Assembly: GCA_013348845.1 (NCBI GenBank)
Contig: CP054675.1
Location: 1,559,501-1,623,500, forward strand
Origin: Candidatus Tepidiaquacella proteinivora
GTDB taxonomy: Bacteria > Bacteroidota > Ignavibacteria > Tepidaquicellales > Tepidaquicellaceae
Length of the DNA stretch: 64,000 nucleotides
Direction of reading: 5' to 3'
A program made the position numbers and the translations under genes. How positions within the stretch are numbered: the stretch's first letter is position 1; each line of letters starts with the position of its first letter. This document shows positions 1-64,000 of this stretch, piece by piece. The notes below the pieces were generated by a model. The model searched no databases. It saw only the letters and a program-made list of their open reading frames with translations, and was not told the origin of the DNA.

Positions 1-242
1 TATTATTTAGATTAGGTCTTATGAATTATACTTTTTATAATAAAATCTTAAAAGGGCATTTTTATTGTCAACAGTTTGTAATTAAAGTAATCAGGCTGCA
101 ATTGAAAGTAAAATTGAAATTAATTTGTTTTAATACATATGGTCAGTAATAGTTTTTTAAAAATAGAAATTTTTATATAGAATAAATTAGCTGTAAATTT
201 TATATTTCTAAAAATTATTGAATTAAAAAATAAATAAGAGTT

Positions 243-2279
243 ATGAAAAAATTATTCATATTAATTTGCATATTGCTTGTAATCTCAAATTTTGCAATAG
301 CACAATGGGTCTTAACCAATGGATTATACTATGGAAGCAGTATGAGAGGTATGGCTGCAAGTGGTACAAATGTTTATGTTGGTACTTTTTCAGATGGTGC
401 CTATCGCTCAACAAATAATGGTTTAACCTGGCAACAAACTTCTCTTAATAGCGGTTATGTGTACAGCGTTGCTGCTGATGGTAATTATGTTTATGCAGGT
501 ACTTATGGTAGTGGTATATATGTATCAACCAACAGCGGAAATAACTGGACTCAAACACTTGCTGGTAGATATGTAAGAACGATAGTTTTAAGCGGTACAT
601 ATATTTTTAGTGGTACGGACTCTTACGGTGTTTATTTTTCTACAAATAATGGAATGAATTGGACTCAAACTGCCTTGAATAATAGAAATGTGTGGTCATT
701 AGCGGTAAGTGGAGCAACTGTTTATGCTGGTACTACAGATTCAGGCGTTTATCGTTCAACTAATTATGGTGTAAATTGGGTAAGAACTTCACTAAATAGC
801 AGCGCTGTGGTATCACTTGCTATTCATGGTAATACAATTTATGCTGGGACTTATTCTGGATTCTTCCGTTCTGATGATGGAGGAAATAGTTGGGTTCAAA
901 TTACTTCCTTTAGTAGTCAAACAGTTTATGCATTGTTATCTTATAATAATGTGATATATGCTGGTACTTTTTCTTATGGGATATATCTTTCAACTAACAA
1001 CGGAAATAACTGGATTCAAACTGATCTTTCAAGCGGGTGGATAAGAGCTTTCGGAATATCTTCAACTAAGATGTTTTGTGTAGAAAGTAATAATGGAGTA
1101 TGGACATCAACTAATAATGGCTTTAACTGGGCACTATCCAACTTCGGAAATTTTGATGTTAGAAGTATTTCTGGAATTGGAAATAATGTTTTTGCTGGTA
1201 TGGGTTATGCTGCAGGTGTATATTTCTCATCAGATGGTGGTATGAACTGGGCTCAGACAAGTCTGGTAAATAAAACAGTTTACTCTGTATTAGCTCTTGC
1301 AGGATATGGATTCGCCGGAACTTATAATACGGGTTTATATATTACGACAAATAACGGGGTTAACTGGTCTCAAACCAGTTTGAATAATAAAACAGTTTGT
1401 GCCCTTGCATATTATGGTAATACTCTCTATGTTGGTACATGGTACAACGGAATATATTTTTCCACTAATTTTAACTCATTTACTCAAACAACTCTAAATA
1501 ATCAGACGGTATATGGAATTACTAAGTTTAATAATTATCTATTTGCAGGTACAGAAAATAATGGGGTTTATATTTCTCCAGATAATGGAAGTTCATGGAC
1601 ACAGACTTCACTGAATAACAAAACTATCTATTCAATATGTTCAGGCTATGACCGCGTCTATGCTGGGACAGCAGATTCTGGTGTCTATTATACAACGAAT
1701 AATGGAGTTATCTGGATAAAATCTTCACTGAATAATGAAACTGCTCTTTGTCTTTCGACGCTTGTAAATAATGTTTGGGTAGGGACTGCAAATAATGGTG
1801 TGTATTTTTCATCTGATGCGGGTCTTAACTGGCAACAAAAAAATGAAGGTATGAGCATTCCGTATGTATTTGGATTATATTACAATACATCAGATAACTA
1901 TATACTTGCAGCCGGTGCCGGCTCAAAGATATGGAGACGACCGCTAAGCGATTTTAATCTATCCACACATATATCAACAGAACCAATAGTCCCAAATAGG
2001 TTTTTTGTATATCAAAATTATCCTAATCCTTTTAATTCTTCTACCGTTATTAAGTTTGATATTAAAAAGTCAGGGATAGTAAGTGTTAAGATTCTTGATA
2101 TTACAGGAAAAGTAATAGAAACGCTGTTATCAGCAAATTTAATGGCGGGAACATATCAATTACAATGGGATGGAAGTAATTATGCAAGTGGTGTGTATTT
2201 TTACAAGATTGAGGTAGCAGATACTGAGGGTACAGGACTGGTTTTTGTTGAGACAAGAAAGATGATACTTGTGAGGTGA
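243..2279 (+). CDS. Secreted beta-propeller repeat protein with FlgD-like/T9SS sorting domain
   Basis: The 678-residue product starts with a signal peptide of about 20 residues ending at IAQ. Residues ~22-570 are about 13-14 copies of a ~42-residue repeat of the form VYAGT..GVY.STNNG.NW.QT.LNN, the Asp-box/BNR-like blade of sialidase- or Ycf48-type propellers. The C-terminus (~593-678) contains YQNYPNPFN and ends in ASGVYFYKIEV, the FlgD-like domain used as an outer-membrane/T9SS export signal in Bacteroidota and Ignavibacteria. The protein is therefore probably exported and cell-surface or secreted. Its substrate is unknown and no catalytic residues are apparent. It stands alone, with AT-rich spacers on both sides. 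Confidence 0.8.
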   Translation: MKKLFILICILLVISNFAIAQWVLTNGLYYGSSMRGMAASGTNVYVGTFSDGAYRSTNNGLTWQQTSLNSGYVYSVAADGNYVYAGTYGSGIYVSTNSGNNWTQTLAGRYVRTIVLSGTYIFSGTDSYGVYFSTNNGMNWTQTALNNRNVWSLAVSGATVYAGTTDSGVYRSTNYGVNWVRTSLNSSAVVSLAIHGNTIYAGTYSGFFRSDDGGNSWVQITSFSSQTVYALLSYNNVIYAGTFSYGIYLSTNNGNNWIQTDLSSGWIRAFGISSTKMFCVESNNGVWTSTNNGFNWALSNFGNFDVRSISGIGNNVFAGMGYAAGVYFSSDGGMNWAQTSLVNKTVYSVLALAGYGFAGTYNTGLYITTNNGVNWSQTSLNNKTVCALAYYGNTLYVGTWYNGIYFSTNFNSFTQTTLNNQTVYGITKFNNYLFAGTENNGVYISPDNGSSWTQTSLNNKTIYSICSGYDRVYAGTADSGVYYTTNNGVIWIKSSLNNETALCLSTLVNNVWVGTANNGVYFSSDAGLNWQQKNEGMSIPYVFGLYYNTSDNYILAAGAGSKIWRRPLSDFNLSTHISTEPIVPNRFFVYQNYPNPFNSSTVIKFDIKKSGIVSVKILDITGKVIETLLSANLMAGTYQLQWDGSNYASGVYFYKIEVADTEGTGLVFVETRKMILVR

Positions 2280-2659
2280 GATAAAAAGAAAATAAAAATG
2301 ATCATTTTGTTTAAGGAGAGTAATAGAATATCTTAAAATAATGGAATTTTACTTTTCGATGTAAAACAGTTTCAACTTGATATAATGAAAAGTGAATAGT
2401 TAAAGTTTAATTATATTTTAAAAAATATGGTTATTACATAGAAGCAGATGATATTAAAATAAATTTGTTTTAAAAAAATTTAGTAAGGAGATAAGATATT
2501 ATTTAAAAATAAAGATTTAAAAGTAACTTTTAGGGGTATTGAAAGTTTTGAAATATTTCTCTTCAGTTTTAATTAATGTGGAATTTTAGAAAATAAATTA
2601 TTAATTAAATGACTTTATAAGAAAATAATTTAGTTATATCTTAATAAAAAAGTTTTATA
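2280..2659. other. AT-rich intergenic region without visible gene
   Basis: This 380-base spacer lies between the propeller gene and ptsI. I see no open frame with protein-like composition, no RNA-gene signature and no strong hairpin. It presumably holds the ptsI promoter, but I cannot place one with confidence. Confidence 0.5.
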
Positions 2660-4408
2660 TTGCCGAAAGAAAGGATATATAAAGGAATACCTGCTTCTCA
2701 AGGAATTTCAATAGGGGAAGCCTATTTATATACAAAAAAGCAAATAATAATAAACACAGCATCAATCACAGAAGAGGATGTTCCGAGAGAAATAGAAGAA
2801 TTTAAAAAAGCAATAGAACTATCCCAAAAAGAATTAAGAAAGATATATAATATAGCAATAGAACGCATAGGAGAAAAAAACTCAAAAATATTCGAAGCGC
2901 AACTTGAAATATTAAACGATAAAATATTCATTGAAAAAATAATAAAGAGAATAAGTGAGGAAAAACGTTCAGCAAGCTATATTTTCGATGATGAGATAAA
3001 TAATCTTGGTTCAATATTACTTTCCTCTGAAAATGATTACATACGAGAAAGGTTTGAGGACATAAATGATGTTAGAAATCGAGTTGTAAGAAATATGAGT
3101 CGTGAAAAATTAATATCTAAAATAACAGAAAATTCAATAATCGTCGCGCATGAATTAACCCCGGGTGATACAATTCTTTTTAGTCGTAGAAAGGCACAAG
3201 GGTATATAACTGATACAGGAGGTATAAACTCACATGCAGCAATTATATCAAGAGCATTAAATATTCCAGCTGTTGTAGGAGTTAAAATAATATCTCAAGA
3301 TGTAAAACCCAAAGAGATACTGATAGTTGATGGAAGTGAAGGAGTGGTAATTGCAAATCCAAATAAGGATACATTAGAAAGATATGAAGAGAAATTAAGA
3401 AAATTCAGAGAACAGGAAGAAAAACTGTATGGTCTTATCGGTTTACCAAGTATAACTCTTGATGGAAAAACAATTGACCTTGCCGTAAATATAAATCTTG
3501 AAGATGAAATGAATTTTGTAAAAAATTGTAAGGAGTGTGGTATAGGGCTTTTTAGAACGGAACATATGTTTATTGAGCAGGGAGAATTTCCATCGGAAGG
3601 CGAGCAAATTGAAGAATACTCATATATTGCAGAAGCAACTTATCCAAAAACAGTAACAATAAGAACTTACGATATAGGGGGAGACAAATTACTTCCAAGT
3701 TCAGAGAAGGAACCAAATCCTTATCTTGGGTGGAGAGGAATAAGATTATGTTTGGATAGAATAGAGATTTTCAAGGAACAGTTAAGAGCAATTCTTAAAT
3801 CCTCCAAACTAAAGAACATTAAAATAATGCTACCAATGGTTTCTTCACTTGAAGAAGTTAGGTGTTCAAAGAAAATATTTGAGGAAGTGAAAACTGAACT
3901 TGATAATGATCCACAGTATAAAGATATTTATGATAAAAATATTCCATTTGGAATAATGATTGAAGTCCCTTCAGCGGTAATATTGGCAGATGAACTTGCA
4001 AAAGAAGTGGATTTTTTTAGTATTGGGACAAATGATTTAATTCAATATATACTTGCAGTAGATAGGGGAAATGTATTAGTCGCTGATTTGTATCAGGAGT
4101 TTCACCCAGCTGTAATTCGAACATTGAAAAATGTAGTCGATGCAGCCCACAAAAATAATATAAAGGTAAGTATTTGTGGGGAAATGGCTTCAAAACCACT
4201 TGCAGCAATTGTACTTATTGGTTTAGGATTAGATGAGTTAAGTGTTTTACCATCTGTTTATACAGAAATAAAGCAAATTATTCGTTCCTGTTCACATACA
4301 GATACAAAAAATCTAATAAATTCAATTCTAAATTATTCAACTGAAGAAGAAATAAGGAATGCAGTTAAAAATTTCTATGAAGTTGAAATAAAACCTTATA
4401 TAAATTAG
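2660..4408 (+). CDS. ptsI: Phosphoenolpyruvate-protein phosphotransferase (PTS enzyme I)
   Basis: This is a full-length EI of 582 residues that transfers phosphate from PEP to HPr in the cytoplasm. The order is an N-terminal HPr-binding domain, a swivelling domain with the phosphorylated histidine in GGINSHAAIISRA (His ~192), then the PEP-binding TIM barrel with GLFRTEHMF, SIGTNDLIQYILAVDR and the active-site cysteine in VSICGEMA. The start is TTG, chosen because it begins the conserved KGIPASQGISIG segment and no ATG precedes it. No HPr or sugar-specific EII gene is in the window, so it may serve a regulatory PTS or one encoded elsewhere. A PGI/PMI gene follows 15 bases downstream. Confidence 0.93.
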   Translation: MPKERIYKGIPASQGISIGEAYLYTKKQIIINTASITEEDVPREIEEFKKAIELSQKELRKIYNIAIERIGEKNSKIFEAQLEILNDKIFIEKIIKRISEEKRSASYIFDDEINNLGSILLSSENDYIRERFEDINDVRNRVVRNMSREKLISKITENSIIVAHELTPGDTILFSRRKAQGYITDTGGINSHAAIISRALNIPAVVGVKIISQDVKPKEILIVDGSEGVVIANPNKDTLERYEEKLRKFREQEEKLYGLIGLPSITLDGKTIDLAVNINLEDEMNFVKNCKECGIGLFRTEHMFIEQGEFPSEGEQIEEYSYIAEATYPKTVTIRTYDIGGDKLLPSSEKEPNPYLGWRGIRLCLDRIEIFKEQLRAILKSSKLKNIKIMLPMVSSLEEVRCSKKIFEEVKTELDNDPQYKDIYDKNIPFGIMIEVPSAVILADELAKEVDFFSIGTNDLIQYILAVDRGNVLVADLYQEFHPAVIRTLKNVVDAAHKNNIKVSICGEMASKPLAAIVLIGLGLDELSVLPSVYTEIKQIIRSCSHTDTKNLINSILNYSTEEEIRNAVKNFYEVEIKPYIN

Positions 4409-4423
4409 TATAAAAAATTTAAC

Positions 4424-5527
4424 ATGAATAAGATAACACAAAAAATTATCTGCGATGTAGATAGAGGAAATATGTTCGCTGTATTAAAAAATTTTCACTT
4501 ACAAATTAAAGATTCCGTTTCTCTGGCGGAAAGTGTTGATTTTCAAAAAAATTTTTCTATTTCAAATATTATTGTAAATGGGCTGGGGGGTTCTGCTATT
4601 GGCGGAGACCTTGTAAGAAGTTATTTACATTACAAATTGAAAATACCTTTTTTCATCAACAGAAATTATTTTCTCCCTGCTTATGCAAATAAAAGCACTC
4701 TTTCTATAATATCAAGTTATTCAGGAAACACAGAGGAGACAATATCAGCATATAAAGAGTCATTGAAGAAAAGATGTAAGATTTTGGCTATTAGCAGTGG
4801 AGGTGAGGTAGAAAAAATTGCAAAGAAAAATGGTAATTTGTTTATTAAAATACCTGGCGGATATCAACCAAGATGTGCATTGGGATATTCATTTTTTACA
4901 TTGTATATTTCACTATTTAAACTTGGACTAATAAAAGTATCCAGAAAAAATTTCTATAAAGAAATATTTAGTGTAATTAGTAATATTGAAAGATTTTCCA
5001 GGATTTTTTCAAACTATGAATCAAAGAAGAATATAACAATAAATATTGCTTCAATTATAAAGGATAAACTTGTTATTATTTATTCTTCCAACGACTTACT
5101 TGATGTAGTTAATCTAAGATGGCGTGGGCAAATTTCTGAAAATGCTAAACAACTCGCTTATGGCAATTTATACCCTGAAATGAATCACAATGAACTTGTC
5201 GGATGGTGGAATTCAAATGAAACGGGTATTAAAAAGAAAAATTTAAATTCTGACAGAAGGTCTTTTTTAAATGAAATCGTTGTCATATTTTTGAAAGATG
5301 ATGAAGATTATGAAAGAATAAAAATAAGAATGGATATTACCTCTGAATTGTATAGAAAACTTGCAAGTAATGTTATTGATATTAAAGGAAAAGGAAATAA
5401 TAAATTGGAAAGAATATTTAATTTAGTATATACAGGCGATTGGATTAGTTATTATTTAGCAATTTTGAGAAAAATAGATCCCACCCCTGTAGATGCAATT
5501 ACTTATCTGAAGTCAAAATTAAAATGA
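4424..5527 (+). CDS. Bifunctional phosphoglucose/phosphomannose isomerase
   Basis: A 367-residue SIS-fold sugar isomerase interconverting glucose-6-P or mannose-6-P with fructose-6-P. The first SIS domain shows the phosphosugar loop GLGGSAIGGDL (~residue 54) and SSYSGNTEETISAY. The later GYQPRCALGYSFF and YPEMNHNELVGWW carry the catalytic Glu/His of the PGI/PMI family, distinguishing it from classical Pgi (~550 aa). It follows ptsI after 15 bases and precedes nuoH by 7 bases, so co-transcription is likely although the functions differ. Confidence 0.9.
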   Translation: MNKITQKIICDVDRGNMFAVLKNFHLQIKDSVSLAESVDFQKNFSISNIIVNGLGGSAIGGDLVRSYLHYKLKIPFFINRNYFLPAYANKSTLSIISSYSGNTEETISAYKESLKKRCKILAISSGGEVEKIAKKNGNLFIKIPGGYQPRCALGYSFFTLYISLFKLGLIKVSRKNFYKEIFSVISNIERFSRIFSNYESKKNITINIASIIKDKLVIIYSSNDLLDVVNLRWRGQISENAKQLAYGNLYPEMNHNELVGWWNSNETGIKKKNLNSDRRSFLNEIVVIFLKDDEDYERIKIRMDITSELYRKLASNVIDIKGKGNNKLERIFNLVYTGDWISYYLAILRKIDPTPVDAITYLKSKLK

Positions 5528-5534
5528 TGATTTT

Positions 5535-6560
5535 ATGACCATCTCAGATATAATAATTATTTTTCTGAAAATATTAATAGTACACTTAGCTCTATTAACT
5601 GCTGTAGCATATACAGTTTATCTTGAAAGGAGAGTATCAGCTTTTATTCAAGACCGGATCGGACCAAATAGAGTCGGACCCGCAGGTTTATTACAGCCAA
5701 TAGTAGATGCGGTAAAATTATTAATGAAAGAAGATATTGTACCCGAAAAAGCAAATAAGTTTATTCATGCACTTGCTCCTGCTATTTCAATGACAGTAGC
5801 ACTATCAACAATTGCTGTTATTCCATTTGGTGAAAAAATTGTAATATTAGGAAAAGAAATTAAACTTCAAATAGCCTCTGTTAATATTGGAATATTATAT
5901 ATTCTTGCATTAGTTTCACTTGGAGTATATGGTATAACATTAAGCGGATGGTCATCAAATAATAAATACTCTTTACTTGGTGGTCTTAGGTCATCCGCTC
6001 AAATGATTAGCTATGAATTATCAATGGGGTTAGCGATACTTGGTGTAATATTAATTAACGGTTCTTTTCAATTAGATACAATAGTTCAAAATCAATACGG
6101 ATGGAGATGGAACGTTATTCTGCAACCAGTAGGGTTCATAATTTTCTTAATTGCAGCATTCGCTGAGACTAATAGGACTCCGTTTGATTTACCAGAAGCG
6201 GAACAGGAACTTGTGGGTGGATATCACACTGAATATTCAAGTATGAAGTTCGCCTTATTTTTTTTAGCAGAATACGCAAATGTTATCGTTTCCTCCTGTG
6301 TTATAGTTACTCTTTATCTTGGTGGGTATCAATTTCCATATTTACAAACCTTTGGGTTATCACAAAATTGGGTGAGTTTAATTCAAATATTTACATTTTG
6401 CATAAAAGTTTTTATAATGGTATTTTTCTTTATATGGATTCGGTGGACAATTCCAAGATTCCGATATGATCAGCTAATGACACTTGGCTGGAAGGTTATG
6501 TTACCAATCGCTGCTTTAAATCTTGTCGTAACTGCAATAATAATTATTTTTCTAAAATAA
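5535..6560 (+). CDS. nuoH: NADH-quinone oxidoreductase subunit H
   Basis: A 341-residue integral membrane subunit of complex I that forms part of the quinone-binding cavity at the membrane/peripheral arm junction. Diagnostic motifs are YLERRVSAFIQDRIGPNRVGP near the N-terminus (ERR..A..Q.R.GPNRVGP) and AETNRTPFDLPEAEQELV followed by GYHTEYSSMKFALFF, which hold conserved acidic residues of the quinone site. Eight or so hydrophobic helices are visible. It is an orphan: nuoG and nuoI, its usual neighbours, are absent here, so the rest of complex I must be encoded elsewhere. Confidence 0.95.
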   Translation: MTISDIIIIFLKILIVHLALLTAVAYTVYLERRVSAFIQDRIGPNRVGPAGLLQPIVDAVKLLMKEDIVPEKANKFIHALAPAISMTVALSTIAVIPFGEKIVILGKEIKLQIASVNIGILYILALVSLGVYGITLSGWSSNNKYSLLGGLRSSAQMISYELSMGLAILGVILINGSFQLDTIVQNQYGWRWNVILQPVGFIIFLIAAFAETNRTPFDLPEAEQELVGGYHTEYSSMKFALFFLAEYANVIVSSCVIVTLYLGGYQFPYLQTFGLSQNWVSLIQIFTFCIKVFIMVFFFIWIRWTIPRFRYDQLMTLGWKVMLPIAALNLVVTAIIIIFLK

Positions 6561-6574
6561 AAATTAATATCGCC

Positions 6575-7084
6575 ATGAATAAGAAAAGTATTTTTATCTT
6601 AACAATCGTTTTAATTTGTGTTTTATTTCAGAGAACTTCTTTTTCACAAACTTATACTGACTTTACTTTACCTGACCTTAACAATAATGACGTAACATTA
6701 AGCACTTTTATTGATAGAGGACCTGTAATGATAAGTTTCTGGGCAACATGGTGTTCCCCTTGTAAGGAAGAGTTAAAAAAAATGCAAACTATTTATGAGA
6801 AATATAAAGAATATGGTTTTGAGTATCTTGCAATAAACCTTGATAATCAAAAATCTATTGCAAAAGTCAAATCATATATTACTTCACAAGGCTATACTTT
6901 TAAAGTATTACTTGATTTTGAAAAGAAAGTAGTCGAAGCATATGGTGGAAAAGAAGATGAAATTCCATATTCAGTCTTAATTGGAAAAGATAAAACAATA
7001 TTAAATACTCATCTTGGATTCAAGAGTGGAGATGAGATAAAGATTGAGAAAGAAATCAGAACTGCTCTCGGTTTAGAAAAATAA
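6575..7084 (+). CDS. TlpA-like periplasmic thiol-disulfide oxidoreductase
   Basis: A 169-residue thioredoxin-fold protein with an N-terminal signal sequence ending near SFSQ. The redox motif is WATWCSPCKEE (CxxC around residues 56-59), typical of TlpA/ResA proteins that reduce periplasmic disulfides. The cis-Pro region reads DEIPYSVLIG. It is followed 34 bases later by an outer-membrane protein gene, and the downstream lipoprotein also has a CxxC motif, suggesting an envelope-redox cluster. Confidence 0.88.
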   Translation: MNKKSIFILTIVLICVLFQRTSFSQTYTDFTLPDLNNNDVTLSTFIDRGPVMISFWATWCSPCKEELKKMQTIYEKYKEYGFEYLAINLDNQKSIAKVKSYITSQGYTFKVLLDFEKKVVEAYGGKEDEIPYSVLIGKDKTILNTHLGFKSGDEIKIEKEIRTALGLEK

Positions 7085-7118
7085 ATTGTATAAAATTAAT
7101 AAATCAATAATCAAGAAG

Positions 7119-8759
7119 ATGAAGAAATTATTTATTGCGATTTTTTTAATTTTTATATGTTCAGGGATATCATTTTCCCAAATAAAGCTTAATGTTAAAG
7201 CTTCATTGACAAACACTTTTAGATATGGAAATGGTACTCAAATAATAAATGCAAAGGATAGTGCAAAAGAATATTTTGAAAATCTTTCTGATGCAAGGCT
7301 AACTGTAAATGATATTATTTTCGGAATGCGATATGAAATTAGTGACCCAATAGAATGGGGCAGAGATTTTAAAGGAATTAGAAAAAGATATGTCGAATAT
7401 AAAGGTAGTGATGTTGTTTCTTTACGGGCAGGAGACTTTTACGATGTTATTGGAAGAGGACTAACTCTAAATGTATTTGAACAAAGGTTACTGGGATATG
7501 ATACAGGAATTGACGGTGTTAGAATTTTTTATAATAATACATTTGGTAAAACGCATCCTATAAAACTTAAAGCTGGAATTCTTGGGGGAAATATTGAATA
7601 CAGTGATTTTTTAAATCCAAACCGAATTGAAACCTATAAAATAAGAGACTTCAACTTAGAAATATCACCTTTTAAGTTTCTTACGATAGGAGGAAATTAT
7701 GTTTATGCTAAAGGTTCAATTCCATCAGGAAACATCATAACAAACATCACAGCAGATATTCCAGAAGTTTTTGCAAGTTTTAATTTAAAAGGATTACAAA
7801 TATTTACTTCTTATGCTCACAAACATACAATTACAGATCCCAATCAACAATATCCAATATCACTATCAACAAATGGCGATGCTTTTTATTCTTCTATATC
7901 TTATTCCATGTCAGGTTTTGGGGTAACATTGGAATATAAAAACTACAGATTTGATTTAACTGCTCCAAACAACAGAAGTTCTGAGAGGCCAACAAAAATG
8001 TTACCATTTCAAAATCCACCAACAGCAGTAAAAGAACATACTTCAACTTTAGTCTCCAGAAATCCAAAAGTTGTTGACTTTAATGATGAGGTTGGAGCTC
8101 AATTAGAGTTGAATATAGTTCCAAATGATAAATTATCTTTTTTAATTAATACTTCTGTTGCATCAAGGCATTATAAATATGAATATATTTTTTCAAGTGG
8201 AATTTATAAAAGAATTGAGAGAAGTTTTGATTTAATTCCCGCCTTTGAGGATGAATATGACCCTTTTTGGGAAGTTTATGTTGAATCAGAATATTATGCG
8301 ACAGACAAAATTTATACAAAACTTGCTTTATCAAAGCAGAACTTTGTTACTTTTACTTATCCAAAATCAGTAGAAAAAATATTTGCAACTACAATACCTT
8401 TTGAATTTAAGTATTCATTAAAGGAAGATTTGATTTTAAAATTATTATTTGAACAACAATGGGTGCATAATTCAATTCGTATTCATGATAAAAATTTTAC
8501 AAATCAATTAATCGCTATTGGGTTTATAAAATCTCCCGAATTAACATTTACTATAAGTGCTGAATATACAAGTGATAAAGAGGATCCCTCTGGAAAAAGA
8601 AACTGGTTTAAAGGAGAATTGACATATAACATTACTTCATCAAATTTAGTTACCATATCGTATGGTAGGGAAAGAGGCGGATTAACTTGCGCAAGCGGAA
8701 TATGCAGATATGTATTCCCCTTTGATGGTTTCAGGATTTTAATTCAAACAAAATTTTAA
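7119..8759 (+). CDS. Outer-membrane beta-barrel protein (DUF6029-like)
   Basis: The frame is open from TTG at 7086, but I prefer ATG 7119 because MKKLFIAIFLIFICSG followed by SFSQ is a canonical signal peptide. The ~546-residue mature region is rich in alternating beta strands with aromatic girdles and ends in an aromatic C-terminal residue (FRILIQTKF), the signature of a Bam-inserted barrel. RAGDFYDVIGRGLTLN resembles the DUF6029 family of Bacteroidota outer-membrane proteins. The function is unknown. It lies between a TlpA-like protein and an Omp28-like lipoprotein, which suggests a shared export or surface role. Confidence 0.72.
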   Translation: MKKLFIAIFLIFICSGISFSQIKLNVKASLTNTFRYGNGTQIINAKDSAKEYFENLSDARLTVNDIIFGMRYEISDPIEWGRDFKGIRKRYVEYKGSDVVSLRAGDFYDVIGRGLTLNVFEQRLLGYDTGIDGVRIFYNNTFGKTHPIKLKAGILGGNIEYSDFLNPNRIETYKIRDFNLEISPFKFLTIGGNYVYAKGSIPSGNIITNITADIPEVFASFNLKGLQIFTSYAHKHTITDPNQQYPISLSTNGDAFYSSISYSMSGFGVTLEYKNYRFDLTAPNNRSSERPTKMLPFQNPPTAVKEHTSTLVSRNPKVVDFNDEVGAQLELNIVPNDKLSFLINTSVASRHYKYEYIFSSGIYKRIERSFDLIPAFEDEYDPFWEVYVESEYYATDKIYTKLALSKQNFVTFTYPKSVEKIFATTIPFEFKYSLKEDLILKLLFEQQWVHNSIRIHDKNFTNQLIAIGFIKSPELTFTISAEYTSDKEDPSGKRNWFKGELTYNITSSNLVTISYGRERGGLTCASGICRYVFPFDGFRILIQTKF

Positions 8760-8779
8760 ATTAATAAATAATTCTTCAT

Positions 8780-9580
8780 ATGTATAATAAAATAATAAAA
8801 TTTGGAATCTATCTAACTATAATAATTATTTCTTTATTATTAATTTCGTGTGAAAGTAATGATGGTCTAATTCCAAAAGGGACAGGGGATTTGAAGTCAA
8901 ATAGTAAAACCCTTATAGAATTCTTCACAAATACAAGCTGCACTGGTTGCCCTATTGTAGGACATTATTTAGATAGAATTAATAATCTTGAAGGAGTTAC
9001 AATTAATGATACTAACGTTATTATCATAAGAGTACATACTTCACTATTTCCGAATGATCCGTTTCACAATTTTAATACTATTGACAATCTTGCAAGACAA
9101 ACCTATTACGGAGCAGGTACATTTAATCCAATAGGTTTTGCTAATGGAAGTATGTTACCAGTACCTTTTGACGAAAATGGTTGGACAACACAAATCAATA
9201 TGAAGTTAAACCAGAAAAGCAATTTTGGTTTAAATCTTATAAATACACTGGATACCATAACAAGAAATGGAACTCTTTCAATACAGATTGGACAATTTTC
9301 TGGGCAACCTATAAATGATTTGGTTTTACACATTGCTCTTACAGAGGGCGATTTGTACTATAACGCACCAAATGGAGAAACACATTTTTTTAATATATTA
9401 AGAGATTTAATCACTCCTTGCAGCGGAGAAAGTATTTCTGTTATTCCCGGTCAATCAACTATTATTAACAAAGAATATACCATAGATAATAGAGTAGTAA
9501 TAAGAAATTGTGAAATTATAGTTTTTGTTCAATGCTCTTCAACCAAACAGGTATTAGTTGTAGATAAAATTGTTTTATAA
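8780..9580 (+). CDS. Omp28-related lipoprotein with thioredoxin-like CxxC
   Basis: A 266-residue protein with a lipobox (LLLISC, Cys ~24), hence an envelope lipoprotein. The motif EFFTNTSCTGCPIVGHYLDRI is the thioredoxin-like CxxC segment of the Omp28 family found in Bacteroidota. The remainder is a beta-rich domain. It follows the barrel gene by 20 bases and overlaps or closely abuts the next gene, consistent with an operon 6575-11747. Confidence 0.75.
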   Translation: MYNKIIKFGIYLTIIIISLLLISCESNDGLIPKGTGDLKSNSKTLIEFFTNTSCTGCPIVGHYLDRINNLEGVTINDTNVIIIRVHTSLFPNDPFHNFNTIDNLARQTYYGAGTFNPIGFANGSMLPVPFDENGWTTQINMKLNQKSNFGLNLINTLDTITRNGTLSIQIGQFSGQPINDLVLHIALTEGDLYYNAPNGETHFFNILRDLITPCSGESISVIPGQSTIINKEYTIDNRVVIRNCEIIVFVQCSSTKQVLVVDKIVL

Positions 9581-9593
9581 AAATAAATGCATT

Positions 9594-11747
9594 TTGAAAA
9601 AAATTAAAATTAAAATTAACTCATTTTTATTTTCAGTATGCATTTTAATTTTGGTGATAACAGAAAATTCACATTCGTCAAATTTTTTTACAAATTCTTT
9701 TAATTTTACATTTTCACCAAATACAACACTTGATACTTTAATACCCGGTGATACGACTAAAATCGGTGATATAAGACAAAAAGAAACATTAGTCGAAAAT
9801 TTAACAGAACAAAGTGAAGATTCTGAATTACTCGAATTGTTAGAATATTTAGAGTCAAACCCCTTAGACTTAAATACATCAACCTCTACAGAACTTCAAC
9901 AAATACCGTTTATAAACGCAATAATAGCCAATAATATAATTAAATACAGAACTGAAAAAGGATTATTTACAACCAAAAGAGAATTACTTGAAATAGATGG
10001 AATTAGTGATGACTTGTATGATAAAATAAAACCTTATGTGATTGTTAAAAGAGGAAATAGAGATTATGTTGAGACAGAAAGCGGAGAAATATTAAAAGAA
10101 ACTTTTAAAAGGAAAATCGGGGTTTTTAACAATTTTAACGCAAGGTTAAGGTCAAGATTCCTACAAGATTTACAAACAAGAGTTGGGTTTTTAAATGGGA
10201 AATATTTGGGTACTAAACCTAAAATATATAACCAATTACGATTAACTTACGACAACCAAAAATATACTTTAGAGGGAAACATTACTCTTGAGAAAGATGC
10301 AGGAGAAAAAAAATTAACTGATTTTGTTTCAGGATTCCTTGAATTAAGAGATTATAAGTTTATCAAATCATTAATTATTGGCGATTATTCATTAAATTTT
10401 GGTCAAGGGATTGGGCTGTGGAATACATTAAGTTTTTCAAAAAGTATTGATGCAGTTTCAGGATTAAAAAAAACAGGTGTCGGCTTAAGAAATTATTCTT
10501 CAGTTACTGAATCACAGTTCTTCAGAGGGGTTGCAACCCAAATTATGTTTAGTAATTTTGATTTGAATTTATTCTATTCCGATAATTATTATGATGGTTC
10601 AATTGATACAACATTAAATGAAATATCAAGTTTATACTTTGAGGGATATCACAGAACTGAGAGTGAAATTAGAAAAGAAAATGCAGTAAAGGAACGATTA
10701 TTTGGGGGAAATGTTACTTATTTAAATAGAGGTGTAAGGATTGGTATACTATATTGGATGTCAACATTTTCTAAAAATATAGGTGCTGATAGTTTAACAA
10801 AGCTATACTCTTTCAGTGGTAATAAAGCAAATATGTTAAGTTTCTATTATGACTTTGTATTCAGAAATATGAATTTTTTTGGTGAAATTGCTCGTTCACA
10901 AGATGGGGCTGTTGCTGGTTTGGGAGCAGTTCAATTTACTTTTTATAAAATCGCTGACCTTATTTTTCTCTACAGAAATTATCCTGAAAATTTTGCTCCT
11001 GTTCATAGTTTTGGATTCGGAGAAAAAAGTGGAAACACACAAAATGAAAGTGGTCTTTATGCTGGTATTACTATAAGACCATTTAAAGGTTTAGTTATTA
11101 ATTCTTACTTTGACCAATACAAATTTCCTTATCGTTCATATTTTGAACCAGTCCCATTAGTTGGAAATGATTTTCTCTTAAACACTGAATGGAAAGTTAC
11201 AAGAAATCTAACCCTTTCGGTAAAATATAGAAACGAGACTAAAGAGGAATCCAGAACAATTACTGATGAATTTAATAGACAAATAAAAGTTATTGATGCG
11301 AGAAACCAATTAAATATTAGAACAGGTTTTATTTATGAAATTTCAGACAGGTTTAGTGTTAGAGGCAGATTTGATTACATTTATGTTAGTTATGAAAAAT
11401 TTGGCGGAAATAACAAAGGGTTCATGGCTTTTTCAAATTTCAGAGCTATACCTTTAAGTCGTCTTGTTATAGATTTCAGGGTAATTTATTTCAAAACTGA
11501 CTCCTATGATAGCCGTTTATATGAATATGAAAATGATATTAAAGGTGTTATGACAAATATTGCTTTGTATGGACAGGGTAGAAGATGGTATATATTAGTT
11601 AGATATAAGCCATTTAATTTCTTTGAAATAAACGCTAAATATTCTGAAACTTATATAGATGGTGCAAAGACTATTGGTTCAGGTAATGATGAAATTCGGG
11701 GAGATATTAATAATCGTTTAAATCTTGGTATTGAAATAAACTTTTAA
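9594..11747 (+). CDS. Helix-hairpin-helix (ComEA-like) outer-membrane barrel protein
   Basis: The frame begins with TTG 9570 overlapping the previous gene. TTG 9594 is an equally plausible start and gives a cleaner signal peptide. Residues ~80-150 hold a helix-hairpin-helix module (NPLDLNTSTSTELQQIP, then LLEIDGISDDLYDKIKPYV) like ComEA. The following ~570 residues are a beta-barrel-like region ending RLNLGIEINF with a C-terminal aromatic. Such HhH-barrel fusions occur in Bacteroidota, with no established function. It is the last gene of the envelope cluster starting at 6575 and converges on ade 12 bases away. Confidence 0.72.
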   Translation: MKKIKIKINSFLFSVCILILVITENSHSSNFFTNSFNFTFSPNTTLDTLIPGDTTKIGDIRQKETLVENLTEQSEDSELLELLEYLESNPLDLNTSTSTELQQIPFINAIIANNIIKYRTEKGLFTTKRELLEIDGISDDLYDKIKPYVIVKRGNRDYVETESGEILKETFKRKIGVFNNFNARLRSRFLQDLQTRVGFLNGKYLGTKPKIYNQLRLTYDNQKYTLEGNITLEKDAGEKKLTDFVSGFLELRDYKFIKSLIIGDYSLNFGQGIGLWNTLSFSKSIDAVSGLKKTGVGLRNYSSVTESQFFRGVATQIMFSNFDLNLFYSDNYYDGSIDTTLNEISSLYFEGYHRTESEIRKENAVKERLFGGNVTYLNRGVRIGILYWMSTFSKNIGADSLTKLYSFSGNKANMLSFYYDFVFRNMNFFGEIARSQDGAVAGLGAVQFTFYKIADLIFLYRNYPENFAPVHSFGFGEKSGNTQNESGLYAGITIRPFKGLVINSYFDQYKFPYRSYFEPVPLVGNDFLLNTEWKVTRNLTLSVKYRNETKEESRTITDEFNRQIKVIDARNQLNIRTGFIYEISDRFSVRGRFDYIYVSYEKFGGNNKGFMAFSNFRAIPLSRLVIDFRVIYFKTDSYDSRLYEYENDIKGVMTNIALYGQGRRWYILVRYKPFNFFEINAKYSETYIDGAKTIGSGNDEIRGDINNRLNLGIEINF

Positions 11748-11759
11748 TTCTTTCTTCTT

Positions 11760-13388
11760 TTATACAAAAAGAGAAACGAACTCAAATTTATTTCCATCAA
11801 ACAAACCTTTATCACTTAATTTTAACTCTGGAATCACAAGAAGAGCCATAAAAGATAAAGTCATAAACGGGGCATGTAAATTACAACCCATTTGCTTTAC
11901 TATTTTGTTTAACTCTATATATTCTTGAGCAACTTTATTACCATCTTCATCAGTCATAATACCCGCGATAGGTAATGGTAATATTCTTTTATTACCATTA
12001 TAGATAACAGAAATACCACCTTTTACCTCAATCAAAGAATTAACTGCTTCACAAAGTTCATAATCGGTTACCCCAACAGCTACTATATTATGTGAATCAT
12101 GAGCTATACTTGAAGCAATTGCTCCGCGTTTTAATCCGAAATTTTTAATAAAGGCAACTGCTGGTTTTAAGTTGTTATATCTATTAACAACTGTAATTTT
12201 TAAAATATCTTTTTCAATATCAGATAATAAAAATCCATTTATACTTTTTAATTCCTGTTCTATACTTTTAGTTATAATCTGTTGGTCTATAGCTTCAATT
12301 ACTTTTACCACTGAATTATTTTCTGATTTAATCGCAAAATCTTCTATCTGTTTAAGTTGAGTATTAAAAAAATTAATTTTTTCAGTTTCAACTCTTTTAA
12401 TCAATGAATTTCCGTTTTCTGCAACAAGTTCTCCATTTATATATGTTTGTTTAACATTAAAATCATTTAAGTTATCAATAACTATGAAATCTGCAAAATC
12501 TTTTTCTCTTAACAATCCTACATCTAATTTATAATGTTGAACTGGATTTATACAGGCAGCGGTTAATAAATGAAAAATATTGATACCATATCTAATTCCT
12601 GATTTCACTAATTCATTGATATGACCTAAAATAAGATCATCAGGATGCAAATCATCACTACATAACATAACCATATCACTATTGGTAGAAATTAATGATA
12701 GTAAGTCGTTAAAATTATTTGCGGCGGAACCTTTTCTAATTAATATTTTCATTCCTAATGATATTTTTTCAATTGCTTCATCAAGCATAAAACATTCATG
12801 GTCTGTAGATATTCCAGCAGAAATGTATTTTTTAAGAGCTTCACCCCTTAATCCTGGGGCGTGTCCATCAATTACTCTTCCAGTTGCTTTAGCCGCATTA
12901 ATTTTTCCAAGAACTTCTGCATCATTATTAATAACAGCAGGAAAATTCATAACTTCTCCAAGATACTTTATCTTTTCGTTTTTAAATATTTGGACGATAT
13001 CCTCAGCTTTTATTATTGCTCCTGCGGTTTCAAAAGGTGTTGCAGGCACACAGGAAGGTGCACCAAAATAAAACTTAAAAGGAACCATACTTGAGTTATT
13101 AAGCATAAAATCCACACCTTTAACACCAAGTATATTTGCAATTTCGTGTGGGTCTGAAACACACGCTACTGTCCCGTGTTTTACTGCAATTCTTGCAAAT
13201 TCAGAGGGCACAAGCATTGAACTCTCTATATGCACATGTGAATCAATCAATCCTGGTAGAATATAATTATAACTACTTTTTTCTTTACCTTCTTCACTTA
13301 TCTTAATAATAGTATCGTTAAAAATTATTGTACCCCCAAAAACTTTTTTATTGAATAAATCAATAATGTTTCCTTGAATTTTTTTCAT
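11760..13388 (-). CDS. ade: Adenine deaminase
   Basis: A 542-residue amidohydrolase-superfamily enzyme converting adenine to hypoxanthine and ammonia for purine salvage. Visible signatures are LPGLIDSHVHIESSML (metal histidines), HGTVACVSDPHEIANILG, IDGHAPGL, STDHECF and MLCSDDLHPDDLILGHI, all characteristic of Ade rather than dihydroorotase or hydantoinase. The C-terminal SIAHDSHNIVAVG and GGISVIYNG are also conserved in Ade. The length matches the family. It is monocistronic, convergent with the HhH-barrel gene and divergent from the PQQ-repeat lipoprotein. Confidence 0.95.
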   Translation of the reverse strand: MKKIQGNIIDLFNKKVFGGTIIFNDTIIKISEEGKEKSSYNYILPGLIDSHVHIESSMLVPSEFARIAVKHGTVACVSDPHEIANILGVKGVDFMLNNSSMVPFKFYFGAPSCVPATPFETAGAIIKAEDIVQIFKNEKIKYLGEVMNFPAVINNDAEVLGKINAAKATGRVIDGHAPGLRGEALKKYISAGISTDHECFMLDEAIEKISLGMKILIRKGSAANNFNDLLSLISTNSDMVMLCSDDLHPDDLILGHINELVKSGIRYGINIFHLLTAACINPVQHYKLDVGLLREKDFADFIVIDNLNDFNVKQTYINGELVAENGNSLIKRVETEKINFFNTQLKQIEDFAIKSENNSVVKVIEAIDQQIITKSIEQELKSINGFLLSDIEKDILKITVVNRYNNLKPAVAFIKNFGLKRGAIASSIAHDSHNIVAVGVTDYELCEAVNSLIEVKGGISVIYNGNKRILPLPIAGIMTDEDGNKVAQEYIELNKIVKQMGCNLHAPFMTLSFMALLVIPELKLSDKGLFDGNKFEFVSLFV

Positions 13389-13652
13389 TTTGTGAATTTT
13401 TATAAATTTAATCTTTTTAACTATTAAATTCAGTTCACCATTAAGTTATATTTTGAAAAATGTTATTAAATATTTATAAAATAAATTCAGATTAATAAAA
13501 CCTTGAAGATACTTCCTTATAATCTTAAAATTATTTTATTTAGAATGAAATATTTATTTTTAAATATACTTAATTAAAGATATATAATAATTATTTTAAA
13601 TATTATAATTATAATATCAGCAAAACTTATTAATTAAAAAGATTTTGAAATA

Positions 13653-15227
13653 TTGAATAACAGAATATTAAATTTATTTTATCTCTTTCTAATAATAATT
13701 CTCTTCAATTTTCAATGTAATATTAAGAAAAATCCAGAAATAAACTCAACACAAAATTTACAAAATGACTCTAGTAATCAACATAATAATTATATAAAAG
13801 AAAATAACAATGATGATATTTTAATACAAAGTTTTCTTGGAAATGCAACACGAAACTACTATGGAAATATACCCCCTTCAAAAATAGATTTAATATGGAA
13901 ATGTTATATAGGGGGTGGAAAATCAAAAATGCCCAAGAAAAATGAAAGTGGAGTTTTTCATTATGGAGCAGGCTGGACAGGACAACCCATACTTTTAAAA
14001 GATAAAGGTAAACTCTATATATTACAGGGCTCATATGACCACAACTTAAGAAAAATTGATGCAGAAACAGGAGAAGTCATTTGGAAATATAAATTTGACG
14101 ATGCTATAAAGGGTACAGGCTCTATCTGGTATAATTCAAAACCAAGGGATGAGAAGGAAAGAATAGTAATTATACAAGGTAGTAGGCAAGGGGTTAATTT
14201 ATTTATTCACTCTAAATTTATATATAGTTTAAGAGGTATTTCAGCAATTTCTGGAGAAGAATTATATAGAATTAATGTTGAAAATACTCCAAGTTATAGC
14301 AGAGATGTAGATGCTTCTGCATTAATTGTGAATGATACAGCATATATTGGACTTGAAAATGGAATATTTTTGGTTTTTAATCCAGACCCTCAGTATGCAA
14401 GAAAGGTAGATAATCATTACGAGCCAGAAATTATACATACAATCAAGTTATATACAAACAAAGATATTCTAATAAGAGGAGGGCATATAATAACCGAAGG
14501 GTCTCCTTCCTTAATTGGTAGAGATATTTATATTGCAGCAGGGTCTGGCTATGTATATAAATATAATATTGATGAAAAGAATATTAATTGGGAATATTAT
14601 ATAGGTTCAGACCTTGATGGAACTTGTACTGTTACTTCTGATAGTTGCATTTTGGTTTCCATTGAAAAGCAATTTATACAAGGAAATGGAGGTATGCTCA
14701 AGCTGAATCCAAATAAAAATCCTACTGAATGTGTAGAATGGTTTTTCCCAACAAATAATAAAACTTTCATATCATGGATGGGTGGTGTTATTGGTAGTGC
14801 TGCTGTAAATGATAATTATTTAAGTAATAAAGATAGGAGAAACCTTGCCGCGTTTAGCGCTATTGATGGGAATCTATATGTTATTGATTATAAAAAAGTA
14901 GATTCTACTAAATTAGTAAAGGGATTTGACAATAAAACAAATTTTTATAAACCTGAGCTAATTTTTAAATATTCAATTGGTCCATCGATAAGTACTCCAA
15001 TAATCTTTGCAGATAAATTAATAGCCTGTGGGTATGGAGGAATCTACTTGTTTGATTATAATGATAAATTAGAATTTACATTAATTGACAAAAAAAATTT
15101 ATGTTTTGAAGCAACCCCTATCGTATGGAATAAAAAAGTATTTGTCGCAGCAAAAGATGGATATTTATATTGTTTTGGAGAAAAAAACTTTGATATTTGT
15201 TTAATTAAACAAACTAATGTTAATTAG
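13653..15227 (+). CDS. PQQ-like beta-propeller lipoprotein
   Basis: A 524-residue protein with TTG start, a hydrophobic leader and a lipobox (LFNFQC, Cys ~22), so membrane-anchored. Repeats such as GKLYILQGSYDHNLRKIDAETGEVIWKY, DTAYIGLENG and NKKVFVAAKDGYLYCFG are PQQ-enzyme-like propeller blades. No PQQ dehydrogenase catalytic motif is apparent, so it is a scaffold or binding propeller rather than a clear enzyme. It overlaps the next gene's first possible start, suggesting translational coupling with the CapA-like protein. Confidence 0.75.
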   Translation: MNNRILNLFYLFLIIILFNFQCNIKKNPEINSTQNLQNDSSNQHNNYIKENNNDDILIQSFLGNATRNYYGNIPPSKIDLIWKCYIGGGKSKMPKKNESGVFHYGAGWTGQPILLKDKGKLYILQGSYDHNLRKIDAETGEVIWKYKFDDAIKGTGSIWYNSKPRDEKERIVIIQGSRQGVNLFIHSKFIYSLRGISAISGEELYRINVENTPSYSRDVDASALIVNDTAYIGLENGIFLVFNPDPQYARKVDNHYEPEIIHTIKLYTNKDILIRGGHIITEGSPSLIGRDIYIAAGSGYVYKYNIDEKNINWEYYIGSDLDGTCTVTSDSCILVSIEKQFIQGNGGMLKLNPNKNPTECVEWFFPTNNKTFISWMGGVIGSAAVNDNYLSNKDRRNLAAFSAIDGNLYVIDYKKVDSTKLVKGFDNKTNFYKPELIFKYSIGPSISTPIIFADKLIACGYGGIYLFDYNDKLEFTLIDKKNLCFEATPIVWNKKVFVAAKDGYLYCFGEKNFDICLIKQTNVN

Positions 15228-15231
15228 AATA

Positions 15232-16428
15232 ATGAAAAAAATATTTATCTTAATTGTATTAATTTTATCTTTTACCACAAGTATTTTTTATTGTGCTTAT
15301 TCTGATGAAAATGGAAAAATCAATTCTAAATCACAGAATAACGATACTTTAAGAATAGATACAATCTGGATTTCCGCTGTTGGTGACTTAATGTGTCATG
15401 GTGCACAATTAGAAGATGCAAGAAAATCAGATGGTAGTTATGATTTTAATCATATGTTTTCATTAGTTAAATCTATATTAAGTGAGGTTGATTTAGCATT
15501 TGGAAATTTTGAAACTGTATTAGCTGGAGCTGATAAAAAATTTACTGGTTATCCAACTTTTAATACCCCTGATGAATATGCCGTTGCCCTAAAAGAAGCA
15601 GGGTTTGATATCTTAACTACTGCAAATAACCATTGTCTTGACCGTGGATTTTATGGGATTACTAGAACCATAGAAATACTTGAAAATCTCGGATTTTACA
15701 GAACTGGAACCTTTGCATCTGAAGAGGAAAGCAATCAGATATTAATAGTTAATATAAAAGGAATAAGATTAGGAGTTCTTGCTTATACTTATGGAACTAA
15801 CGGTATAAATCCACCAGCAGGTAAACAGTATTGCGTAGCATATATAAATACTACAAAAATGAAAGAGGACATTATTGCTGCAAAGAAACTTGGTGTGGAC
15901 AAGGTAATCGTATGTATTCATTGGGGGGAAGAATATCAAAGAAATCCAAATGCAAACCAGAAAAAGATTGCCGAAGTGTTATTTGAAACAGGAGCTGATA
16001 TAATATTTGGTAGTCATCCACATGTTATACAACCGATGGAAGTAAAAACTGTAGTTGATGAAAACGGGAAAGAAAAAAAAGTTTTCATAATTTATTCTAT
16101 GGGAAATTTTATTTCCAATCAGAGAAAAAGATACACTGATAGTGGAGTTATAATTAGATTAAGGTTAATTAAAAATAATAATACAGGGGAAACAACAATT
16201 GATAAAATAGATTACATTCCGACTTATGTTTCTGTCAAAAGCGGAACATTTAGAATTCTTCCTGTATATAATGCAATCAAAACAATCGAAAATAACAATA
16301 CCAATTCCAAATATTATTTTCCTGACGATTATTCTCGTTTAAAAGAAGTTTGGAAAGAAACTACAGAACATTTAACTAATGCGAAATATGAAATATTCCC
16401 CTTTGAACAGTTAGAAATTGAAAAATAA
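15232..16428 (+). CDS. CapA-family metallophosphatase-like protein
   Basis: A ~398-residue protein starting at ATG 15232 (MKKIFILIVLIL; an in-frame ATG at 15217 is possible) with a signal sequence. Metal-binding motifs of the CapA/PGA_cap calcineurin-like fold are in order: VGDLMCHG, FGNFETVL, TTANNHCLDRG, CIHWGEEY, GADIIFGSHPHVIQP and YSMGNFIS. In Bacillus CapA takes part in poly-gamma-glutamate capsule export, but no capB/capC is here and many CapA homologues lack a known substrate. It is coupled to the PQQ-like lipoprotein upstream. Confidence 0.85.
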   Translation: MKKIFILIVLILSFTTSIFYCAYSDENGKINSKSQNNDTLRIDTIWISAVGDLMCHGAQLEDARKSDGSYDFNHMFSLVKSILSEVDLAFGNFETVLAGADKKFTGYPTFNTPDEYAVALKEAGFDILTTANNHCLDRGFYGITRTIEILENLGFYRTGTFASEEESNQILIVNIKGIRLGVLAYTYGTNGINPPAGKQYCVAYINTTKMKEDIIAAKKLGVDKVIVCIHWGEEYQRNPNANQKKIAEVLFETGADIIFGSHPHVIQPMEVKTVVDENGKEKKVFIIYSMGNFISNQRKRYTDSGVIIRLRLIKNNNTGETTIDKIDYIPTYVSVKSGTFRILPVYNAIKTIENNNTNSKYYFPDDYSRLKEVWKETTEHLTNAKYEIFPFEQLEIEK

Positions 16429-16551
16429 CTTTTAAAAAATAATTCTTTAAGTTAAGACGTACTAGTCAAAAAAAGGTCCAACAGAACGGGAATGATTTAC
16501 TAAATGACTTTTAAAATCAAATACACCAGAGATTGAAGATAATATATATCT

Positions 16552-18441
16552 TTAAAAATCCTTAATATATTTTCCTCTTTTAGTATAATGTGTATGTAAT
16601 AGTTTATGGGAAAGATGTCCACAAGGACCTTCCGTGAGAAACTTCCCATATAATTCTTTAACATGAGGGTTTTCATGAGATTTTCTAACAGATAGTGATT
16701 CTTCTTCAGAATATATTGCCTGAACACGTTTTTTTCGTATCTCCGGACTTGTAGGAATTGGTTGACCACCACCGCCAATACATCCACCCGGACAAGCCAT
16801 AATCTCAATGAAATGTACATTATTCAACTCACCTTTAAGTAACATTTGCATAACTTGCTTGGCATTTGCTGTACCATGAGCAACCATAAAGTTAAGTTCA
16901 ACACCTTCAAGGAATTTCCATTCCTCTTTACAATTTTCAATTTTTATAGAAGATTGTCTTATACCTTCAAATCCCCTGCAGGGTTCGATTTTCAAATTTT
17001 TAAAGGGAACTTCCCTACCAGTAACAATTTCATAAACAGTTCTTAAAGCAGCTTCCATAACTCCTCCTGTAGCACCAAAAATTAACCCTGCTCCAGAAGC
17101 ATCTCCAAAAGGACTATCAAAATGAGAAGGTGGCATTTCTGGTAAATAAATTCCTGCTTCTCTAATCATCTTTGCAAGTTCTCTTGTCGTGAGTCCGTAA
17201 TCTACATCTTTATAACCTGACGCATTCATTTCCGGGCGGTTGCATTCAAATTTTTTCGCAGAGCAGGGCATAACCGCAACAGAAACAATATTTTTAGGGT
17301 CAATACCAACCTGCTGTGCATAAAAAGTTTTTATAATTGCACCAAAAATTTGCTGCGGAGATTTAGTAGTAGATAAATAATCTAAATACTCCGGATAAAA
17401 ATGTTCTATAAATTTTATCCAACCAGGAGAACAAGAAGTAAACTGTGGTAACTTTACTGTTGGGTCTTTATCAACAATCACTTTCTTAAGTCTCATCAAT
17501 AGTTCGGTACCTTCTTCCATAATAGTTACATCAGCAGCAAAATTTGTATCAAAAACAGCATCAAAACCTATTCGCTTCAAGGCAGTATTCATTTGCAAAG
17601 TCATTGAATGTCCGGGTTCTAATCCAAATTCTTCACCAATTGAAGCTCTTGGTGAAGGAGCTGTTTGTATTACAACATGCTTTTCGGGGTCATCAATTGC
17701 AGCCCAAATTTCATCCGATGGATCATTAGCATGTAGTGCAGCTGTAGGACAACGATTAATGCACTGTCCACAATATATACAAATTACATCAGCAAGGGGC
17801 TTTTCTAGAAATGTACTAATATGTGTTTTATCTCCTCTGTCAATTGCTTCAAGTACGCCAACTTCCTGTAAATCTATACATGTTCTTACACATCTTTTAC
17901 ATAAAACACATTTAGACATATCCCTTATTACTGATGGAGAAGAGTTATCTACTTTATATTTAGGTTTATCCACATGTCCAAAAGTAAAACTATCTACTCC
18001 ATATTCTCTTGCAAGATTTTGTAGTTCACAATTACCATTTCTTATACAGGAATAACACTCTCCGTAATGTTCACTTAATAATAAATCTATAATATGTCTT
18101 CTTGCTTTTCTAACTTGAGGGGTTGATGTTTTTACTTTAATTGGTGAAGTTATAGGAAAGGCGCATGATGCTTGCAAAGTTTTAAACCCTTCCACTTCCA
18201 CAACACAAACTCTACATACTCCTGCTATACATAAATCTTCATGATAACAAAGTGTCGGTATATGAATTTGATTTTGTTTACATGCTTCTAAAATTGTTGT
18301 ACCAATAGGAACTGAAATTTTTTTCTCATTAATTTCTACGGTAACATTTCCACCTATTGCGTCTTTTGTATCTTTTTTCTCAATTTTATGCGCCTGCTGA
18401 CTTACAGGTGCTCTTGATGTTGATTTTGATGATTCACTCAT
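16552..18441 (-). CDS. hydA: NAD(H)-linked [FeFe]-hydrogenase catalytic subunit (HydA/HndD type)
   Basis: A 629-residue group A [FeFe]-hydrogenase. Domains in order are a [2Fe-2S] ferredoxin (CYHEDLCIAGVCRVC), a NuoG-like His-Cys cluster (SEHYGECYSCIRNGNC), two [4Fe-4S] motifs (CVLCKRCVRTC, CIYCGQCINRCP), the H-cluster domain with L1 TSCSPGW, L2 MPCSAKKFE and L3 MACPGGCIGGGGQP, then a C-terminal small-subunit region. It overlaps the NuoF-like gene by 4 bases and is the downstream partner in the operon. L1 is normally TSCCPGW or similar; here the second cysteine is Ser338 (codon TCT, 17428-17430). The likely role is H2 production or uptake coupled to NAD(H) in the cytoplasm. Confidence 0.93.
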   Translation of the reverse strand: MSESSKSTSRAPVSQQAHKIEKKDTKDAIGGNVTVEINEKKISVPIGTTILEACKQNQIHIPTLCYHEDLCIAGVCRVCVVEVEGFKTLQASCAFPITSPIKVKTSTPQVRKARRHIIDLLLSEHYGECYSCIRNGNCELQNLAREYGVDSFTFGHVDKPKYKVDNSSPSVIRDMSKCVLCKRCVRTCIDLQEVGVLEAIDRGDKTHISTFLEKPLADVICIYCGQCINRCPTAALHANDPSDEIWAAIDDPEKHVVIQTAPSPRASIGEEFGLEPGHSMTLQMNTALKRIGFDAVFDTNFAADVTIMEEGTELLMRLKKVIVDKDPTVKLPQFTSCSPGWIKFIEHFYPEYLDYLSTTKSPQQIFGAIIKTFYAQQVGIDPKNIVSVAVMPCSAKKFECNRPEMNASGYKDVDYGLTTRELAKMIREAGIYLPEMPPSHFDSPFGDASGAGLIFGATGGVMEAALRTVYEIVTGREVPFKNLKIEPCRGFEGIRQSSIKIENCKEEWKFLEGVELNFMVAHGTANAKQVMQMLLKGELNNVHFIEIMACPGGCIGGGGQPIPTSPEIRKKRVQAIYSEEESLSVRKSHENPHVKELYGKFLTEGPCGHLSHKLLHTHYTKRGKYIKDF

Positions 18442-19625
18442 TTTTTATCTCCATTACCGTTATTACCAAAAATTTCCTCTTTAAAATTTTCTAATATAGA
18501 TAAAAATGGATTAGGACTTGATTGTCCTAAACCGCACTTCGAAGATATTTGCATGGTTTTTCCTAGTTCCTTTAGCGTGTTTATATATTTAATATCGTAC
18601 TTACCTTTTTCTAACATTTCTACACCTTCCAGCAATTTAACATTACCTGCTCTACAAGGGGTACATTGGCCACAGGATTCTTCAACAAAAAACTCCATAA
18701 AGTTCTTTAGAATACTAATCATATTTCTACTTCTATTGAAAATCATAATTGAACCACCTGTAGCTGCATCTTCATAAGCAAGTTTTCTATTGAATTGTGA
18801 AGAATTTAAGCAAATACCTGATGCACCACCCACTTGAACTGCTTTAGTATCTTCTGCTTCAACCAGTTTTAGAATTTCATTAATTGTAGTACCCCATTGT
18901 AATTCATATACTCCCGGTTTTTTACAATCACCTGAAATTGAAAATAACTTAGAACCAGTAGATTTATCTGTTCCCATTTTTTTGTACCATTCCCCACCTT
19001 TCAAAATTATATGCGGAACAGTAGCAAGGGTCTCAACATTATTGACTGAAGTTGGATTATTATTAAATCCTGTGTTTACAGGATAGGGTGGTCTATTTCT
19101 TGATTCTCCTCTGTGACCTTCAAGTGATTCTATCAATGCTGTTTCTTCTCCACAAACATAAGCCCCAGCACCTAAACGAATAGTAATATCAAAATTAAAA
19201 TTTTCATTTCCAAGAATTCTTTTCCCAAGAAGATTATCTTTTCTCATATTTTCAAGATAATCTTCAAGTTCTTTCTTCATAAATTCATATTCTCCGCGTA
19301 AATATAAAATCCCGTTCTTCGCCCCTATCGTATAACCACCAATAACCATTCCATCAAAAACTAAGTAGGGATACTCTGTAAGTAAAACTCTATCTTTAAA
19401 TGTTCCCGGTTCACCTTCATCAGCATTACAGACAATAAACTTTTCATTTCCACTCGCAGCAGCGGTCAACATCCACTTAGTTGAAACTGGAAATCCTGCT
19501 CCACCTCTACCTTTTAATTGAGAAGTTTTTAATTCAAATAAAATGTCATTTCTTGTTAAAGATAAAGCTTTTTTTATACCTTCTCCTCTTTTGTAATCGG
19601 AGAACAATACCGGACCTATTCTCAT
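18438..19625 (-). CDS. hydB: NuoF-like flavoprotein subunit of the hydrogenase (short HydB)
   Basis: A 395-residue NADH-binding flavoprotein. Seen are the NADH loop KGRGGAGFP (~38-46), the FMN site GAGAYVCGEETALIESLEGHRG and the N3 [4Fe-4S] ligands SCGQCTPCR with SKCGLGQ. Classical HydB of trimeric hydrogenases is about 600 residues, with an N-terminal thioredoxin-like [2Fe-2S] domain and C-terminal ferredoxins; both are missing, so the size matches NuoF. It is coupled to hydA by a 4-base ATGA overlap. No NuoE/HydC gene lies upstream (19626-19982 is empty), so a third subunit, if used, is encoded elsewhere. Confidence 0.9.
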   Translation of the reverse strand: MRIGPVLFSDYKRGEGIKKALSLTRNDILFELKTSQLKGRGGAGFPVSTKWMLTAAASGNEKFIVCNADEGEPGTFKDRVLLTEYPYLVFDGMVIGGYTIGAKNGILYLRGEYEFMKKELEDYLENMRKDNLLGKRILGNENFNFDITIRLGAGAYVCGEETALIESLEGHRGESRNRPPYPVNTGFNNNPTSVNNVETLATVPHIILKGGEWYKKMGTDKSTGSKLFSISGDCKKPGVYELQWGTTINEILKLVEAEDTKAVQVGGASGICLNSSQFNRKLAYEDAATGGSIMIFNRSRNMISILKNFMEFFVEESCGQCTPCRAGNVKLLEGVEMLEKGKYDIKYINTLKELGKTMQISSKCGLGQSSPNPFLSILENFKEEIFGNNGNGDKK

Positions 19626-19982
19626 ATTAATAAATTTTGTTTTAATCAGGTTTCAGAAACCTGTAATAAATAATTTGATTAGGTTGGTGATTCTTACAGG
19701 AAAAGTAACCTACATCATATAAGAATCCACAACATAAATTAATAAAATAAATAAAGAACTAATAATAAAATCATTTAAAAATACAAAAATCCCTATCCTT
19801 GTTCAATGTAATAATTAATAGCTCTTATATTAATTTAAGATTAAAAGAAACAATTATTTAGAATATTATCTTTATTTTATTTTAAAGGAAAATAACTAAA
19901 TTAAAAAAATTGTTCCAATTTAATGTAATACCCCAAAACTGCACGGATAGTAAAAGTCAAAAACTTTTTAAGTATTTAAAAT
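19626..19982 (-). other. Hydrogenase operon leader/intergenic region
   Basis: This 357-base AT-rich region lies upstream of hydB and downstream of kdsA. No coding frame is credible. It contains a near-perfect palindrome at 19647-19663 and a second inverted repeat (GATTCTTA/TAAGAATC) within about 19687-19727, so the hydrogenase leader may be regulated or structured. Confidence 0.4.
19647..19663. promoter_or_regulatory. Palindrome upstream of the hydrogenase operon
   Basis: CAGGTTTC-A-GAAACCTG is an 8-bp perfect inverted repeat with a one-base centre, ending 22 bases before the hydB start. It is too compact for a terminator and has no T-run, so an operator is more likely. It does not match the usual Rex operator (TTGTGAA...TTCACAA). 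The regulator is unknown. Confidence 0.35.
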
Positions 19983-20798
19983 TTATTTGATATCGTAAAT
20001 TTTTAATAATTGTTTTAATAGTAATTCCAGATTTTGCAATGGTAACATATTACTTCCATCACTTAATGCTTTTTCAGGATTAGGGTGAGTTTCAATGAAA
20101 ATTCCATCTACACCAACAGCAACAGCTGCTCTCGCAAGCGGAGCTATAAACTCAGGATTTCCGCCACTAACCCCCTTATTTGCAGAGGGCATCTGAACTG
20201 AATGTGTAGCATCAAAAATTACCGGATATCCAAAAATCTTCATAATCACAAGATTTCTCATATCAACAACAAGATTATTATAACCAAAAAATGTTCCTCT
20301 TTCTGTAATTAAAATTTTATTGTTCCCTACTTTCTTTGCTTTATCAACTTGAAACTTCATATCCCAGGGGGAAAGAAACTGTCCTTTCTTTATATTAATA
20401 ATTTTTCCAGTTTCTGCAACTGCTTCGATTAGCTCTGTCTGCCTACAAAGGAAAGCCGGAATCTGTAAAATATCAACAACTTCTGAAACTACTTCAACTT
20501 CAATTTCTGAATGAACATCAGTAAGAATTGGCACTTGAAATTCCTTTTTGACATCAGCTAAAATCTTTAAGGCTTTCTCCATACCAATACCACGGAAAGA
20601 ATCTCCGGAGGTACGGTTTGCCTTCATATAGGATGATTTAAAAATAAAGGGCAATTTTAATTTATCTGTAATTGACTTAATTTTCTCGCAGGTTTTAAAA
20701 ATCACACTTTTATTTTCCACCACACAAGGACCGGCAATTAAAAGCAGAGAATTTAAATTTTTTACTTTTAAATCTTTTTGAAAATATTTAGGTAACAT
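19983..20798 (-). CDS. kdsA: 3-deoxy-D-manno-octulosonate 8-phosphate synthase
   Basis: A 271-residue cytoplasmic aldolase condensing arabinose-5-P with PEP to KDO-8-P, the committed step of LPS inner-core synthesis. Motifs are LIAGPCVVENKS near the N-terminus, FKSSYMKANRTS, GQFLSPWDMKFQVDKA, ITERGTFFGYNNLVVDMR, FDATHSVQMP and IFIETHPNPEKALSDGSNMLP. The order and length match KdsA and exclude DAHP synthase. It implies an LPS-bearing outer membrane. No other KDO gene is nearby, so it appears monocistronic. Confidence 0.95.
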   Translation of the reverse strand: MLPKYFQKDLKVKNLNSLLLIAGPCVVENKSVIFKTCEKIKSITDKLKLPFIFKSSYMKANRTSGDSFRGIGMEKALKILADVKKEFQVPILTDVHSEIEVEVVSEVVDILQIPAFLCRQTELIEAVAETGKIINIKKGQFLSPWDMKFQVDKAKKVGNNKILITERGTFFGYNNLVVDMRNLVIMKIFGYPVIFDATHSVQMPSANKGVSGGNPEFIAPLARAAVAVGVDGIFIETHPNPEKALSDGSNMLPLQNLELLLKQLLKIYDIK

Positions 20799-21101
20799 AC
20801 TTAAAATTGTAAGGTTTTCTATTAGATGTTAAAATACAATTTAATTCATATAAAATAAATGTTTAAATTTAGCGAATTAACAAAATATTAGCTGTAAGTT
20901 CATTCAATATAATTTAAAAAAGCATAAATTAAAAATATTAATTTAATTCAATTTAGCTTAAATTTCAAAATCATTAATAGTATTGGAATATTTAAAAGAA
21001 ATAGTTAGATTTTAATGTATAGAATGTTTATTTGGGACTACGGATTATAAAAAGAGCGGATTTATTTGCTAAAAACAATATAAACCCAAAAAATCAATAA
21101 A
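20799..21101. other. AT-rich divergent intergenic region
   Basis: This 303-base divergent spacer separates kdsA (minus) and a small hypothetical gene (plus). I see no RNA gene, strong hairpin or coding signal. It presumably holds both promoters. Confidence 0.4.
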
Positions 21102-21533
21102 ATGGAAATACATTATCAGTTTTTCGAAGATAATAATCTTTTGATTCATAAATTCATTGGTGAGTTTTCTATAACAGATTATGAAAATTATATGACTGAA
21201 TCTACTAAGCAATTCGATGTGAATAAAGTTGAAAAAACACTTACTGATTTAAGAAACCTCAAAGACTCACCTATACCTGATGATATAGACAAATTGATTA
21301 ATGAATTAATAAGAATAAGAGAAAAAGTAAAATTAAAATCTGTAAAAAACATATTCATTGTTGAAAAGCCAGTAGCAGCAGCAATATCCAGCTTATATCA
21401 AAATTCTCAACTTTCAAAAGGTATGGATTATTCATTATGTTCAACTTTAAATTATGCAATAAAATATTTAGGGTTAAATTACACCGTAGCCAAGCTTGAA
21501 GAAATAATAAAAAATCTTAAACATAAGATTTAA
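21102..21533 (+). CDS. Hypothetical protein, possible SpoIIAA-like (STAS-related) fold
   Basis: A 143-residue soluble protein without signal peptide or Cys motifs. The pattern of an N-terminal strand pair (YQFFEDNNLLIHKFIGEFS), a helix (ITDYENYMTESTKQF), a strand followed by LTDLRNLKD, and a long charged helix resembles the SpoIIAA/STAS-like proteins common in Bacteroidota, but this is a shape judgement, not a motif match. It stands alone between kdsA and trmH with AT-rich flanks. No function can be assigned. Confidence 0.6.
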   Translation: MEIHYQFFEDNNLLIHKFIGEFSITDYENYMTESTKQFDVNKVEKTLTDLRNLKDSPIPDDIDKLINELIRIREKVKLKSVKNIFIVEKPVAAAISSLYQNSQLSKGMDYSLCSTLNYAIKYLGLNYTVAKLEEIIKNLKHKI

Positions 21534-21796
21534 TTTGTACAATAATTTTTATTTCATCATTTAAAATTACTTTATATTTAAAACTTTTCAATAGTTAACT
21601 TTATCTCCCTTTTTTATATAAAACTTAAAAACCATCAAACCAATAAATACCTTTGGAATAAAAGTATTTCCCCCTATATTTAAAAATAGGAATTGATAAA
21701 GATTTATAAAGAAATGAAATTTATATGTTATATAATTATGTTAAGAATGAAAAAGGGAAATCAATTTCAACAAAATATTAGGTTAGACTTTTAATA

Positions 21797-22381
21797 TTAT
21801 TTTTCTAAGTACTTCTTTAATTTTTCCTGAAATTCTGCTTTTGTAAATTGTAATTTGTTATACATTCCTTTCAACTCACGCTGGCGAAGTGCTTCATAAA
21901 GGCAAACAGCAACTGAAACAGATACATTAAGAGATTGAATTAGCCCTTTCATTGGAATATAAAAGGATTTATCTGCAAGTTTAACAGCTTCTTCAGATAG
22001 TCCCCTATGTTCATTACCAAAGACAAGTGCAACTCTTTTAGTTAAATCAAGCTCGTATAAAGAAGAATTATCTTTAATGTCAGAAATAAAAGAAGAATAA
22101 ATTTTAAATTTATGTTTCCGAAGTTCTTCATAGCATTCCTGAATTGAATTAAATTTAGCAAGCTCAACCCACTTTTTAGCACTTCCAGAAGATACAACAC
22201 TTATCTTAGGAAAAGGTTCGATATAATAAACTAAATAAACTTTATCTATACCCACTGCTTCTGATGTTCTAAGTATAGCACTTACATTATGAGGGTCGTG
22301 AATATTTTCTAAAACAATTGTCAAATATTTCTGTCTTTGTTTAACTACTTTTTTAATTTTATTTAACCTTTTTTCTGTCAT
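21797..22381 (-). CDS. trmH: tRNA (guanosine-2'-O-)-methyltransferase, SpoU/TrmH family
   Basis: A 194-residue SPOUT methyltransferase. SPOUT motif 1 is IHDPHNVSAILRTSEAVGI, motif 2 is ALVFGNEHRGLSEEAV and motif 3 is IPMKGLIQSLNVSVSVAVCLYEAL, forming the deep trefoil knot that binds SAM. The N-terminal basic segment (RLNKIKKVVKQRQKYL) and overall length match TrmH, which methylates the 2'-O of G18 in tRNA. It is divergent from the outer-membrane protein gene at 22454. Confidence 0.9.
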   Translation of the reverse strand: MTEKRLNKIKKVVKQRQKYLTIVLENIHDPHNVSAILRTSEAVGIDKVYLVYYIEPFPKISVVSSGSAKKWVELAKFNSIQECYEELRKHKFKIYSSFISDIKDNSSLYELDLTKRVALVFGNEHRGLSEEAVKLADKSFYIPMKGLIQSLNVSVSVAVCLYEALRQRELKGMYNKLQFTKAEFQEKLKKYLEK

Positions 22382-22453
22382 ATTTGTTTATAATATTATA
22401 AATTACAAGCTATGATAAAAAATATTATATAAAAGTTAAATGCTAAATATTAG

Positions 22454-23086
22454 ATGAAAAGTAAATTGTTAATAATTTTTTTGTTTTTCACAACATTTTT
22501 TACAGGGAAAGAATGCTTAAGCCAACCAAATTTAAAATTAGACCCACGAAATAACTGGATGATTGGTGTAAATGTTTCTGAGAAAGGGTTTGGTGTTAAC
22601 GCTGGAATATTTAAACAAATTAATTATGATTATGATTTTTCAGCATATCTTTCTATCAGCGGGGTATCTGATAACCGCGAATTTGAAGTTTATGATATAT
22701 ACGGTAATCCAATTGTTCCTGATAAAGAAAACAGAATTTTTTTAATTGCCACCAATATTGGAGCTCAAAGATATCTATTTAAAGATGAAATAGAAGGCGG
22801 TTTTATGCCTTTGATTATCGGTGGAATTACCCCTGCACTTGTTATCACAACTCCTTATGAACGAGGTTATTTCGAAGCTTTTAAATACGCACAAGTTTCT
22901 TACGCGTTAGGTGGATATATTGGTGTAGGAATGGAATACTTACAATCAAGTAATATTGCACTCTCTTTTAACGCACGCTTTTTATATCTTCCCGTAATCG
23001 GTAAAGATGTAAATAGTCTTGCTGGAAAACCAATTAATAATCTCGGTGGTTTTCAACTAACTTTTGGACTAAATTTTATGAAATAA
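22454..23086 (+). CDS. Small outer-membrane beta-barrel protein, function unknown
   Basis: A 210-residue protein with a hydrophobic leader (IIFLFFTTFF) and signal cleavage after about residue 24. The mature part alternates hydrophobic and polar strands (MIGVNVSEKGFGVNAGIF, AYLSISG, GGYIGVGMEYL) and ends FQLTFGLNFMK, typical of an 8-stranded outer-membrane barrel. No family is recognised. An inverted repeat between it and the convergent pseudogene probably terminates both. Confidence 0.6.
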   Translation: MKSKLLIIFLFFTTFFTGKECLSQPNLKLDPRNNWMIGVNVSEKGFGVNAGIFKQINYDYDFSAYLSISGVSDNREFEVYDIYGNPIVPDKENRIFLIATNIGAQRYLFKDEIEGGFMPLIIGGITPALVITTPYERGYFEAFKYAQVSYALGGYIGVGMEYLQSSNIALSFNARFLYLPVIGKDVNSLAGKPINNLGGFQLTFGLNFMK

Positions 23087-23154
23087 AATTTTTCCCAGAA
23101 TAATTAATTTTCTTCTTAATAGAAAAAAAATCATAACCTGTCTTTCTAAATAAA

Positions 23155-23187
23155 AATGGACTCAATACTTTACCGATTAAGTCCATT
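23155..23187. terminator. Bidirectional terminator-like hairpin
   Basis: AATGGACT...AGTCCATT forms an 8-bp perfect stem (11 with one mismatch) with a short loop, flanked by A- and T-rich sequence, between the convergent outer-membrane protein gene and the frameshifted secreted protein gene. Confidence 0.55.
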
Positions 23188-23213
23188 CTTTAAGTGAGGA
23201 GATAAAACTCTTT

Positions 23214-24279
23214 TTATTTTACCACGGTCATAATTTTTGTTGCTGTAAAACTACCAGCTACAATCTTATAGTAATATATCCCACTGGCTAAATTGCTCCT
23301 GAATTCTACTGTATGTACTCCTGCTTCTTTATATCCCTTAAATACTGTTGCAACTTCCCTTCCGCTTATATCATATATTAATATCGTTACATATTCAGCC
23401 TGCGGTATCTCAAAATTTATATATGTTACTGGGTTAAATGGATTGGGATAATTCTGGGACATTGAATATTTCTTCGGACTTAATATCGTTACTTCTCCTT
23501 TTAAATTGTGATATTCATAATTCCCGTTATAATCTATCTGCTTTAATCTGTATTGATAAGTCCCGGGTTGTAAGTTCTTGTCTTCATAACTGTAACTCTT
23601 ACTCGGGTCTGCGCTTACAAATCCTATCTTATTCCATCCATTACCTGAATTACGCTCTACTTCAAATCCCTTGTTATTTATCTCTTCTATTGTCTTCCAG
23701 CTTAACTTTACATTATTACCTGTTACACTGTAGGTGAATTTTTCCATCTTTACAGGCAATGGCCCGTTTGAACCTACATCGTCTATGTATATCCTGTCAT
23801 TTCCCACCCCTTTTTTTGCTTCTTCTACCATAATAATATTGTATTATTGTTTGTTCCGTGGTATTCCACTGGAAAAATTATTTCTTTATTGTTCCATTTC
23901 TTTGATTCTGGTATTACAGTTGCTATCAAAACTGTATCGCCATTATTTACAATCGGATTGTATATATATACTCCTAATTCTGCTCCTTTATTTCCTTCGT
24001 GTGCTGTATGATAAAAACTGAAGGATGTAGTTGATGTTATTGATATACTATTAATCTGGAGGAAATTCTCAGTCTTTTTTACATTATTTTCTTTTGAAAG
24101 TGCTGAGTATTTTCCTGTTTTTGCTTTTCCATTGGTTTTTATCCATCCGGCTGAGGACAGCCCGGAGGAACGAATTGTCCTTCAAAGCTCTCCACATATT
24201 GACCATAGGTAAGTCCTGCTATAAGCAGTAGTGCTATTGTTGTTAGTATGTTTATGTTTTTTAAGTTCATTTTTTTCAT
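23214..24279 (-). pseudogene. Frameshifted secreted protein with C-terminal FlgD-like/T9SS sorting domain
   Basis: A strong ribosome site (AAGGAG, 24286-24291) precedes ATG 24279. The leader is a signal peptide ending TYGQYVESFEG, the start of a choice-of-anchor-J-like jellyroll. The frame stops at 24139-24141. The next frame continues (GWIKTNGKAKTGKYSALS) to a stop at 23825-23827, and a third frame (from 23831) resumes with NDRIYIDDVGSNGPLP, a fibronectin-like segment (LSWKTIEEINNKGFEVER) and the sorting domain (SQNYPNPFNPVTYINF). The parts are collinear, so the gene looks intact apart from two frameshifts. The first coincides with a GC-rich imperfect palindrome at about 24147-24166. It is either a decaying gene or assembly indels. 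Confidence 0.72.
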
Positions 24280-24439
24280 TTTTATCTCCTTCGCACAATA
24301 AATTACAATTTCTGTGCCAAAATTATTTACAGATTATTTTTTAAAAATTAAATAAAATGATATATAAGCATAGTATCAAAACTATGAAATTTAGAAATAT
24401 ACTATATTAAATATTAACCCCTATTAAATATATAAAAAT

Positions 24440-24892
24440 TTATATATTAATCCTGAAAAATTTCCAGTCTTTTAACTCCATCGCATTGAATTTCTTGTAA
24501 AACTTTATAGCATTTTTATTCCATTTAAGTACAATGAACTCTATTCTTCCGCATTTATACTGTTTAGCAATATTTAATAATTCTTTGAAAATACAAGTAC
24601 CTATACCACATTTCTGGTATTCTGAGGAAATATAAATATCTTCAAGATACAATGTTGGCTGAGCAAGAAAAGAAGAATAAGTAAAGAAATAAAACGCATA
24701 CGCAATTAAGCCTTTTTGACTTTCTGCAACTAAAACTTTAAGATTAGAATTTTTTTTGAAAATATCATTGATTAACCTTTTTTGAGCAGATAAAGATGGT
24801 GGCTTTAATTTTTCAAACTTTGCAAGTTCAGTTATTAGTTTTAATAGTTGTTTTGAATCACTTTTTTTAATCTCACGTAAAGTAATATTCAT
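24440..24892 (-). CDS. GNAT N-acetyltransferase, diamine (SSAT)-like
   Basis: A 150-residue acetyltransferase with the acetyl-CoA motif A as LEDIYISSEYQKCGIGTCIF (Q-x-x-G-x-G), followed by RIEFIVLKWNKNAIKFYKKFNAMELKDWKFFRI. The end of this segment resembles spermidine/spermine-type acetyltransferases, so a polyamine or diamine substrate is plausible but unproven. It is a single gene with its own AT-rich flanks and complete for the family. Confidence 0.82.
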   Translation of the reverse strand: MNITLREIKKSDSKQLLKLITELAKFEKLKPPSLSAQKRLINDIFKKNSNLKVLVAESQKGLIAYAFYFFTYSSFLAQPTLYLEDIYISSEYQKCGIGTCIFKELLNIAKQYKCGRIEFIVLKWNKNAIKFYKKFNAMELKDWKFFRINI

Positions 24893-24987
24893 TATAAATA
24901 GATTTTAGTTCTTAATTGTATTATATTCAAATTACAAAATTTTAATAAAAAAGGAACTTTAAAAATAAATTTTTGGTATTATATTTT

Positions 24988-25395
24988 ATGATTATGGTTA
25001 TTTTTAAAAAAGGGTTAAGAAGAATAAGAAAGAGCTTATTTTTAGCATTACTATTAATATTTTTAACATTTCAAAATAATCTATTCTCAGAAAACACTTA
25101 TCAAGATACTATTAAAGTTCATAATTCATGTAAATGCTCACAAAAATCATGCTGTGAAAATTCAAATTTGGAAACAGAAAACATTAGTTGTAAATGCTGT
25201 ATATCCAGTGAAGAACCTCTTGAAAAAAATTCATTTGTTGTTCTTATTTCAAATAATAAACAAAATGAAATAACAAAAGTTTCTGAAAATATTACAAGCA
25301 TCATACAAGTTTTCAAAAGATATAATGAAATAATACCTTATCAAAACTTAAATTTCCCACCCATATATATACTCGTCAAGAATCTTTTAATTTAG
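24988..25395 (+). CDS. Small cysteine-rich exported protein, function unknown
   Basis: The frame is open from TTG 24973; ATG 24988 gives a 135-residue protein with a basic N-terminus and one hydrophobic segment (SLFLALLLIFLTFQ), so it is secreted or anchored. The next segment holds clustered cysteines (NSCKCSQKSCCENS, then ISCKCCISS). The C-terminal half is ordinary and ends hydrophobic. It lies 64 bases upstream of the metallothionein-like YHS protein and shares its CKC-type clusters, suggesting a joint metal-handling role. No family is recognised. Confidence 0.55.
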   Translation: MIMVIFKKGLRRIRKSLFLALLLIFLTFQNNLFSENTYQDTIKVHNSCKCSQKSCCENSNLETENISCKCCISSEEPLEKNSFVVLISNNKQNEITKVSENITSIIQVFKRYNEIIPYQNLNFPPIYILVKNLLI

Positions 25396-25459
25396 AAAAA
25401 AATTTATTTAAAATTTTTACTTAAACAAATTTTTTTTATAAAATTAAAATTGAAATAAA

Positions 25460-26242
25460 ATGAAAACAAATAAAAAGTTTTTAATAAGTCTAATTATTTT
25501 AGTCTTATTCATTTTCTATTTAAACAGTTATAGCAGTGTAATTGATGACCCAAATTGTAAATGTGAAAATTGCAAATGTATCGAATGCAAGTGTGAAAGC
25601 TGCAATTGTAGTGTGTGTAACTGTGAAAACTGTAAATGTAATGAAGGAATTTGCTCATGTAATTCATGTAAGATGAAAGAGGGAAATGAATGCAAGTGCG
25701 AAAATTGTGATTGCGCTAAATGTATTCATCAATCCAGTGCAATCAACTACAATGAGAATTGCAAGTGTATGGTATGTGAATGTGGAAATTGTAAATGTGA
25801 GGGAATTGGAAATTCCTCTGGAATAAATACTCAGGAATTAATTCTCCGATTAGTTAACAATATAAATAATGACTATGAAAATCTTGCCGGCAATATAAGA
25901 GAAAGGTGTTGTAGTAAAGATGAAATTTATATTCCTAAAGTAAAAAATGACACTCTTTTGACATGTGTTGTTTCAAAAGAAACTATAACAAATAAACCGA
26001 TAAAATTATCTTACTTAGGAAATGAATATGTGTTCTGTAGTAATGATTGCCTTGAAAAATTTAAATCCGAACCGATGAATTACATAAAAGAACAGTTATT
26101 ATGCCCGGTTATGGGTGATGAAGCAGAAAAAGAGCTATTTACAGTTTACAAAGGAATAAAATATTATTTTTGCTGCAAAGGATGCATAAAAAAATTCAAT
26201 GAAAATCCGGAAAAATATATTGATGGCTATAAAGGAAATTAA
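25460..26242 (+). CDS. Exported metallothionein-like Cys-repeat protein with two YHS-like domains
   Basis: A 260-residue protein with an N-terminal membrane/signal segment (~residues 8-27). Residues ~32-115 carry about 26 cysteines in units of CxCxx (CKCENCKCIECKCESC and so on), a metallothionein-like metal sponge. Residues ~170-260 hold two tandem YHS/TRASH-like modules: TCVVSKETI...YVFCSNDCLEKFKSEP and CPVMGDEAE...YYFCCKGCIKKFNENPEKY. YHS domains bind copper or other soft metals. The fusion suggests a periplasmic or surface trap for Cu, Zn or similar. A hairpin terminator follows, then cydAB. Which metal is bound cannot be read from sequence. Confidence 0.75.
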   Translation: MKTNKKFLISLIILVLFIFYLNSYSSVIDDPNCKCENCKCIECKCESCNCSVCNCENCKCNEGICSCNSCKMKEGNECKCENCDCAKCIHQSSAINYNENCKCMVCECGNCKCEGIGNSSGINTQELILRLVNNINNDYENLAGNIRERCCSKDEIYIPKVKNDTLLTCVVSKETITNKPIKLSYLGNEYVFCSNDCLEKFKSEPMNYIKEQLLCPVMGDEAEKELFTVYKGIKYYFCCKGCIKKFNENPEKYIDGYKGN

Positions 26243-26271
26243 TTGCACGTAAATTATTGTCAGATTCTAAA

Positions 26272-26303
26272 AAAGAGGGCAGAGAAGAAATTCTCTGCCC
26301 TTT
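26272..26303 (+). terminator. Hairpin terminator after the Cys-rich YHS gene
   Basis: AGGGCAGAGAA/TTCTCTGCCCT forms a perfect 11-bp stem with a 4-base loop, preceded by A-run and followed by a short T-run, 30 bases past the stop codon. It separates the Cys-rich genes from cydAB. Confidence 0.75.
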
Positions 26304-26413
26304 AATGTAAATTATAATATAGAGGAATATTATAGATAGTATTATGTAAGTAATTTATTGAAATAATTCTAAAATATAAGTATTTTATTACAACCTTAAA
26401 ATAAGCATCTATT

Positions 26414-27850
26414 ATGGAATTAGAATTTCTTTCAAGATTACAATTTGCAATAACTGTTGGATTTCATTTTATTTTCCCGCCTATAACAATTGGTTTAGCA
26501 TTAATGCTTGTAATCATTGAATGGATTGGTTGGAAAAAGAATGATAATGAATATATAAAACTCGGGAAATTTTTCGCAAAAATTTTAGCTGTTACTTTTG
26601 CTGTTGGTGTGGCATCAGGGTTAGTAATGGTATTACAATTTGGTACAAACTGGGCAAGATATTCAGTTTTTGTTGGTGATATATTCGGAGCACCACTTGC
26701 TGCAGAAGCGGTATTTGCATTTTTCCTTGAATCAACCTTTCTTGGGCTTTACCTATTTGGTAGAAATAAAGTTTCCAAAGGTGTACATTGGTTTTCTATC
26801 CTAATGGTTACGATTGGTTCTATGATATCTGCTTTCTGGATACTGGTTGCAAACTCATGGCAACAAACCCCGGCAGGTTTTGCAATTCAAAATATAACTA
26901 CCGGTGAAATAATAAAAGATATAATTCCTGGAAAGGGATATGATCCTACACAATATCGGGCAGTATTAACTGACTTTTGGGCAGCAGTATTTAATCCAAC
27001 AACATTAAATAGATTTATTCATGTTATACTTGCTTCATTTATCACAGGTTCGCTTGTTCTTGCCGGAAGTTGCGCTTATATTATCTTAAAGATAAAAAGA
27101 AATTATAAAAATAATGATACTGAAATTCCCGATGATGATAAACAAACAATCAACATTGCAGAAAAAGGATTAAAGAAAGGATTAATTTTGGGATTAATAT
27201 TTTCCCTGTTACAACTTTTTCCATCTGGTCATGAACATTCGAGAGATGTATTTAAATATCAGCAATCAAAATTTGCAGCAACTCAGGGATTATATCATTC
27301 AACAAATGGCGCAAGGTTATTATTATTTGGACTTTTAACGGGCGATTCTATTCCACAGATTAAAGCAGAAATATCAATTCCCGGATTGTTAAGCTTTCTG
27401 GTGTCTGGTGATTTTAACGCAAGAATAAAAGGTATGGAAGAAATACCAGCTGAAAACAGACCACCTATGTGGCTTCCTTTTGTTTCTTATCATAATATGG
27501 TTATACTTGGAATGTTGTTTATAGCAATTAATGCCTGGGGAGTTTTGCAGATATTTAGAAAAAAATTATTAAGTGGGAAAAAATATCTAAGGATATTATT
27601 CCTGTTTATACCTTTACCTGTAATAGCATCACAATTCGGATGGATCGCAGCTGAGGTTGGGAGACAACCATGGACAGTATTTAATATTTTAAGAACTAAA
27701 GACTCTTTTTCAAATGTTGTACCTGTTGAACAGGTCTGGTTTACATTGATTCTTTTCAGTGTTATTTATTTAATAATGCTTTTTGTATACATATTTATTT
27801 TTATGCGTGAATTAAAACACGCACCAGTAATACTAAAAGAAAAAATATAA
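26414..27850 (+). CDS. cydA: Cytochrome bd ubiquinol oxidase subunit I
   Basis: A 478-residue membrane subunit carrying hemes b558, b595 and d. The N-terminal FHFIFPPITIG holds the heme b595 histidine, the region QFGTNWARYS is conserved, and GWIAAEVGRQPW (~416) is the family signature in the quinol-oxidising half. At 478 residues it is shorter than E. coli CydA (522), as expected for short Q-loop forms. It is followed 21 bases later by cydB. The enzyme reduces O2 with high affinity at the cytoplasmic membrane and supports microaerobic life. Confidence 0.95.
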   Translation: MELEFLSRLQFAITVGFHFIFPPITIGLALMLVIIEWIGWKKNDNEYIKLGKFFAKILAVTFAVGVASGLVMVLQFGTNWARYSVFVGDIFGAPLAAEAVFAFFLESTFLGLYLFGRNKVSKGVHWFSILMVTIGSMISAFWILVANSWQQTPAGFAIQNITTGEIIKDIIPGKGYDPTQYRAVLTDFWAAVFNPTTLNRFIHVILASFITGSLVLAGSCAYIILKIKRNYKNNDTEIPDDDKQTINIAEKGLKKGLILGLIFSLLQLFPSGHEHSRDVFKYQQSKFAATQGLYHSTNGARLLLFGLLTGDSIPQIKAEISIPGLLSFLVSGDFNARIKGMEEIPAENRPPMWLPFVSYHNMVILGMLFIAINAWGVLQIFRKKLLSGKKYLRILFLFIPLPVIASQFGWIAAEVGRQPWTVFNILRTKDSFSNVVPVEQVWFTLILFSVIYLIMLFVYIFIFMRELKHAPVILKEKI

Positions 27851-27871
27851 AAAACCAAAAATTTTATAAAG

Positions 27872-28888
27872 ATGGATTTAAATATAATTTGGTTTATTTT
27901 AATTACAGTTCTTCTTTCGGTATATGCAATATTGGATGGTTTTGATTTCGGGGTTGGAATATTGCATATAGGAGCAAAAACCGAAGAAGAAAAAAGGATT
28001 CTTATGAATTCTATTGGTCCCGTGTGGGATGGAAATGAAGTATGGTTGCTTGCTGGTGGTGGTTCTATTTTTGCGGCTTTTCCCTTTGTATATGGAACTG
28101 TATTTAGTGCTTTTTACCTTGCTATATATTTATTGTTACTTGCTTTATTTTTCAGAGCTATTTCATTTGAGTTCAGGGGTAAAGTTGAATCAGCTAAATG
28201 GAAAAAATTCTGGGATTTCTCCTTTGAATTTGGTAGTTTTTTACCCCCGATATTACTTGGTGTAGCTTTTGGTAATATATTGAGAGGATTACCTTTAAAT
28301 GAAAACAGAATATTTGTTGGCTCATTTATAGAATTACTCAATCCATATTCAATATTAATCGGGGTTTTAACTTTCGTAATATTTCTTATGCAAGCTTCAA
28401 TTTATCTTACACATAAGACAGAAGGGAAATTACAGGAGAAATATGAAAGACTTGCAGTTAACTTTTGGGTAGCATTTATCATACTTTATGTAATAGCAAC
28501 AGTAGCAACTTTATTTGTATCGAAATTTCTTTTTATAGGTATAACGAAAAGTGTTTTATTCTGGATTCTATTCTTATTATTTTTATTTTCCATTATAATG
28601 ATACCAGTTAACCTGAAAGCAAAAAATAATAAAAGAGCATTTTTATTTTCTTCAATAACAATATTTACTTTAATAGGAATTTCCGCAGTTAGTTTATTCC
28701 CAAGGTTTGTTCCATCTCTTATTGACCTAAATTATAGCTGGGATATTTACAATGCGTCTTCCACACCTAAAACATTAACCACAATGTTAATTATAGCTTT
28801 AATAGGAATGCCATTTGTTATTTTTTATACAATATTTATTTATCGTGTATTTAAAGGAAAAACTGTTTTAACAAAAGATAGCTATTAA
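27872..28888 (+). CDS. cydB: Cytochrome bd ubiquinol oxidase subunit II
   Basis: A 338-residue, eight- or nine-helix protein. The N-terminus has the CydB signature YAILDGFDFGVGILH, followed by NSIGPVWDGNEVWLL and FRAISFEFRGKVES. It pairs with CydA to build cytochrome bd. It is in the same transcription unit as cydA, and the sirtuin gene follows after 23 bases. No small CydX-like frame is evident after it. Confidence 0.94.
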   Translation: MDLNIIWFILITVLLSVYAILDGFDFGVGILHIGAKTEEEKRILMNSIGPVWDGNEVWLLAGGGSIFAAFPFVYGTVFSAFYLAIYLLLLALFFRAISFEFRGKVESAKWKKFWDFSFEFGSFLPPILLGVAFGNILRGLPLNENRIFVGSFIELLNPYSILIGVLTFVIFLMQASIYLTHKTEGKLQEKYERLAVNFWVAFIILYVIATVATLFVSKFLFIGITKSVLFWILFLLFLFSIIMIPVNLKAKNNKRAFLFSSITIFTLIGISAVSLFPRFVPSLIDLNYSWDIYNASSTPKTLTTMLIIALIGMPFVIFYTIFIYRVFKGKTVLTKDSY

Positions 28889-28911
28889 AAAATCAGGAAA
28901 TACAGAATAAA

Positions 28912-29604
28912 ATGAAAAAGAAAGTTGTTGTTCTTACAGGGGCAGGTATCAGTGCTGAAAGTGGAATAAAAACATTTCGTGATTCAGGCGGATTATGGGA
29001 AGAATATGACATTTACGAAGTAGCGTCTCCTTCCGGATGGGCAAAGAATATGGAACTCGTCCTCGAATTTTATAATAAGAGGAGAAAACAATTAAAAGAG
29101 GTGGAACCAAACCTTGCTCATAAAGCACTTGTTAAACTTGAAGAAAAATTTTATGTACAAATAATAACTCAAAATGTTGATAATTTACATGAACGTGCAG
29201 GATCAAAAAACATTTTACATTTACATGGAGAATTAACAAAAGCCAGAAGCACTGCAGATCCAAATTTAGTTTATGAAATCGGATACGAAGAGATTAAAAA
29301 GGGAGATGTGTGTGAAAAAGGTTCACAATTAAGACCACATATTGTATGGTTTGGGGAACCAGTACCTTTAATTACCGAAGCAGCTGAAATATGTGCTACA
29401 GCTGATATATTCATTGTAATTGGTTCATCTCTTGTCGTATATCCGGCAGCAGGTCTAATTGAATATGTGCCGGAACAATCCCCTAAATATATTATTGACC
29501 CGGTAAAACCAAATCTTTCCAGGTTCTATCCTAATATATATTTTATAGAAGAAAAGGCATCAACTGGAACAGAGAAAGTTGTAAAACAATTATTAGAAGA
29601 TTAG
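28912..29604 (+). CDS. cobB: NAD-dependent protein deacylase, SIR2 family
   Basis: A 230-residue sirtuin: VVLTGAGISAESGIKTFRDSGGLW (NAD site), TQNVDNLHERAGS, LHLHGEL (catalytic His), LRPHIVWFGEPVP and IVIGSSLVVYPAA. FYNKRRKQL carries a Y-x-x-R pair like that binding succinyl groups in CobB/SIRT5, so deacylation beyond acetyl is plausible. Only one Cys is present where sirtuins usually have four zinc ligands, so the zinc module appears lost. It is probably co-transcribed with cydAB. Confidence 0.9.
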   Translation: MKKKVVVLTGAGISAESGIKTFRDSGGLWEEYDIYEVASPSGWAKNMELVLEFYNKRRKQLKEVEPNLAHKALVKLEEKFYVQIITQNVDNLHERAGSKNILHLHGELTKARSTADPNLVYEIGYEEIKKGDVCEKGSQLRPHIVWFGEPVPLITEAAEICATADIFIVIGSSLVVYPAAGLIEYVPEQSPKYIIDPVKPNLSRFYPNIYFIEEKASTGTEKVVKQLLED

Positions 29605-29626
29605 TTAATTTACTTCTATCTAAAAT

Positions 29627-29650
29627 AATTTTAACTTGAATGTTAAAATT
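29627..29650. terminator. Bidirectional terminator between the sirtuin gene and the mrp operon
   Basis: AATTTTAAC-TTGAAT-GTTAAAATT is a 9-bp perfect inverted repeat between convergent genes, overlapping the end of mrpG. It is AT-only, so weak. Confidence 0.45.
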
Positions 29651-29966
29651 CTTTTGTGTTGTTTATTTTTGTTTTATTCCAAAATTTTATTTTCATTTTC
29701 AGGGCAGCTTTCGCAAGAACCTGCGCACCAATAGGTATAGTAAGAAATAACAAAAAAATAATTGCTAATAATTTAATTCCAATTATAAAATTCATATTCA
29801 AAGTTATTACAGCAAATGCGATTAAGGTTACTCCAAACACTGAGGATTTAGCAGATGCGGATTTTCTAATATAAACGTCAGGAAACCTTATAATCCCGAT
29901 AGCGGCAATTAGTGTAAATATACTTCCAGCAATTAAAAAAACAGAAGAAATAGTTTCAGTTGTCAT
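29643..29966 (-). CDS. mrpG: Na+/H+ antiporter subunit G
   Basis: A 107-residue three-helix subunit. I choose ATG 29966 (MTTETISSVFLIAGSIF) because a strong ribosome site (GGAGG) precedes it; an upstream in-frame start at 30002 is weaker. The pattern AAIGIIRFPDVYIRKSASAKSSVFGVTLI is the MrpG/MnhG family signature. It overlaps mrpF by about 11 bases and is the last gene of the mrp operon. Confidence 0.88.
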   Translation of the reverse strand: MTTETISSVFLIAGSIFTLIAAIGIIRFPDVYIRKSASAKSSVFGVTLIAFAVITLNMNFIIGIKLLAIIFLLFLTIPIGAQVLAKAALKMKIKFWNKTKINNTKEF

Positions 29967-30237
29967 TATCTTCCCTCCTAATAAAATAATAAGAAAAGCC
30001 AACCGTACCCAGAAAACCTATAAGGGCTATAACCATAGAAACATCTATGAAATAACTTTGTAATTCAGGACTAACAATGATTGAATAACTGAAAATTATA
30101 CTAATAATAATAGAAGCAAGCATATCCATAGCAACTACTCTATCCGGAAGCGATGGTCCGATTATCAATCTAATAAAAACAATCACAAATGATACAGATA
30201 ATATTGGTAATACTATATTTTGTGTTAAATCAATCAT
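29956..30237 (-). CDS. mrpF: Na+/H+ antiporter subunit F
   Basis: A 93-residue three-helix membrane protein with the MrpF signature FVIVFIRLIIGPSLPDRVVAMDML and IDVSMVIALIGFLGTVGFSYY. It is in the expected place between mrpE (5-base gap) and mrpG. Confidence 0.9.
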   Translation of the reverse strand: MIDLTQNIVLPILSVSFVIVFIRLIIGPSLPDRVVAMDMLASIIISIIFSYSIIVSPELQSYFIDVSMVIALIGFLGTVGFSYYFIRREDNDN

Positions 30238-30242
30238 AACAT

Positions 30243-30818
30243 TTAAATAAATATATCAAGTATTTTTTTCTCAATTTTGTTTTTTATCGTATTAATAAAC
30301 TCATCAGTATCCTTTACATACATTGAATGAATAAATAAGGTTTTCTTATCCGGGGAAACATCTAAAGTCAGACTACCGGGTGTAAGTGTTAAGAAATTTG
30401 TAAGAATTGAAATCTGAAAATCTGTCTTTAACTCAAGAGGATATGCAATAACTGCAGGCTGCATATAGAAATTTGGTGTTAATATCTCAATTGTGACTAT
30501 AATATTTGCTTTTATTAGCTCATAAAGAAAATAAACAATTAGAACAAAAGATTTCCAGATTCTTCTGATTATAGTCAGAATAACTTTAAAAAAAACAATA
30601 ATCAGAGAAGATTTTCTCTCTTCCTTTTTTATGGGAAAAGAAAGTTCTCCGACATAGATTAAAATAAGATATGAAAGAATAAAACCAAATAAATAATTAT
30701 AAATTGTTAATTCAGAAGATAGTATTATCCATAAAAGAGCCAGAACAGAAGAATAAACCGCGTAGTAAAAAAGTTTTCGCTTAATCAGATTAATTTTATT
30801 TTTATTTATTAATTCCAT
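30243..30818 (-). CDS. mrpE: Na+/H+ antiporter subunit E
   Basis: A 191-residue membrane subunit. Two N-terminal helices are followed by the conserved MrpE block NIVVTIEILTPNFYMQPAVIAYPLELKTDFQISIL and TLTPGSLTLDVSPDKKTLFIHSMYV. It follows mrpD after 21 bases. MrpE is required for full antiport in the assembled Mrp complex. Confidence 0.9.
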   Translation of the reverse strand: MELINKNKINLIKRKLFYYAVYSSVLALLWIILSSELTIYNYLFGFILSYLILIYVGELSFPIKKEERKSSLIIVFFKVILTIIRRIWKSFVLIVYFLYELIKANIIVTIEILTPNFYMQPAVIAYPLELKTDFQISILTNFLTLTPGSLTLDVSPDKKTLFIHSMYVKDTDEFINTIKNKIEKKILDIFI

Positions 30819-30839
30819 CTGGATTTATAAAACCACATT

Positions 30840-32390
30840 TTATTTACCAAAAATAAATTTAATGTAAATATCATAGTTCATAATATATTCTCCTGCTTTT
30901 TGTGAATAATAGTAAAAAGGTTCAGGATAAATGCTCATAATTAACAACATAGAAATAATAATTAAAACCGGGAATACCATAGAAAATTTCAAACTCATAA
31001 AATTACTTTTAACCAATTCCGTATGAACTTCAGTTTCTTTCCAGAAACAAATATTCCAGATCTTAAGCATAGAAAAAAGTGTTAATAAACTTACTAATAT
31101 TGCAACAATTGAGATAATATAATTTTGACTTTCAAAACCTGCCTTAATAATAATAAACTTTGCCCAGAACCCCGGAAGCGGAGGAATCCCTGCAAGAGAA
31201 CCAGCTGAAAGAAGAAACAGAATACTTATAAATGGCATTTTCTTATAAATACCCGAAATATTATCTATACAATAAGAGTTAAACTTAATATAAACCAAAC
31301 CGCTAATCATAAATAAAACAGTTTTAGTTAAAATTATATGTATCATAAAGAAAACAGAGCCGGTAACTGAATATTCTGTATAAATACCCAATCCCATAAG
31401 TATATAACCAATTTGACTAATAATATGAAATGAAAGTATTCTTCTTATATCACTCTGTGCAAAAGCTCCAAGGACACCAGTAACCATAGTAAAACCCGCT
31501 AAAACTAAAATAATTGTATTTGTAAAATCTAAATCAAAGTGAAAAATAATAGTGAATATTCTTATCAAAGAATAAATACCTGTCTTAGTAAGTAAAGCGG
31601 AAAAAATTGCCGTTACTGCGATAGGGGGAGTATGATATGAGGCTGGTAACCAGAAGAACATAGGGAAAATTGCCGCTTTAATTCCAAAAGAAACCAAAAA
31701 CAACATTGAAATTGCATTTATAAGGGCTCTATTATTAATAAAACTAAACTTTTCATCAGGTTGATTTATTAACTGGAAAATTTTTTGACTCAAATCCGCA
31801 AAATTCAATGTCCCGGTTACACCATAAAGCAACCCAATTCCAATTAGAAGAATAAATGATGATAGTAAATTTAATGCAACATATTTTATTGCTCCTTCAA
31901 GTTGGCATTTTTCATTACCCAAAACAATTAATACAAAGGAGGAAATCAACATTAATTCAAACCAAACAAATAAATTAAAAATATCACCTGTTAGAAAAAT
32001 CCCGTTTACCCCGGCAATCATTATTTGAAAGAAAATATAAAAACCAAATTTTTCTCTTTCCGTATCTATCATTGATAAAAAGTATATTGAAATACAAAAA
32101 GTCATAAATGATGCTATCGTTAGCATAACAGAACTAAACATATCCATAACAAAAACAATACCAACAGGGGCACTCCAATTACCAAAAGCAAAAAACAAGG
32201 TTCCTTTAGAATTAGCAAAAATAAATAATAAAGATGATATAAATATAATAAGGAAAGAACCAACTAAATTTATTACACGAGACAATATTAAATAATTTCT
32301 GAAAACAATCAGTAATAATACTGTGGATAATGGAATTAGTACGGGTAAGACAATTAGAAAGTTAATATTTAAATTAAATTCCGGGTTCAT
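30840..32390 (-). CDS. mrpD: Na+/H+ antiporter subunit D
   Basis: A 516-residue, roughly 14-helix antiporter-like subunit homologous to NuoN/NuoM. Conserved segments include GDIFNLFVWFELMLISSFVLI (Glu of TM5), FGIKAAIFPMFFWLPASYHTPP (Lys of TM7 and HxPP), ILSFHIISQIGYILMGLG and GIPPLPGFWAKF. It overlaps mrpC by 4 bases. It forms one of the two proton/ion channels of the Mrp complex. Confidence 0.94.
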   Translation of the reverse strand: MNPEFNLNINFLIVLPVLIPLSTVLLLIVFRNYLILSRVINLVGSFLIIFISSLLFIFANSKGTLFFAFGNWSAPVGIVFVMDMFSSVMLTIASFMTFCISIYFLSMIDTEREKFGFYIFFQIMIAGVNGIFLTGDIFNLFVWFELMLISSFVLIVLGNEKCQLEGAIKYVALNLLSSFILLIGIGLLYGVTGTLNFADLSQKIFQLINQPDEKFSFINNRALINAISMLFLVSFGIKAAIFPMFFWLPASYHTPPIAVTAIFSALLTKTGIYSLIRIFTIIFHFDLDFTNTIILVLAGFTMVTGVLGAFAQSDIRRILSFHIISQIGYILMGLGIYTEYSVTGSVFFMIHIILTKTVLFMISGLVYIKFNSYCIDNISGIYKKMPFISILFLLSAGSLAGIPPLPGFWAKFIIIKAGFESQNYIISIVAILVSLLTLFSMLKIWNICFWKETEVHTELVKSNFMSLKFSMVFPVLIIISMLLIMSIYPEPFYYYSQKAGEYIMNYDIYIKFIFGK

Positions 32391-32761
32391 TTTAACTTAT
32401 TGTTTTTAACAACAATTTTATCTGTTGTATTTAAGTCATCTAAATCTTCTGTTTTATTAATTATATATGCTCTCTTTATTAAAATAATAGAGAAAGCAAT
32501 CAATCCAAATCCAATAACTATAGCAGTAAGAACCAAAGCTTGTGGAAGTGGGTCTGCGTGAGTTTCCTTAAGCAAAGAGATATTTTCAGAAGTAATTGGT
32601 GGCTTACCTTTAATTAGTTTGCCGGAAATAAATATCAACAAATTTACTGCGTTAGAAATGAGAGCAAATCCCAGAATTAATCTAACGATGCTCCTCCGAA
32701 GAATCATATACAAACCAACGGAAAAAATTAAACCTGATAATATTACAATAAAGAATAACAT
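32387..32761 (-). CDS. mrpC: Na+/H+ antiporter subunit C
   Basis: A 124-residue NuoK-like three-helix protein; LILGFALISNAVNLLIFISG and DPLPQALVLTAIVIGFGLIAFSI are the MrpC/MnhC signatures. It overlaps mrpA by one base and mrpD by four. Confidence 0.92.
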   Translation of the reverse strand: MLFFIVILSGLIFSVGLYMILRRSIVRLILGFALISNAVNLLIFISGKLIKGKPPITSENISLLKETHADPLPQALVLTAIVIGFGLIAFSIILIKRAYIINKTEDLDDLNTTDKIVVKNNKLK

Positions 32762-35568
32762 TAGTTTTCTATAATTGAATATATTGATTTCAAAACAATT
32801 CCATTAATTACAAAATAAATACCGACATCAAATAAAAATGGTGTACCAAGTTTCTGAATAACGGGTATATAAAAATCAATCCAGATACCTTGCATAAAAG
32901 AATATCCAAAGAACATTGGAATGACAGCAGATAATATCATCGTTACAAACCCGAGTGCTATAATGCTCTCGGGAGAAATTTTAAGTTTTAATCTTGACGC
33001 TTGAGAATTTTCAGATAAAGCAATAAGTGCAAAAACCGAAGAAGCAACCAATCCACCAACAAAACCACCTCCGGGTTGATTATGACCTCTAAATAATAAA
33101 AAGAACGAGAAAATCAAAAGTAATGGAGTAATATATTTAGCTGCTGTTGATAATAGTATTGATAAATAGGGCGTTTCATTTGCAAAATTATTATTGTCTT
33201 TTGAAATCGTGTCTGTGATTTTACTCAGCCCAGAATTATTATTTGCTTTGCTACTGGAACCTAATTTCATCAATGCAAAAATGCCAAAAGAAGCAGTAAT
33301 TAAAACGGTTACTTCTCCAAGTGTATCAAGTGCTCTGAAATCAACCAATATAACATTTACAATATTTTTGCCTTGAGCAAGCAAAAGGCTGTTTTCAGCA
33401 TAGTATTCCGATATTAGTTTTGCAGGCTCAATATTATATACAAGAAAAATAAACATTACAAAAACAGCACCTGAAAATAAACTTATTATTATATCTCTGA
33501 AGATAGTTCTTTTTTGAGAGTAGAGAGAAATTTTAGGTAACCTAAATAATACGAGAACGAAAATAATAATAGTAAGAGTTTCAATTGCAAATTGTGTTAA
33601 TGCAAGATCAGGCGCTCCATATATCAAATAAATAATGGAAATACCATATCCAATAACCCCCAGAAGCAAAACAGCAAAGACTCTTGACTTAAGCAATGTA
33701 ATAGTTATCGTAGCAATTACGACAATAACATATATAAAAAACTCATAAAAAACGAAGTCAATATTATAAAAGTATTCGGAAATTCCTTCAACAGTGTTAA
33801 TAAAATCTCCCTGTATAAACAAAGGAAAGCAAGTAATAAATAAAGTAAATAAAATTATAATAACTACATAATTTCTCAAATATCCACTTTGTAAAAATCT
33901 GGTTTGCAAAACTGCAATATTTTTCAAAAAATCAATAGTGTAACTATATAACAAGGAAGGTTTCAGATATTTCACAAACTCTTCCGTTTGCAAACGTAGG
34001 TAATTTCTATATTTATAAATATAATATCCCCCCATATAAGTTAAGATACTTAATACGAGTGGTACGCTAAAGCCAGGCCAGAAACTTATATCAAGATTAA
34101 CTCTTGTTCCAAGGCTTGCACTCACAGCCGGATTTATTATTGAATTATTAATAGTATCAGGAATGAAAGAATTTAACAAACTCAATGACGATAAAATAAA
34201 AGGTGATACAAGAAAAAGCGGATTGACTATAATTCTTCTTTTTTCATAACTACCTACAAAAGGTTTATATCCAACAAGAAAAGCAGAACACAAAAGAAAT
34301 ATGTTAGAAATAAGAAATACAATTGCCACTGCCCAAACTAAAAAATCAGTATCAACAATTGCTTTATAAGAAATTTCTTTTGCATAATAACCAAACAACG
34401 GAGGTATCCCGCTTTGTGATAATGCTGAAGCAAAAGCAATTATTGAAAGAAATGGTGCTGTTTTATATAATCCTTTCAGCGTTTCAATATTCCTTGTATG
34501 TGTATAGTGTTCAATCACTCCCGCAGAAAGAAACAAACTCGCTTTATATAATGCATGAGCTAAAAAGTACAGTATTGCAGCCTGTATAGCATATTGTGTA
34601 CTCAGTCCAATTAATGCAACCATCCCACCAAGCGAAGAAATAGTAGAAAAAGCGAGAATTTGTTTCATATCAGTCTTTTTAGCACTAATAAAAGCACCCA
34701 AAAGCATAGTAACCATTCCTACAAAAGTAAGAATATACTTCCATAAAGCTGTATCACCTATGAATGGAAAAACTCTCAACAATAAAAATATACCCGCCTT
34801 AACCATAGTTGCGGAATGTAAATAAGCACTAACAGGGGCAGGGGCAACCATAGCGTTCGGTAACCAAAAATGAAAAGGCATTTGAGCAGATTTTGTAAAA
34901 CACCCAAGAAATATCAATAAAAGCAAAGGCAGATAAAAATTGCTGAAAATGATTGTTTCTCTGTGTGAACTTAATTCTTTTAAACTGAAAGTACCTGTTA
35001 ACAAATAAATTATGATAAACCCGGCAAGCAAAGCCAGCCCACCAAAACCGGTCACAATAAGCGCTTGTTGAGCAGAATAGATTGAAGTATCTTTTTTACT
35101 ATAATATCCTATAAGGAAAAAGGAGCTAACGCTTGTTAACTCCCAGAAAATAAAAATCATAATCAGATTTCCGGAGATAACAATTCCGAGCATAGACCCC
35201 GCAAACATAAACATATAAAGATAATATCTACTTAGGTTTTCTTTCTCCCGAAGATATATCCCGGAATAAAGTATAATTAAACTTCCAATAAAAATGATAA
35301 GAATTGCAAATATAAAACTTAAACCATCTATATAAATTTCAAAAAATATATTTAACGAGGGAAGCCAATCATATTTAAGATATATCGGATTGCTTTTTAT
35401 CTGACTACCATAAGGAATAATATAAACTAATGCAAACAGAAGAAAAAAGGATAATAACCAGTGGGTTATTTCTTTAGCAAAATGATAAATAACGGGAATA
35501 ACAAAGGCTATGATAAATATAAGTAGCAGAACATAAAGCATTTTATAATTTAAATTAAATAAATACAA
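32761..35568 (-). CDS. mrpA: Na+/H+ antiporter subunit A fused to subunit B (MrpAB)
   Basis: A 935-residue protein and the first gene of the operon. The NuoL-like part contains IFIFWELTSVSSFFLIGYY, CFTKSAQMPFHFWLPNAMVAPAPVSAYLHSATMVKAG and FALALTQFAIETLT-type sequence. The last ~150 residues (TPLLLIFSFFLLFRGHNQPGGGFVGGLVASSVFALIAL) are a MrpB/MnhB domain, a separate protein in Bacillus. This AB fusion defines the six-gene type of mrp operon, as in rhizobial pha genes. The complex exchanges cytoplasmic Na+ for H+. Confidence 0.94.
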   Translation of the reverse strand: MYLFNLNYKMLYVLLLIFIIAFVIPVIYHFAKEITHWLLSFFLLFALVYIIPYGSQIKSNPIYLKYDWLPSLNIFFEIYIDGLSFIFAILIIFIGSLIILYSGIYLREKENLSRYYLYMFMFAGSMLGIVISGNLIMIFIFWELTSVSSFFLIGYYSKKDTSIYSAQQALIVTGFGGLALLAGFIIIYLLTGTFSLKELSSHRETIIFSNFYLPLLLLIFLGCFTKSAQMPFHFWLPNAMVAPAPVSAYLHSATMVKAGIFLLLRVFPFIGDTALWKYILTFVGMVTMLLGAFISAKKTDMKQILAFSTISSLGGMVALIGLSTQYAIQAAILYFLAHALYKASLFLSAGVIEHYTHTRNIETLKGLYKTAPFLSIIAFASALSQSGIPPLFGYYAKEISYKAIVDTDFLVWAVAIVFLISNIFLLCSAFLVGYKPFVGSYEKRRIIVNPLFLVSPFILSSLSLLNSFIPDTINNSIINPAVSASLGTRVNLDISFWPGFSVPLVLSILTYMGGYYIYKYRNYLRLQTEEFVKYLKPSLLYSYTIDFLKNIAVLQTRFLQSGYLRNYVVIIILFTLFITCFPLFIQGDFINTVEGISEYFYNIDFVFYEFFIYVIVVIATITITLLKSRVFAVLLLGVIGYGISIIYLIYGAPDLALTQFAIETLTIIIFVLVLFRLPKISLYSQKRTIFRDIIISLFSGAVFVMFIFLVYNIEPAKLISEYYAENSLLLAQGKNIVNVILVDFRALDTLGEVTVLITASFGIFALMKLGSSSKANNNSGLSKITDTISKDNNNFANETPYLSILLSTAAKYITPLLLIFSFFLLFRGHNQPGGGFVGGLVASSVFALIALSENSQASRLKLKISPESIIALGFVTMILSAVIPMFFGYSFMQGIWIDFYIPVIQKLGTPFLFDVGIYFVINGIVLKSIYSIIEN

Positions 35569-35752
35569 TAAAAAATAAAAAAAATATATTCCTTAATAAT
35601 ATGCAAATATCACAATAATATGAGTTTATGTTAACAAATATTACGACATATTAAGATTTCGAAAATTTTCTACTAAATTCGGTGTTTAAGATGCGATACT
35701 CATTGAATATTTACATATAATTTTTAATTTTAAGTTTTATATTTCTATATAA

Positions 35753-38575
35753 ATGAAATATCTTTTAACATATTTCATATTAATACAAACCGCTTTATGT
35801 CAATTTCTTGATTTTGGAAGAAATAAAGTGGTTTATAATGAATTTGACTGGTATATTTTAAACACTCAACATTTCAAAATTTATTATTATAAAGAAGCAG
35901 AAGAGTTAGCTAAACTTGGTGCATATTTTTTAGAGGAAGGTTATTACAATTTACAACAGAAACTTAATCATTCGTTTAACGATACAAACCCAATTATTTT
36001 TTATGCCTCACCAATACACTTTAAGCAAACAAATGTAACTCCGGGTTTTATTCCTGAAGGAGTAGGCGGGTTTTTCGAATTTATAAAGAACAGGGTTGTA
36101 CTTCCTTTTGACGGTTCACTGCATCAATTCAGACATGTAGCAAAACATGAACTCGTACATGTTTTTACCGTAAGTAAAGTAATTGCAACACTACGTTCAC
36201 ATGGATATATAAGTGACAGACTTCCGCCGTTATGGTTTGTTGAAGGATTAGCAGAATATTGGTCAACCGAGTGGGATACTGAAGCAGAAATGGTATTAAA
36301 AGATGCTGTAGTAAATAATAACCTTCCCGGCATCTCTAATTATGAAAGTATCTACGGGACATATTTAATGTATAAACTTGGTCAAAAAGCATGTGAGTAC
36401 ATTGCAGAAAAATATGGTGAAGAGAGTTTATGCAGATTAATTGACAATTTCTGGATGGATGAGAATTTTTCTAACATAATGAAAATCACAATAGGGAAAA
36501 GTTATGAAGAGTTTGATGAAGAATTTTTATTATACTTAAAGAAAAAATATTATTCACAAATAAATTTAGTTGAAAATTCACAACAACAAAGCAGAAAAAT
36601 TCACGACAACTTTTTTTCTCACAAACCTGCATATTTTAACAACAAAGGAACTGATGAAATATACTTTATTGGAAATCATACAGGATATACAAGTATATAT
36701 AAAATTATAATAAATCCACTTCAAACTTCAGCTGATTTAATTATAAAAGGTGAAAAAGATGAAGATTACGAATCATTTCATTATTTCCGTACCGGTATAG
36801 ATATTTCCAAAAATGGAATACTTGCTTTCGTTACCCAAAAAGGAGAATCAGATGTTTTGAACATATATGATTTATATAAAGAAAAAAAAATTGTTGATTA
36901 TTCCTTTGATAAAATTGTAAGAATTGGTTCTCCGTCGTTCAGTGCAGATGAAAAAAAGATTGTTTTTTCTGCAAATGATATATCCGGTAAGACTGATTTG
37001 TATATTTTTGACTTAAAAACCGAATCAATTAAAAGACTAACAAATGACTTCTATGATGATATAGATGCCGATATTTCTCCTGATGGAAATAAAATAATTT
37101 TTTCCTCAGACAGAGGAAATAAAAGTATCAGACCGGCGTATAATTTATTTCTATATGATTTGTCCAGTAACAATATAGTACAGCTTACAAATAACATAAA
37201 GGTAAGAAATACAAGTCCGAAATTTTCTGAAGATGGCAATGAAATAATTTTTCAATCTGATAGTGGTGGAACTGAAAATATCTGGTTACTCACCTTTATA
37301 AACGGAGATAATGAAAAATTTCATTTACAACAAATAACAAATTTTATTACAGGGTGCTTTGATCCTGTCTGGAGCGGAAAAGACAGAGTAACTTTCTCTT
37401 ATTATTATAACGGTAAATTTTCTTTGAGAACAATTGATAATATTAAAAAAAATATTGTTTCAGAACAAATTAACGACACAAACAAAACAAAATCAGATAT
37501 CAGTGGATATGATATAACAAAATATAAAAACAAAACCGAATCAGAAAATATTCATAGCGGAAAAATAAAATATAAGCAGGAGTTTTCTCTTGACCTTGCA
37601 GTAACGGGGATTGCATCAGATCCAATATTTGGAACTTCGGCAGGGGGTATTATCACTTTGAGTGATATGTTAGGGGATCAGAAATATAATTTTCTGATAC
37701 TTAACAGTTCAAGTGCAGAATCAGATTTCTGGAAAAGTTTTAATATAGCAATATCAAAAGTATCACTTGCTCAAAGGTTTAATTATGCATTTGGTATATA
37801 TCATTTAAATGGAAGAAGATATGACTTACAAAGTTCCGATTATGCTTATTATGAAAGGTTGTTTGGTGGTTATGTTAGTTTTTCTTATCCCCTTTCGTTT
37901 TTCAGAAGAATAGATGCAAGCGTTAGTTTATCACAATCATATAAAGATATTGATATATTTGATGTAAGAAGAGGTATGCTTTTATCCAATTCAATAAGTT
38001 ATGTGTTTGATAATTCATTATGGAGTTATACAGGTCCGGTCGATGGAGAAAGATATAATGTAAGTTTAGGATACACCACAGATTTAACAGGGACAACGGA
38101 GAATTTCTTTTCTTTAATGTTAGATTACAGAAGATACATAAGAATCTCAAAGCCAATAACTTTAGCAGTCAGAGGGCAGTTTTTTATAAATGAGGGAAAA
38201 AATCCAAGACGATTTTTCACGGGGGGATCGTGGTCTTTACGGGGCTGGCCATTTATATCAATTCGTGGAACGAAACTATCACTTGCAAATATAGAATTAA
38301 GATTTCCTGTTGTTAATGTAATGAAAGTTTATTTTCCGGAAGATATATCATTAAGTTTTTATGGAATAAGAGGGGCATTATTTTTTGACATTGGAAATTG
38401 CTGGGATACACAGGAGCAGTTTAAAAATGTCAAGGGAAGTCTCGGAGCAGGGTTAAGAATGAATTTATTCGGTTTTTTAGTTTTAAGATATGACCTGGGA
38501 AAAAGAATTGAAGATAATTTTACAAAATTTCAAGATGGGCTTTTCCATCAATTTTTTATAGGATGGGATTTCTAA
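35753..38575 (+). CDS. Peptidase-like/PD40 propeller/Omp85-type barrel fusion protein
   Basis: A 940-residue exported protein with a short leader. Residues ~120-165 hold a gluzincin-like HELVH, followed by PLWFVEGLAEYWSTEWD, which would supply the third zinc ligand. Residues ~290-560 are TolB-like PD40 repeats (SPSFSADEKKIVFSAND, DADISPDGNKIIFSSD). The final ~330 residues look like a surface-antigen/Omp85 barrel (TGGSWSLRGWPF, GALFFDIGNCWD, LRYDLGKRI). The region around GFLVLRYDLG ends just before HolA, 1 base away. It is likely an outer-membrane protein with a periplasmic peptidase-like and propeller part. The substrate is unknown. Confidence 0.8.
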   Translation: MKYLLTYFILIQTALCQFLDFGRNKVVYNEFDWYILNTQHFKIYYYKEAEELAKLGAYFLEEGYYNLQQKLNHSFNDTNPIIFYASPIHFKQTNVTPGFIPEGVGGFFEFIKNRVVLPFDGSLHQFRHVAKHELVHVFTVSKVIATLRSHGYISDRLPPLWFVEGLAEYWSTEWDTEAEMVLKDAVVNNNLPGISNYESIYGTYLMYKLGQKACEYIAEKYGEESLCRLIDNFWMDENFSNIMKITIGKSYEEFDEEFLLYLKKKYYSQINLVENSQQQSRKIHDNFFSHKPAYFNNKGTDEIYFIGNHTGYTSIYKIIINPLQTSADLIIKGEKDEDYESFHYFRTGIDISKNGILAFVTQKGESDVLNIYDLYKEKKIVDYSFDKIVRIGSPSFSADEKKIVFSANDISGKTDLYIFDLKTESIKRLTNDFYDDIDADISPDGNKIIFSSDRGNKSIRPAYNLFLYDLSSNNIVQLTNNIKVRNTSPKFSEDGNEIIFQSDSGGTENIWLLTFINGDNEKFHLQQITNFITGCFDPVWSGKDRVTFSYYYNGKFSLRTIDNIKKNIVSEQINDTNKTKSDISGYDITKYKNKTESENIHSGKIKYKQEFSLDLAVTGIASDPIFGTSAGGIITLSDMLGDQKYNFLILNSSSAESDFWKSFNIAISKVSLAQRFNYAFGIYHLNGRRYDLQSSDYAYYERLFGGYVSFSYPLSFFRRIDASVSLSQSYKDIDIFDVRRGMLLSNSISYVFDNSLWSYTGPVDGERYNVSLGYTTDLTGTTENFFSLMLDYRRYIRISKPITLAVRGQFFINEGKNPRRFFTGGSWSLRGWPFISIRGTKLSLANIELRFPVVNVMKVYFPEDISLSFYGIRGALFFDIGNCWDTQEQFKNVKGSLGAGLRMNLFGFLVLRYDLGKRIEDNFTKFQDGLFHQFFIGWDF

Positions 38576-38576
38576 T

Positions 38577-39635
38577 ATGGCAAAATACAAAACAAATAAA
38601 TATTCAATTTCATATCAGGAATTCAAAAGAAGGGTATTAGATAGAGGTTCTTCTGTTACAAATTTCAGCATACATAATTATTTACTGTTTCTTTTTGAAA
38701 ACTGTTTATTGGAAGAAATTATAGAACAACTTGGCAGAAATTTTATTGGGGATAAATTTGATTTTAAACAACATTATAAAAAATTTTACTCGGATGAAAC
38801 AGAAATCAATGACTTTCTTTCAGAAGCAGAAAACTTAAACTTCTTTACTGAAAGAAGTATAGCACTTTACCTATTCACAAAAACTCAGAACTTCAGAGGT
38901 TTAAAGAAGGAAGCTAAAGAATCAATAATAAAATATTTTCAATCTCCCAATCCTGACAGAATGATTATATTTTTAGTCAACAACAGTGAAATAAACTTCT
39001 CCCATTTTGAGGAAATAATTAATCCAAATCTTGGCGTTTATTATATTAAACCACCAACAGAAGAAGAGTTAAAAGAGTGGATGAAAAATCAACTGAAAGA
39101 TTATAAAGTGGAAAATGGGGTATTAGAAAAAATTCTTGAATACATAAATCTTTCCTATGATGAAGCAAACGAAGAAATAGAAAAACTTAAAAATTTTGCA
39201 TATAAAACTAAGGTTATCAATATAGACAGTGTAAATTTATGCGTAGGATTTTCAAAAGAATTTGACGAAAAAGATTTCATAAAATCAATTCTGCAAAGAG
39301 ATGTCAACAAAGCAATTTTGATTTATAAAAGTCTTGCTCTAAAGCCAAATTTTGATTTATACATAATAGCAATATTGACAAGAATCTTTGTAAATATAAC
39401 GAAGTTAATGGACAAAACATTTTATACCTCAACTAATAAACAAAGAGAGTTGCAAATTTATTATGATTATGATGAAATGATTAAGTTATATTACGATTAT
39501 ATGAAGAATTTGAATGAACTTAAAATTAAAACTGCTTTTGATTATATTTATAAAAGCGATAAAATGATTAAAACATCGATAGGTGAAAAATATTCAATAA
39601 TGACCTCGTTAATTTATAAAATAGCAACTTTGTAA
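38577..39635 (+). CDS. holA: DNA polymerase III delta subunit-like protein
   Basis: A 352-residue protein with the three-part HolA layout: an N-terminal AAA+-like domain (YFQSPNPDRMIIFLVNN), a middle helical domain (DYKVENGVLEKILEYINLSYDEANEEIEKLKNFA, the KL..YA-type motif of delta) and a C-terminal collar domain (DFIKSILQRDVNKAILIYKSL). Delta opens the sliding clamp during loading. The N-terminal Walker site is degenerate, as is usual for this subunit. Sequence divergence is high, so confidence rests on domain order. The ECF sigma gene follows 61 bases later. Confidence 0.82.
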   Translation: MAKYKTNKYSISYQEFKRRVLDRGSSVTNFSIHNYLLFLFENCLLEEIIEQLGRNFIGDKFDFKQHYKKFYSDETEINDFLSEAENLNFFTERSIALYLFTKTQNFRGLKKEAKESIIKYFQSPNPDRMIIFLVNNSEINFSHFEEIINPNLGVYYIKPPTEEELKEWMKNQLKDYKVENGVLEKILEYINLSYDEANEEIEKLKNFAYKTKVINIDSVNLCVGFSKEFDEKDFIKSILQRDVNKAILIYKSLALKPNFDLYIIAILTRIFVNITKLMDKTFYTSTNKQRELQIYYDYDEMIKLYYDYMKNLNELKIKTAFDYIYKSDKMIKTSIGEKYSIMTSLIYKIATL

Positions 39636-39696
39636 TTGAATTTCTAATAAATAAGGAACATTTTTCATAAAAATAAGTTAATAAAATAGAATAACG

Positions 39697-40293
39697 GTGT
39701 CTGAAATAATTGATTATAGTACTTTAAGTGACGAAGAATTAATATTTAGGTTTCAAAGAGATGATTATACGGCTTTTAATGAATTGGTGAACAGGTATAA
39801 AGATAAACTTGTTAATTTTTTATTTAGATACACAGGTGACCGTGATGATGCAGAAGATTACGCACAAGATACATTTTTAAAACTATATAAATCAAAACAT
39901 TTATATAGAGAGATAGCAAAGTTTTCGACATGGTTTTACACAATTGCATTAAATACAGTAAAAACAAATATTAAAAAGAAAAGTAAATATCAAACATTAT
40001 CTATAAGTGATTATGACCCGGAAAATGACAAAGATTTTGATTTACCAGATGAAAGTTACAATCCCGATGATATTGTTAATACAAATATAGAAATGGAGGT
40101 AATTCAGGAAGCGATAAACTCACTAAATGAAATATTTAAAGAAGTAATAATTTTAAGAGATATAGAAGATTTAGAGTATGATGAAATAGCGAAAATAACC
40201 GGTTTACCATTAGGGACTGTGAAATCCCGAATAAACAGAGGAAGAGAAAAGTTAAAAACAATTTTAATAAAAAAACTAAAATCTACAGAATAA
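39697..40293 (+). CDS. ECF-type RNA polymerase sigma factor
   Basis: A 198-residue sigma-70 family factor with GTG start. Region 2 is FNELVNRYKDKLVNFLFRYTGDRDDAEDYAQDTFLKLYK, with the -10 binding segment FSTWFYTIALNTVKT. Region 4 is LNEIFKEVIILRDIEDLEYDEIAKITGLPLGTVKSRINRGREKL. There is no sigma-1.1/3 region. The next gene, 2 bases downstream, has a single-pass membrane layout, as expected for a cognate anti-sigma factor. Confidence 0.93.
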   Translation: MSEIIDYSTLSDEELIFRFQRDDYTAFNELVNRYKDKLVNFLFRYTGDRDDAEDYAQDTFLKLYKSKHLYREIAKFSTWFYTIALNTVKTNIKKKSKYQTLSISDYDPENDKDFDLPDESYNPDDIVNTNIEMEVIQEAINSLNEIFKEVIILRDIEDLEYDEIAKITGLPLGTVKSRINRGREKLKTILIKKLKSTE

Positions 40294-40295
40294 AA

Positions 40296-41099
40296 TTGAA
40301 TACTGAAGAAAAATATCCTGAAATAAGAGAGAAGTTAAGGAAACTTCCGAGAATTAAAGCAAGAGATGATTTCCTAAACAGGTTGTTAAATAGAATCAAC
40401 CTGCTTGAAAATCAACCTCTTACAGTATCTCATCCTAAAAAGGAGGAACACGATAAAGAGTTTCATTTAGAGAAACCTTTATCAGAGAAGATTTTAGAAA
40501 AATTCTCAATGCGAAAACCTGTCTGGTTAATTCCGACTGTAAGTTTTGCTGTTATATTACTTGTTGTTTTCTCTTATCTTTTGTATGTCAGAAACACAGA
40601 CACTCAACAGGAAACAGTCTCTGCTCCACAATTAACACAGGAAACAGAGACAAAAACGCCATCGTTTAAAGAAGAACCAAGAACAGATAAATTAACAATA
40701 CCTGAACCCCGGGACGAAAATCTTCAATATTCAGAAGCAAGAGAAGATGTTTCAAGTAAAAAACAGGTAAGCAAAGAACCCCCGAAAGTAACCAATGAAT
40801 CGGGTGTAGTTGCACCATTAGAAAGAAAGGAGCCGGATTTAAAAACAGAAGCTAAACCAGAGATAAACGGAAAAAACAATGATGAAAAAGATCTACAAGA
40901 AGCCGATAAAAAATTAAAAGCAGATGAAAAGACAAAAGAGAAAATCACCGATACAAAAGGTAAAGTAGAAGTAGGCAAAACAAAAAGTGCTGTTGTTCCT
41001 GCACCTCCTAAGAAGAAAATAGAAATTGAAAAAGAAGGATTTTTAGAAGAAAAGAAAAAAACAGAAAAGGAAATTAAACCAGATTCTTTGAAGAAATAA
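40296..41099 (+). CDS. Single-pass membrane protein, putative anti-sigma factor
   Basis: A 267-residue protein with TTG start, 2 bases after the sigma gene. A cytoplasmic N-terminus (~residues 1-75) contains no HxxxCxxC zinc motif. One membrane helix (PVWLIPTVSFAVILLVVFSYLLYV, ~70-92) is followed by a long Lys/Glu/Pro-rich tail of low complexity. The location makes an anti-sigma role likely, but no family is recognised. A strong terminator follows. Confidence 0.65.
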   Translation: MNTEEKYPEIREKLRKLPRIKARDDFLNRLLNRINLLENQPLTVSHPKKEEHDKEFHLEKPLSEKILEKFSMRKPVWLIPTVSFAVILLVVFSYLLYVRNTDTQQETVSAPQLTQETETKTPSFKEEPRTDKLTIPEPRDENLQYSEAREDVSSKKQVSKEPPKVTNESGVVAPLERKEPDLKTEAKPEINGKNNDEKDLQEADKKLKADEKTKEKITDTKGKVEVGKTKSAVVPAPPKKKIEIEKEGFLEEKKKTEKEIKPDSLKK

Positions 41100-41124
41100 A
41101 ATACAATTTTCATTTTTACAAAAT

Positions 41125-41162
41125 AAAATTCGCAGACAGTAAATCTGCGAATTTTTATTTTA
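41125..41162 (+). terminator. Rho-independent terminator
   Basis: AAAATTCGCAGA and TCTGCGAATTTT form a 12-bp perfect stem with a 7-base loop, followed by a T-rich run. It ends the holA-sigma-anti-sigma transcription unit 26 bases after the last stop codon. Confidence 0.9.
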
Positions 41163-41317
41163 TAAAAACCTATACTTTCCCGGTGATTACAAAACAATTA
41201 AGAATTTTAACAGGGAAAGAATATAAAATTATATAAATGTTATTACTTTTTACATTGAAGATTCCTTTATTTATTTCTATTCTTAATACAATTAATTAAC
41301 TCAAAATATCAATAATT

Positions 41318-41569
41318 TTGTATAAAGCAAAAATTATAATAACTTACAGAAAGTCTATTCTTGACCCTCAGGGCAAGACTGTGGAAAATTCACTTCACTC
41401 ATTAGGTTTTATTTCTATCAGTAATACCAGAATGGGAAAATATATAGAATATGAAATTAATACTGATGATATTAAAAAAGCAGAAGAAATCGTTAAAGAA
41501 ACCTGCGTGAAATTACTTGCAAATCCCGTAATGGAAGACTATACATATAAACTGGAAAAAACGGAGTAA
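41318..41569 (+). CDS. purS: Phosphoribosylformylglycinamidine synthase subunit PurS
   Basis: An 83-residue subunit of FGAM synthase in purine biosynthesis: RKSILDPQGKTVENSLHSLGF is the PurS signature and the length is typical. The start is TTG. It bridges PurL and PurQ in the complex. It is 5 bases upstream of purQ. PurL is not in the window. Confidence 0.93.
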   Translation: MYKAKIIITYRKSILDPQGKTVENSLHSLGFISISNTRMGKYIEYEINTDDIKKAEEIVKETCVKLLANPVMEDYTYKLEKTE

Positions 41570-41574
41570 AGAAG

Positions 41575-42246
41575 ATGTCATCAGCTAAAGTAGGCATAGT
41601 AGTATTTCCGGGTTCAAACTGTGATCATGATGTATTTTATGTATGTAAAAATATTTTGAATTTAGATACGAAATTTTTATGGCACAAACAGGGAAGTATT
41701 GAAGATAGAAATATAATTATTTTGCCTGGCGGGTTTTCTTACGGAGATTATTTAAGATGCGGTGCTATTTCAAGATTTTCTAATATCATGCAAGATATCG
41801 TAAGGTTTGCAAATAAAGGGGGAATAGTACTTGGAATTTGCAATGGCTTTCAAATATTATGTGAAACAGGGTTATTACCGGGCGCATTAATAAAAAACAT
41901 CAATTTAAAATTCATTTGCAGGAATGTATCTCTTACGGTTGAAAACAACAAAAGTATTTTTACTTATTTATATGATATTAAAGAAAAAATAGAATTACCA
42001 ATTGCACATGGAGAGGGAAATTATTACTGTGATGAAGAAACTCTTACAGAATTAATTGCTTCAAACCAGATATTATTTACATATACTGAAAATCCTAATG
42101 GCTCAATATATAACATAGCAGGAATACAGAACAAAAATCGCAACATACTCGGAATGATGCCACATCCGGAAAGAGCGTCTGAAACATTGCTTGGTAACGA
42201 TGCCGGAGTAAGATTATTTAAAGGAATGGCAGAAAGTGTTTTATAA
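41575..42246 (+). CDS. purQ: Phosphoribosylformylglycinamidine synthase subunit PurQ
   Basis: A 223-residue class I glutamine amidotransferase supplying ammonia to Pur[46 protein letters not shown] (nucleophile Cys) and [10 protein letters not shown] (His-Glu of the triad) are all present. It follows purS in an operon. Confidence 0.96.
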
Positions 42247-42278
42247 AAAAAAGTTTTTCTGAAATAAAAAATAAAAAT

Positions 42279-42461
42279 ATGAATTTAAGTGCGTGGGAAA
42301 TAATATTAATTGTAGCGGTAATAATATTGCTTTTTGGAGCAAAAAAGATACCTGATTTAATGCATGGAATAGGCAAAGGAATAAAAGAATTCAAGAAAGC
42401 AACCACAGAAGAAGAGCCTAAAAAAGAAGAGAAAACAGAAGAAGAAAAAAAATCTTCCTGA
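42279..42461 (+). CDS. tatA: Sec-independent protein translocase TatA
   Basis: A 60-residue protein with one membrane helix and an amphipathic helix: [39 protein letters not shown], where FGAKKIPDL is the TatA/E hinge. An acidic/lysine-rich tail follows. TatA forms the translocation pore for folded proteins. It is 32 bases after purQ and lacks tatBC here, as is common when tat genes are dispersed. Confidence 0.92.
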
Positions 42462-42482
42462 ATTTTTCTCAAAATAAAAAAT

Positions 42483-43454
42483 TTAAACAGGTAGGTTAAA
42501 CCGAAAAGTTGTACCCTCCCCAAGTTTACTTTCCACAGATATTTTACTATCGTGCAATTCAAGGATATGTTTAACAATAGAAAGTCCCAACCCACTTCCC
42601 CCTATTTCACGGGAGCGGTCTTTATCAACCCTGTAAAATCTTTCAAATATTCTTGGTAAAGATTCTTCAGGAATACCAACTCCAGTATCGGATATTGTAA
42701 CAAAAACATTATTACCCTCTTTTGTAGTTTTAACAATAATTTTTCCCCCTTCGTTTGTATATTTAATTGCATTATCAATTAAATTCACCATTACCTGCTT
42801 AATTGCTTCAGCATCGCAAAATACCTGAAGTGAATCTTTTATTTCAGAAACAAAATCAAGATTAAGAGATTTCTTTTGTGCAACAATAGATAAAGAATTT
42901 ACCACTTCAGATATTAACTCATTAATTTTGATATATCTTTTGCTTAACTTCATTTCAGTTTCGAGTCTGGAAATTGTTACAAGGTCATCAGAAAGCTCAA
43001 TTAATCTTTTTGTATGTTTCAACGCTTTGTTTAAGAAATTAACATTAACTGAGCTATCGTTTATAGCCCCACCCAGAAGAGTTTCCAGAGAAAGTTGAAT
43101 AGCAAAAATTGGTGTTCTTAATTCATGTGCAACATTGCCGAGAAATTCATTTCTGTTAATTTTAAATCTCTTGGCAAACTGAAGTTCTTTAATAATATTT
43201 TCTGTTAAGTATAAAATATTTTTATAAGTAGTATCATTTTTATTTTTCTCTGATAATTTTAAAACTTCATTTCGTACTTCTTCAAGCAATTTCATTTTGC
43301 CCTGATAGTCATCTTCATTAATATTATAAAGATTATTAATTTTTTTAAGCAGGTAATTAATTTTTTTTCTTTTTCTTAAATAAAAATACAATACAACCCC
43401 AAGCAATAAAGCTATAAATACAAATATATATAGTATTACCAAAGTCAGTTCCAT
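42483..43454 (-). CDS. Sensor histidine kinase, PhoR-like
   Basis: A 323-residue kinase: one N-terminal membrane helix, a cytoplasmic coiled region, the HisKA box FLGNVAHELRTPIFAIQLSLETLLGG (phosphorylated His), and the HATPase with N box VMVNLIDNAIKYT, G1 DTGVGIPEE and G2 GGSGLGLSIVKHIL. No large periplasmic domain or PAS is visible, like PhoR. The response-regulator gene lies 90 bases upstream. The stimulus is unknown; phosphate is only an inference from the PhoB-like partner. Confidence 0.92.
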   Translation of the reverse strand: MELTLVILYIFVFIALLLGVVLYFYLRKRKKINYLLKKINNLYNINEDDYQGKMKLLEEVRNEVLKLSEKNKNDTTYKNILYLTENIIKELQFAKRFKINRNEFLGNVAHELRTPIFAIQLSLETLLGGAINDSSVNVNFLNKALKHTKRLIELSDDLVTISRLETEMKLSKRYIKINELISEVVNSLSIVAQKKSLNLDFVSEIKDSLQVFCDAEAIKQVMVNLIDNAIKYTNEGGKIIVKTTKEGNNVFVTISDTGVGIPEESLPRIFERFYRVDKDRSREIGGSGLGLSIVKHILELHDSKISVESKLGEGTTFRFNLPV

Positions 43455-43544
43455 TTAGTAATACAAATTAAAATTCAAATTTTCAAAATGAAATTCAGAA
43501 GAAATATAAAAATTTAAAATCACAATAAGTAAATTTTTCTTAAA

Positions 43545-44258
43545 CTAATCATCATTAAATCTATATCCAATCCCCTTGAGTGTTTCAATATAATCAGCAT
43601 AATCACCGAGCTTTTCCCTTATTTTTGCGATATGAACATCAATTGTTCTATCAACAACATAAACATTTTCACCCCAAATTTCATTTAAAATAACTTCTCT
43701 TGAAAAGACCTTTCCCCTGTTAGAAATTAAAAAGTGAAGCAATTTAAATTCTTTTTTAGGGAAGAAAACCTCTTCTCCGTCAACTTTGACAGTATGAGAT
43801 ACAGAATCAATTTCAATTCCTTTGAACTTAACATAATCGGGAGTTTTAGGAAGTTTTTCCGATTCACCCTGCACTCTTCTCAGCACAGATTTCACCCTTG
43901 CAATAATTTTCCTTGGAGATAACGGTTTTTTAATATAATCATCAGCTCCAAGTTCCAATCCGATTATTTCATCAATTTCATTTTCTTTCGCAGTAAGGAA
44001 AATTACAGGTATATCAGCAGTCTGCGGCAAGGATTTCAATTTTTTACATACATCAAAACCGTTTAACTCAGGCATCATAATATCAAGCAAAATCAAATCA
44101 GGTTTTTCTTCCTGAGCAATTTTAATTGCATCTTTACCGTTATATGCGCTCAATACTTCAAATTCTTTTTGCTGAAGCAGGTTATATTTTAAAATATCGA
44201 CGATGTCTTTTTCATCGTCAACAACGAGAATTTTATTCACTTGTTTCTTTTTTACCAC
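43545..44258 (-). CDS. PhoB/OmpR-family response regulator
   Basis: A 237-residue regulator. The receiver domain has KILVVDDEKD, the phosphoacceptor LILLDIMMPELNG and IPVIFLTAKENEIDEIIGLELGADDYIKKPLSP. The C-terminal winged helix (FPKKEFKLLHFLISNRGKVFSREVILNEIWG, VDVHIAKIREKLG-type) is OmpR/PhoB-like. It is the upstream partner of the histidine kinase gene. Confidence 0.93.
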   Translation of the reverse strand: MVKKKQVNKILVVDDEKDIVDILKYNLLQQKEFEVLSAYNGKDAIKIAQEEKPDLILLDIMMPELNGFDVCKKLKSLPQTADIPVIFLTAKENEIDEIIGLELGADDYIKKPLSPRKIIARVKSVLRRVQGESEKLPKTPDYVKFKGIEIDSVSHTVKVDGEEVFFPKKEFKLLHFLISNRGKVFSREVILNEIWGENVYVVDRTIDVHIAKIREKLGDYADYIETLKGIGYRFNDD

Positions 44259-44317
44259 TAAACTATTTACCCAGTATTAAAGTTATTTTAATTTAATGTT
44301 AATAAATTGTAAATTAT

Positions 44318-45322
44318 TTACTTTATAATAATCTCTTTACCGGCTTTCGCAGATTTATACACTATATCAACCACATTCATAACTTTAAGCGCCTCTTTAC
44401 CGGAGGAAAGCAATTTATGATACCCTTTAATTGCACCTAAAAAGTGCTTTAACTGATATTCAAAACTACTTTTAGTAGCGCCTGTATCTTTCTTTGTTTT
44501 GGGAGTAATTTCGTATAATTCGCTATCCATCTTTTTAAATACTCTGAGAGGATTTATAGAAGAACTTCCTTTCTCTCCATATACATTACAATAGAAAAAT
44601 TCACCTCCTCTTAAAAAACTCCAGCTTACCTCAATTGTTAAGCACGCTTTATTTTTAAATTTAACAAGAGTAAAATTAGAATCCTCAACAGATTTGGTAT
44701 TATGGAAGTAATTTATACCTGTAACGCTATGTACTTCCGGAAATCCAAACATCCACATACCAAGGTCAAGCATAACAATCCCATTATCAAGAAACACTCC
44801 GCCACCTGATTTATCTTTTTCTAAAAACCATTTTGTATTGGAACTTTGAGTTTTTAACCAACCGGTTTTAATGTAGAAGAGATTTCCCACTTCACCAGCA
44901 AGGATAAAACTTCTCTGCAACATAACATCCCCTCTAAAGCGGTTATTCATACCAACCATCAGCAACTTATTTGCTTTTTCAGCAGCTTCCACAATCCTTT
45001 GCGCTTCATTATAGTTTCTTGCAAGTGGTTTTTCAATAAGTACATTTTTTCCTGCTTCAAGACACATAATTGCATGTTCTTCATGATGCTCTGTTGGTGT
45101 GCAAATAATGATAGCGTTTAAATCTTCACCTTCTTTTAACATCAGCTCAAGATTCTTATAAACTTTCTTAACATTGTATTTATTTCCAATAACTTTAGCT
45201 TTAGAAAAGTCATAATCACACACAGCGGAAATTTCCACATTATCTAATTTTGCAAGGGCTGGCAAATGCATTACCTGCGCAATTCCCCCCAGACCGAGTA
45301 CACCGATTTTAATTTTATTCAT
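44318..45322 (-). CDS. Gfo/Idh/MocA-family oxidoreductase
   Basis: A 334-residue NAD(P)-dependent sugar-type dehydrogenase. The Rossmann motif is IGVLGLGGIAQVMHLPAL, the sugar-substrate signature is NVLIEKPLARNYNEAQRIV (EKP), and the C-terminal domain has GGVFLDNGIVMLDLGMWMFG, where a catalytic His is often replaced. The substrate cannot be inferred. The next element upstream on this strand is the SRP RNA. Confidence 0.87.
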   Translation of the reverse strand: MNKIKIGVLGLGGIAQVMHLPALAKLDNVEISAVCDYDFSKAKVIGNKYNVKKVYKNLELMLKEGEDLNAIIICTPTEHHEEHAIMCLEAGKNVLIEKPLARNYNEAQRIVEAAEKANKLLMVGMNNRFRGDVMLQRSFILAGEVGNLFYIKTGWLKTQSSNTKWFLEKDKSGGGVFLDNGIVMLDLGMWMFGFPEVHSVTGINYFHNTKSVEDSNFTLVKFKNKACLTIEVSWSFLRGGEFFYCNVYGEKGSSSINPLRVFKKMDSELYEITPKTKKDTGATKSSFEYQLKHFLGAIKGYHKLLSSGKEALKVMNVVDIVYKSAKAGKEIIIK

Positions 45323-45342
45323 TTAAATATATTTTTATTTAT

Positions 45343-45436
45343 GTCAAGACACCCGGAACACATACAAGAGTTACTTACCGTTGCTTCCTTCCGGACCTGG
45401 CGGGGTTGGGTAATCTTATATTGCCCGGGGCTTGAC
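45343..45436 (-). ncRNA. ffs: Bacterial signal recognition particle RNA (4.5S-type)
   Basis: The minus strand carries the SRP domain IV core CCAGGTCCGGAAGGAAGCA, whose GGAA-type tetraloop and asymmetric loop bind Ffh. The ends pair (GTCAAG...CTTGAC) and the lower arm GCCCCGGG/CCCGGGTG also pairs, giving the ~94-nt small hairpin RNA of Gram-negative bacteria. It sits between an LptF/G permease and the oxidoreductase gene. Confidence 0.95.
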
Positions 45437-45475
45437 AAAATTATAAATTAAAGAACTTAACTTTAACAAATATAC

Positions 45476-46777
45476 TTAAGAGGATTTTAACATTAAATAT
45501 AAACCGAACCCACCAAGAACAATATTAACAAGCCACATACCAAGAAAAGGAGTAATAAAACCTCTGTCTGCAAGTTTCTCACCACCAATCAAAGCAGCCC
45601 AGTAAATAATGAAAAAAAGAAGTGACAATCCGGCAGCAATACCGAAATTACCTTTCTTAACTCTATAACCAAGTGGTGCTCCGATTAAAATAAAAACAAT
45701 ACATGCAAAAGGAATAGAATACTTCTTATATATTTCAACAAGATACATATCAATCTGGTCTTCTACGGTTTGTTTATACTGCTGAGTGTGTTCAAGGTTT
45801 TTCTTAATATTCATAAATTGTCTATATACCTGAACCACTGTATCTTTTGCTGATACAGGAGCATTCAATTTATAAGTAGTATCTTTAAATTCAAGAGAAG
45901 ACATCCGGATAATTACATTACGTAATTCATTTGATAAGTTTTTATAATAATTATCAACATTAATCCTGAGACTATCAATTATTCTTCTCATTTCATCAGC
46001 TGAAAGTTCTCTATCCCCTCTCATAAAAGCATTATCAGAAGACCTTTGAAAAGTAAATCCTTCGGCAGGAAATATTAATCTATGCTTTGTAAATTTCACC
46101 TTTCTGTAATCGCCTGCATAATTTCTGTTGTCAAGTTGATGTATTTCACCGTTTGTTAAGTTCATTACAATATTCTTAAAATCAGTTGTAAATCCAATAT
46201 CTCCGCTTTCAGCAGTAATTAAATTTTTATGAATCGGGTCAGAATAGTCAAAAATGTAAATTCCTACAAGATTATTACTGTTTTCAAATGTTTTTCTTGC
46301 AAGTATTTTTATTCCGTTGATGTCATCAGAAAACTTTCCTGACTCAAGAATAAAAGTTGGCTTTGTTCTTGATATATCACCCAGCAATAACCTTGCCTGA
46401 TGATTTGCTTCAGGCAGAACATCATTATTAAATCTAATCAGCAAATAAGAAATTATTAATGTGACAATTAAAACAGGAATAATAAGTCTGTTTAAGCCAA
46501 CACCATTTGCTTTCATAACCATAATTTCATTATTAGCAGAAAGAGAACCAAAAGCCATAATAGTGGAAACAAGCACTGTCATTGGAACCGCAAGAGTTAC
46601 AATCCATGCAAGATTAAGCGTAATTAATTGAAATATAACCCAGATACTCAGTCCTTTTCCAACAAGCTGGTCTATTGTTCTGACCAAAAACTGAAGAACA
46701 AATAATAATGTAACAGTAAAGAAAGAAAATAAGAAAGGTCCTACGTGCGCTCTCAATATGTATTTATAAATCAACAT
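45476..46777 (-). CDS. LptF/LptG-family lipopolysaccharide export permease
   Basis: A 433-residue YjgP/YjgQ permease: an N-terminal transmembrane bundle (IYKYILRAHVGPFLFSFFTVTLLFVLQFLV), the conserved MAFGSLSANNEIMVMKANG loop, a large periplasmic domain, then C-terminal helices (YKKYSIPFACIVFILIGAPLGYRVKKG). It works with LptB to extract LPS from the inner membrane. It is 16 bases downstream of kbl, likely the same operon. LptF and LptG cannot be distinguished from this alone. Confidence 0.88.
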   Translation of the reverse strand: MLIYKYILRAHVGPFLFSFFTVTLLFVLQFLVRTIDQLVGKGLSIWVIFQLITLNLAWIVTLAVPMTVLVSTIMAFGSLSANNEIMVMKANGVGLNRLIIPVLIVTLIISYLLIRFNNDVLPEANHQARLLLGDISRTKPTFILESGKFSDDINGIKILARKTFENSNNLVGIYIFDYSDPIHKNLITAESGDIGFTTDFKNIVMNLTNGEIHQLDNRNYAGDYRKVKFTKHRLIFPAEGFTFQRSSDNAFMRGDRELSADEMRRIIDSLRINVDNYYKNLSNELRNVIIRMSSLEFKDTTYKLNAPVSAKDTVVQVYRQFMNIKKNLEHTQQYKQTVEDQIDMYLVEIYKKYSIPFACIVFILIGAPLGYRVKKGNFGIAAGLSLLFFIIYWAALIGGEKLADRGFITPFLGMWLVNIVLGGFGLYLMLKSS

Positions 46778-46793
46778 TAGATTTTTTTAGATT

Positions 46794-48056
46794 TTAAATC
46801 ACATTAAATTTCTTTCCGACTTTTTCAAAAGCTGCGATGCATTTATCAAGATGTTCTTTTTCATGAGCAGCGGAAATTTGCACCCTTATTCTTGCCTGAC
46901 CTTTCGGAACAACAGGATAAGAAAATCCTACAACATAAATTCCTTCATCATACAACTCCTTTGCAAATAATTGTGCAAGTTGTGCATCGTTATTAAATTT
47001 TCTAAATAAAATGGGTACAATCGGGTGAATACTCTCGATTATATCAAAACCAAGTGAAGTCATTTTTTCTCTAAAGTATTTAGTGTTCTCCATTAATTTA
47101 TTTCTAAGATCATTGCTTTTTTCAAGCAATTCAAAAACAGCAATAGAAGCACCAACAATCACAGGCGCAAGAGTATTAGAGAAAAGATAAGGTCTTGAGC
47201 GTTGTCTTAACATTTCAATTATTTCTCTCTTACCGGTAGTAAAACCACCTGAAGCACCCCCCATAGCTTTACCAAGCGTTGAAGTAATAATATCCACTTC
47301 ACCAAGCACATTGCAATATTCAAGACTACCCCTGCCGGTAGCGCCAAAGAAACCCGTAGCGTGAGAATCATCAACCATAACCATAGCATCGTAAATATTA
47401 GCAAGATCTATAATCTCCCGCAGTTTAGCAATATCGCCATCCATAGAAAAAACCCCATCTGTAACAATCAAAATATTTTTTGCGGGTACCGGCTCATGTG
47501 CCAGACCTGTATGTTCCCAAATATCCCTTCCCTCACGGGCAAGTTGCAGCTGATGTTCCAGCGAATTCATATCAGAATGCTCATAAATTAACCTGCGCGC
47601 TTTACATAATCTTATACCATTTATAATACTTGCATGATTTAAAGAATCCGTAATAATCACATCATCTTTACCAAGAATACTTTCAAATAAACCTGTATTA
47701 GCATCATAGCAGGAAGAATAAAGAATAGTATCATCGGTCTGGTAAAAGCAGGAAATTTTTTCTTCAAGTATTTTATGAATATCCTGCGTACCGCAAATAA
47801 ATCTAACGGAAGCAAGTCCGAACCCATATTTTTCAATTGTTTTAATGGCTGATTCAATAATATAGGGGTGATTAGCTAACCCGAGATAATTATTAGAACA
47901 AAAATTCAGCACTTCCTTAGCTTCAGCCCCCGCCGGATAGGAAACAAGTATATTTGCTTTCTGGTCAGATAAAATTATCCTTTCATCTTTATAAAGCCCG
48001 GATTCTTTAATCAAATTTAACTCAGCCCTTAAATCAAATTTAGTTCTTAAAAACAT
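46794..48056 (-). CDS. kbl: Glycine C-acetyltransferase / alpha-oxoamine synthase (Kbl-like)
   Basis: A 420-residue PLP enzyme of the alpha-oxoamine synthase family. NNYLGLANHPYI, ASVRFICGTQDIHKILEEKIS, SLNHASIINGIRLCKA, VTDGVFSMDGDIAKL, VDDSHATGFFG and the PLP-lysine segment TSTLGKAMGGASGGFTTG are close to E. coli Kbl, which makes 2-amino-3-ketobutyrate from glycine and acetyl-CoA. The C-terminus ends PVVPKGQARIRVQISAAHE, also Kbl-like. A paralogue is at 61160-62407. Threonine dehydrogenase is not in the window. Confidence 0.88.
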   Translation of the reverse strand: MFLRTKFDLRAELNLIKESGLYKDERIILSDQKANILVSYPAGAEAKEVLNFCSNNYLGLANHPYIIESAIKTIEKYGFGLASVRFICGTQDIHKILEEKISCFYQTDDTILYSSCYDANTGLFESILGKDDVIITDSLNHASIINGIRLCKARRLIYEHSDMNSLEHQLQLAREGRDIWEHTGLAHEPVPAKNILIVTDGVFSMDGDIAKLREIIDLANIYDAMVMVDDSHATGFFGATGRGSLEYCNVLGEVDIITSTLGKAMGGASGGFTTGKREIIEMLRQRSRPYLFSNTLAPVIVGASIAVFELLEKSNDLRNKLMENTKYFREKMTSLGFDIIESIHPIVPILFRKFNNDAQLAQLFAKELYDEGIYVVGFSYPVVPKGQARIRVQISAAHEKEHLDKCIAAFEKVGKKFNVI

Positions 48057-48340
48057 AACTTTTTTTTAAATTATTTTATTCTCAAATATAATAAATAAAA
48101 TACTTATATAAAAATTAATCAAATAGAGAAAAATTCCTTTGAATAATAATCAATAAAAAATTACATCAAACCGTAAATTGCAAAAACCAGACAATTATTA
48201 AATATAATATCTTCTGCAAATTTTCATAATTTTATATACAATTTTTACAAGCTGGGATAACAAACAATTTTCTCTTAATAAGAATGTTGTAATAAAACAA
48301 TTTTTTATTAACAACTATTATTTTTATTAAAAATTTTTTG
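48057..48340. other. AT-rich region before the repeat array
   Basis: No coding frame or hairpin of note is visible. This is the leader of the non-coding stretch that runs to 49360. Confidence 0.4.
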
Positions 48341-49062
48341 CCATCCCATACATAGCCATAAATTTACCATTACTCTTTATTCTAAAATTTTAGCTCATAT
48401 CTTATACAGCCATATATTTACAATTATTTTTTTCAAGAAATTCAGTTCATATCTTACACAGCTATATATTTATCATTATTCTTTATTCAAAAATTCTTGT
48501 CCATACCTTACACAACTAAATATTTAAAATTATTATTTATTCAAAAATCTTAGTTCACACCTTACACAATTATATATTTACTACTTTCCTTTATTCAAAA
48601 TTTTTAGTCCATACCTTACACAGTTATATTTATTATTAATTTTTTCAAACACTTCAGTTAATACCTAACACAACTATAAATTTACCATTATTTTCTTTTC
48701 AAAAATTTTTTGTTCATACCTTACACAAACATAAATTTAGAATTATTTTTTATTCAAAACTTTTAGTCCATACCTTACACAGCTATATTTATTATTATTT
48801 TTTTTTCAAACACTTCAGTTAATACCTAACACAACTATAAATTTACCATTATTTTCTCTTCAAAAATTTTTGTTCATACCTTACACAGGCATAAATTTAG
48901 AATTATTTTTTATTCAAATCCTTTAGACCATACCTTACACAGCTATATTTATTATTAATTTTTTCAAAAATTTAAGTTCATACCTTGCACAACTATGTAT
49001 TTACTATTATCCTTTATTCAAAAATTTTTGTTCATATCTTACATACCCGTACATTTACCAAC
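48341..49062. repeat. Degenerate 54-bp tandem repeat array (about 14 units)
   Basis: Units begin at about 48341, 48394, 48446, 48500, 48554, 48608, 48658, 48713, 48767, 48819, 48873, 48927, 48977 and 49031, so the period is 50-55 bp, usually 54. Each unit holds the core ATACCTTACACA followed by AT-rich sequence and a TTCAAAA stretch. Units 6-8 and 9-11 match each other far better than their neighbours, giving a higher-order repeat of about 160 bp, and unit 12 resembles 6 and 9. Both strands are full of stops, so it is non-coding. There are no constant repeats with unique spacers, so it is not CRISPR. The flanks are kbl and a GIY-YIG gene. The function is unknown. Confidence 0.88.
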
Positions 49063-49360
49063 ACTATTGTTAGCTGGAAAATTATCTCGCCTTCCCCTTT
49101 ATTTAACTTAATAACACAAATAAATTAACCTGGATATAGATATTTTTTTTAACCTTAAACCTTTTATAATTCCCTTTATTTATAATTCTTCCAATTTTAA
49201 AAGCTATTTTTTAACATTCTCCTCGGTTAAATTGTAGAGTTTTTGAGCCCTTAGGAATATATTCCTCTCTTAACTTCTTGTTATACTGTTATACCTTGTA
49301 TACACATGTTGATAATATTTTATCAACTAATAAGAGAATTTGTTTTTAATGAAAGAACAA

Positions 49361-49648
49361 TCATTTTTTCCATATCTTCTTCGCCAAAGCTGGTAAATCT
49401 TCAAAACACCCATTAATAAGAGCTTCTTTTTTCTTTCTGCTCCATCCCTGTACTTGCTTTTCTCTGCAAAATGCTTCATCCATTCGTTCATATTCTTCAT
49501 AATAGACTAACTCCACAGGCAGCCGTTTTCTGGTATAGCTTGCTCCTTCACCATTCTGATGTTGCCAGAGCCTCCGTTCCAGATCATTAGTACTACCAGT
49601 ATAATACGAACCATCCGAGCATCGCAATATATACATATATCCTTTCAT
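49361..49648 (-). CDS. GIY-YIG nuclease-domain protein
   Basis: A 95-residue single-domain protein with the GIY-YIG fold: MYILRCSDGSYYTGSTNDLERRLWQH (GIY and YIG-type strands, with the conserved Arg in LERR), then SYTRKRLPVELVYYEEY and the Glu-rich helix. This is the UPF0213/YhbQ-like class, whose cellular role is unproven. It is flanked by two repeat arrays, one on each side, in the accessory island. Confidence 0.85.
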   Translation of the reverse strand: MKGYMYILRCSDGSYYTGSTNDLERRLWQHQNGEGASYTRKRLPVELVYYEEYERMDEAFCREKQVQGWSRKKKEALINGCFEDLPALAKKIWKK

Positions 49649-49734
49649 AGCTATAATATGTTAATTTAGATTTTATTTCCGGGTTCTGTTTAGCAGCATT
49701 CTTCCATTCACAGGTTAATATTTTTCATTTTGTC

Positions 49735-49773
49735 GGTTACTTCGGTACGCCACTCCGTGGCTACTCAGTAACC
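49735..49773. repeat. Imperfect palindromic hairpin leading the repeat array
   Basis: GGTTACT...AGTAACC forms a 7-bp outer stem and GCCAC-TCC-GTGGC a nested inner hairpin. It is the first palindrome of the array that continues to 50215. Confidence 0.6.
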
Positions 49774-50215
49774 TCTGATAACCGGTTGCTGAGTAGCGAA
49801 GCAACTGTTACCAGGTCGTCGAGTAGCGAAGCGTATCGAGACGACGACTATCATCGGTCGTTTCGATTCGAACTACTTTCCACTCAACGACCTTGCTTCA
49901 ATCAGTTGTCGAGTAGCGAAGCAACTGTTACCAGGTCGTCGAGTAGCGAAGCGTATCGAGACGACGACTATCATCGGTCGTTTCGATTCGAACTACGTTC
50001 CACTCAACGACCTTGCTTCAATCGGTTGTCGATTAGCGAAGCAATTGTCACCAGGTCGTCGAGTAGCGAAGCAACTGTCACCAGGTCGTCGAGTAGCGAA
50101 GCGTATCGAGACGACGACTATCATCGGTCGTTTCGATCCGATCTACGTTCTACTCAACGACCTTGCTTCAATCAGTTGCTGAGTAGCGAAGCGTATCGAA
50201 GCAACCGACAACAAT
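49774..50215. repeat. 120-bp tandem palindromic repeat array (REP-like)
   Basis: The 120-base unit repeats almost exactly: 49801-49860 is identical to 49921-49980. A third copy carries an extra ~40-base internal duplication (50041-50080 region). Units are built from the core GAGTAGCGAAGC with inverted repeats such as CAGTTG...CAACTG and GTCGTC...GACGAC, so they can fold into stem-loops. The sequence is clearly more GC-rich than its flanks. The one long frame through it (49786-50226) is only a by-product of a repeat length divisible by three. The array lies upstream of the GIY-YIG gene. Confidence 0.85.
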
Positions 50216-50395
50216 TGGAAAAATAACGATTATTTAATACACTTAGCAACTCAATTACTACTTGCTCAAATTCTATCAGTTTCTTACTCCCCTATACACC
50301 AGACCATCAACATCCCATCTATATTCTTGTATCTATATTGTGATTATATTTTAGAAACAAGTATTTTTATTCCCTATTAGTAAAAAAAATAACAC

Positions 50396-50512
50396 TTTTT
50401 TACCCCCTATTTTTGTCAATAAAACTCTTTGAAATACAAGCACTTAGATAATTTATTTTAGACTTGACAATAAAAATTGCTTGTTTTTTACCCCCTATTT
50501 TTGTCAATAAAA
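50396..50512. repeat. 29-bp direct repeats at the 3' end of the AlbA-type gene
   Basis: An identical 29-base sequence (beginning TTTTTTACCCCC) occurs at 50396-50424 and 50484-50512, 88 bases apart start to start. The second copy encodes the C-terminal FIDKNRG and stop of the AlbA/Schlafen-type gene, so the last codons of that gene are duplicated downstream. Confidence 0.85.
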
Positions 50513-52130
50513 TATTTTCTGAATTTTCTGCTACCTTCAGCAAGAATTTGATTAGTTTTAACGAGATTATAGATACAGGTTCTTAATCTTCTTATCGGGA
50601 TTTCTCTTCCTATTCTATTATGAATATCTCCAATGGTTGAATTAGGATATTTTTCGAGATCTTCTAATACAAGATTTTTTAATCTATGTTCCTGAATTTT
50701 AGACAGATCGGTTTTATCAAAATCAGTTCCCTTTAGTATCTGGGGATTGATAAAATATTGCATTCCTTTCGTTTTCCCTTTAGTAAGAACTATTTGGTAC
50801 TTAATTAAATTCCCAAGCCAATTTTTTATTTGCTTATCATCTTTACTTTGTATTTGTTTTGCAAATTCTGTAGCTATTATTGTTTTATGTTGAAGAATTA
50901 TACCTAAACAAATGATTTCTTTTTGATTGAGAGAATATGTTCCTTTTAGTTTATTAATTATGCTTATTATTTCTGGGTTTTTTATAGAACAATACACTGT
51001 TACCTTTACTCTATCGTTTCCTTCTTCAACAATGGGGGGATTTTTGCCTTCACTAACTAAAATTTCATACATTTTATCATATCCGCTACCTTCTCTTTCC
51101 ATTAAATTTAAATCATAAAATATTTTGGAAAGATGTTCATTTCTTCTGACAGATTGATGTAAAATATTATTTGGTGTTACACTAAGTGGTAAAAGACCGG
51201 GATTATGTATTTCTAATCTATCAGGATATAAATTAATAAAAATATCGCCTCCTGTAGTGTACGGTCTATGAACTAATGCATTAGCCAATAATTCTCTAAT
51301 CACATTTTCGTTGTAATGATAAATCATTCTTCTACCCAAAATACCCTCTGAAATTTCAACCCCTTCTTTCCACTCAGGAATTTTTTGCCATATATCCTCT
51401 ATTAATTCCTTTGGATTAAGTGAAAAATCATCCCAGGCAATTTTTTTTACTTTATTTCCATCTTTATCATATTTGATAAATTGAACTATTGGTGCATATA
51501 ATAATTTTGCTCTATGAGAACTTTTACCAAGCCACAAAACCCCAAGATTGGTCAGATAATTTCCATCATACATCTGGTAGTACAACAACATTTCTTCAGG
51601 TGATTTTTGTTTAACAAAATCACTTATTCTATCAGAATGTTTAATTTCTTTTATAAAGGAATTTAACTTTGTTTCATCACATTCTTCTAATCTGATTTTC
51701 TGAACAACTTTGGTTTCCCATATAAATGCGGGTTTATCATTAAAAAGTCGTGATAATTCGTCTGGTAATACAGGTTTACATTGGTCTGAAATACGTATGA
51801 AATATTGCCCATCTGTTGTTGAAGCAACCGTTGTTTGAGATGGAAAAACCTCTAACTTAATGTATTCTCCACTATTCTCTGCAGTTTCTTTGACAACATT
51901 AATACCGACATTAATGGTTAACTCACTAATTCTTTTTCTGATTGTTGAAATTATATCATCAGAAATTTTTTGGTCTTTTGATGGTAATTCCTCATCGTTT
52001 TCTATTCCTATAGTAATAATTCCGCCCTTTGCATTAGCAAATCCTACGCATTCCCTTGCTAAACCTTGAAATCAGGATTATTACCAATGATTAACCTTAA
52101 TGATTTTTTCTCAAAATGAATGCTTTCCAT
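50488..52130 (-). pseudogene. AlbA_2/Schlafen-type putative ATP-binding regulator, frameshifted near its N-terminus
   Basis: The start is ATG 52130 (MESIHFEKKSLRLIIGNN). A one-base shift near 52069-52075 breaks the frame; the downstream frame then runs without stops to 50488. The N-terminal domain has GLARECVGFANAKGGIITIGIEND, the AlbA_2 (Schlafen AAA_4) signature. Next comes a HATPase_c_4-like part (NVIRELLANALVHRPYTTGGDIFINLYPDRLEIHNPGLLP) and C-terminal winged-helix-like segments. Such RecG-like regulators are common in defence islands. A protein starting at TTG/ATG inside (51591) would lack the DNA-binding domain. An indel in the assembly cannot be excluded. Confidence 0.75.
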
Positions 52131-52133
52131 TTT

Positions 52134-52284
52134 TTATTTTTCTCCCTCAATTATTTTTATCTCTTTCTCTGTTAAACCACAAAGTTTATAAACCAGAGTA
52201 TCTATTTGTTTTTCTAATTCTGTTGTGTCTGTTTGTAGATTTTGTTTTTTTTATCGCCAGTATTTTATCCACCAATGCCTCGAT
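52134..52284 (-). pseudogene. Remnant C-terminus of a second Eco57I-like methylase
   Basis: The minus strand reads IEALVDKILAIKK, shifts frame, then TTELEKQIDTLVYKLCGLTEKEIKIIEGEK and stop. This parallels the end of the intact specificity domain upstream (ETLVDKILAVKK...IDRLVCELYGLTKEEIKIVEGEKL). It is a degenerate duplicate of that tail, abutting the broken RAYT. Confidence 0.7.
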
Positions 52285-52711
52285 TTACCTGTAATTTTCA
52301 TCATTTTCCCAATTTAATGGATTGTCAATAATGTATTGTCGGATGCGATACAAATCAATTTCATCGCGAACAATGTGTTCGTAATAATTTCGTTGCCAGG
52401 GGCAATTCATTTGGTAGGGGCAATTCATGAATTGCCCCTACATTTTTTATAATGATTATCCCATGAATATGATTTGGCATTACCACATATTCATCCAATT
52501 CAACATGTTCAAAATGTTGCGGTATTTCCAACCAACAATGTTCCACAATTTTTCCATATCCATTCAATACCATTTTCCCATTCACCACATCCCCAAATAA
52601 ACATTGGCGGTTATGCGTGCAAAGGGTGATGAAATACGCACCGGGTTGGGAATAATCATATCCCCCCAATCGTATGGAACGACGATGATGTTTTTCAGGG
52701 TCGTATTTCAT
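52285..52711 (-). pseudogene. REP-associated tyrosine transposase (RAYT), interrupted by a REP palindrome
   Basis: The N-terminal part reads PEKHHRRSIRLGGYDYSQ, YFITLCTHNRQCLFG and YVVMPNHIHGIIII, the Y1/HUH motif (His-x-His) of RAYT transposases. A GTAG-type palindrome (52414-52441) then follows, after which the reading frame is shifted and the true C-terminus resumes with QRNYYEHIVRDEIDLYRIRQYIIDNPLNWE, including the catalytic-type Tyr, ending at 52285. The usual segment between MPNHIHG and WQRNYYE is missing, replaced by REP sequence. Confidence 0.82.
52401..52441. repeat. GTAG-type REP palindrome inside the broken RAYT gene
   Basis: GTAGGGGCAATTC followed by its reverse complement forms a perfect 28-bp palindrome (52414-52441), with a further half-copy GGGGCAATTCATT alongside. 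The GTAG 5' of a stem is the tetranucleotide guide used by RAYT enzymes in E. coli. Confidence 0.82.
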
Positions 52712-52754
52712 TTTTTCGTTGTTTAATGTATGAAAAATTCCGTTTTTATCGGGC

Positions 52755-52781
52755 GAAAAATTTTTCGCCCCTACAATTTTT
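52755..52781. repeat. GTAG-type REP palindrome that supplies a stop codon
   Basis: GGGCGAAAAATTTTTCGCCC is a perfect 20-bp palindrome preceded on the minus strand by GTAG. The TAG of that GTAG is the stop codon of the specificity-domain frame (52771-53583). Confidence 0.85.
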
Positions 52782-53583
52782 CCCCCTCAACAATCTTTAT
52801 CTCCTCCTTCGTCAACCCATACAACTCACACACCAGCCTGTCTATCTCCCGCTCCCACTGGCTCGTGTCTGCCTGTGGGCTATTCTTCTTCACCGCCAGT
52901 ATCTTATCCACCAATGTCTCGATTTGATTTACAATGTGCTGATTGGATGCAGTAATGGGGGGAAGGGGCATTATTTCAACATATTGATTTGATAACCTAA
53001 AACCAGTAAACCCATATTGATGGACTATCATTTCAACATATTTATAAATCAATTTTGAATTTAACAATGCCATTATAAATTTCAAATTTTTACCTGTGAA
53101 AAATGCCATACTATCAAGTATGAAAACACTTGGTTCTACTAAACAAAAAGTTGGTTCTTGGGTAATTCTCTGCCACACCACCTTCTCCTTCTCAAACTCG
53201 GGGTAGTAGGCGATTTGGTCCTGGGTTTCAAACCATTTGTTGCCCGTTTTTTTACGTGCATCAAAACCCAAATTGGGATATTTCTTTCCCGATTGTTCTA
53301 ATTGTCTGATGTCAAAGTGGTCTAAAAAATATTTTTTAAGGGCAGGATAATCATCAATGTTTAATTTCAACGCCGGAAATGTGCCTATCACCCACAACCC
53401 TACCCATTCGTAATAGTAGCGTTTAATATCGCGACCACGAAGGATAGGTTTTATAATTGTCATAGTACGTTTTTGTTCTTCTTTATCTCTGCAATTTAAC
53501 AATATCTCTTTGAGCTTTTCGATGTTATAATAAACGCTTCGTTTAAGCCGGTTAATACTCCACGATAAATTTTTACATCCCAA
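52771..53583 (-). CDS. Target-recognition (TaqI-like) C-terminal domain of the Eco57I-like methylase, split off by a frameshift
   Basis: The frame contains KLKEILLNCRDKEEQKRTMTIIKPILRGRDIKRYYYEWVGLWVIGTFPALKLN, FETQDQIAYYPEFEKEKVVWQRI, TGFRLSNQYVEIMPLPPI and the coiled C-terminal helix, all typical of the specificity part of type IIG or single-polypeptide R-M enzymes. It begins where the upstream methylase frame (ending 53496) should continue; a missing base near 53540-53560 explains the break. The first ~20 listed residues are out-of-frame. Its stop codon lies in a REP palindrome. Confidence 0.82.
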   Translation of the reverse strand: MGCKNLSWSINRLKRSVYYNIEKLKEILLNCRDKEEQKRTMTIIKPILRGRDIKRYYYEWVGLWVIGTFPALKLNIDDYPALKKYFLDHFDIRQLEQSGKKYPNLGFDARKKTGNKWFETQDQIAYYPEFEKEKVVWQRITQEPTFCLVEPSVFILDSMAFFTGKNLKFIMALLNSKLIYKYVEMIVHQYGFTGFRLSNQYVEIMPLPPITASNQHIVNQIETLVDKILAVKKNSPQADTSQWEREIDRLVCELYGLTKEEIKIVEGEKL

Positions 53584-56500
53584 TCTTTAAGAGGTTTGCC
53601 TATTTGCTCAATTTTCTCTTTAAGGCATTGCTCGGCACTGCTCCCTATAAACCATGCATCTTGTTTTAGTTTGTTTAAGATTACTCCTCGTTCAGTAAGT
53701 TGTTTTGATATTTCAATATTATTATTTTCTTTTTGTAAAGTAACTGCCAAAAGTTTGTTTTTATTTTTAGCTTTCTGTATCAACAGGATATTTGTATCTA
53801 CAGTTGCACTTTCGAAAATACCAGGACCTAAATCAATCAATATAATTGGATTATACTTTAAAAAGAAAGTTCTTAACTTTTCGCCATAACCGGCACGCAT
53901 CCATTTGTTGGATGTGATAAAACATAAGTAACCATTGGGTTTGAGTAATTGTAAACCCTTTTCATAAAATAGACAATAAATATCACCCATACGATCGAAG
54001 GTTTCGTAGCCTTTACCATCATAGAGGTCTGCCAGTTGCCCTTCATTTTTCTGCAATTGAATATACGGCGGATTAGCAATTACAACATCAAAGCCATTAT
54101 TGTGTCTAAAAACTTCAGAAAAATGGATTTTAAAATCAAATGTTACTTTATAACCGAGACTTTTTTCAGTGTTTTTCAAAATATTGAAAATTTTCTCATC
54201 AATTTGTTTTTTCAGAGAATTTTTCTCTAATTGTCTTGCTTCATTAAAGAATTTTTCTTTCAGATTTTCAATCTCTTCTAATCCCCTTGGTGTATATGGA
54301 TAACTGAGTAATGAATTTCCACAGGTAACTTTATAGTCAAGATTTGGCAATGGTTGTATTTTATAAAAATCTTCTTCATCAACTATCAAAGAAAGCCAGA
54401 ATCTTAATTTACATATTTCAACAGCGCCTGAGTCTATATCAACTCCATAGAGAGACTTTTCAATACAATGACGCTTAAAATTATAAGTTGTTCGCTCTCT
54501 CAACCAGGATGGTTGAGTTACTGTATCACAAGCATCCTGCTTGTGTTTATCATTGGAAATGACTTTAGGATTATCTTCAATATATTTGCGTATTCTTTCA
54601 AGTTGTTCAGGATTTCTAATTATATGGTCAAATGATTCGTGCATCCATAGTTCACCTTCTCTGCCAGTTAATTTATTTATTTGATTAGCAGTATAAGATT
54701 TCCAGGAATGCATAATTTGTGACAATGACCATTTCCCTTTGGGAATTACAATAACATGAACATGATTAGGCATAATTACATATTTATCTAAATAGTATCT
54801 ATCGTTATTAAAATAATTTAAAGCATCTTCAACAATTTGCCTGCATTTTGCATCTTTTAATATACACGAACCATGTCCATTATCTAATAGTTCATCATAT
54901 CTCTTTGAAAAAAGACGATAATACTCTATTTGTTTCTCTTTATTTAAGTTATGTAAATCTGATATACTTTCTATTTTATTTTCTTTAAACCAATTCTCTC
55001 TTTCCATTCGTATATTTTCAGCCACATCCTTGGGAATTGAATCATACAACCTGAATGTAACAAAATATGCTTTGCCCTCTTGTTCCCAATGTGGTAAATT
55101 ACGATTTTTTTTACTTACAGGTTCATCGGGGGCAAAGTAAATACTCAACCAGAATGGTTGAGTTACAATATAATTTGTTAAAACATTCCTTGCTTTTACT
55201 ATTTCAAGCATCATTCCTACCGGGAATGCACCAGAACCAACGGCAGAATCGCAGACCCTGATATTCGCTAATTTATCATCTATCAGTTTTGCGTTATTCC
55301 TTATACTTTCAGGCATTTTACTTTTTATGGTTGTGCTTTTCTGTTTCCCGGACTTTATATCTTCTTCCTTTTGTAAAGCAGTTTTCTCATTTTCAACAAT
55401 ATGCTCTCCATGTTTGATAAATAATTCTATATCTTCTTTATTTACCTTGCCTTCAAGTTCAGTTGCGAGATAGTTTATTAAACTTTCCTGACACATATAA
55501 TGGACGATTTCACGGGGAGTATAATAAGTGCCCTGTCCTTTACGCAGATTTTCTTCAATCAGGTTTTCAAAGACCTTACCGAGTAATTCCGGGTCAAGTG
55601 CAACTTCCTTTTCAAGGGGTTCATCTTCCTGAACAGTAAAATTGTATCTATCAAAAACATCAAGGATACCACTGCCAATATCTCCTTCTTCTGTCTTTTT
55701 ATTGTTAGAAAATAATTCATTTGGAATTATTATATCTGTTCGCTTCCAATCGTAGTTATTAATTGGTTCAAATAAGCCACCATTTAGGAATGGTATTCTG
55801 CAATCAAAATATTTTGAATAGGTTGCGTCTGCCTGATTTAATCTCGGATCATTAAGGGTGTTGTAAAATAGTATTTCAAGATAATCATTAAAGAAATTTT
55901 TCTTTTGCTGACTGCATTTAGTAAATAAAGAACGCAGGAAGTTCCTGTCACCATCTCCCCAGTTTTTATCTTTGGGGACACCGAGCCATCCCTTCTTTTG
56001 TAAGAAATAAAGAAAAACAATCTGTCCTAATAACTTTTTGGAAAAATCTGTGGTATTAATTTTTTTCTTCTCAAAATCTTCCCGGACGTCTTCATCTTTT
56101 ATGACAATTTTATCAATAGAATCCTTTAATTTTATGTAAAGGTCACGGTATTTATTAAGGAATTCTTTTGTTACTTTTTCTACACTAAATGCTTTTTCAA
56201 GTTGTTCTAATGTAGGATTATTTATATCGTCCTGTAAGAGAGGAAGCAGTTGCTGTTGAGCAGTATGATTGGGCTCGTTTTTACCAACTAAAAAAGAATA
56301 TCTGCGAGCTGGTGTGAATTCCTCTTCACCTTTTGGTCTGCCAGTTTTGGTTTGAGTAAGTTTGTATTCCATTTTAACCAGAGAGAAACGCCAGTCATCA
56401 AGCCCTGGTGAAACAAATGCCACGATAGCAGCATCTTTCTCTGTATCAGAGCCATATTTGCCGGTTAAGTATCCTGCGACGAAATTTCTTTGCATTGTTC

Positions 56501-56759
56501 TGGCACGTTCAATAGAGGTCTCTTTATTGAGAAAAACTATCAGGATGTCAATTCTTTTGTCTTCTGATACATATTTGCCAACACGTTCGTATTTGTTAAT
56601 ATATTGCTTAAAAGTATCGGGTATATACTGCCCATAATACTCAAATGGCTCCAGAGAAATTTTATTAAATAGATTTTTTACAAACTTGACATACCTTTCT
56701 TTTTCAAAAGGATTCTCAAATGTCTCTTTAATAAGATTTATAGCAGATTGTTTATCCAT
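53496..56759 (-). CDS. Eco57I-like adenine DNA methylase/endonuclease with an in-frame RAYT transposase insertion
   Basis: A 1087-residue frame. The N-terminal part resembles the nuclease domain of type IIG/ISP enzymes (possible ExK in MEYKL). SAM motif I is CDSAVGSGAFPVGM (~503-514), and catalytic motif IV is ANPPY (~895-899). Between them, residues ~540-746 are foreign: a complete RAYT (HWEQEGKAYFVTFRLYD, IMPNHVHVIVIP with His666/His668, GELWMHESFDHIIRN, RKYIEDNP with Tyr726), framed by two REP hairpins read as VTQPFWL and VTQPSWL. Methylase sequence resumes with TTYNFKRHCIEKSLYGVDID. The frame then shifts before the specificity domain (52771-53583). It starts 3 bases after the YhcG gene. 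Confidence 0.88.
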   Translation of the reverse strand: MDKQSAINLIKETFENPFEKERYVKFVKNLFNKISLEPFEYYGQYIPDTFKQYINKYERVGKYVSEDKRIDILIVFLNKETSIERARTMQRNFVAGYLTGKYGSDTEKDAAIVAFVSPGLDDWRFSLVKMEYKLTQTKTGRPKGEEEFTPARRYSFLVGKNEPNHTAQQQLLPLLQDDINNPTLEQLEKAFSVEKVTKEFLNKYRDLYIKLKDSIDKIVIKDEDVREDFEKKKINTTDFSKKLLGQIVFLYFLQKKGWLGVPKDKNWGDGDRNFLRSLFTKCSQQKKNFFNDYLEILFYNTLNDPRLNQADATYSKYFDCRIPFLNGGLFEPINNYDWKRTDIIIPNELFSNNKKTEEGDIGSGILDVFDRYNFTVQEDEPLEKEVALDPELLGKVFENLIEENLRKGQGTYYTPREIVHYMCQESLINYLATELEGKVNKEDIELFIKHGEHIVENEKTALQKEEDIKSGKQKSTTIKSKMPESIRNNAKLIDDKLANIRVCDSAVGSGAFPVGMMLEIVKARNVLTNYIVTQPFWLSIYFAPDEPVSKKNRNLPHWEQEGKAYFVTFRLYDSIPKDVAENIRMERENWFKENKIESISDLHNLNKEKQIEYYRLFSKRYDELLDNGHGSCILKDAKCRQIVEDALNYFNNDRYYLDKYVIMPNHVHVIVIPKGKWSLSQIMHSWKSYTANQINKLTGREGELWMHESFDHIIRNPEQLERIRKYIEDNPKVISNDKHKQDACDTVTQPSWLRERTTYNFKRHCIEKSLYGVDIDSGAVEICKLRFWLSLIVDEEDFYKIQPLPNLDYKVTCGNSLLSYPYTPRGLEEIENLKEKFFNEARQLEKNSLKKQIDEKIFNILKNTEKSLGYKVTFDFKIHFSEVFRHNNGFDVVIANPPYIQLQKNEGQLADLYDGKGYETFDRMGDIYCLFYEKGLQLLKPNGYLCFITSNKWMRAGYGEKLRTFFLKYNPIILIDLGPGIFESATVDTNILLIQKAKNKNKLLAVTLQKENNNIEISKQLTERGVILNKLKQDAWFIGSSAEQCLKEKIEQIGKPLKDWDVKIYRGVLTGLNEAFIITSKSSKRYC
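54499..54545. repeat. REP hairpin pair at the downstream edge of the embedded RAYT
   Basis: CTCAACCAGGATGGTTGAG (54499-54517; with TTAC, i.e. GTAA on the minus strand) is an 8-bp stem with a 3-base loop. Next to it is CACAAGCATCCTGCTTGTG (54527-54545), another perfect 8-bp stem. Both are translated in the methylase frame as QDACDTVTQPSWL. Confidence 0.88.
54522..55143 (-). mobile_element. RAYT (Y1/HUH transposase) module inserted in frame in the methylase
   Basis: About 207 codons that encode a full RAYT domain with the HUH motif NHVHV (His666, His668) and catalytic-type Tyr726. It has no stop codon or own start that interrupts the host frame and lies on the host's coding strand. Hairpins of one REP family occur at both ends (54499-54521 and 55144-55166), in the same orientation. 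The combination is like a REP-RAYT unit captured within a coding sequence. Confidence 0.82.
55144..55166. repeat. REP hairpin at the upstream edge of the embedded RAYT
   Basis: CTCAACCAGAATGGTTGAG with the adjoining TTAC (GTAA on the minus strand). It differs from the other copies by one loop base and is translated as VTQPFWL. It is in the same orientation as the copy at 54499. Confidence 0.87.
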
Positions 56760-56762
56760 AAA

Positions 56763-57165
56763 TTATTCTTTCAATCCTTTTTCTATATCTTTTTCAGTTG
56801 GTAATTTGTTTTTTAATTTAGAAGGTAATTTTCTAATTATTCTATACTTGGATACGCCTATCGGCTTATCGATTCCTTTCAACGCATATTCTACTTCTAA
56901 CCGGTCACGGTCCTTACAAATAATAATTCCGATAGAGGGATTTTCTTCAGGCAATTTTACTTTTTCATCAAGCAAATTCAGATAAAAATTCATCTTCCCG
57001 GCGTATTCAGGTTTAAATTCACCTATTTTCAAATCAATTGCAATCAAACAACGCAAAAATCTATGGTAGAATAAAAGGTCAATAAAATATTCCTTATCAT
57101 TTAACGCAATCTTATACTGGTTTCCAATAAAACAAAAACCTAACCCTAATTCAGTAAGAAATTTT
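56763..57165 (-). pseudogene. YhcG/DUF1016 nuclease, C-terminal half (PD-(D/E)xK), frameshifted from its N-terminus
   Basis: The frame continues the N-terminal half (57151-57792) with FLTELGLGFCFIGNQYKIALNDKEYFIDLLFYHRFLRCLIAIDLKIGEFKPEYAGKMNFYL, the DUF1016 nuclease core (D...ELK-type), ending PIGVSKYRIIRKLPSKLKNKL. It is one base out of frame with the N-terminus at a run of seven A's (57160s). An initiation at TTG 57056 would give only the last 97 residues. Confidence 0.8.
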
Positions 57166-57792
57166 TTTAAAATTATCCAAAAGTTTTCTCTCTAAGTCCC
57201 TTTCTAATAATGGTTTTGCAACATCCAGAAAATCAAGAGTATAGGTATCTTTCATTGCCAAATCTGCTTGTTCAGATAAATGGGCGGGAAGTGTTTTAGG
57301 AAAATTATGAAGTTTTATTGCTTTTGCCTGCTTATGTGCTTCTGCTTCTATTTGATGAATAAGCACATCCCTGCTACATCCGAATTGTATTGTTCCTTTA
57401 ATATAAAATTCCCTATCTTTTATATTTTTAACTCTGGATAATATTATCAAATTATGTCCCCAGGGAATTTCTCCAACAAGCTGTTGGAGATTTGGATATT
57501 CTTTATATTCCAGATAAAATTGTCGCATATACCATAAATTCTGAGCAGAGTATCCTTTTATTCCTGAAAACTCTTTTCTTAAATCATTGGAAAGTTTTTC
57601 AACAACGTTTTTACCCCAGCCGTATTTTTCCTGTTGTGCTACAATACTTTTTCCGATATCCCAATATAATTTTATTAACTCTTTATTTAAACTTTTATAT
57701 GCTCTATTACGAGCACTTATAATTTTATTTTTTATATCCCGTAAAAATAAAAGGTAATCTTTTGATATTATTGCTGTTTTTTTATCAGACAT
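57151..57792 (-). CDS. YhcG/DUF1016 nuclease, N-terminal half
   Basis: 213 residues: LRDIKNKIISARNRAYKSLNKELIKLYWDIGKSIVAQQEKYGWGKNVVEKLSNDL is the DUF1016_N winged-helix-like domain, with GYSAQNLWYMRQFYLEYK and LVGEIPWGHNLIILSRVKNIKDREFYI also diagnostic. The frame ends KLLDNFKKISY at an A-run, after which the nuclease domain continues in another frame. The gene starts 1 base after the helicase stop codon and its second half ends 3 bases before the methylase gene, so the three are one operon. Confidence 0.85.
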   Translation of the reverse strand: MSDKKTAIISKDYLLFLRDIKNKIISARNRAYKSLNKELIKLYWDIGKSIVAQQEKYGWGKNVVEKLSNDLRKEFSGIKGYSAQNLWYMRQFYLEYKEYPNLQQLVGEIPWGHNLIILSRVKNIKDREFYIKGTIQFGCSRDVLIHQIEAEAHKQAKAIKLHNFPKTLPAHLSEQADLAMKDTYTLDFLDVAKPLLERDLERKLLDNFKKISY

Positions 57793-57793
57793 T

Positions 57794-60700
57794 TCATTCT
57801 CCTTTTGTAACCAGATACTCAGAAAGTATTACTTCTCGTGGACCTGAAGGCTGTCCTGGCAATTCAGATATTGGTGCTGTAAAAAATGATTCTGGAATGG
57901 AACTCCTTATTATTCCATATATCTTCAGATGACTATTTTCTTTTCCAAGTTTTTTTATAATATTTTTTGATGTTTGTTTAGGCAAAGTTCCTTCTTCAAG
58001 GAGATTTAAAACCTTTCTCAGGTAGTCCTCGTCATCTTCAGTAAAGCCCTTCATTTTTAATATTGCCTTTATTATATTTAATAATCTTGCGTCACTACTT
58101 TTACCGCCTTTAGTCTTAACTTCCTGAATATCTTCAATTAATGATAATTTAAAAGCATTTTTGTTCTTGTCTAAAAAATCGTAATATTTTTTGCCTATTT
58201 TTTCTCGCTTAGTGTTTTTATCTGCTTTCAATATTTCTACAGTTTGAAAGAAGTCAAGTTCTTTTGTCTCTTCTTCATTACTGATAAACATTTTTCTTAA
58301 TTTACCTTTTCTGAAAAAGGTAATACAAGCATCCTGCTGGTGGTCATTATATCTCAACCAGGATGGTTGAGTTACTTTGGCGCTTCTTGCTTTTTTAGGT
58401 AGGTGTTTTATTTTCTCAAATAAATTCGGTGCACTGTCTCTTATATTTCTAATTTCAGAAAGATATTTAAGTTCTGACTCTTCTTGCTCTTCTCCTTCAA
58501 TGACTTCTTTAGAATTCAACCTCTTAAAAAGCTCAAATGATGAAACTTCTTCGCCATCAGTTAAATAAGCTGCATCTTCTCCAAGGATATCGTGAAAAGC
58601 CTGCAACTTTCCAATAGCCGCTTCTTCTAACTTTATTTCTTCATTGGATTGAACTGTTGGGAAAAAATTGTAAATAAAAATCTTGTCAAACTTTGTATCT
58701 ACTCTGTTTATACGACCTACCCTCTGAATTATACGAATAGGATTCCATGGAATATCATAATTGATAACCACATTAGAGCGATGCAGATTAACTCCTTCGG
58801 AAAGGATATCAGTAGTAATTAATATTTTTATATCATCTTTAGGGGTTTTGCTCTTGGGGTCAAAGTTTTCTACTATCTTTTCTCTGACAGGAGCACCTGA
58901 TTTGCTGGAATATGATATGACAGCGTCGTCATATATACTCTTTAAGTTCTGTTCAAGGTATTCTGCGGTTTCCATTGACTCGGTAAAAACGATTATTTTG
59001 TTTTCTTTCAATATTTTTTCTGAAGATAATTTGTGTTTAAATTCCTCAATTTTAGGGTCTGTGGTTATGTCCTTCCAGAGCGTTTTGATTTCTTTAAGTA
59101 TTTTTAAATCGTCTTTCAGGTCTTTAATGAATTCTGGTATAAATTCATTCGCTTTGTAATCCCGGACTTTTTCTTTTTCAACTAATTTTATTATTTCGAC
59201 TATATTGTCATTCTCTAAAAGGTCAAATATTTTATTTGTATATTTTTTGCTGATATAAATAGTCCCTTTATCAAACATGCTTATAAATTGTTCGTAGGAA
59301 TATATAAATCTATCCAGTGTATTTTTAAAAGCAAAGAAACTGCTTTCAAGTCGTTTAACAAGCAAAACCTTCATAAACCTTCTTAAGTTACGTTGTCCTA
59401 CTTCTTCTTCAGGTTCAGGATATTTTAAATACAAGAGTGGTGTATATCTGGCATATTTAAAAAGTTTTATTTTGGAAATAGTTTCATTAAATATGGTATT
59501 GGTTCTTTTATCAAATTGATAATATAGTTTCTTTGGTGGTTCTACATCCGGGAACTTTAATCCTTTCTTTTCAAGGTCTTTAATAAAATATTCTTTTATG
59601 TCTTTTCTTGTTCTTCGCACTATCAGATATTTTAGGACATCTTCTCTTATCTTTTTTGAGTTCTCTTTGATTATTGAGATGTAAGTATTAAAGTCGGTTA
59701 ACCTATCAATTTCTTTTAGCCGATTCTGTAACGAACTAAAATACTTTTCCAAATTCTTCAAATTGGGAAGGGTGCTATTCCGTCCTTTCTGAAACAATTT
59801 TATTTGACTTAATATATCCAAAGGAGTATTATTTTGAGGAGTTGCAGAAATGAGAATAACTTTTTTACCCCAACATATCTGTTTTAATTTTTCATAAGTT
59901 TGAGTTGATTCATTACGAAAACGATGTGCTTCATCTATAAAAACATTTTTATAGTTCCTCACCTTAATTTTTTTAATTATTTCGTCTAATTTACCTAATG
60001 ATTCAACAGTTGCTGGAACATGAAAATCCTGGAATGTATTTTGCCAATAATCTTTAAGGATTGGCGGACAAATAATGAGATTACGACCATCTAACTGTTG
60101 TGCCAGCAGAGCAGAAATATATGTTTTCCCAAGACCCACTACATCTGCCAGAAATACACCGCCATACTCTTCTAATTTATTCTTAGCATCACTGACAGCT
60201 TCACGTTGATATTCAAGATTCATAAAATCCTGTGGAAAATAAGTCGTAGTTACTTCCTCCTGGTCAAGATTTATTTTTTCTTTCAAATATTCATACAAAA
60301 ACTTTAAGTAGAGTTCATAAGGAGTTATGTTATCATTGAGCCACGTCTTGTTCGTAATTGTATTAATATATTCTTCTGAAACATCTACCGATTTTTTCCA
60401 CAAATCATTGAATGCACGAATAGCAAAATTGTAATCAGATGGGTTTTTAAGTTCAACATTAAATTCAAGGTTATCAACAAGTCCTGATAGTGTGAAGTTG
60501 CTTGAGCCGGTAATAACTCTCCCAATATCCCTATCACCTTTTCTAAAGGTCATAATGTACACCTTTGCGTGTAAATTTTGTGACGGGTATGCTCTGATTT
60601 CAATTTTCCCATTCCTGATCCATTCAATAAATTTATTAATTCCGGCTTCAATTTCAGGCTTATCTTCTGAAAGTTCTGTCACCTTTAAGATTTGTTCTTC

Positions 60701-60976
60701 TATTTTTAATTTAGTTTCATAATGAGAGAAACTAAAATTTTCCTGATTTTCTTCCTGTCCAAGTTTTATATAATTCAGAGTTTCTCTATCTGTACCAATA
60801 CCGATGAGAATCCTGATTTTTTCAGTACTTTCAAGGGGAGTACAAATTTCATAAAAACCAGCCACATTAAAAAATGCAACCAAACAATCAAAAAATCGTG
60901 TATCTTTAATTAATGTTCTGAATCTTTCTTTTAATGTTTGCCCCGGTTCATTAGTGATAAATGTTAAGTCTGTCAT
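57794..60976 (-). CDS. PLD-domain SNF2-family helicase (defence-type)
   Basis: A 1060-residue protein. Residues ~1-190 are a phospholipase-D-like nuclease domain (QNLHAKVYIMTF, VITGSSNFTLSGL). The SNF2/DEAD helicase follows: YQREAVSDAKNKL, Walker A ADVVGLGKTYIS, DEAH box FIDEAHRFRN, LISATPQNNTP, then the C-terminal helicase with IIVFTESMETAEYLEQ, ILITTDILSEGVNLHRSNVVINYD and QRVGRINRVD. Residues ~868-884 (VTQPSWLRYNDHQQDAC) are REP-derived peptide. Helicases with N-terminal PLD domains occur in DISARM-like and R-M systems; here it heads the operon with YhcG and the methylase. Confidence 0.9.
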   Translation of the reverse strand: MTDLTFITNEPGQTLKERFRTLIKDTRFFDCLVAFFNVAGFYEICTPLESTEKIRILIGIGTDRETLNYIKLGQEENQENFSFSHYETKLKIEEQILKVTELSEDKPEIEAGINKFIEWIRNGKIEIRAYPSQNLHAKVYIMTFRKGDRDIGRVITGSSNFTLSGLVDNLEFNVELKNPSDYNFAIRAFNDLWKKSVDVSEEYINTITNKTWLNDNITPYELYLKFLYEYLKEKINLDQEEVTTTYFPQDFMNLEYQREAVSDAKNKLEEYGGVFLADVVGLGKTYISALLAQQLDGRNLIICPPILKDYWQNTFQDFHVPATVESLGKLDEIIKKIKVRNYKNVFIDEAHRFRNESTQTYEKLKQICWGKKVILISATPQNNTPLDILSQIKLFQKGRNSTLPNLKNLEKYFSSLQNRLKEIDRLTDFNTYISIIKENSKKIREDVLKYLIVRRTRKDIKEYFIKDLEKKGLKFPDVEPPKKLYYQFDKRTNTIFNETISKIKLFKYARYTPLLYLKYPEPEEEVGQRNLRRFMKVLLVKRLESSFFAFKNTLDRFIYSYEQFISMFDKGTIYISKKYTNKIFDLLENDNIVEIIKLVEKEKVRDYKANEFIPEFIKDLKDDLKILKEIKTLWKDITTDPKIEEFKHKLSSEKILKENKIIVFTESMETAEYLEQNLKSIYDDAVISYSSKSGAPVREKIVENFDPKSKTPKDDIKILITTDILSEGVNLHRSNVVINYDIPWNPIRIIQRVGRINRVDTKFDKIFIYNFFPTVQSNEEIKLEEAAIGKLQAFHDILGEDAAYLTDGEEVSSFELFKRLNSKEVIEGEEQEESELKYLSEIRNIRDSAPNLFEKIKHLPKKARSAKVTQPSWLRYNDHQQDACITFFRKGKLRKMFISNEEETKELDFFQTVEILKADKNTKREKIGKKYYDFLDKNKNAFKLSLIEDIQEVKTKGGKSSDARLLNIIKAILKMKGFTEDDEDYLRKVLNLLEEGTLPKQTSKNIIKKLGKENSHLKIYGIIRSSIPESFFTAPISELPGQPSGPREVILSEYLVTKGE
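58325..58375. repeat. REP hairpin pair read through in the helicase gene
   Basis: CTCAACCAGGATGGTTGAG (58353-58371, followed by TTAC) and a decayed ACAAGCA-TCC-TGCTGGT (58325-58344). They match the pair at 54499-54545 but in the opposite relative order, and are translated as VTQPSWLRYNDHQQDAC. Confidence 0.85.
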
Positions 60977-61159
60977 TTTAAAATCGCTTTATAGAAAATA
61001 TTTTTTAGTAGGTTTTTGTGTTAATTTATTTTATAAAAATATTTATTTAAGATTAATTTTAATCTACTAAAATTAATATATAACACACCTACTTCCCCTG
61101 AAAAATAATTTCTTGCACTAATTATTTTAAGCGATATAGATTTTAATTTGTATCAGCGA

Positions 61160-62407
61160 TTATTGGCCATACATTTCTATTATTTCCTGTTTGGATTTAT
61201 GCAGTATGTTGTATTTTTTGCCGACTTTTATAAATGCATCAAGGGCTTTTTCAAGGTGATGCATTTCGTGAGCGGCGGAAAGCTGCGTTCTTATTCTTGC
61301 CTGTCCTTTTGGAACAACAGGGAAGAAGAATCCAACTGCATAAATACCTTCTTCATACAGGTCTTTTGCAAAATCCTGTGAGAGTTTTGCATTAAAGAGC
61401 ATAACAGGAACAATAGCGGTTTCACCTTCTTTTATAATAAATCCTGCTTCAGTAAGGCTCTTACGCCAGAATATAGTATTTCTTTCCAGTTTATCTCTTC
61501 TTTCAGTAGTTTTGGAAATGATATCCAGTACTTTAAGTGCACCTTCTACAATAACAGGTGCAACAGTATTGGAGAAAAGGTATGGTCTTGCTTTCTGTCT
61601 GCACATTTCCACAAGTTCTTTTCTACCGGATACACAACCACCTGAAGCACCTCCGAGTGCTTTACCAAGTGTAGTTGTGATAATATCAATTTTTCCAACA
61701 ACGCCAAAATGTTCGTGAGTACCACGTCCTGTTTTTCCAATATAGCCGGAAGCGTGAGAGTCATCTACAAAAACCATAGCATTGTATTTTTCACACAGTT
61801 CTACAATTTTATCAAGTTTTGCAAGGTCACCATCCATAGAGAAAGCACCATCTGTAATAACCATTCTTAATCTTTTATCCTGATGTAGCTGAAGTTTCTG
61901 TTCAAGGTGAGCCATATCGGAATGTTTAAAAGAATCATTCTGAGCTTTGCAAAGTCGCATACCATCTATAATGGAAGCGTGAACAAGTCTATCTGCAATC
62001 ATAACATCCTGCTCGGTTAAAATGGCTTCGAAAACACCAGCGTTTGCATCCATACAGGAAGGGAATAAAATAGTATCTTCGGTACCGAGAAATTCAGTAA
62101 GTTTTCTTTCAAGTTCTTTATGAATATCCTGCGTTCCACAAATAAATCTAACGGAAGACATACCATAGCCTCTATGCTCCAGACCATCGTGTGCTGCTTT
62201 AACAACATCGGGATGTGAGGAAAGACCTAAATAGTTATTGGCGCACATATTAATGACTTTTTTCTTTTGTGAACCAATAGGAAATTCAACTTCAATTTCG
62301 GAATCCTGCGGTGCGCAAATGGCTCTTTCTTCTTTAAAGAGCCCGGCGGCTTTCAATTCTTCCAGTTGTTCAGTGAAGAGGTTGCGCACTTCATTACTAT
62401 ATGCCAT
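61160..62407 (-). CDS. Kbl-like alpha-oxoamine synthase paired with an acyl carrier protein
   Basis: A 415-residue PLP enzyme with the same family motifs as the paralogue at 46794-48056: NNYLGLSSHPDVVKAA, SSVRFICGTQDIHKELERKL, HASIIDGMRLCKA, ITDGAFSMDGDLAKL, VDDSHASGYIG, TTTLGKALGGASGGCVSG, RPYLFSNTVAPVIV and PVVPKGQARIRTQLSAAHE. A strong ribosome site (AAGGAGG, 62412-62418) precedes ATG 62407. An acyl carrier protein gene lies 55 bases upstream, which hints at an acyl-ACP-dependent oxoamine synthase rather than a plain glycine acetyltransferase. Confidence 0.85.
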   Translation of the reverse strand: MAYSNEVRNLFTEQLEELKAAGLFKEERAICAPQDSEIEVEFPIGSQKKKVINMCANNYLGLSSHPDVVKAAHDGLEHRGYGMSSVRFICGTQDIHKELERKLTEFLGTEDTILFPSCMDANAGVFEAILTEQDVMIADRLVHASIIDGMRLCKAQNDSFKHSDMAHLEQKLQLHQDKRLRMVITDGAFSMDGDLAKLDKIVELCEKYNAMVFVDDSHASGYIGKTGRGTHEHFGVVGKIDIITTTLGKALGGASGGCVSGRKELVEMCRQKARPYLFSNTVAPVIVEGALKVLDIISKTTERRDKLERNTIFWRKSLTEAGFIIKEGETAIVPVMLFNAKLSQDFAKDLYEEGIYAVGFFFPVVPKGQARIRTQLSAAHEMHHLEKALDAFIKVGKKYNILHKSKQEIIEMYGQ

Positions 62408-62411
62408 TATA

Positions 62412-62418
62412 ATACCTC
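62412..62418 (-). promoter_or_regulatory. Strong Shine-Dalgarno (AAGGAGG) of the second Kbl-like gene
   Basis: AAGGAGG lies 4-10 bases before ATG 62407. Most genes in the window have weaker sites, so this marks high initiation for the gene. Confidence 0.75.
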
Positions 62419-62462
62419 CTTAAATAATTCTGATAAATTTTAAAAAGAAAATTTGGGATTTA

Positions 62463-62717
62463 TTATTCGTTTATTCCAAATTCCTTAAGCAAATTGACAA
62501 TGTTATTTACGCTATCAAATGCTTCTGGGGTTGCTTTAGCATCCGGAATTTGAATGTTGTATTTATTTTCAAGGAATACTTTTAATGATACCATAGAAAA
62601 AGAGTCAACAATACCACCGGAAATTAAAGGGGTATCATAGGAAACCTCGCGGTCATCGCCTTCTTCAAGGTATTCGTTTTTTACATAATCTAAAATGATG
62701 TCTTTTAATGCTGCCAT
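62463..62717 (-). CDS. Acyl carrier protein-like protein
   Basis: An 84-residue four-helix carrier protein. The phosphopantetheine site is GGIVDSFSMVSLKVFLENKY, with the modified Ser in DSFS. The length and acidity are ACP-like, and it differs from the housekeeping AcpP (DSLDTVEL). It is just upstream of a Kbl-like synthase in the same orientation. Confidence 0.87.
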   Translation of the reverse strand: MAALKDIILDYVKNEYLEEGDDREVSYDTPLISGGIVDSFSMVSLKVFLENKYNIQIPDAKATPEAFDSVNNIVNLLKEFGINE

Positions 62718-62832
62718 AAGGTTTTAATTTTTATTTTTAAAAAATAATTCTAATTATAAAATTAATTAAATTATGTGAAATATAAAATTTACTAATCCAA
62801 CAGATGGAATAGTTTGGAATAAAATTCAGTAA

Positions 62833-63534
62833 TCAGAATTCTCTTTCAAGACATTTCATTTTTAATTGTGACAGATGCCAGGTGATATTAATTTCTTTCG
62901 GGCATACTTCCACACAATTAAATATTGTATGACATCGCCAGAGACCATCAGGAGTATCAATAATATCCAGTCTTTCGTTTGCAGCTTCATCACGACTATC
63001 AAAAATAAATCTATATGCTTTTAAAAGTGCAGCTGGTCCTATGTAATTTTCATTTGTCCATAAAGATGGACAGGAAGCGGAACAAGCGCCACAAAGTATG
63101 CAGTTTACAGATTCATCAATTAAGGCTCTGTCTTCCGGGCTTTGAAATCGTTCTTTTTGTGGTGGCTGTTGTTTATTAATCAAATATGGTTTTACTATTT
63201 CATATTTATCGAAGAAACTATCCATATCTACAATAAGGTCTTTAATAATAGGCAGGGCAGGTAAAGGATCTATTCTTATATATTTTTTCTTAAAATCCTT
63301 TACAAGCACCTGACAGGCGAGTTGATTTTTTCCATTAATCATCATAGCGTCGGAACCACAGATGCCGTGTGAACAAGAGCGTCTGTAAGAAAGACTGCCA
63401 TCCTGTTCCCATTTTACTTTATCAAGGCAGTCAAGAATTCTATCGGTCGGTTCAGCTTCTATTGTATATTCTTTCCTGTAAGGCTTTTCGTCCTTTTCAG
63501 GGTCAAATCTTAATATAGATAAGGTTACTTTCAT
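62833..63534 (-). CDS. sdhB: Succinate dehydrogenase/fumarate reductase iron-sulfur subunit
   Basis: A 233-residue subunit with the [2Fe-2S] site SCSHGICGSDAMMINGKNQLAC and the [4Fe-4S]/[3Fe-4S] ferredoxin-like sites CILCGACSASCPS and CHTIFNCVEVCPKEI. It transfers electrons from the flavoprotein to the quinone site at the membrane. The start codon overlaps the sdhA stop (TAATG), so the two are translationally coupled. A cytochrome b subunit is not visible downstream. Confidence 0.94.
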   Translation of the reverse strand: MKVTLSILRFDPEKDEKPYRKEYTIEAEPTDRILDCLDKVKWEQDGSLSYRRSCSHGICGSDAMMINGKNQLACQVLVKDFKKKYIRIDPLPALPIIKDLIVDMDSFFDKYEIVKPYLINKQQPPQKERFQSPEDRALIDESVNCILCGACSASCPSLWTNENYIGPAALLKAYRFIFDSRDEAANERLDIIDTPDGLWRCHTIFNCVEVCPKEINITWHLSQLKMKCLEREF

Positions 63535-64000
63535 TAGTATTTTCTCTCCTGTGGTTGATAATTTAAAATTGTGACTGGTTTATATTTTAATTTAATTCCT
63601 TTATCTGTTTTAAATGCGAAGGTATGTTTCAGCCAGTTAACATCATCCCGCTTTTCATAATCAGTACGCCAGTGTGCGCCTCTGCATTCCTTTCGTTCAA
63701 GGGCACCAAGTATAATAACTTCAGAAAATTCAAGTAAGTTACCTGTTTCAATTATTTCCATCAGTTCGGTATTAAAGACTTTTCCTTTGAACGATAGATT
63801 TACATTTTTAAATCGTTCTTTTAAAGTACGCACAGTTTCAAGGGCGGCTTTTAAATCGGTTTCATTGCGGAAGACGCCGCATTTATTTGTCATTTCTGAT
63901 TTAAGAATTTTTCGGATGACATCTGCATTTTCAGTTCCGGTGCCGGAAAACAGATGATTTATATATTCCTTATCTGATTCACCAGAATCAGTAGGTAATG
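63534..64000 (-). CDS. sdhA: Succinate dehydrogenase/fumarate reductase flavoprotein subunit (C-terminal part, cut by window edge)
   Basis: The frame is open to the window end and gives the ~155 C-terminal residues: ESDKEYINHLFSG, ENADVIRKILKSEMTNKCGVFRNETDL, LEFSEVIILGALERKECRGAHWRTDYEKRDDVNWLKHTFAF. The RGAHWRTDYEKRDD segment is the conserved SdhA/FrdA capping motif. Its N-terminus lies outside the window. Confidence 0.93.
   Translation of the reverse strand, partial: LPTDSGESDKEYINHLFSGTGTENADVIRKILKSEMTNKCGVFRNETDLKAALETVRTLKERFKNVNLSFKGKVFNTELMEIIETGNLLEFSEVIILGALERKECRGAHWRTDYEKRDDVNWLKHTFAFKTDKGIKLKYKPVTILNYQPQERKY

Follow-up and report, generated by a model that had tools for sequence, protein, structure and literature searches.

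The 260-residue protein described here is encoded in a stretch of 64,000 nucleotides of the genome of Candidatus Tepidiaquacella proteinivora, hereafter called the window. Judged from its sequence, it is a member of a narrow and previously unnamed family of Ignavibacteria, for which the designation "exported tandem-YHS proteins" is used. We consider it reasonably probable that the protein takes over copper from CopA and acts as a Cu(I)-thiolate sink, either in the periplasm or anchored in a membrane and facing the periplasm. Gene context supports the narrowing of the metal to copper(I), the window's own link to copper being indirect; we infer that copper is bound, which redox state the cysteines are in, and in which direction transfer goes. 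The domains are already known. New, as far as the open-access literature shows, is their combination with export. The features of the region are collected in Table 1.

Table 1. Features of the region around the cysteine-array gene (window positions)
Feature	Position	Strand	Basis or remark
Small Cys-rich partner, exported, 135 aa, ending in ..NLLI	24988..25395 (ORF 24973-25395)	+	ORF; alignment A2
Gene of the Cys-array and tandem-YHS protein	25460..26242	+	ORF, 260 aa; PF04945 twice
Signal-peptide-like N-terminus, residues 1-26, lipobox absent	25460..25537	+	Read off the sequence; predicted helix 5-22
Metallothionein-like array, residues 33-113	25556..25798	+	26 Cys, CxCxx period; predicted disordered
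CC pair, residues 150-151, in the linker between array and YHS	25907..25912	+	ERCC also in G002 and G001 orthologues
First YHS module (Cys 169, 193, 197)	25955..26092	+	PF04945, 39.5 bits
Second YHS module (Cys 215, 238, 239, 242)	26096..26230	+	PF04945, 44.9 bits
Hairpin with 13-bp stem, terminator-like	26274..26303	.	Between Cys-array gene and cydA; z -6.3
cydA and cydB, cytochrome bd oxidase	26414..28888	+	ORFs; CydA by Pfam

The open reading frame delimited in an earlier sequence-only reading proved to be exact, and its product contains 35 cysteines in total. By eye, the N-terminus consists of MKTNKK, a hydrophobic stretch and NSYSS, with similar ends in relatives (..NSYSQ or SNTYSQ). This signal-peptide-like start supports the exported nature that had been claimed, apparently by means of a Sec-like signal. 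About 26 cysteines in some 85 residues, arranged in CxCxx units, had also been claimed, and exactly 26 were found within the array. Residues 32-114 (83 residues) contain these 26 cysteines in 12 CxC and 10 CxxC motifs and no CC, with 19 cysteine pairs at a five-residue spacing, one histidine and one aromatic residue (a tyrosine). A composition with 26 cysteines, dominated by CxC and with a single histidine and a single aromatic residue, is typical of thiolate-cluster proteins. Against the background of the window (229 cysteines in 18,360 residues of open reading frames of at least 120 amino acids), the cysteine density of the array has a binomial probability of 4e-29, and the cysteine fraction of 13.5% is the highest among the window open reading frames examined. 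The epithet "metallothionein-like" is appropriate as an analogy, in view of the Cys-dense CxC/CxxC pattern, and not as a statement of membership. No metallothionein family model of Pfam or NCBIfam matches up to E = 10, HMMER being poor on biased sequence, no metallothionein in the PDB matches the array alone, and a protein of 260 amino acids is not of low molecular weight; membership was therefore dropped.

The two YHS modules that had been proposed are both present: the whole protein scores 75.4 bits against PF04945 (cut-off 30.3), and either copy passes the cut-off alone. Other family-model matches in Pfam and NCBIfam are few, weak and below cut-off. Cys 169, 193 and 197 are invariant in alignments A1 (14 of 14 rows) and A3 (28 of 28 rows); Cys 215, 238, 239 and 242 are invariant in A1 (14/14 rows), and 238 and 242 also in A3 (28/28). 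These three to four conserved cysteines per module are candidate metal ligands. Structure prediction, which had been suggested as a check, was informative for one half of the protein. In the AlphaFold2 model the YHS pair, including most of the second module, has a pLDDT above 90, and residues 22-123 have a pLDDT below 50, which predicts disorder for the array but is weak evidence for a Cys-rich stretch. The YHS domains of hydroxylases come out on top in a Foldseek search, at a best E of only 0.03, and VIA-align likewise gives a weak match to a hydroxylase YHS domain (Z 5.1, rmsd 6.3 over 56 residues) in a list that consists mainly of hydroxylases and ribosomal L24e-type chains and from which a free YHS protein is absent. 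The solved hydroxylase YHS domain is metal-free, according to an excerpt of PMC4626032.

The genome that holds the window (G000; 2.40 Mb in one contig, 98.7% complete) gives one match to the protein in an own-genome search, and no further YHS domain was found in it beyond this gene. A pattern-based scan of 84,980 reference genomes, in which records close to the window were possibly omitted, retrieved 13 relatives, all of them Ignavibacteria according to the records. With a double-YHS profile 4 of 395 phylum-wide genomes match, all from the window's own family and a single sister family within its order, and the pair therefore defines a narrow family. Matches at E<=1e-3 are obtained in 58 of 99 relatives, many of them through a single YHS only. 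The suggested search for the same architecture was fruitful. An orthologue in G002 also has the array and is 53% identical across its whole length, and 48 distinct double-YHS proteins, including that of the window, were gathered from the loci.

In these 48 members the YHS pair is well conserved and the N-terminal tail varies from 0 to 33 cysteines. There are 28 in the window protein (the 26 of the array and the CC pair), 26 in G002, 33 in G008, 31 in G020, 18 in G019, 16 in G006, 14 in G016, 12 in G001, 11 in G043 and 0 to 9 in the remaining members. The design of the tail differs as well: CxCxx units in the window's genus, of which three genomes were covered, CC-rich tails in G008 and G020, and CKMNKEE repeats in G009 and G028. 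In the tree inferred from the YHS region, many branches of which have weak support, about five distinct changes are needed to account for tails of at least 10 cysteines. Odd totals occur (33, 31, 11, 9), and cysteine spacing is not conserved between relatives; this free variation fits a sponge and not a disulfide fold. A separate observation concerns G007, a genome without COX1, where an exported stand-alone protein of 113 amino acids (L044, 3204-3545) contains 15 array-like cysteines and lacks YHS.

Several known systems resemble parts of this protein. Beyond the Ignavibacteria, the nearest tandem-YHS pair found forms the N-terminal part of heavy-metal ATPases of rhizobia; all 48 plasmid records that matched are rhizobial, and nine of the ten listed carry the annotation heavy-metal P-type ATPase. 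In the P1B ATPase WP_231285764.1, encoded beside cueR, a CC pair is likewise followed by two YHS modules with similarly placed cysteines, and its identity to the window protein is 30% over 128 columns. There, however, the pair constitutes the N-terminus of the ATPase, presumably cytosolic, and is followed by a CPMH-type heavy-metal motif, whereas in the window protein it is free-standing, exported and provided with a 26-Cys array. With metallothioneins (SmtA, MymT, Cu-thioneins) the array shares a high density of CxC and CxxC and a near lack of histidines and aromatic residues. Bacterial metallothioneins are nevertheless small (MymT, 4.9 kDa) and are treated as a cytosolic copper pool in the excerpted text of PMC7558416, in contrast to the window protein, which is exported, 260 amino acids long, fused to YHS and matched by no metallothionein model. 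Csp1 is, in the same excerpt (PMC7558416), an exported bacterial Cys-rich store of Cu(I), and the window protein is likewise exported and Cys-rich. Csp1 has a Tat signal, and its Cys-lined four-helix bundle is pre-formed, whereas the window protein has a Sec-like signal and an array that is predicted to be disordered; a four-helix bundle is absent from its model, but the pLDDT is below 50 across the array. Finally, an excerpt of PMC4626032 relates that in an adenylyl cyclase of Mycobacterium phlei the YHS domain gives a response to copper, the other transition metals tried being without effect. The YHS domain is thereby tied experimentally to a copper-specific response, but this cyclase is a signalling enzyme with a single YHS, neither exported nor Cys-rich. 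The combination of a metallothionein with a YHS domain was not found in the open-access literature, and the architecture of Cys array, YHS and export is unpublished as far as that literature shows. Among the matches listed, work on secreted, extracellular, periplasmic or exported metallothioneins is nearly all on animals.

The link to copper comes from the gene neighbourhoods of relatives. TolC-CusB-CusA genes lie just downstream of the member gene in G006 and G021. The CusA of G021 (L074) scores 962 bits against E. coli CusA and 597 against the zinc pump ZneA, and when aligned to 3t51 it has methionine at each of the three positions of the Cu(I)/Ag(I)-site triad, which we take to be residues 573, 623 and 672. 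In G013 a CopA ATPase and an AraC-type regulator are encoded beside the member gene, and exported CopZ-like CxxC HMA proteins adjoin four members. In G001 and G017 the member gene is followed by the gene of a 70-aa HMA protein and then directly by an ACT cluster; in G013 it is the CopA gene that lies between. In all three genomes COX1 lies on the contig of the member gene, about 10-13 kb away from it. In total, a copper-type or ACT gene was found within 6 kb of just 13 of the 48 distinct members, at loci several of which are short. At L045, 8100-9764, a CusB-type adaptor carries a heavy-metal binding domain at its N-terminus and an HMA domain at its C-terminus.

A TonB-dependent receptor whose conserved plug motif is of the CCDLSGCF or ACCDLSGCF type (for example L065, 8379-10616) is encoded within 6 kb of 19 of the 48 members, and a receptor of the family type is carried by 45 of the 99 relatives. 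It resembles siderophore receptors. Copper import in the manner of OprC was rejected: the solved matches listed are two colicin I receptors, one of them the best match, and a SusC homologue, not OprC. At E<=1e-60 the receptor is absent from G000, G002, G006, G007, G008, G019 and G020 and present in G001 and G016. In the 45 of 48 rows that are usable, it is adjacent to none of the 8 members with at least 10 tail cysteines, as against 17 of the 37 with fewer (Fisher P = 0.017). A replacement of the receptor by Cys-rich tails is not claimed, the 3-5 informative pairs of an independent-pairs test being too few.

Upstream, the neighbouring Cys-rich exported protein that had been noticed turns out to be the usual partner of the family. 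With one-gene-per-place models, a partner-like gene was found upstream in 41 of 53 loci, a total that counts duplicates and four single-YHS loci; a looser rule for open reading frames places one upstream of 38 of the 46 distinct members with enough flank. The two counts disagree on L048 and L085; where a receptor gene lies between (e.g. L066, L067, L093), the looser rule misses a partner that the one-gene-per-place models find. Partner sequences are too divergent for family models. Their hallmarks, recognized by eye, are CC pairs and a PP..[LI]xI end, and in these respects, as in being small and exported, the partner is reminiscent of HYC_CC_PP proteins (NF047658). The window partner (P0002) itself is, however, unmatched by that model (cut-off 28), and only one of 26 partner relatives matches (L045, 6232-6621), at 24.7 bits and thus below cut-off, so that an assignment to HYC_CC_PP was dropped.

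Downstream, the position of the gene just ahead of cydAB is as it had been described, and the order of the Cys-array gene, cydA and cydB is kept in G002. A functional link, by contrast, is less well supported, given the strong hairpin in between and given that cytochrome bd is not known to carry copper. The same place in G002 (L053, 982-1009) is occupied by another hairpin, one that carries a T tail. A terminator scan called the window hairpin on the minus strand only; the T run on the plus strand is weak, and stronger in G002. On account of the hairpin in between, a single operon of the Cys-array gene and cydAB was discarded, and cydAB is probably on a separate transcript, with read-through from the Cys-array gene into cydA as something that may occur. 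Four of the 48 double-YHS genes (window, L053, L097, L075), in three genera, have cydA within 6 kb, and it may not be by chance alone that double-YHS genes are found close to terminal oxidases.

Elsewhere in the window, an open reading frame of 1087 amino acids for an Eco57I/N6-methylase (53496-56759, minus strand) contains an in-frame Y1 transposase domain (residues 648-730), IS200-like and by eye of the RAYT type, with VTQP[SF]WL peptides on both flanks; judged from sequence, a mobile element appears to reside here, in frame, within a methylase gene. VTQPSWL with a QDACIT peptide recurs in frame in the neighbouring PLD-helicase frame 57794-60976 (58319-58375, minus strand), which points to a small repeat element that has spread in frame from gene to gene. 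Tandem-repeat blocks occur at 48317-49060 (54 bp x 14, also with periods of 160 and 319 bp) and 49791-50192 (units of 120/150 bp); these 120/150-bp units keep an open reading frame open.

The inventory of the host bears on the proposed function. G000 encodes one HMA-bearing P1B ATPase with CPC, which is CopA-like, about 0.76 Mb from the Cys-array gene; around that gene no copper gene was recognized in the window. No CusA-type pump was found in G000 or its sister G002 at E<=1e-100, no multicopper oxidase of the Cu-oxidase_3 type in G000, G001 or G002, and no haem-copper oxidase (COX1) in G000 or G002. DsbB and VKOR, the two proteins searched for, are both absent from G000, G001 and G002, and hence no standard route to disulfides was found. 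If CopA exports Cu(I) to a periplasm for which no such pump, copper oxidase or standard disulfide maker was found, a thiolate sponge would be needed. It can be proposed that CopA would pump Cu(I) out of the cytosol; that the YHS pair would accept it at an ordered thiolate site, as might the tandem-YHS N-terminus of rhizobial copper ATPases; and that the flexible 26-Cys array would store Cu(I)-thiolate clusters in the fashion of metallothioneins. The small Cys-rich partner probably cooperates at the envelope. In a host where neither a CusA-type pump nor a multicopper or haem-copper oxidase was found, the protein would then be the main periplasmic copper defence. The tail does not seem to be a simple replacement of CusA, since in G006 a 16-Cys tail and CusA occur together.

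The same periplasm, with its need for a thiolate sponge, is the reason for preferring sequestration to delivery. Of the scavenging or delivery of metal that the sequence-only reading had envisaged, the metal link is retained and scavenging or sequestration fits better, while for delivery no haem-copper oxidase or Cu-oxidase_3 client was found in this organism. Delivery would mean that the protein passes copper on to a respiratory oxidase or another cuproenzyme, beyond storage. The member genes ahead of the ACT cluster in G001, G017 and G013 (with an HMA or CopA gene between), the COX1 genes of the same contigs, and the four members with cydA nearby, from three genera, could be read in this way. 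However, the two clearest CxCxx arrays, those of G000 and G002, occur without COX1, Cu-oxidase_3 is missing from G000, G001 and G002 alike, leaving no such client found, and cytochrome bd is not known to contain copper, so that delivery appears unlikely. A role in buffering zinc, cadmium or some other soft metal, or in the binding of iron-sulfur clusters, is in our view equally improbable. Metallothioneins do bind several metals (PMC7558416, in an excerpt), and the TonB-dependent receptor of the family is siderophore-receptor-like, with the colicin I receptor as best solved match, but the neighbours are of the copper type (CusA with its Met triad, CopA, CopZ-like HMA proteins) and the homology is to rhizobial copper ATPases.

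A structural array, that is, a disulfide-linked rod or surface domain, or else a redox or thiol buffer, would be in keeping with its repetitive nature and with the frequent oxidation of exported cysteines. The absence of both DsbB and VKOR from G000, G001 and G002, the odd totals, the unconserved spacing and, as weak evidence in a Cys-rich stretch, the predicted disorder all speak against it, and it is regarded as very unlikely. The array might also be a little-used repeat expansion that has drifted, with only the YHS pair and the partner protein being of importance; the wide variation of the tail in length and pattern (0 to 33 cysteines) and the many relatives without an array would agree with this. 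Yet tails of at least 10 cysteines require five changes on the tree and recur in different designs (CxCxx, CC-rich, CKM repeats), which argues for selection for cysteine, and G000 and G002 share the array even though their YHS pairs are just 64-67% identical. Low-complexity drift is regarded as very improbable, and the Cu(I)-thiolate sink remains the preferred reading.

A wider evolutionary scenario can be put forward tentatively, with more doubt than confidence. The Ignavibacteria might have evolved exported metallothioneins about five times, by the growth of Cys arrays onto an exported copy of a tandem-YHS module of the copper-ATPase type. In lineages without CusCBA and CueO the sponge would make up the entire copper defence of the periplasm, as a third strategy next to outer-membrane efflux and oxidation of the metal to Cu(II), enabled by a periplasm that does not force disulfides.

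If the reading as a copper sink is true, an exported metallothionein-like array on a YHS pair would show how a Gram-negative-type cell can hold copper in its periplasm without a Cus pump or a copper oxidase. YHS domains would then gain a physiological role that can be tested. The tails of 0 to 33 cysteines on one type of YHS pair would moreover constitute a natural series in which the length of the array can be related to metal capacity.

Follow-up and report, generated by a model that had tools for sequence, protein, structure and literature searches.

Members of one clade of REP-associated tyrosine transposases (RAYTs) are found in frame inside many unrelated enzymes, an arrangement whose existence and recurrence we regard as virtually certain. 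One of them resides in a type IIG restriction-methylase gene of “Candidatus Tepidiaquacella proteinivora,” within the 64,000-nucleotide stretch of contig CP054675.1 analyzed here (referred to below as the window; coordinates are those of this stretch unless another locus is named). Taken alone, the window supports only an in-frame insertion of unknown consequence; its significance comes from the relatives, which present in-frame RAYT residence as a recurrent lifestyle rather than an isolated accident. The explanation that we consider probable is that a selfish RAYT lineage, whose REP ends contain no stop codon in the RAYT frame, persists as a tolerated translated guest in enzyme loops.

The host ORF (positions 53496 to 56759; the features of the host, the RAYT unit, and the neighboring helicase described below are all on the minus strand) encodes a stop-free type IIG (Eco57I-like) restriction-methylase of 1,087 amino acids, with the RAYT in frame at codons 532 to 754. 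A Pfam search of this ORF finds the Eco57I (residues 769 to 975) and N6_Mtase domains alongside Y1_Tnp (residues 648 to 730), and PADLOC recognizes the host as REase_MTase_IIG (PDLC03596, 1,130 bits). The SAM motif I, DSAVGSGAFP, is at 55221 to 55250 (DPA[VI]GSG in homologues), and the NPPY motif is at residues 896 to 899 (54063 to 54074). An earlier sequence-only reading of this DNA had placed a RAYT in frame between these two motifs of an Eco57I-like methylase, and the Pfam matches and the open frame bear it out.

In minus-strand order, the RAYT unit consists of a GTAA-tagged hairpin 1 (55166 to 55144), the RAYT itself (55142 to 54566), hairpin 2 (54545 to 54527) followed by an ATAC tag, and a repeat of the GTAA-tagged hairpin 1 (54521 to 54499). 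The left REP, GTAA-CTCAACCA-TTC-TGGTTGAG (55144 to 55166), reads VTQPFWL in translation, and the right REP, GTAACTCAACCATCCTGGTTGAG (54499 to 54521), is oriented like the left one and reads VTQPSWL; both were identified by the REP pattern and by folding, so that the window RAYT has REP hairpins at both ends, as in the known RAYT family. The sequence-only reading had described these two border hairpins of the same orientation correctly but missed a third, CACAAGCA-GGA-TGCTTGTG (54527 to 54545; 54523 to 54545 with the ATAC tag), which, judging from folding and comparison with the REPs, looks like a REP of the same type in the inverted orientation. With hairpin 2 inverted, the RAYT is enclosed by an inverted REP pair, in a REPIN-like manner. 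The 28-nt REP pattern has three matches in the window against zero expected, the REP hairpins fold far better than shuffled sequences, and the unit is stop-free in the RAYT frame across all hairpins.

The RAYT (Y1/HUH transposase) domain spans residues 540 to 732 (54566 to 55142). Alignment of the embedded RAYTs places its HUH motif at H666-V667-H668 within PNHVH (54756 to 54764) and its catalytic-type tyrosine at Y726 within YIEDNP (54582 to 54584), in agreement with the HUH motif and catalytic-type tyrosine mentioned in the earlier reading. The description of this RAYT as complete holds for the catalytic core (approximately 55142 to 54566) but not for the start of the gene: there is no ATG of its own, and the only candidate start near the core, a TTG at 55148, is not preceded by a Shine-Dalgarno-like sequence. 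The window RAYT unit is a genuine member of its lineage, with intact catalytic residues, lodged in a type IIG enzyme.

The Y1_Tnp match of this RAYT has an E value of 7.8e-9 in Pfam. The best of all NCBIfam models is NF047646 (REP_Tyr_transpos), which gives 66.8 bits (E = 1.9e-18), under its cutoff of 80; a best match that stays under the cutoff points to a divergent RAYT subgroup. The profile match to the solved TnpA-REP structure 4er8 has an E value of 0.0087. The REP foot is GTAA in the window and GTAA, GTAC, or GGGC in the relatives, not GTAG; degenerate REP feet have been reported in the literature for some families. An IS200/IS605 insertion sequence was considered and rejected, as the IS200 transposase model gives 28.9 bits against a cutoff of 55 and the element has a single copy in the genome.

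The boundaries of the insert were fixed by homologues that lack it. The inserted segment comprises 223 codons in the order REP, RAYT, inverted REP, REP (54498 to 55166) and is absent from the homologue in genome G017 (L009), from a paralogue in the same genome (L028), and from two methylase homologues at IMG/VR loci (L130 and L131). Across the junctions, the window reads ...ARNVLTNYI / VTQPFWLS...DTVTQPSWLR / ERTTYNFKRHC, where the G017 homologue reads straight through as ...ARNVLTNYLSKNKERTIYNFKRHC and the paralogue as ...RRLLSIYLKEDRKTYDLKRHC. Together, the four insert-free homologues place the junctions in a loop between EIVKARNVLTNY and ERTTYNFKRHCIE, just past SAM motif I. This loop is variable in both length and sequence, and a target site duplication therefore cannot be read off. 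The in-frame REP-RAYT-REP segment in the window methylase is real, and the alignment that the sequence-only reading had proposed as a check shows that it does not belong to the usual make-up of these methylases.

The host gene itself is probably decaying. The motifs and the Eco57I domain of a type IIG enzyme are present, but the target-recognition part is in a different frame (52771 to 53583; TaqI_C in Pfam). This ORF corresponds to positions 912 to 1145 of the same PDLC03596 model; a frameshift near position 53540 therefore divides the enzyme. In addition, motif I starts with DSA instead of DPA, and the adjoining YhcG/DUF1016 nuclease gene (56763 to 57792) is split. The separate frameshift makes loss of function of this particular host gene likely, and we doubt that the enzyme is functional. 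A different IIG-like gene of the same genome (L029, C1:756-775) has an identical break just before its target-recognition domain: it shares the ACATCGAAAAG... context with positions 53496 to 53583 of the window, is one base shorter, and continues into a different recognition domain in another frame. The two genes may have decayed together, or the enzyme may be a split one whose specificity parts can be exchanged.

Several features favor a recent, roughly neutral insertion, in frame by chance, into a restriction gene that was already dead or dispensable: the methylase frame breaks off ahead of the target-recognition domain, another locus of the genome has a frameshift in the same region, the neighboring YhcG is split, and motif I has DSA. 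Restriction-modification (R-M) genes are commonly lost. Yet about 1,080 codons remain open, including the RAYT and three REP hairpins, the same clade occurs in frame in single-copy essential enzymes, and embedded RAYTs in general are under purifying selection. As an account of the window case, chance insertion appears unlikely to us; it can hold for this host gene but leaves the overall pattern unexplained.

Across the entire genome, a single contig of 2.40 Mb, the window RAYT is present in one copy, and its REP recurs only twice outside the RAYT unit, in frame in both cases. These sites are a RAYT-less REP pair (58320 to 58375) in the PLD/SNF2 helicase ORF of the same island (57794 to 60976; identified by Pfam) and the duplicate of that gene about 240 kb away. 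The pair, VTQPSWLRYNDHQQDAC, combines a REP with an inverted REP in frame in the helicase; two inverted REPs forming a unit, the arrangement that defines REPINs, are thus seen both here and at the right end of the RAYT unit. Helicase homologues from loci L050 to L054 have a RAYT at the REP site; the site of this particular pair is occupied by a RAYT in L051 to L054 and empty in G017, L130, and L131.

The surroundings of the unit include some further repeated or truncated sequences. The helicase genes of the two R-M islands are identical over approximately 690 amino acids, and the paralogous island at C1:1.37 Mb (L028, positions 8407 to 9048) has an identical copy of the 213-residue first part of the split YhcG; this suggests a recent duplication or gene conversion between the islands. 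A second, unrelated truncated RAYT-like ORF with a PNHIHG motif adjoins the island at 52361 to 52711, where a below-threshold match to an sraA-like RNA is also seen (52405 to 52500). At 49786 to 50226, there is a tandem array of units of about 120 to 150 bp, 94 to 96% identical, in an open frame that codes for SSSEAYRDDDYHRSFRFEL... repeats.

RAYTs were described in the sequence-only reading as normally free-standing, which is true of the other RAYT groups of the order but not of the clade found in the window. In the order, 46 of 48 RAYT-like matches are in frames of at most 257 codons, and only two RAYTs, the one in the window and one from a related Ignavibacteria genome (G011, locus L065; JABAQZ010000033.1), are in frames longer than 260 codons. 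The latter is 53% identical to the window RAYT and is in frame in a 1,552-codon methylase frame, at a different position. Tandem REP units of 42 or 54 nt, seven in all, lie on both sides of it; these lengths are divisible by three, which suggests selection for frame after the insertion.

The search of related genomes, also proposed earlier, found the same RAYT clade in frame in many other enzymes and across many phyla. A scan of approximately 85,000 species genomes with the window and L065 RAYTs as queries yielded 80 loci, and in 43 of these the RAYT is in the frame of a recognizable larger enzyme: a methylase (11 loci), leucyl-tRNA synthetase (LeuRS; 10), CarB (7), PLD/SNF2 helicase (5), HsdR (4), MqnA (3), and ValRS, MetH, and an ADH/GFO protein (1 each). 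Contig ends truncate a few of the 43, and in L083 the frame ends 40 codons past the RAYT. In Pfam searches of the whole fusion frames, the RAYT is bracketed by host domains in LeuRS, CarB, MetH, HsdR, ADH/GFO, and MqnA; the remaining hosts were assigned by BLAST clustering, except for ValRS, which was assigned by reading the sequence. The other 37 loci are free-standing RAYTs of the same clade, so residence in enzymes is frequent but not obligatory. Scanning IMG/VR for the RAYT gave no match, and scanning a plasmid collection gave a single distant one (34%). In two proteins, the lyase-like L082 and the MoaE-like L072, with hosts assigned by reading only, a RAYT is fused at the C-terminal end via in-frame REPs.

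In one Verrucomicrobia family (97 genomes), there are 111 RAYT matches in 46 genomes, about 43 of them, by a count from the table, in frames of at least 590 codons. The hosts in this family include LeuRS, MetH, IspG, HsdR, CarB, adenosine deaminase, and a DUF5107/TPR protein, and the matches include near-closed genomes with 4.2 to 5.7 Mb on one contig. Most of the loci come from metagenome-assembled genomes, which would leave room for an assembly or binning artifact. However, the same in-frame architecture is found in the isolates Roseibacillus persicicus KCTC 12988 and Luteolibacter pohnpeiensis KCTC 22041 and on multimegabase single contigs, and the sites match in independent assemblies, which leaves an artifact with a practically negligible chance. 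The genome of Roseibacillus persicicus encodes seven RAYTs of this clade, three of them in frames of more than 1,100 codons, and its LeuRS-RAYT frame (L079; G044:C9) extends to 2,175 codons.

The RAYT-bearing LeuRS is the only LeuRS above the curated cutoff in all 10 genomes (two of them from isolates), and the RAYT-bearing IspG is the only IspG in all seven genomes (two on multimegabase contigs). As the only copies, these enzymes must tolerate the insert, which argues against inactivation of the host as a rule. No second full-length copy of CarB was detected in seven genomes, including three truncated at contig ends. The LeuRS insert is located inside the editing-domain profile, near its C-terminal end, and the CarB insert is inside the oligomerization-domain profile. 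The inserts fall in poorly conserved loops between conserved blocks, probably surface loops; this position was deduced from sequence only, as both structure predictions are of low confidence. AlphaFold2 gave a mean pLDDT of 43.5 and a pTM of 0.32 for the window protein and 46.9 and 0.27 for the LeuRS-RAYT fusion L126, each from a shallow alignment, with moderate confidence in L126 for the RAYT part alone (residues ~437 to 614). A Foldseek search with the L126 model retrieved LeuRS structures by way of sequence similarity, with TM scores of about 0.2.

The mature host protein presumably retains the RAYT. Removal of the insert after transcription or translation, as with an intron or intein, so that the enzyme is made without it, would suit the niche, in that these elements likewise occupy essential enzymes and conserved proteins, with insertion near functional domains. 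Still, no Hint splicing domain is detectable by Pfam in the fusion proteins, no group I or group II intron is matched by Rfam in the window region, L126, L105, or L051, and the open frames across the inserts fit translation and not RNA splicing. To our knowledge, no self-splicing chemistry is associated with RAYTs or REPs, and we consider such removal highly unlikely.

Embedded RAYTs evolve under purifying selection. The HUH motif and the tyrosine are intact in 44 of 44 of them, including the one in the window. Their pairwise dN/dS values are 0.05 to 0.32, compared to 0.05 to 0.13 for free RAYTs, and the window RAYT shows pN/pS of 0.20 to 0.34 versus its nearest relatives, at synonymous sites that are near saturation. 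This outcome of a check suggested earlier argues, together with the conserved catalytic residues, against neutral debris. In 8 of the 10 LeuRS-embedded RAYTs, there is no ATG in the 45 codons ahead of the core, whereas most free RAYTs have one at 9 to 27 codons. Inverted REP pairs that score above all shuffles are found at 31 of the 41 scored embedded loci, with such pairs around all 10 LeuRS RAYTs and all six scored CarB RAYTs.

Trees further show that the RAYTs have been repeatedly gained, lost, and switched between hosts, with in-frame REP scars marking the losses. On the RAYT tree, the host labels require at least 16 changes, where the minimum for 11 groups is 10, and the window RAYT belongs to a clade (support, 100/97) with five helicase-hosted RAYTs and one methylase-hosted RAYT. 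In an orthologous methylase (L057), the RAYT is at another site and a RAYT-less REP pair is at the site occupied in the window. Occupancy of LeuRS is scattered over the host tree (4 to 5 changes), and the LeuRS of L207 has kept the right REP alone in frame, an in-frame scar of RAYT loss, while its near relatives L206 and L166 are occupied. In the helicase trio, the RAYT dS is 0.15 to 0.23 versus a host dS of 0.63 to 0.75, and in LeuRS it is 0.12 versus 0.39 to 0.46; overall, the RAYT dS is three- to sixfold lower than that of the host in the helicase trio, L114/L119, and L063/L075 but equals or exceeds it in L097/L104 and L111/L115. These values point to recent exchange in some pairs and vertical descent in others, although gene conversion could also be a source of low RAYT dS.

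The same distribution bears on the idea that the host enzymes have exapted the RAYT as a functional module, such as a DNA-binding or nicking domain of R-M enzymes. Such hosts are indeed frequent (type IIG methylases, HsdR, and the PLD/SNF2 helicase), and the RAYT is under purifying selection. However, a single-stranded DNA nickase would serve no purpose in LeuRS, CarB, MetH, IspG, MqnA, or adenosine deaminase, most homologues at each site have no RAYT, and the units keep their REP ends and switch hosts. That one lineage occurs in frame across many unrelated enzymes speaks against exaptation by R-M systems, and we give this explanation very little credence. Thus, none of the three options initially offered, namely, a recent neutral insertion, an inactivating one, or R-M exaptation, fits the wider data well.

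We therefore return to the tolerated, translated guest. Insertion would proceed by the cut-and-join reaction on single-stranded REPs for which TnpA-REP proteins are known; their cleavage of such REPs has been demonstrated (PMC8266576). Insertions in the wrong frame, in the wrong orientation, or at the wrong place would be eliminated because they kill the host gene. The survivors would be expressed from the promoter and start codon of the host gene and protected from loss, as few deletions would leave a needed enzyme intact. In the window, the RAYT unit occupies the type IIG methylase, and a RAYT-less REP pair marks a helicase site bearing a RAYT in relatives. A bolder version is that the frames of indispensable enzymes are the regular home of this lineage: the RAYT would insert in frame at tolerant loops, be made along with the enzyme, be hard to delete, and spread to homologous sites in other genomes, as an intein-like parasite without splicing; we see this as a serious possibility, slightly short of an even chance.

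RAYTs are puzzling as single-copy transposases that persist for a long time without spreading themselves. A clade inside the frames of essential enzymes would offer a concrete persistence strategy, with borrowed expression and protection from deletion, and the retention of domesticated transposases is directly testable in culturable Verrucomicrobia. LeuRS, CarB, MetH, and IspG with RAYTs also form a natural collection of domain insertion experiments, and the annotated “fusion” proteins that earlier surveys discarded turn out to be informative.

The closest known systems are the RAYT/TnpA-REP elements, or REPtrons (PMC6006769, PMC3733652), which resemble the units described here in having an HUH/Tyr single-strand transposase of about the same length, flanking REP hairpins that bear a 4-nt foot, and a patchy distribution. 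REPtron RAYTs, however, have been described as free-standing genes between REPs, whereas here they are internal to host enzymes and, in most LeuRS cases, without their own start. Quentin et al. (2018; PMC6006769) reported REPs within tnpA-REP genes and excluded RAYT proteins that were longer than expected, which they took for fusions or annotation errors. Di Nocera et al. (2013; PMC3733652) described intragenic REPs, some of them within genes for tRNA synthetases and some in Opitutus terrae, a Verrucomicrobium. These are likewise in frame and tolerated by the host, and the REP pair in the window helicase is of that kind; however, they are REP-only inserts of 20 to 80 residues, whereas in the RAYT units the transposase gene travels along in frame. 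Intragenic REPs are thus already known, whereas a full-text literature search, with most subscription journals and preprints outside its reach, turned up no account of RAYTs in frame in host enzymes.

Three other systems offer partial parallels. Rickettsia palindromic elements (cited in PMC3733652 and partly general knowledge) are also selfish palindromes in frame in many unrelated functional proteins, but they have no transposase inside and differ in the palindrome and in the taxa. Inteins with homing endonucleases (also partly general knowledge) similarly place a selfish nuclease domain in essential conserved enzymes, with patchy occupancy of a fixed site, and the low RAYT dS suggests a comparable movement between homologous sites. 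Unlike inteins, the RAYT guests have no splicing domain, imply a mature protein that keeps the insert, occupy many different sites, and would rely on HUH-type insertion chemistry. Finally, REPINs (PMC3116915) are mobile units of two inverted REPs, resembling the RAYT-less pairs found here at RAYT sites; REPINs are mostly extragenic and noncoding, whereas the units described here are coding, and one form of them has the RAYT gene inside.
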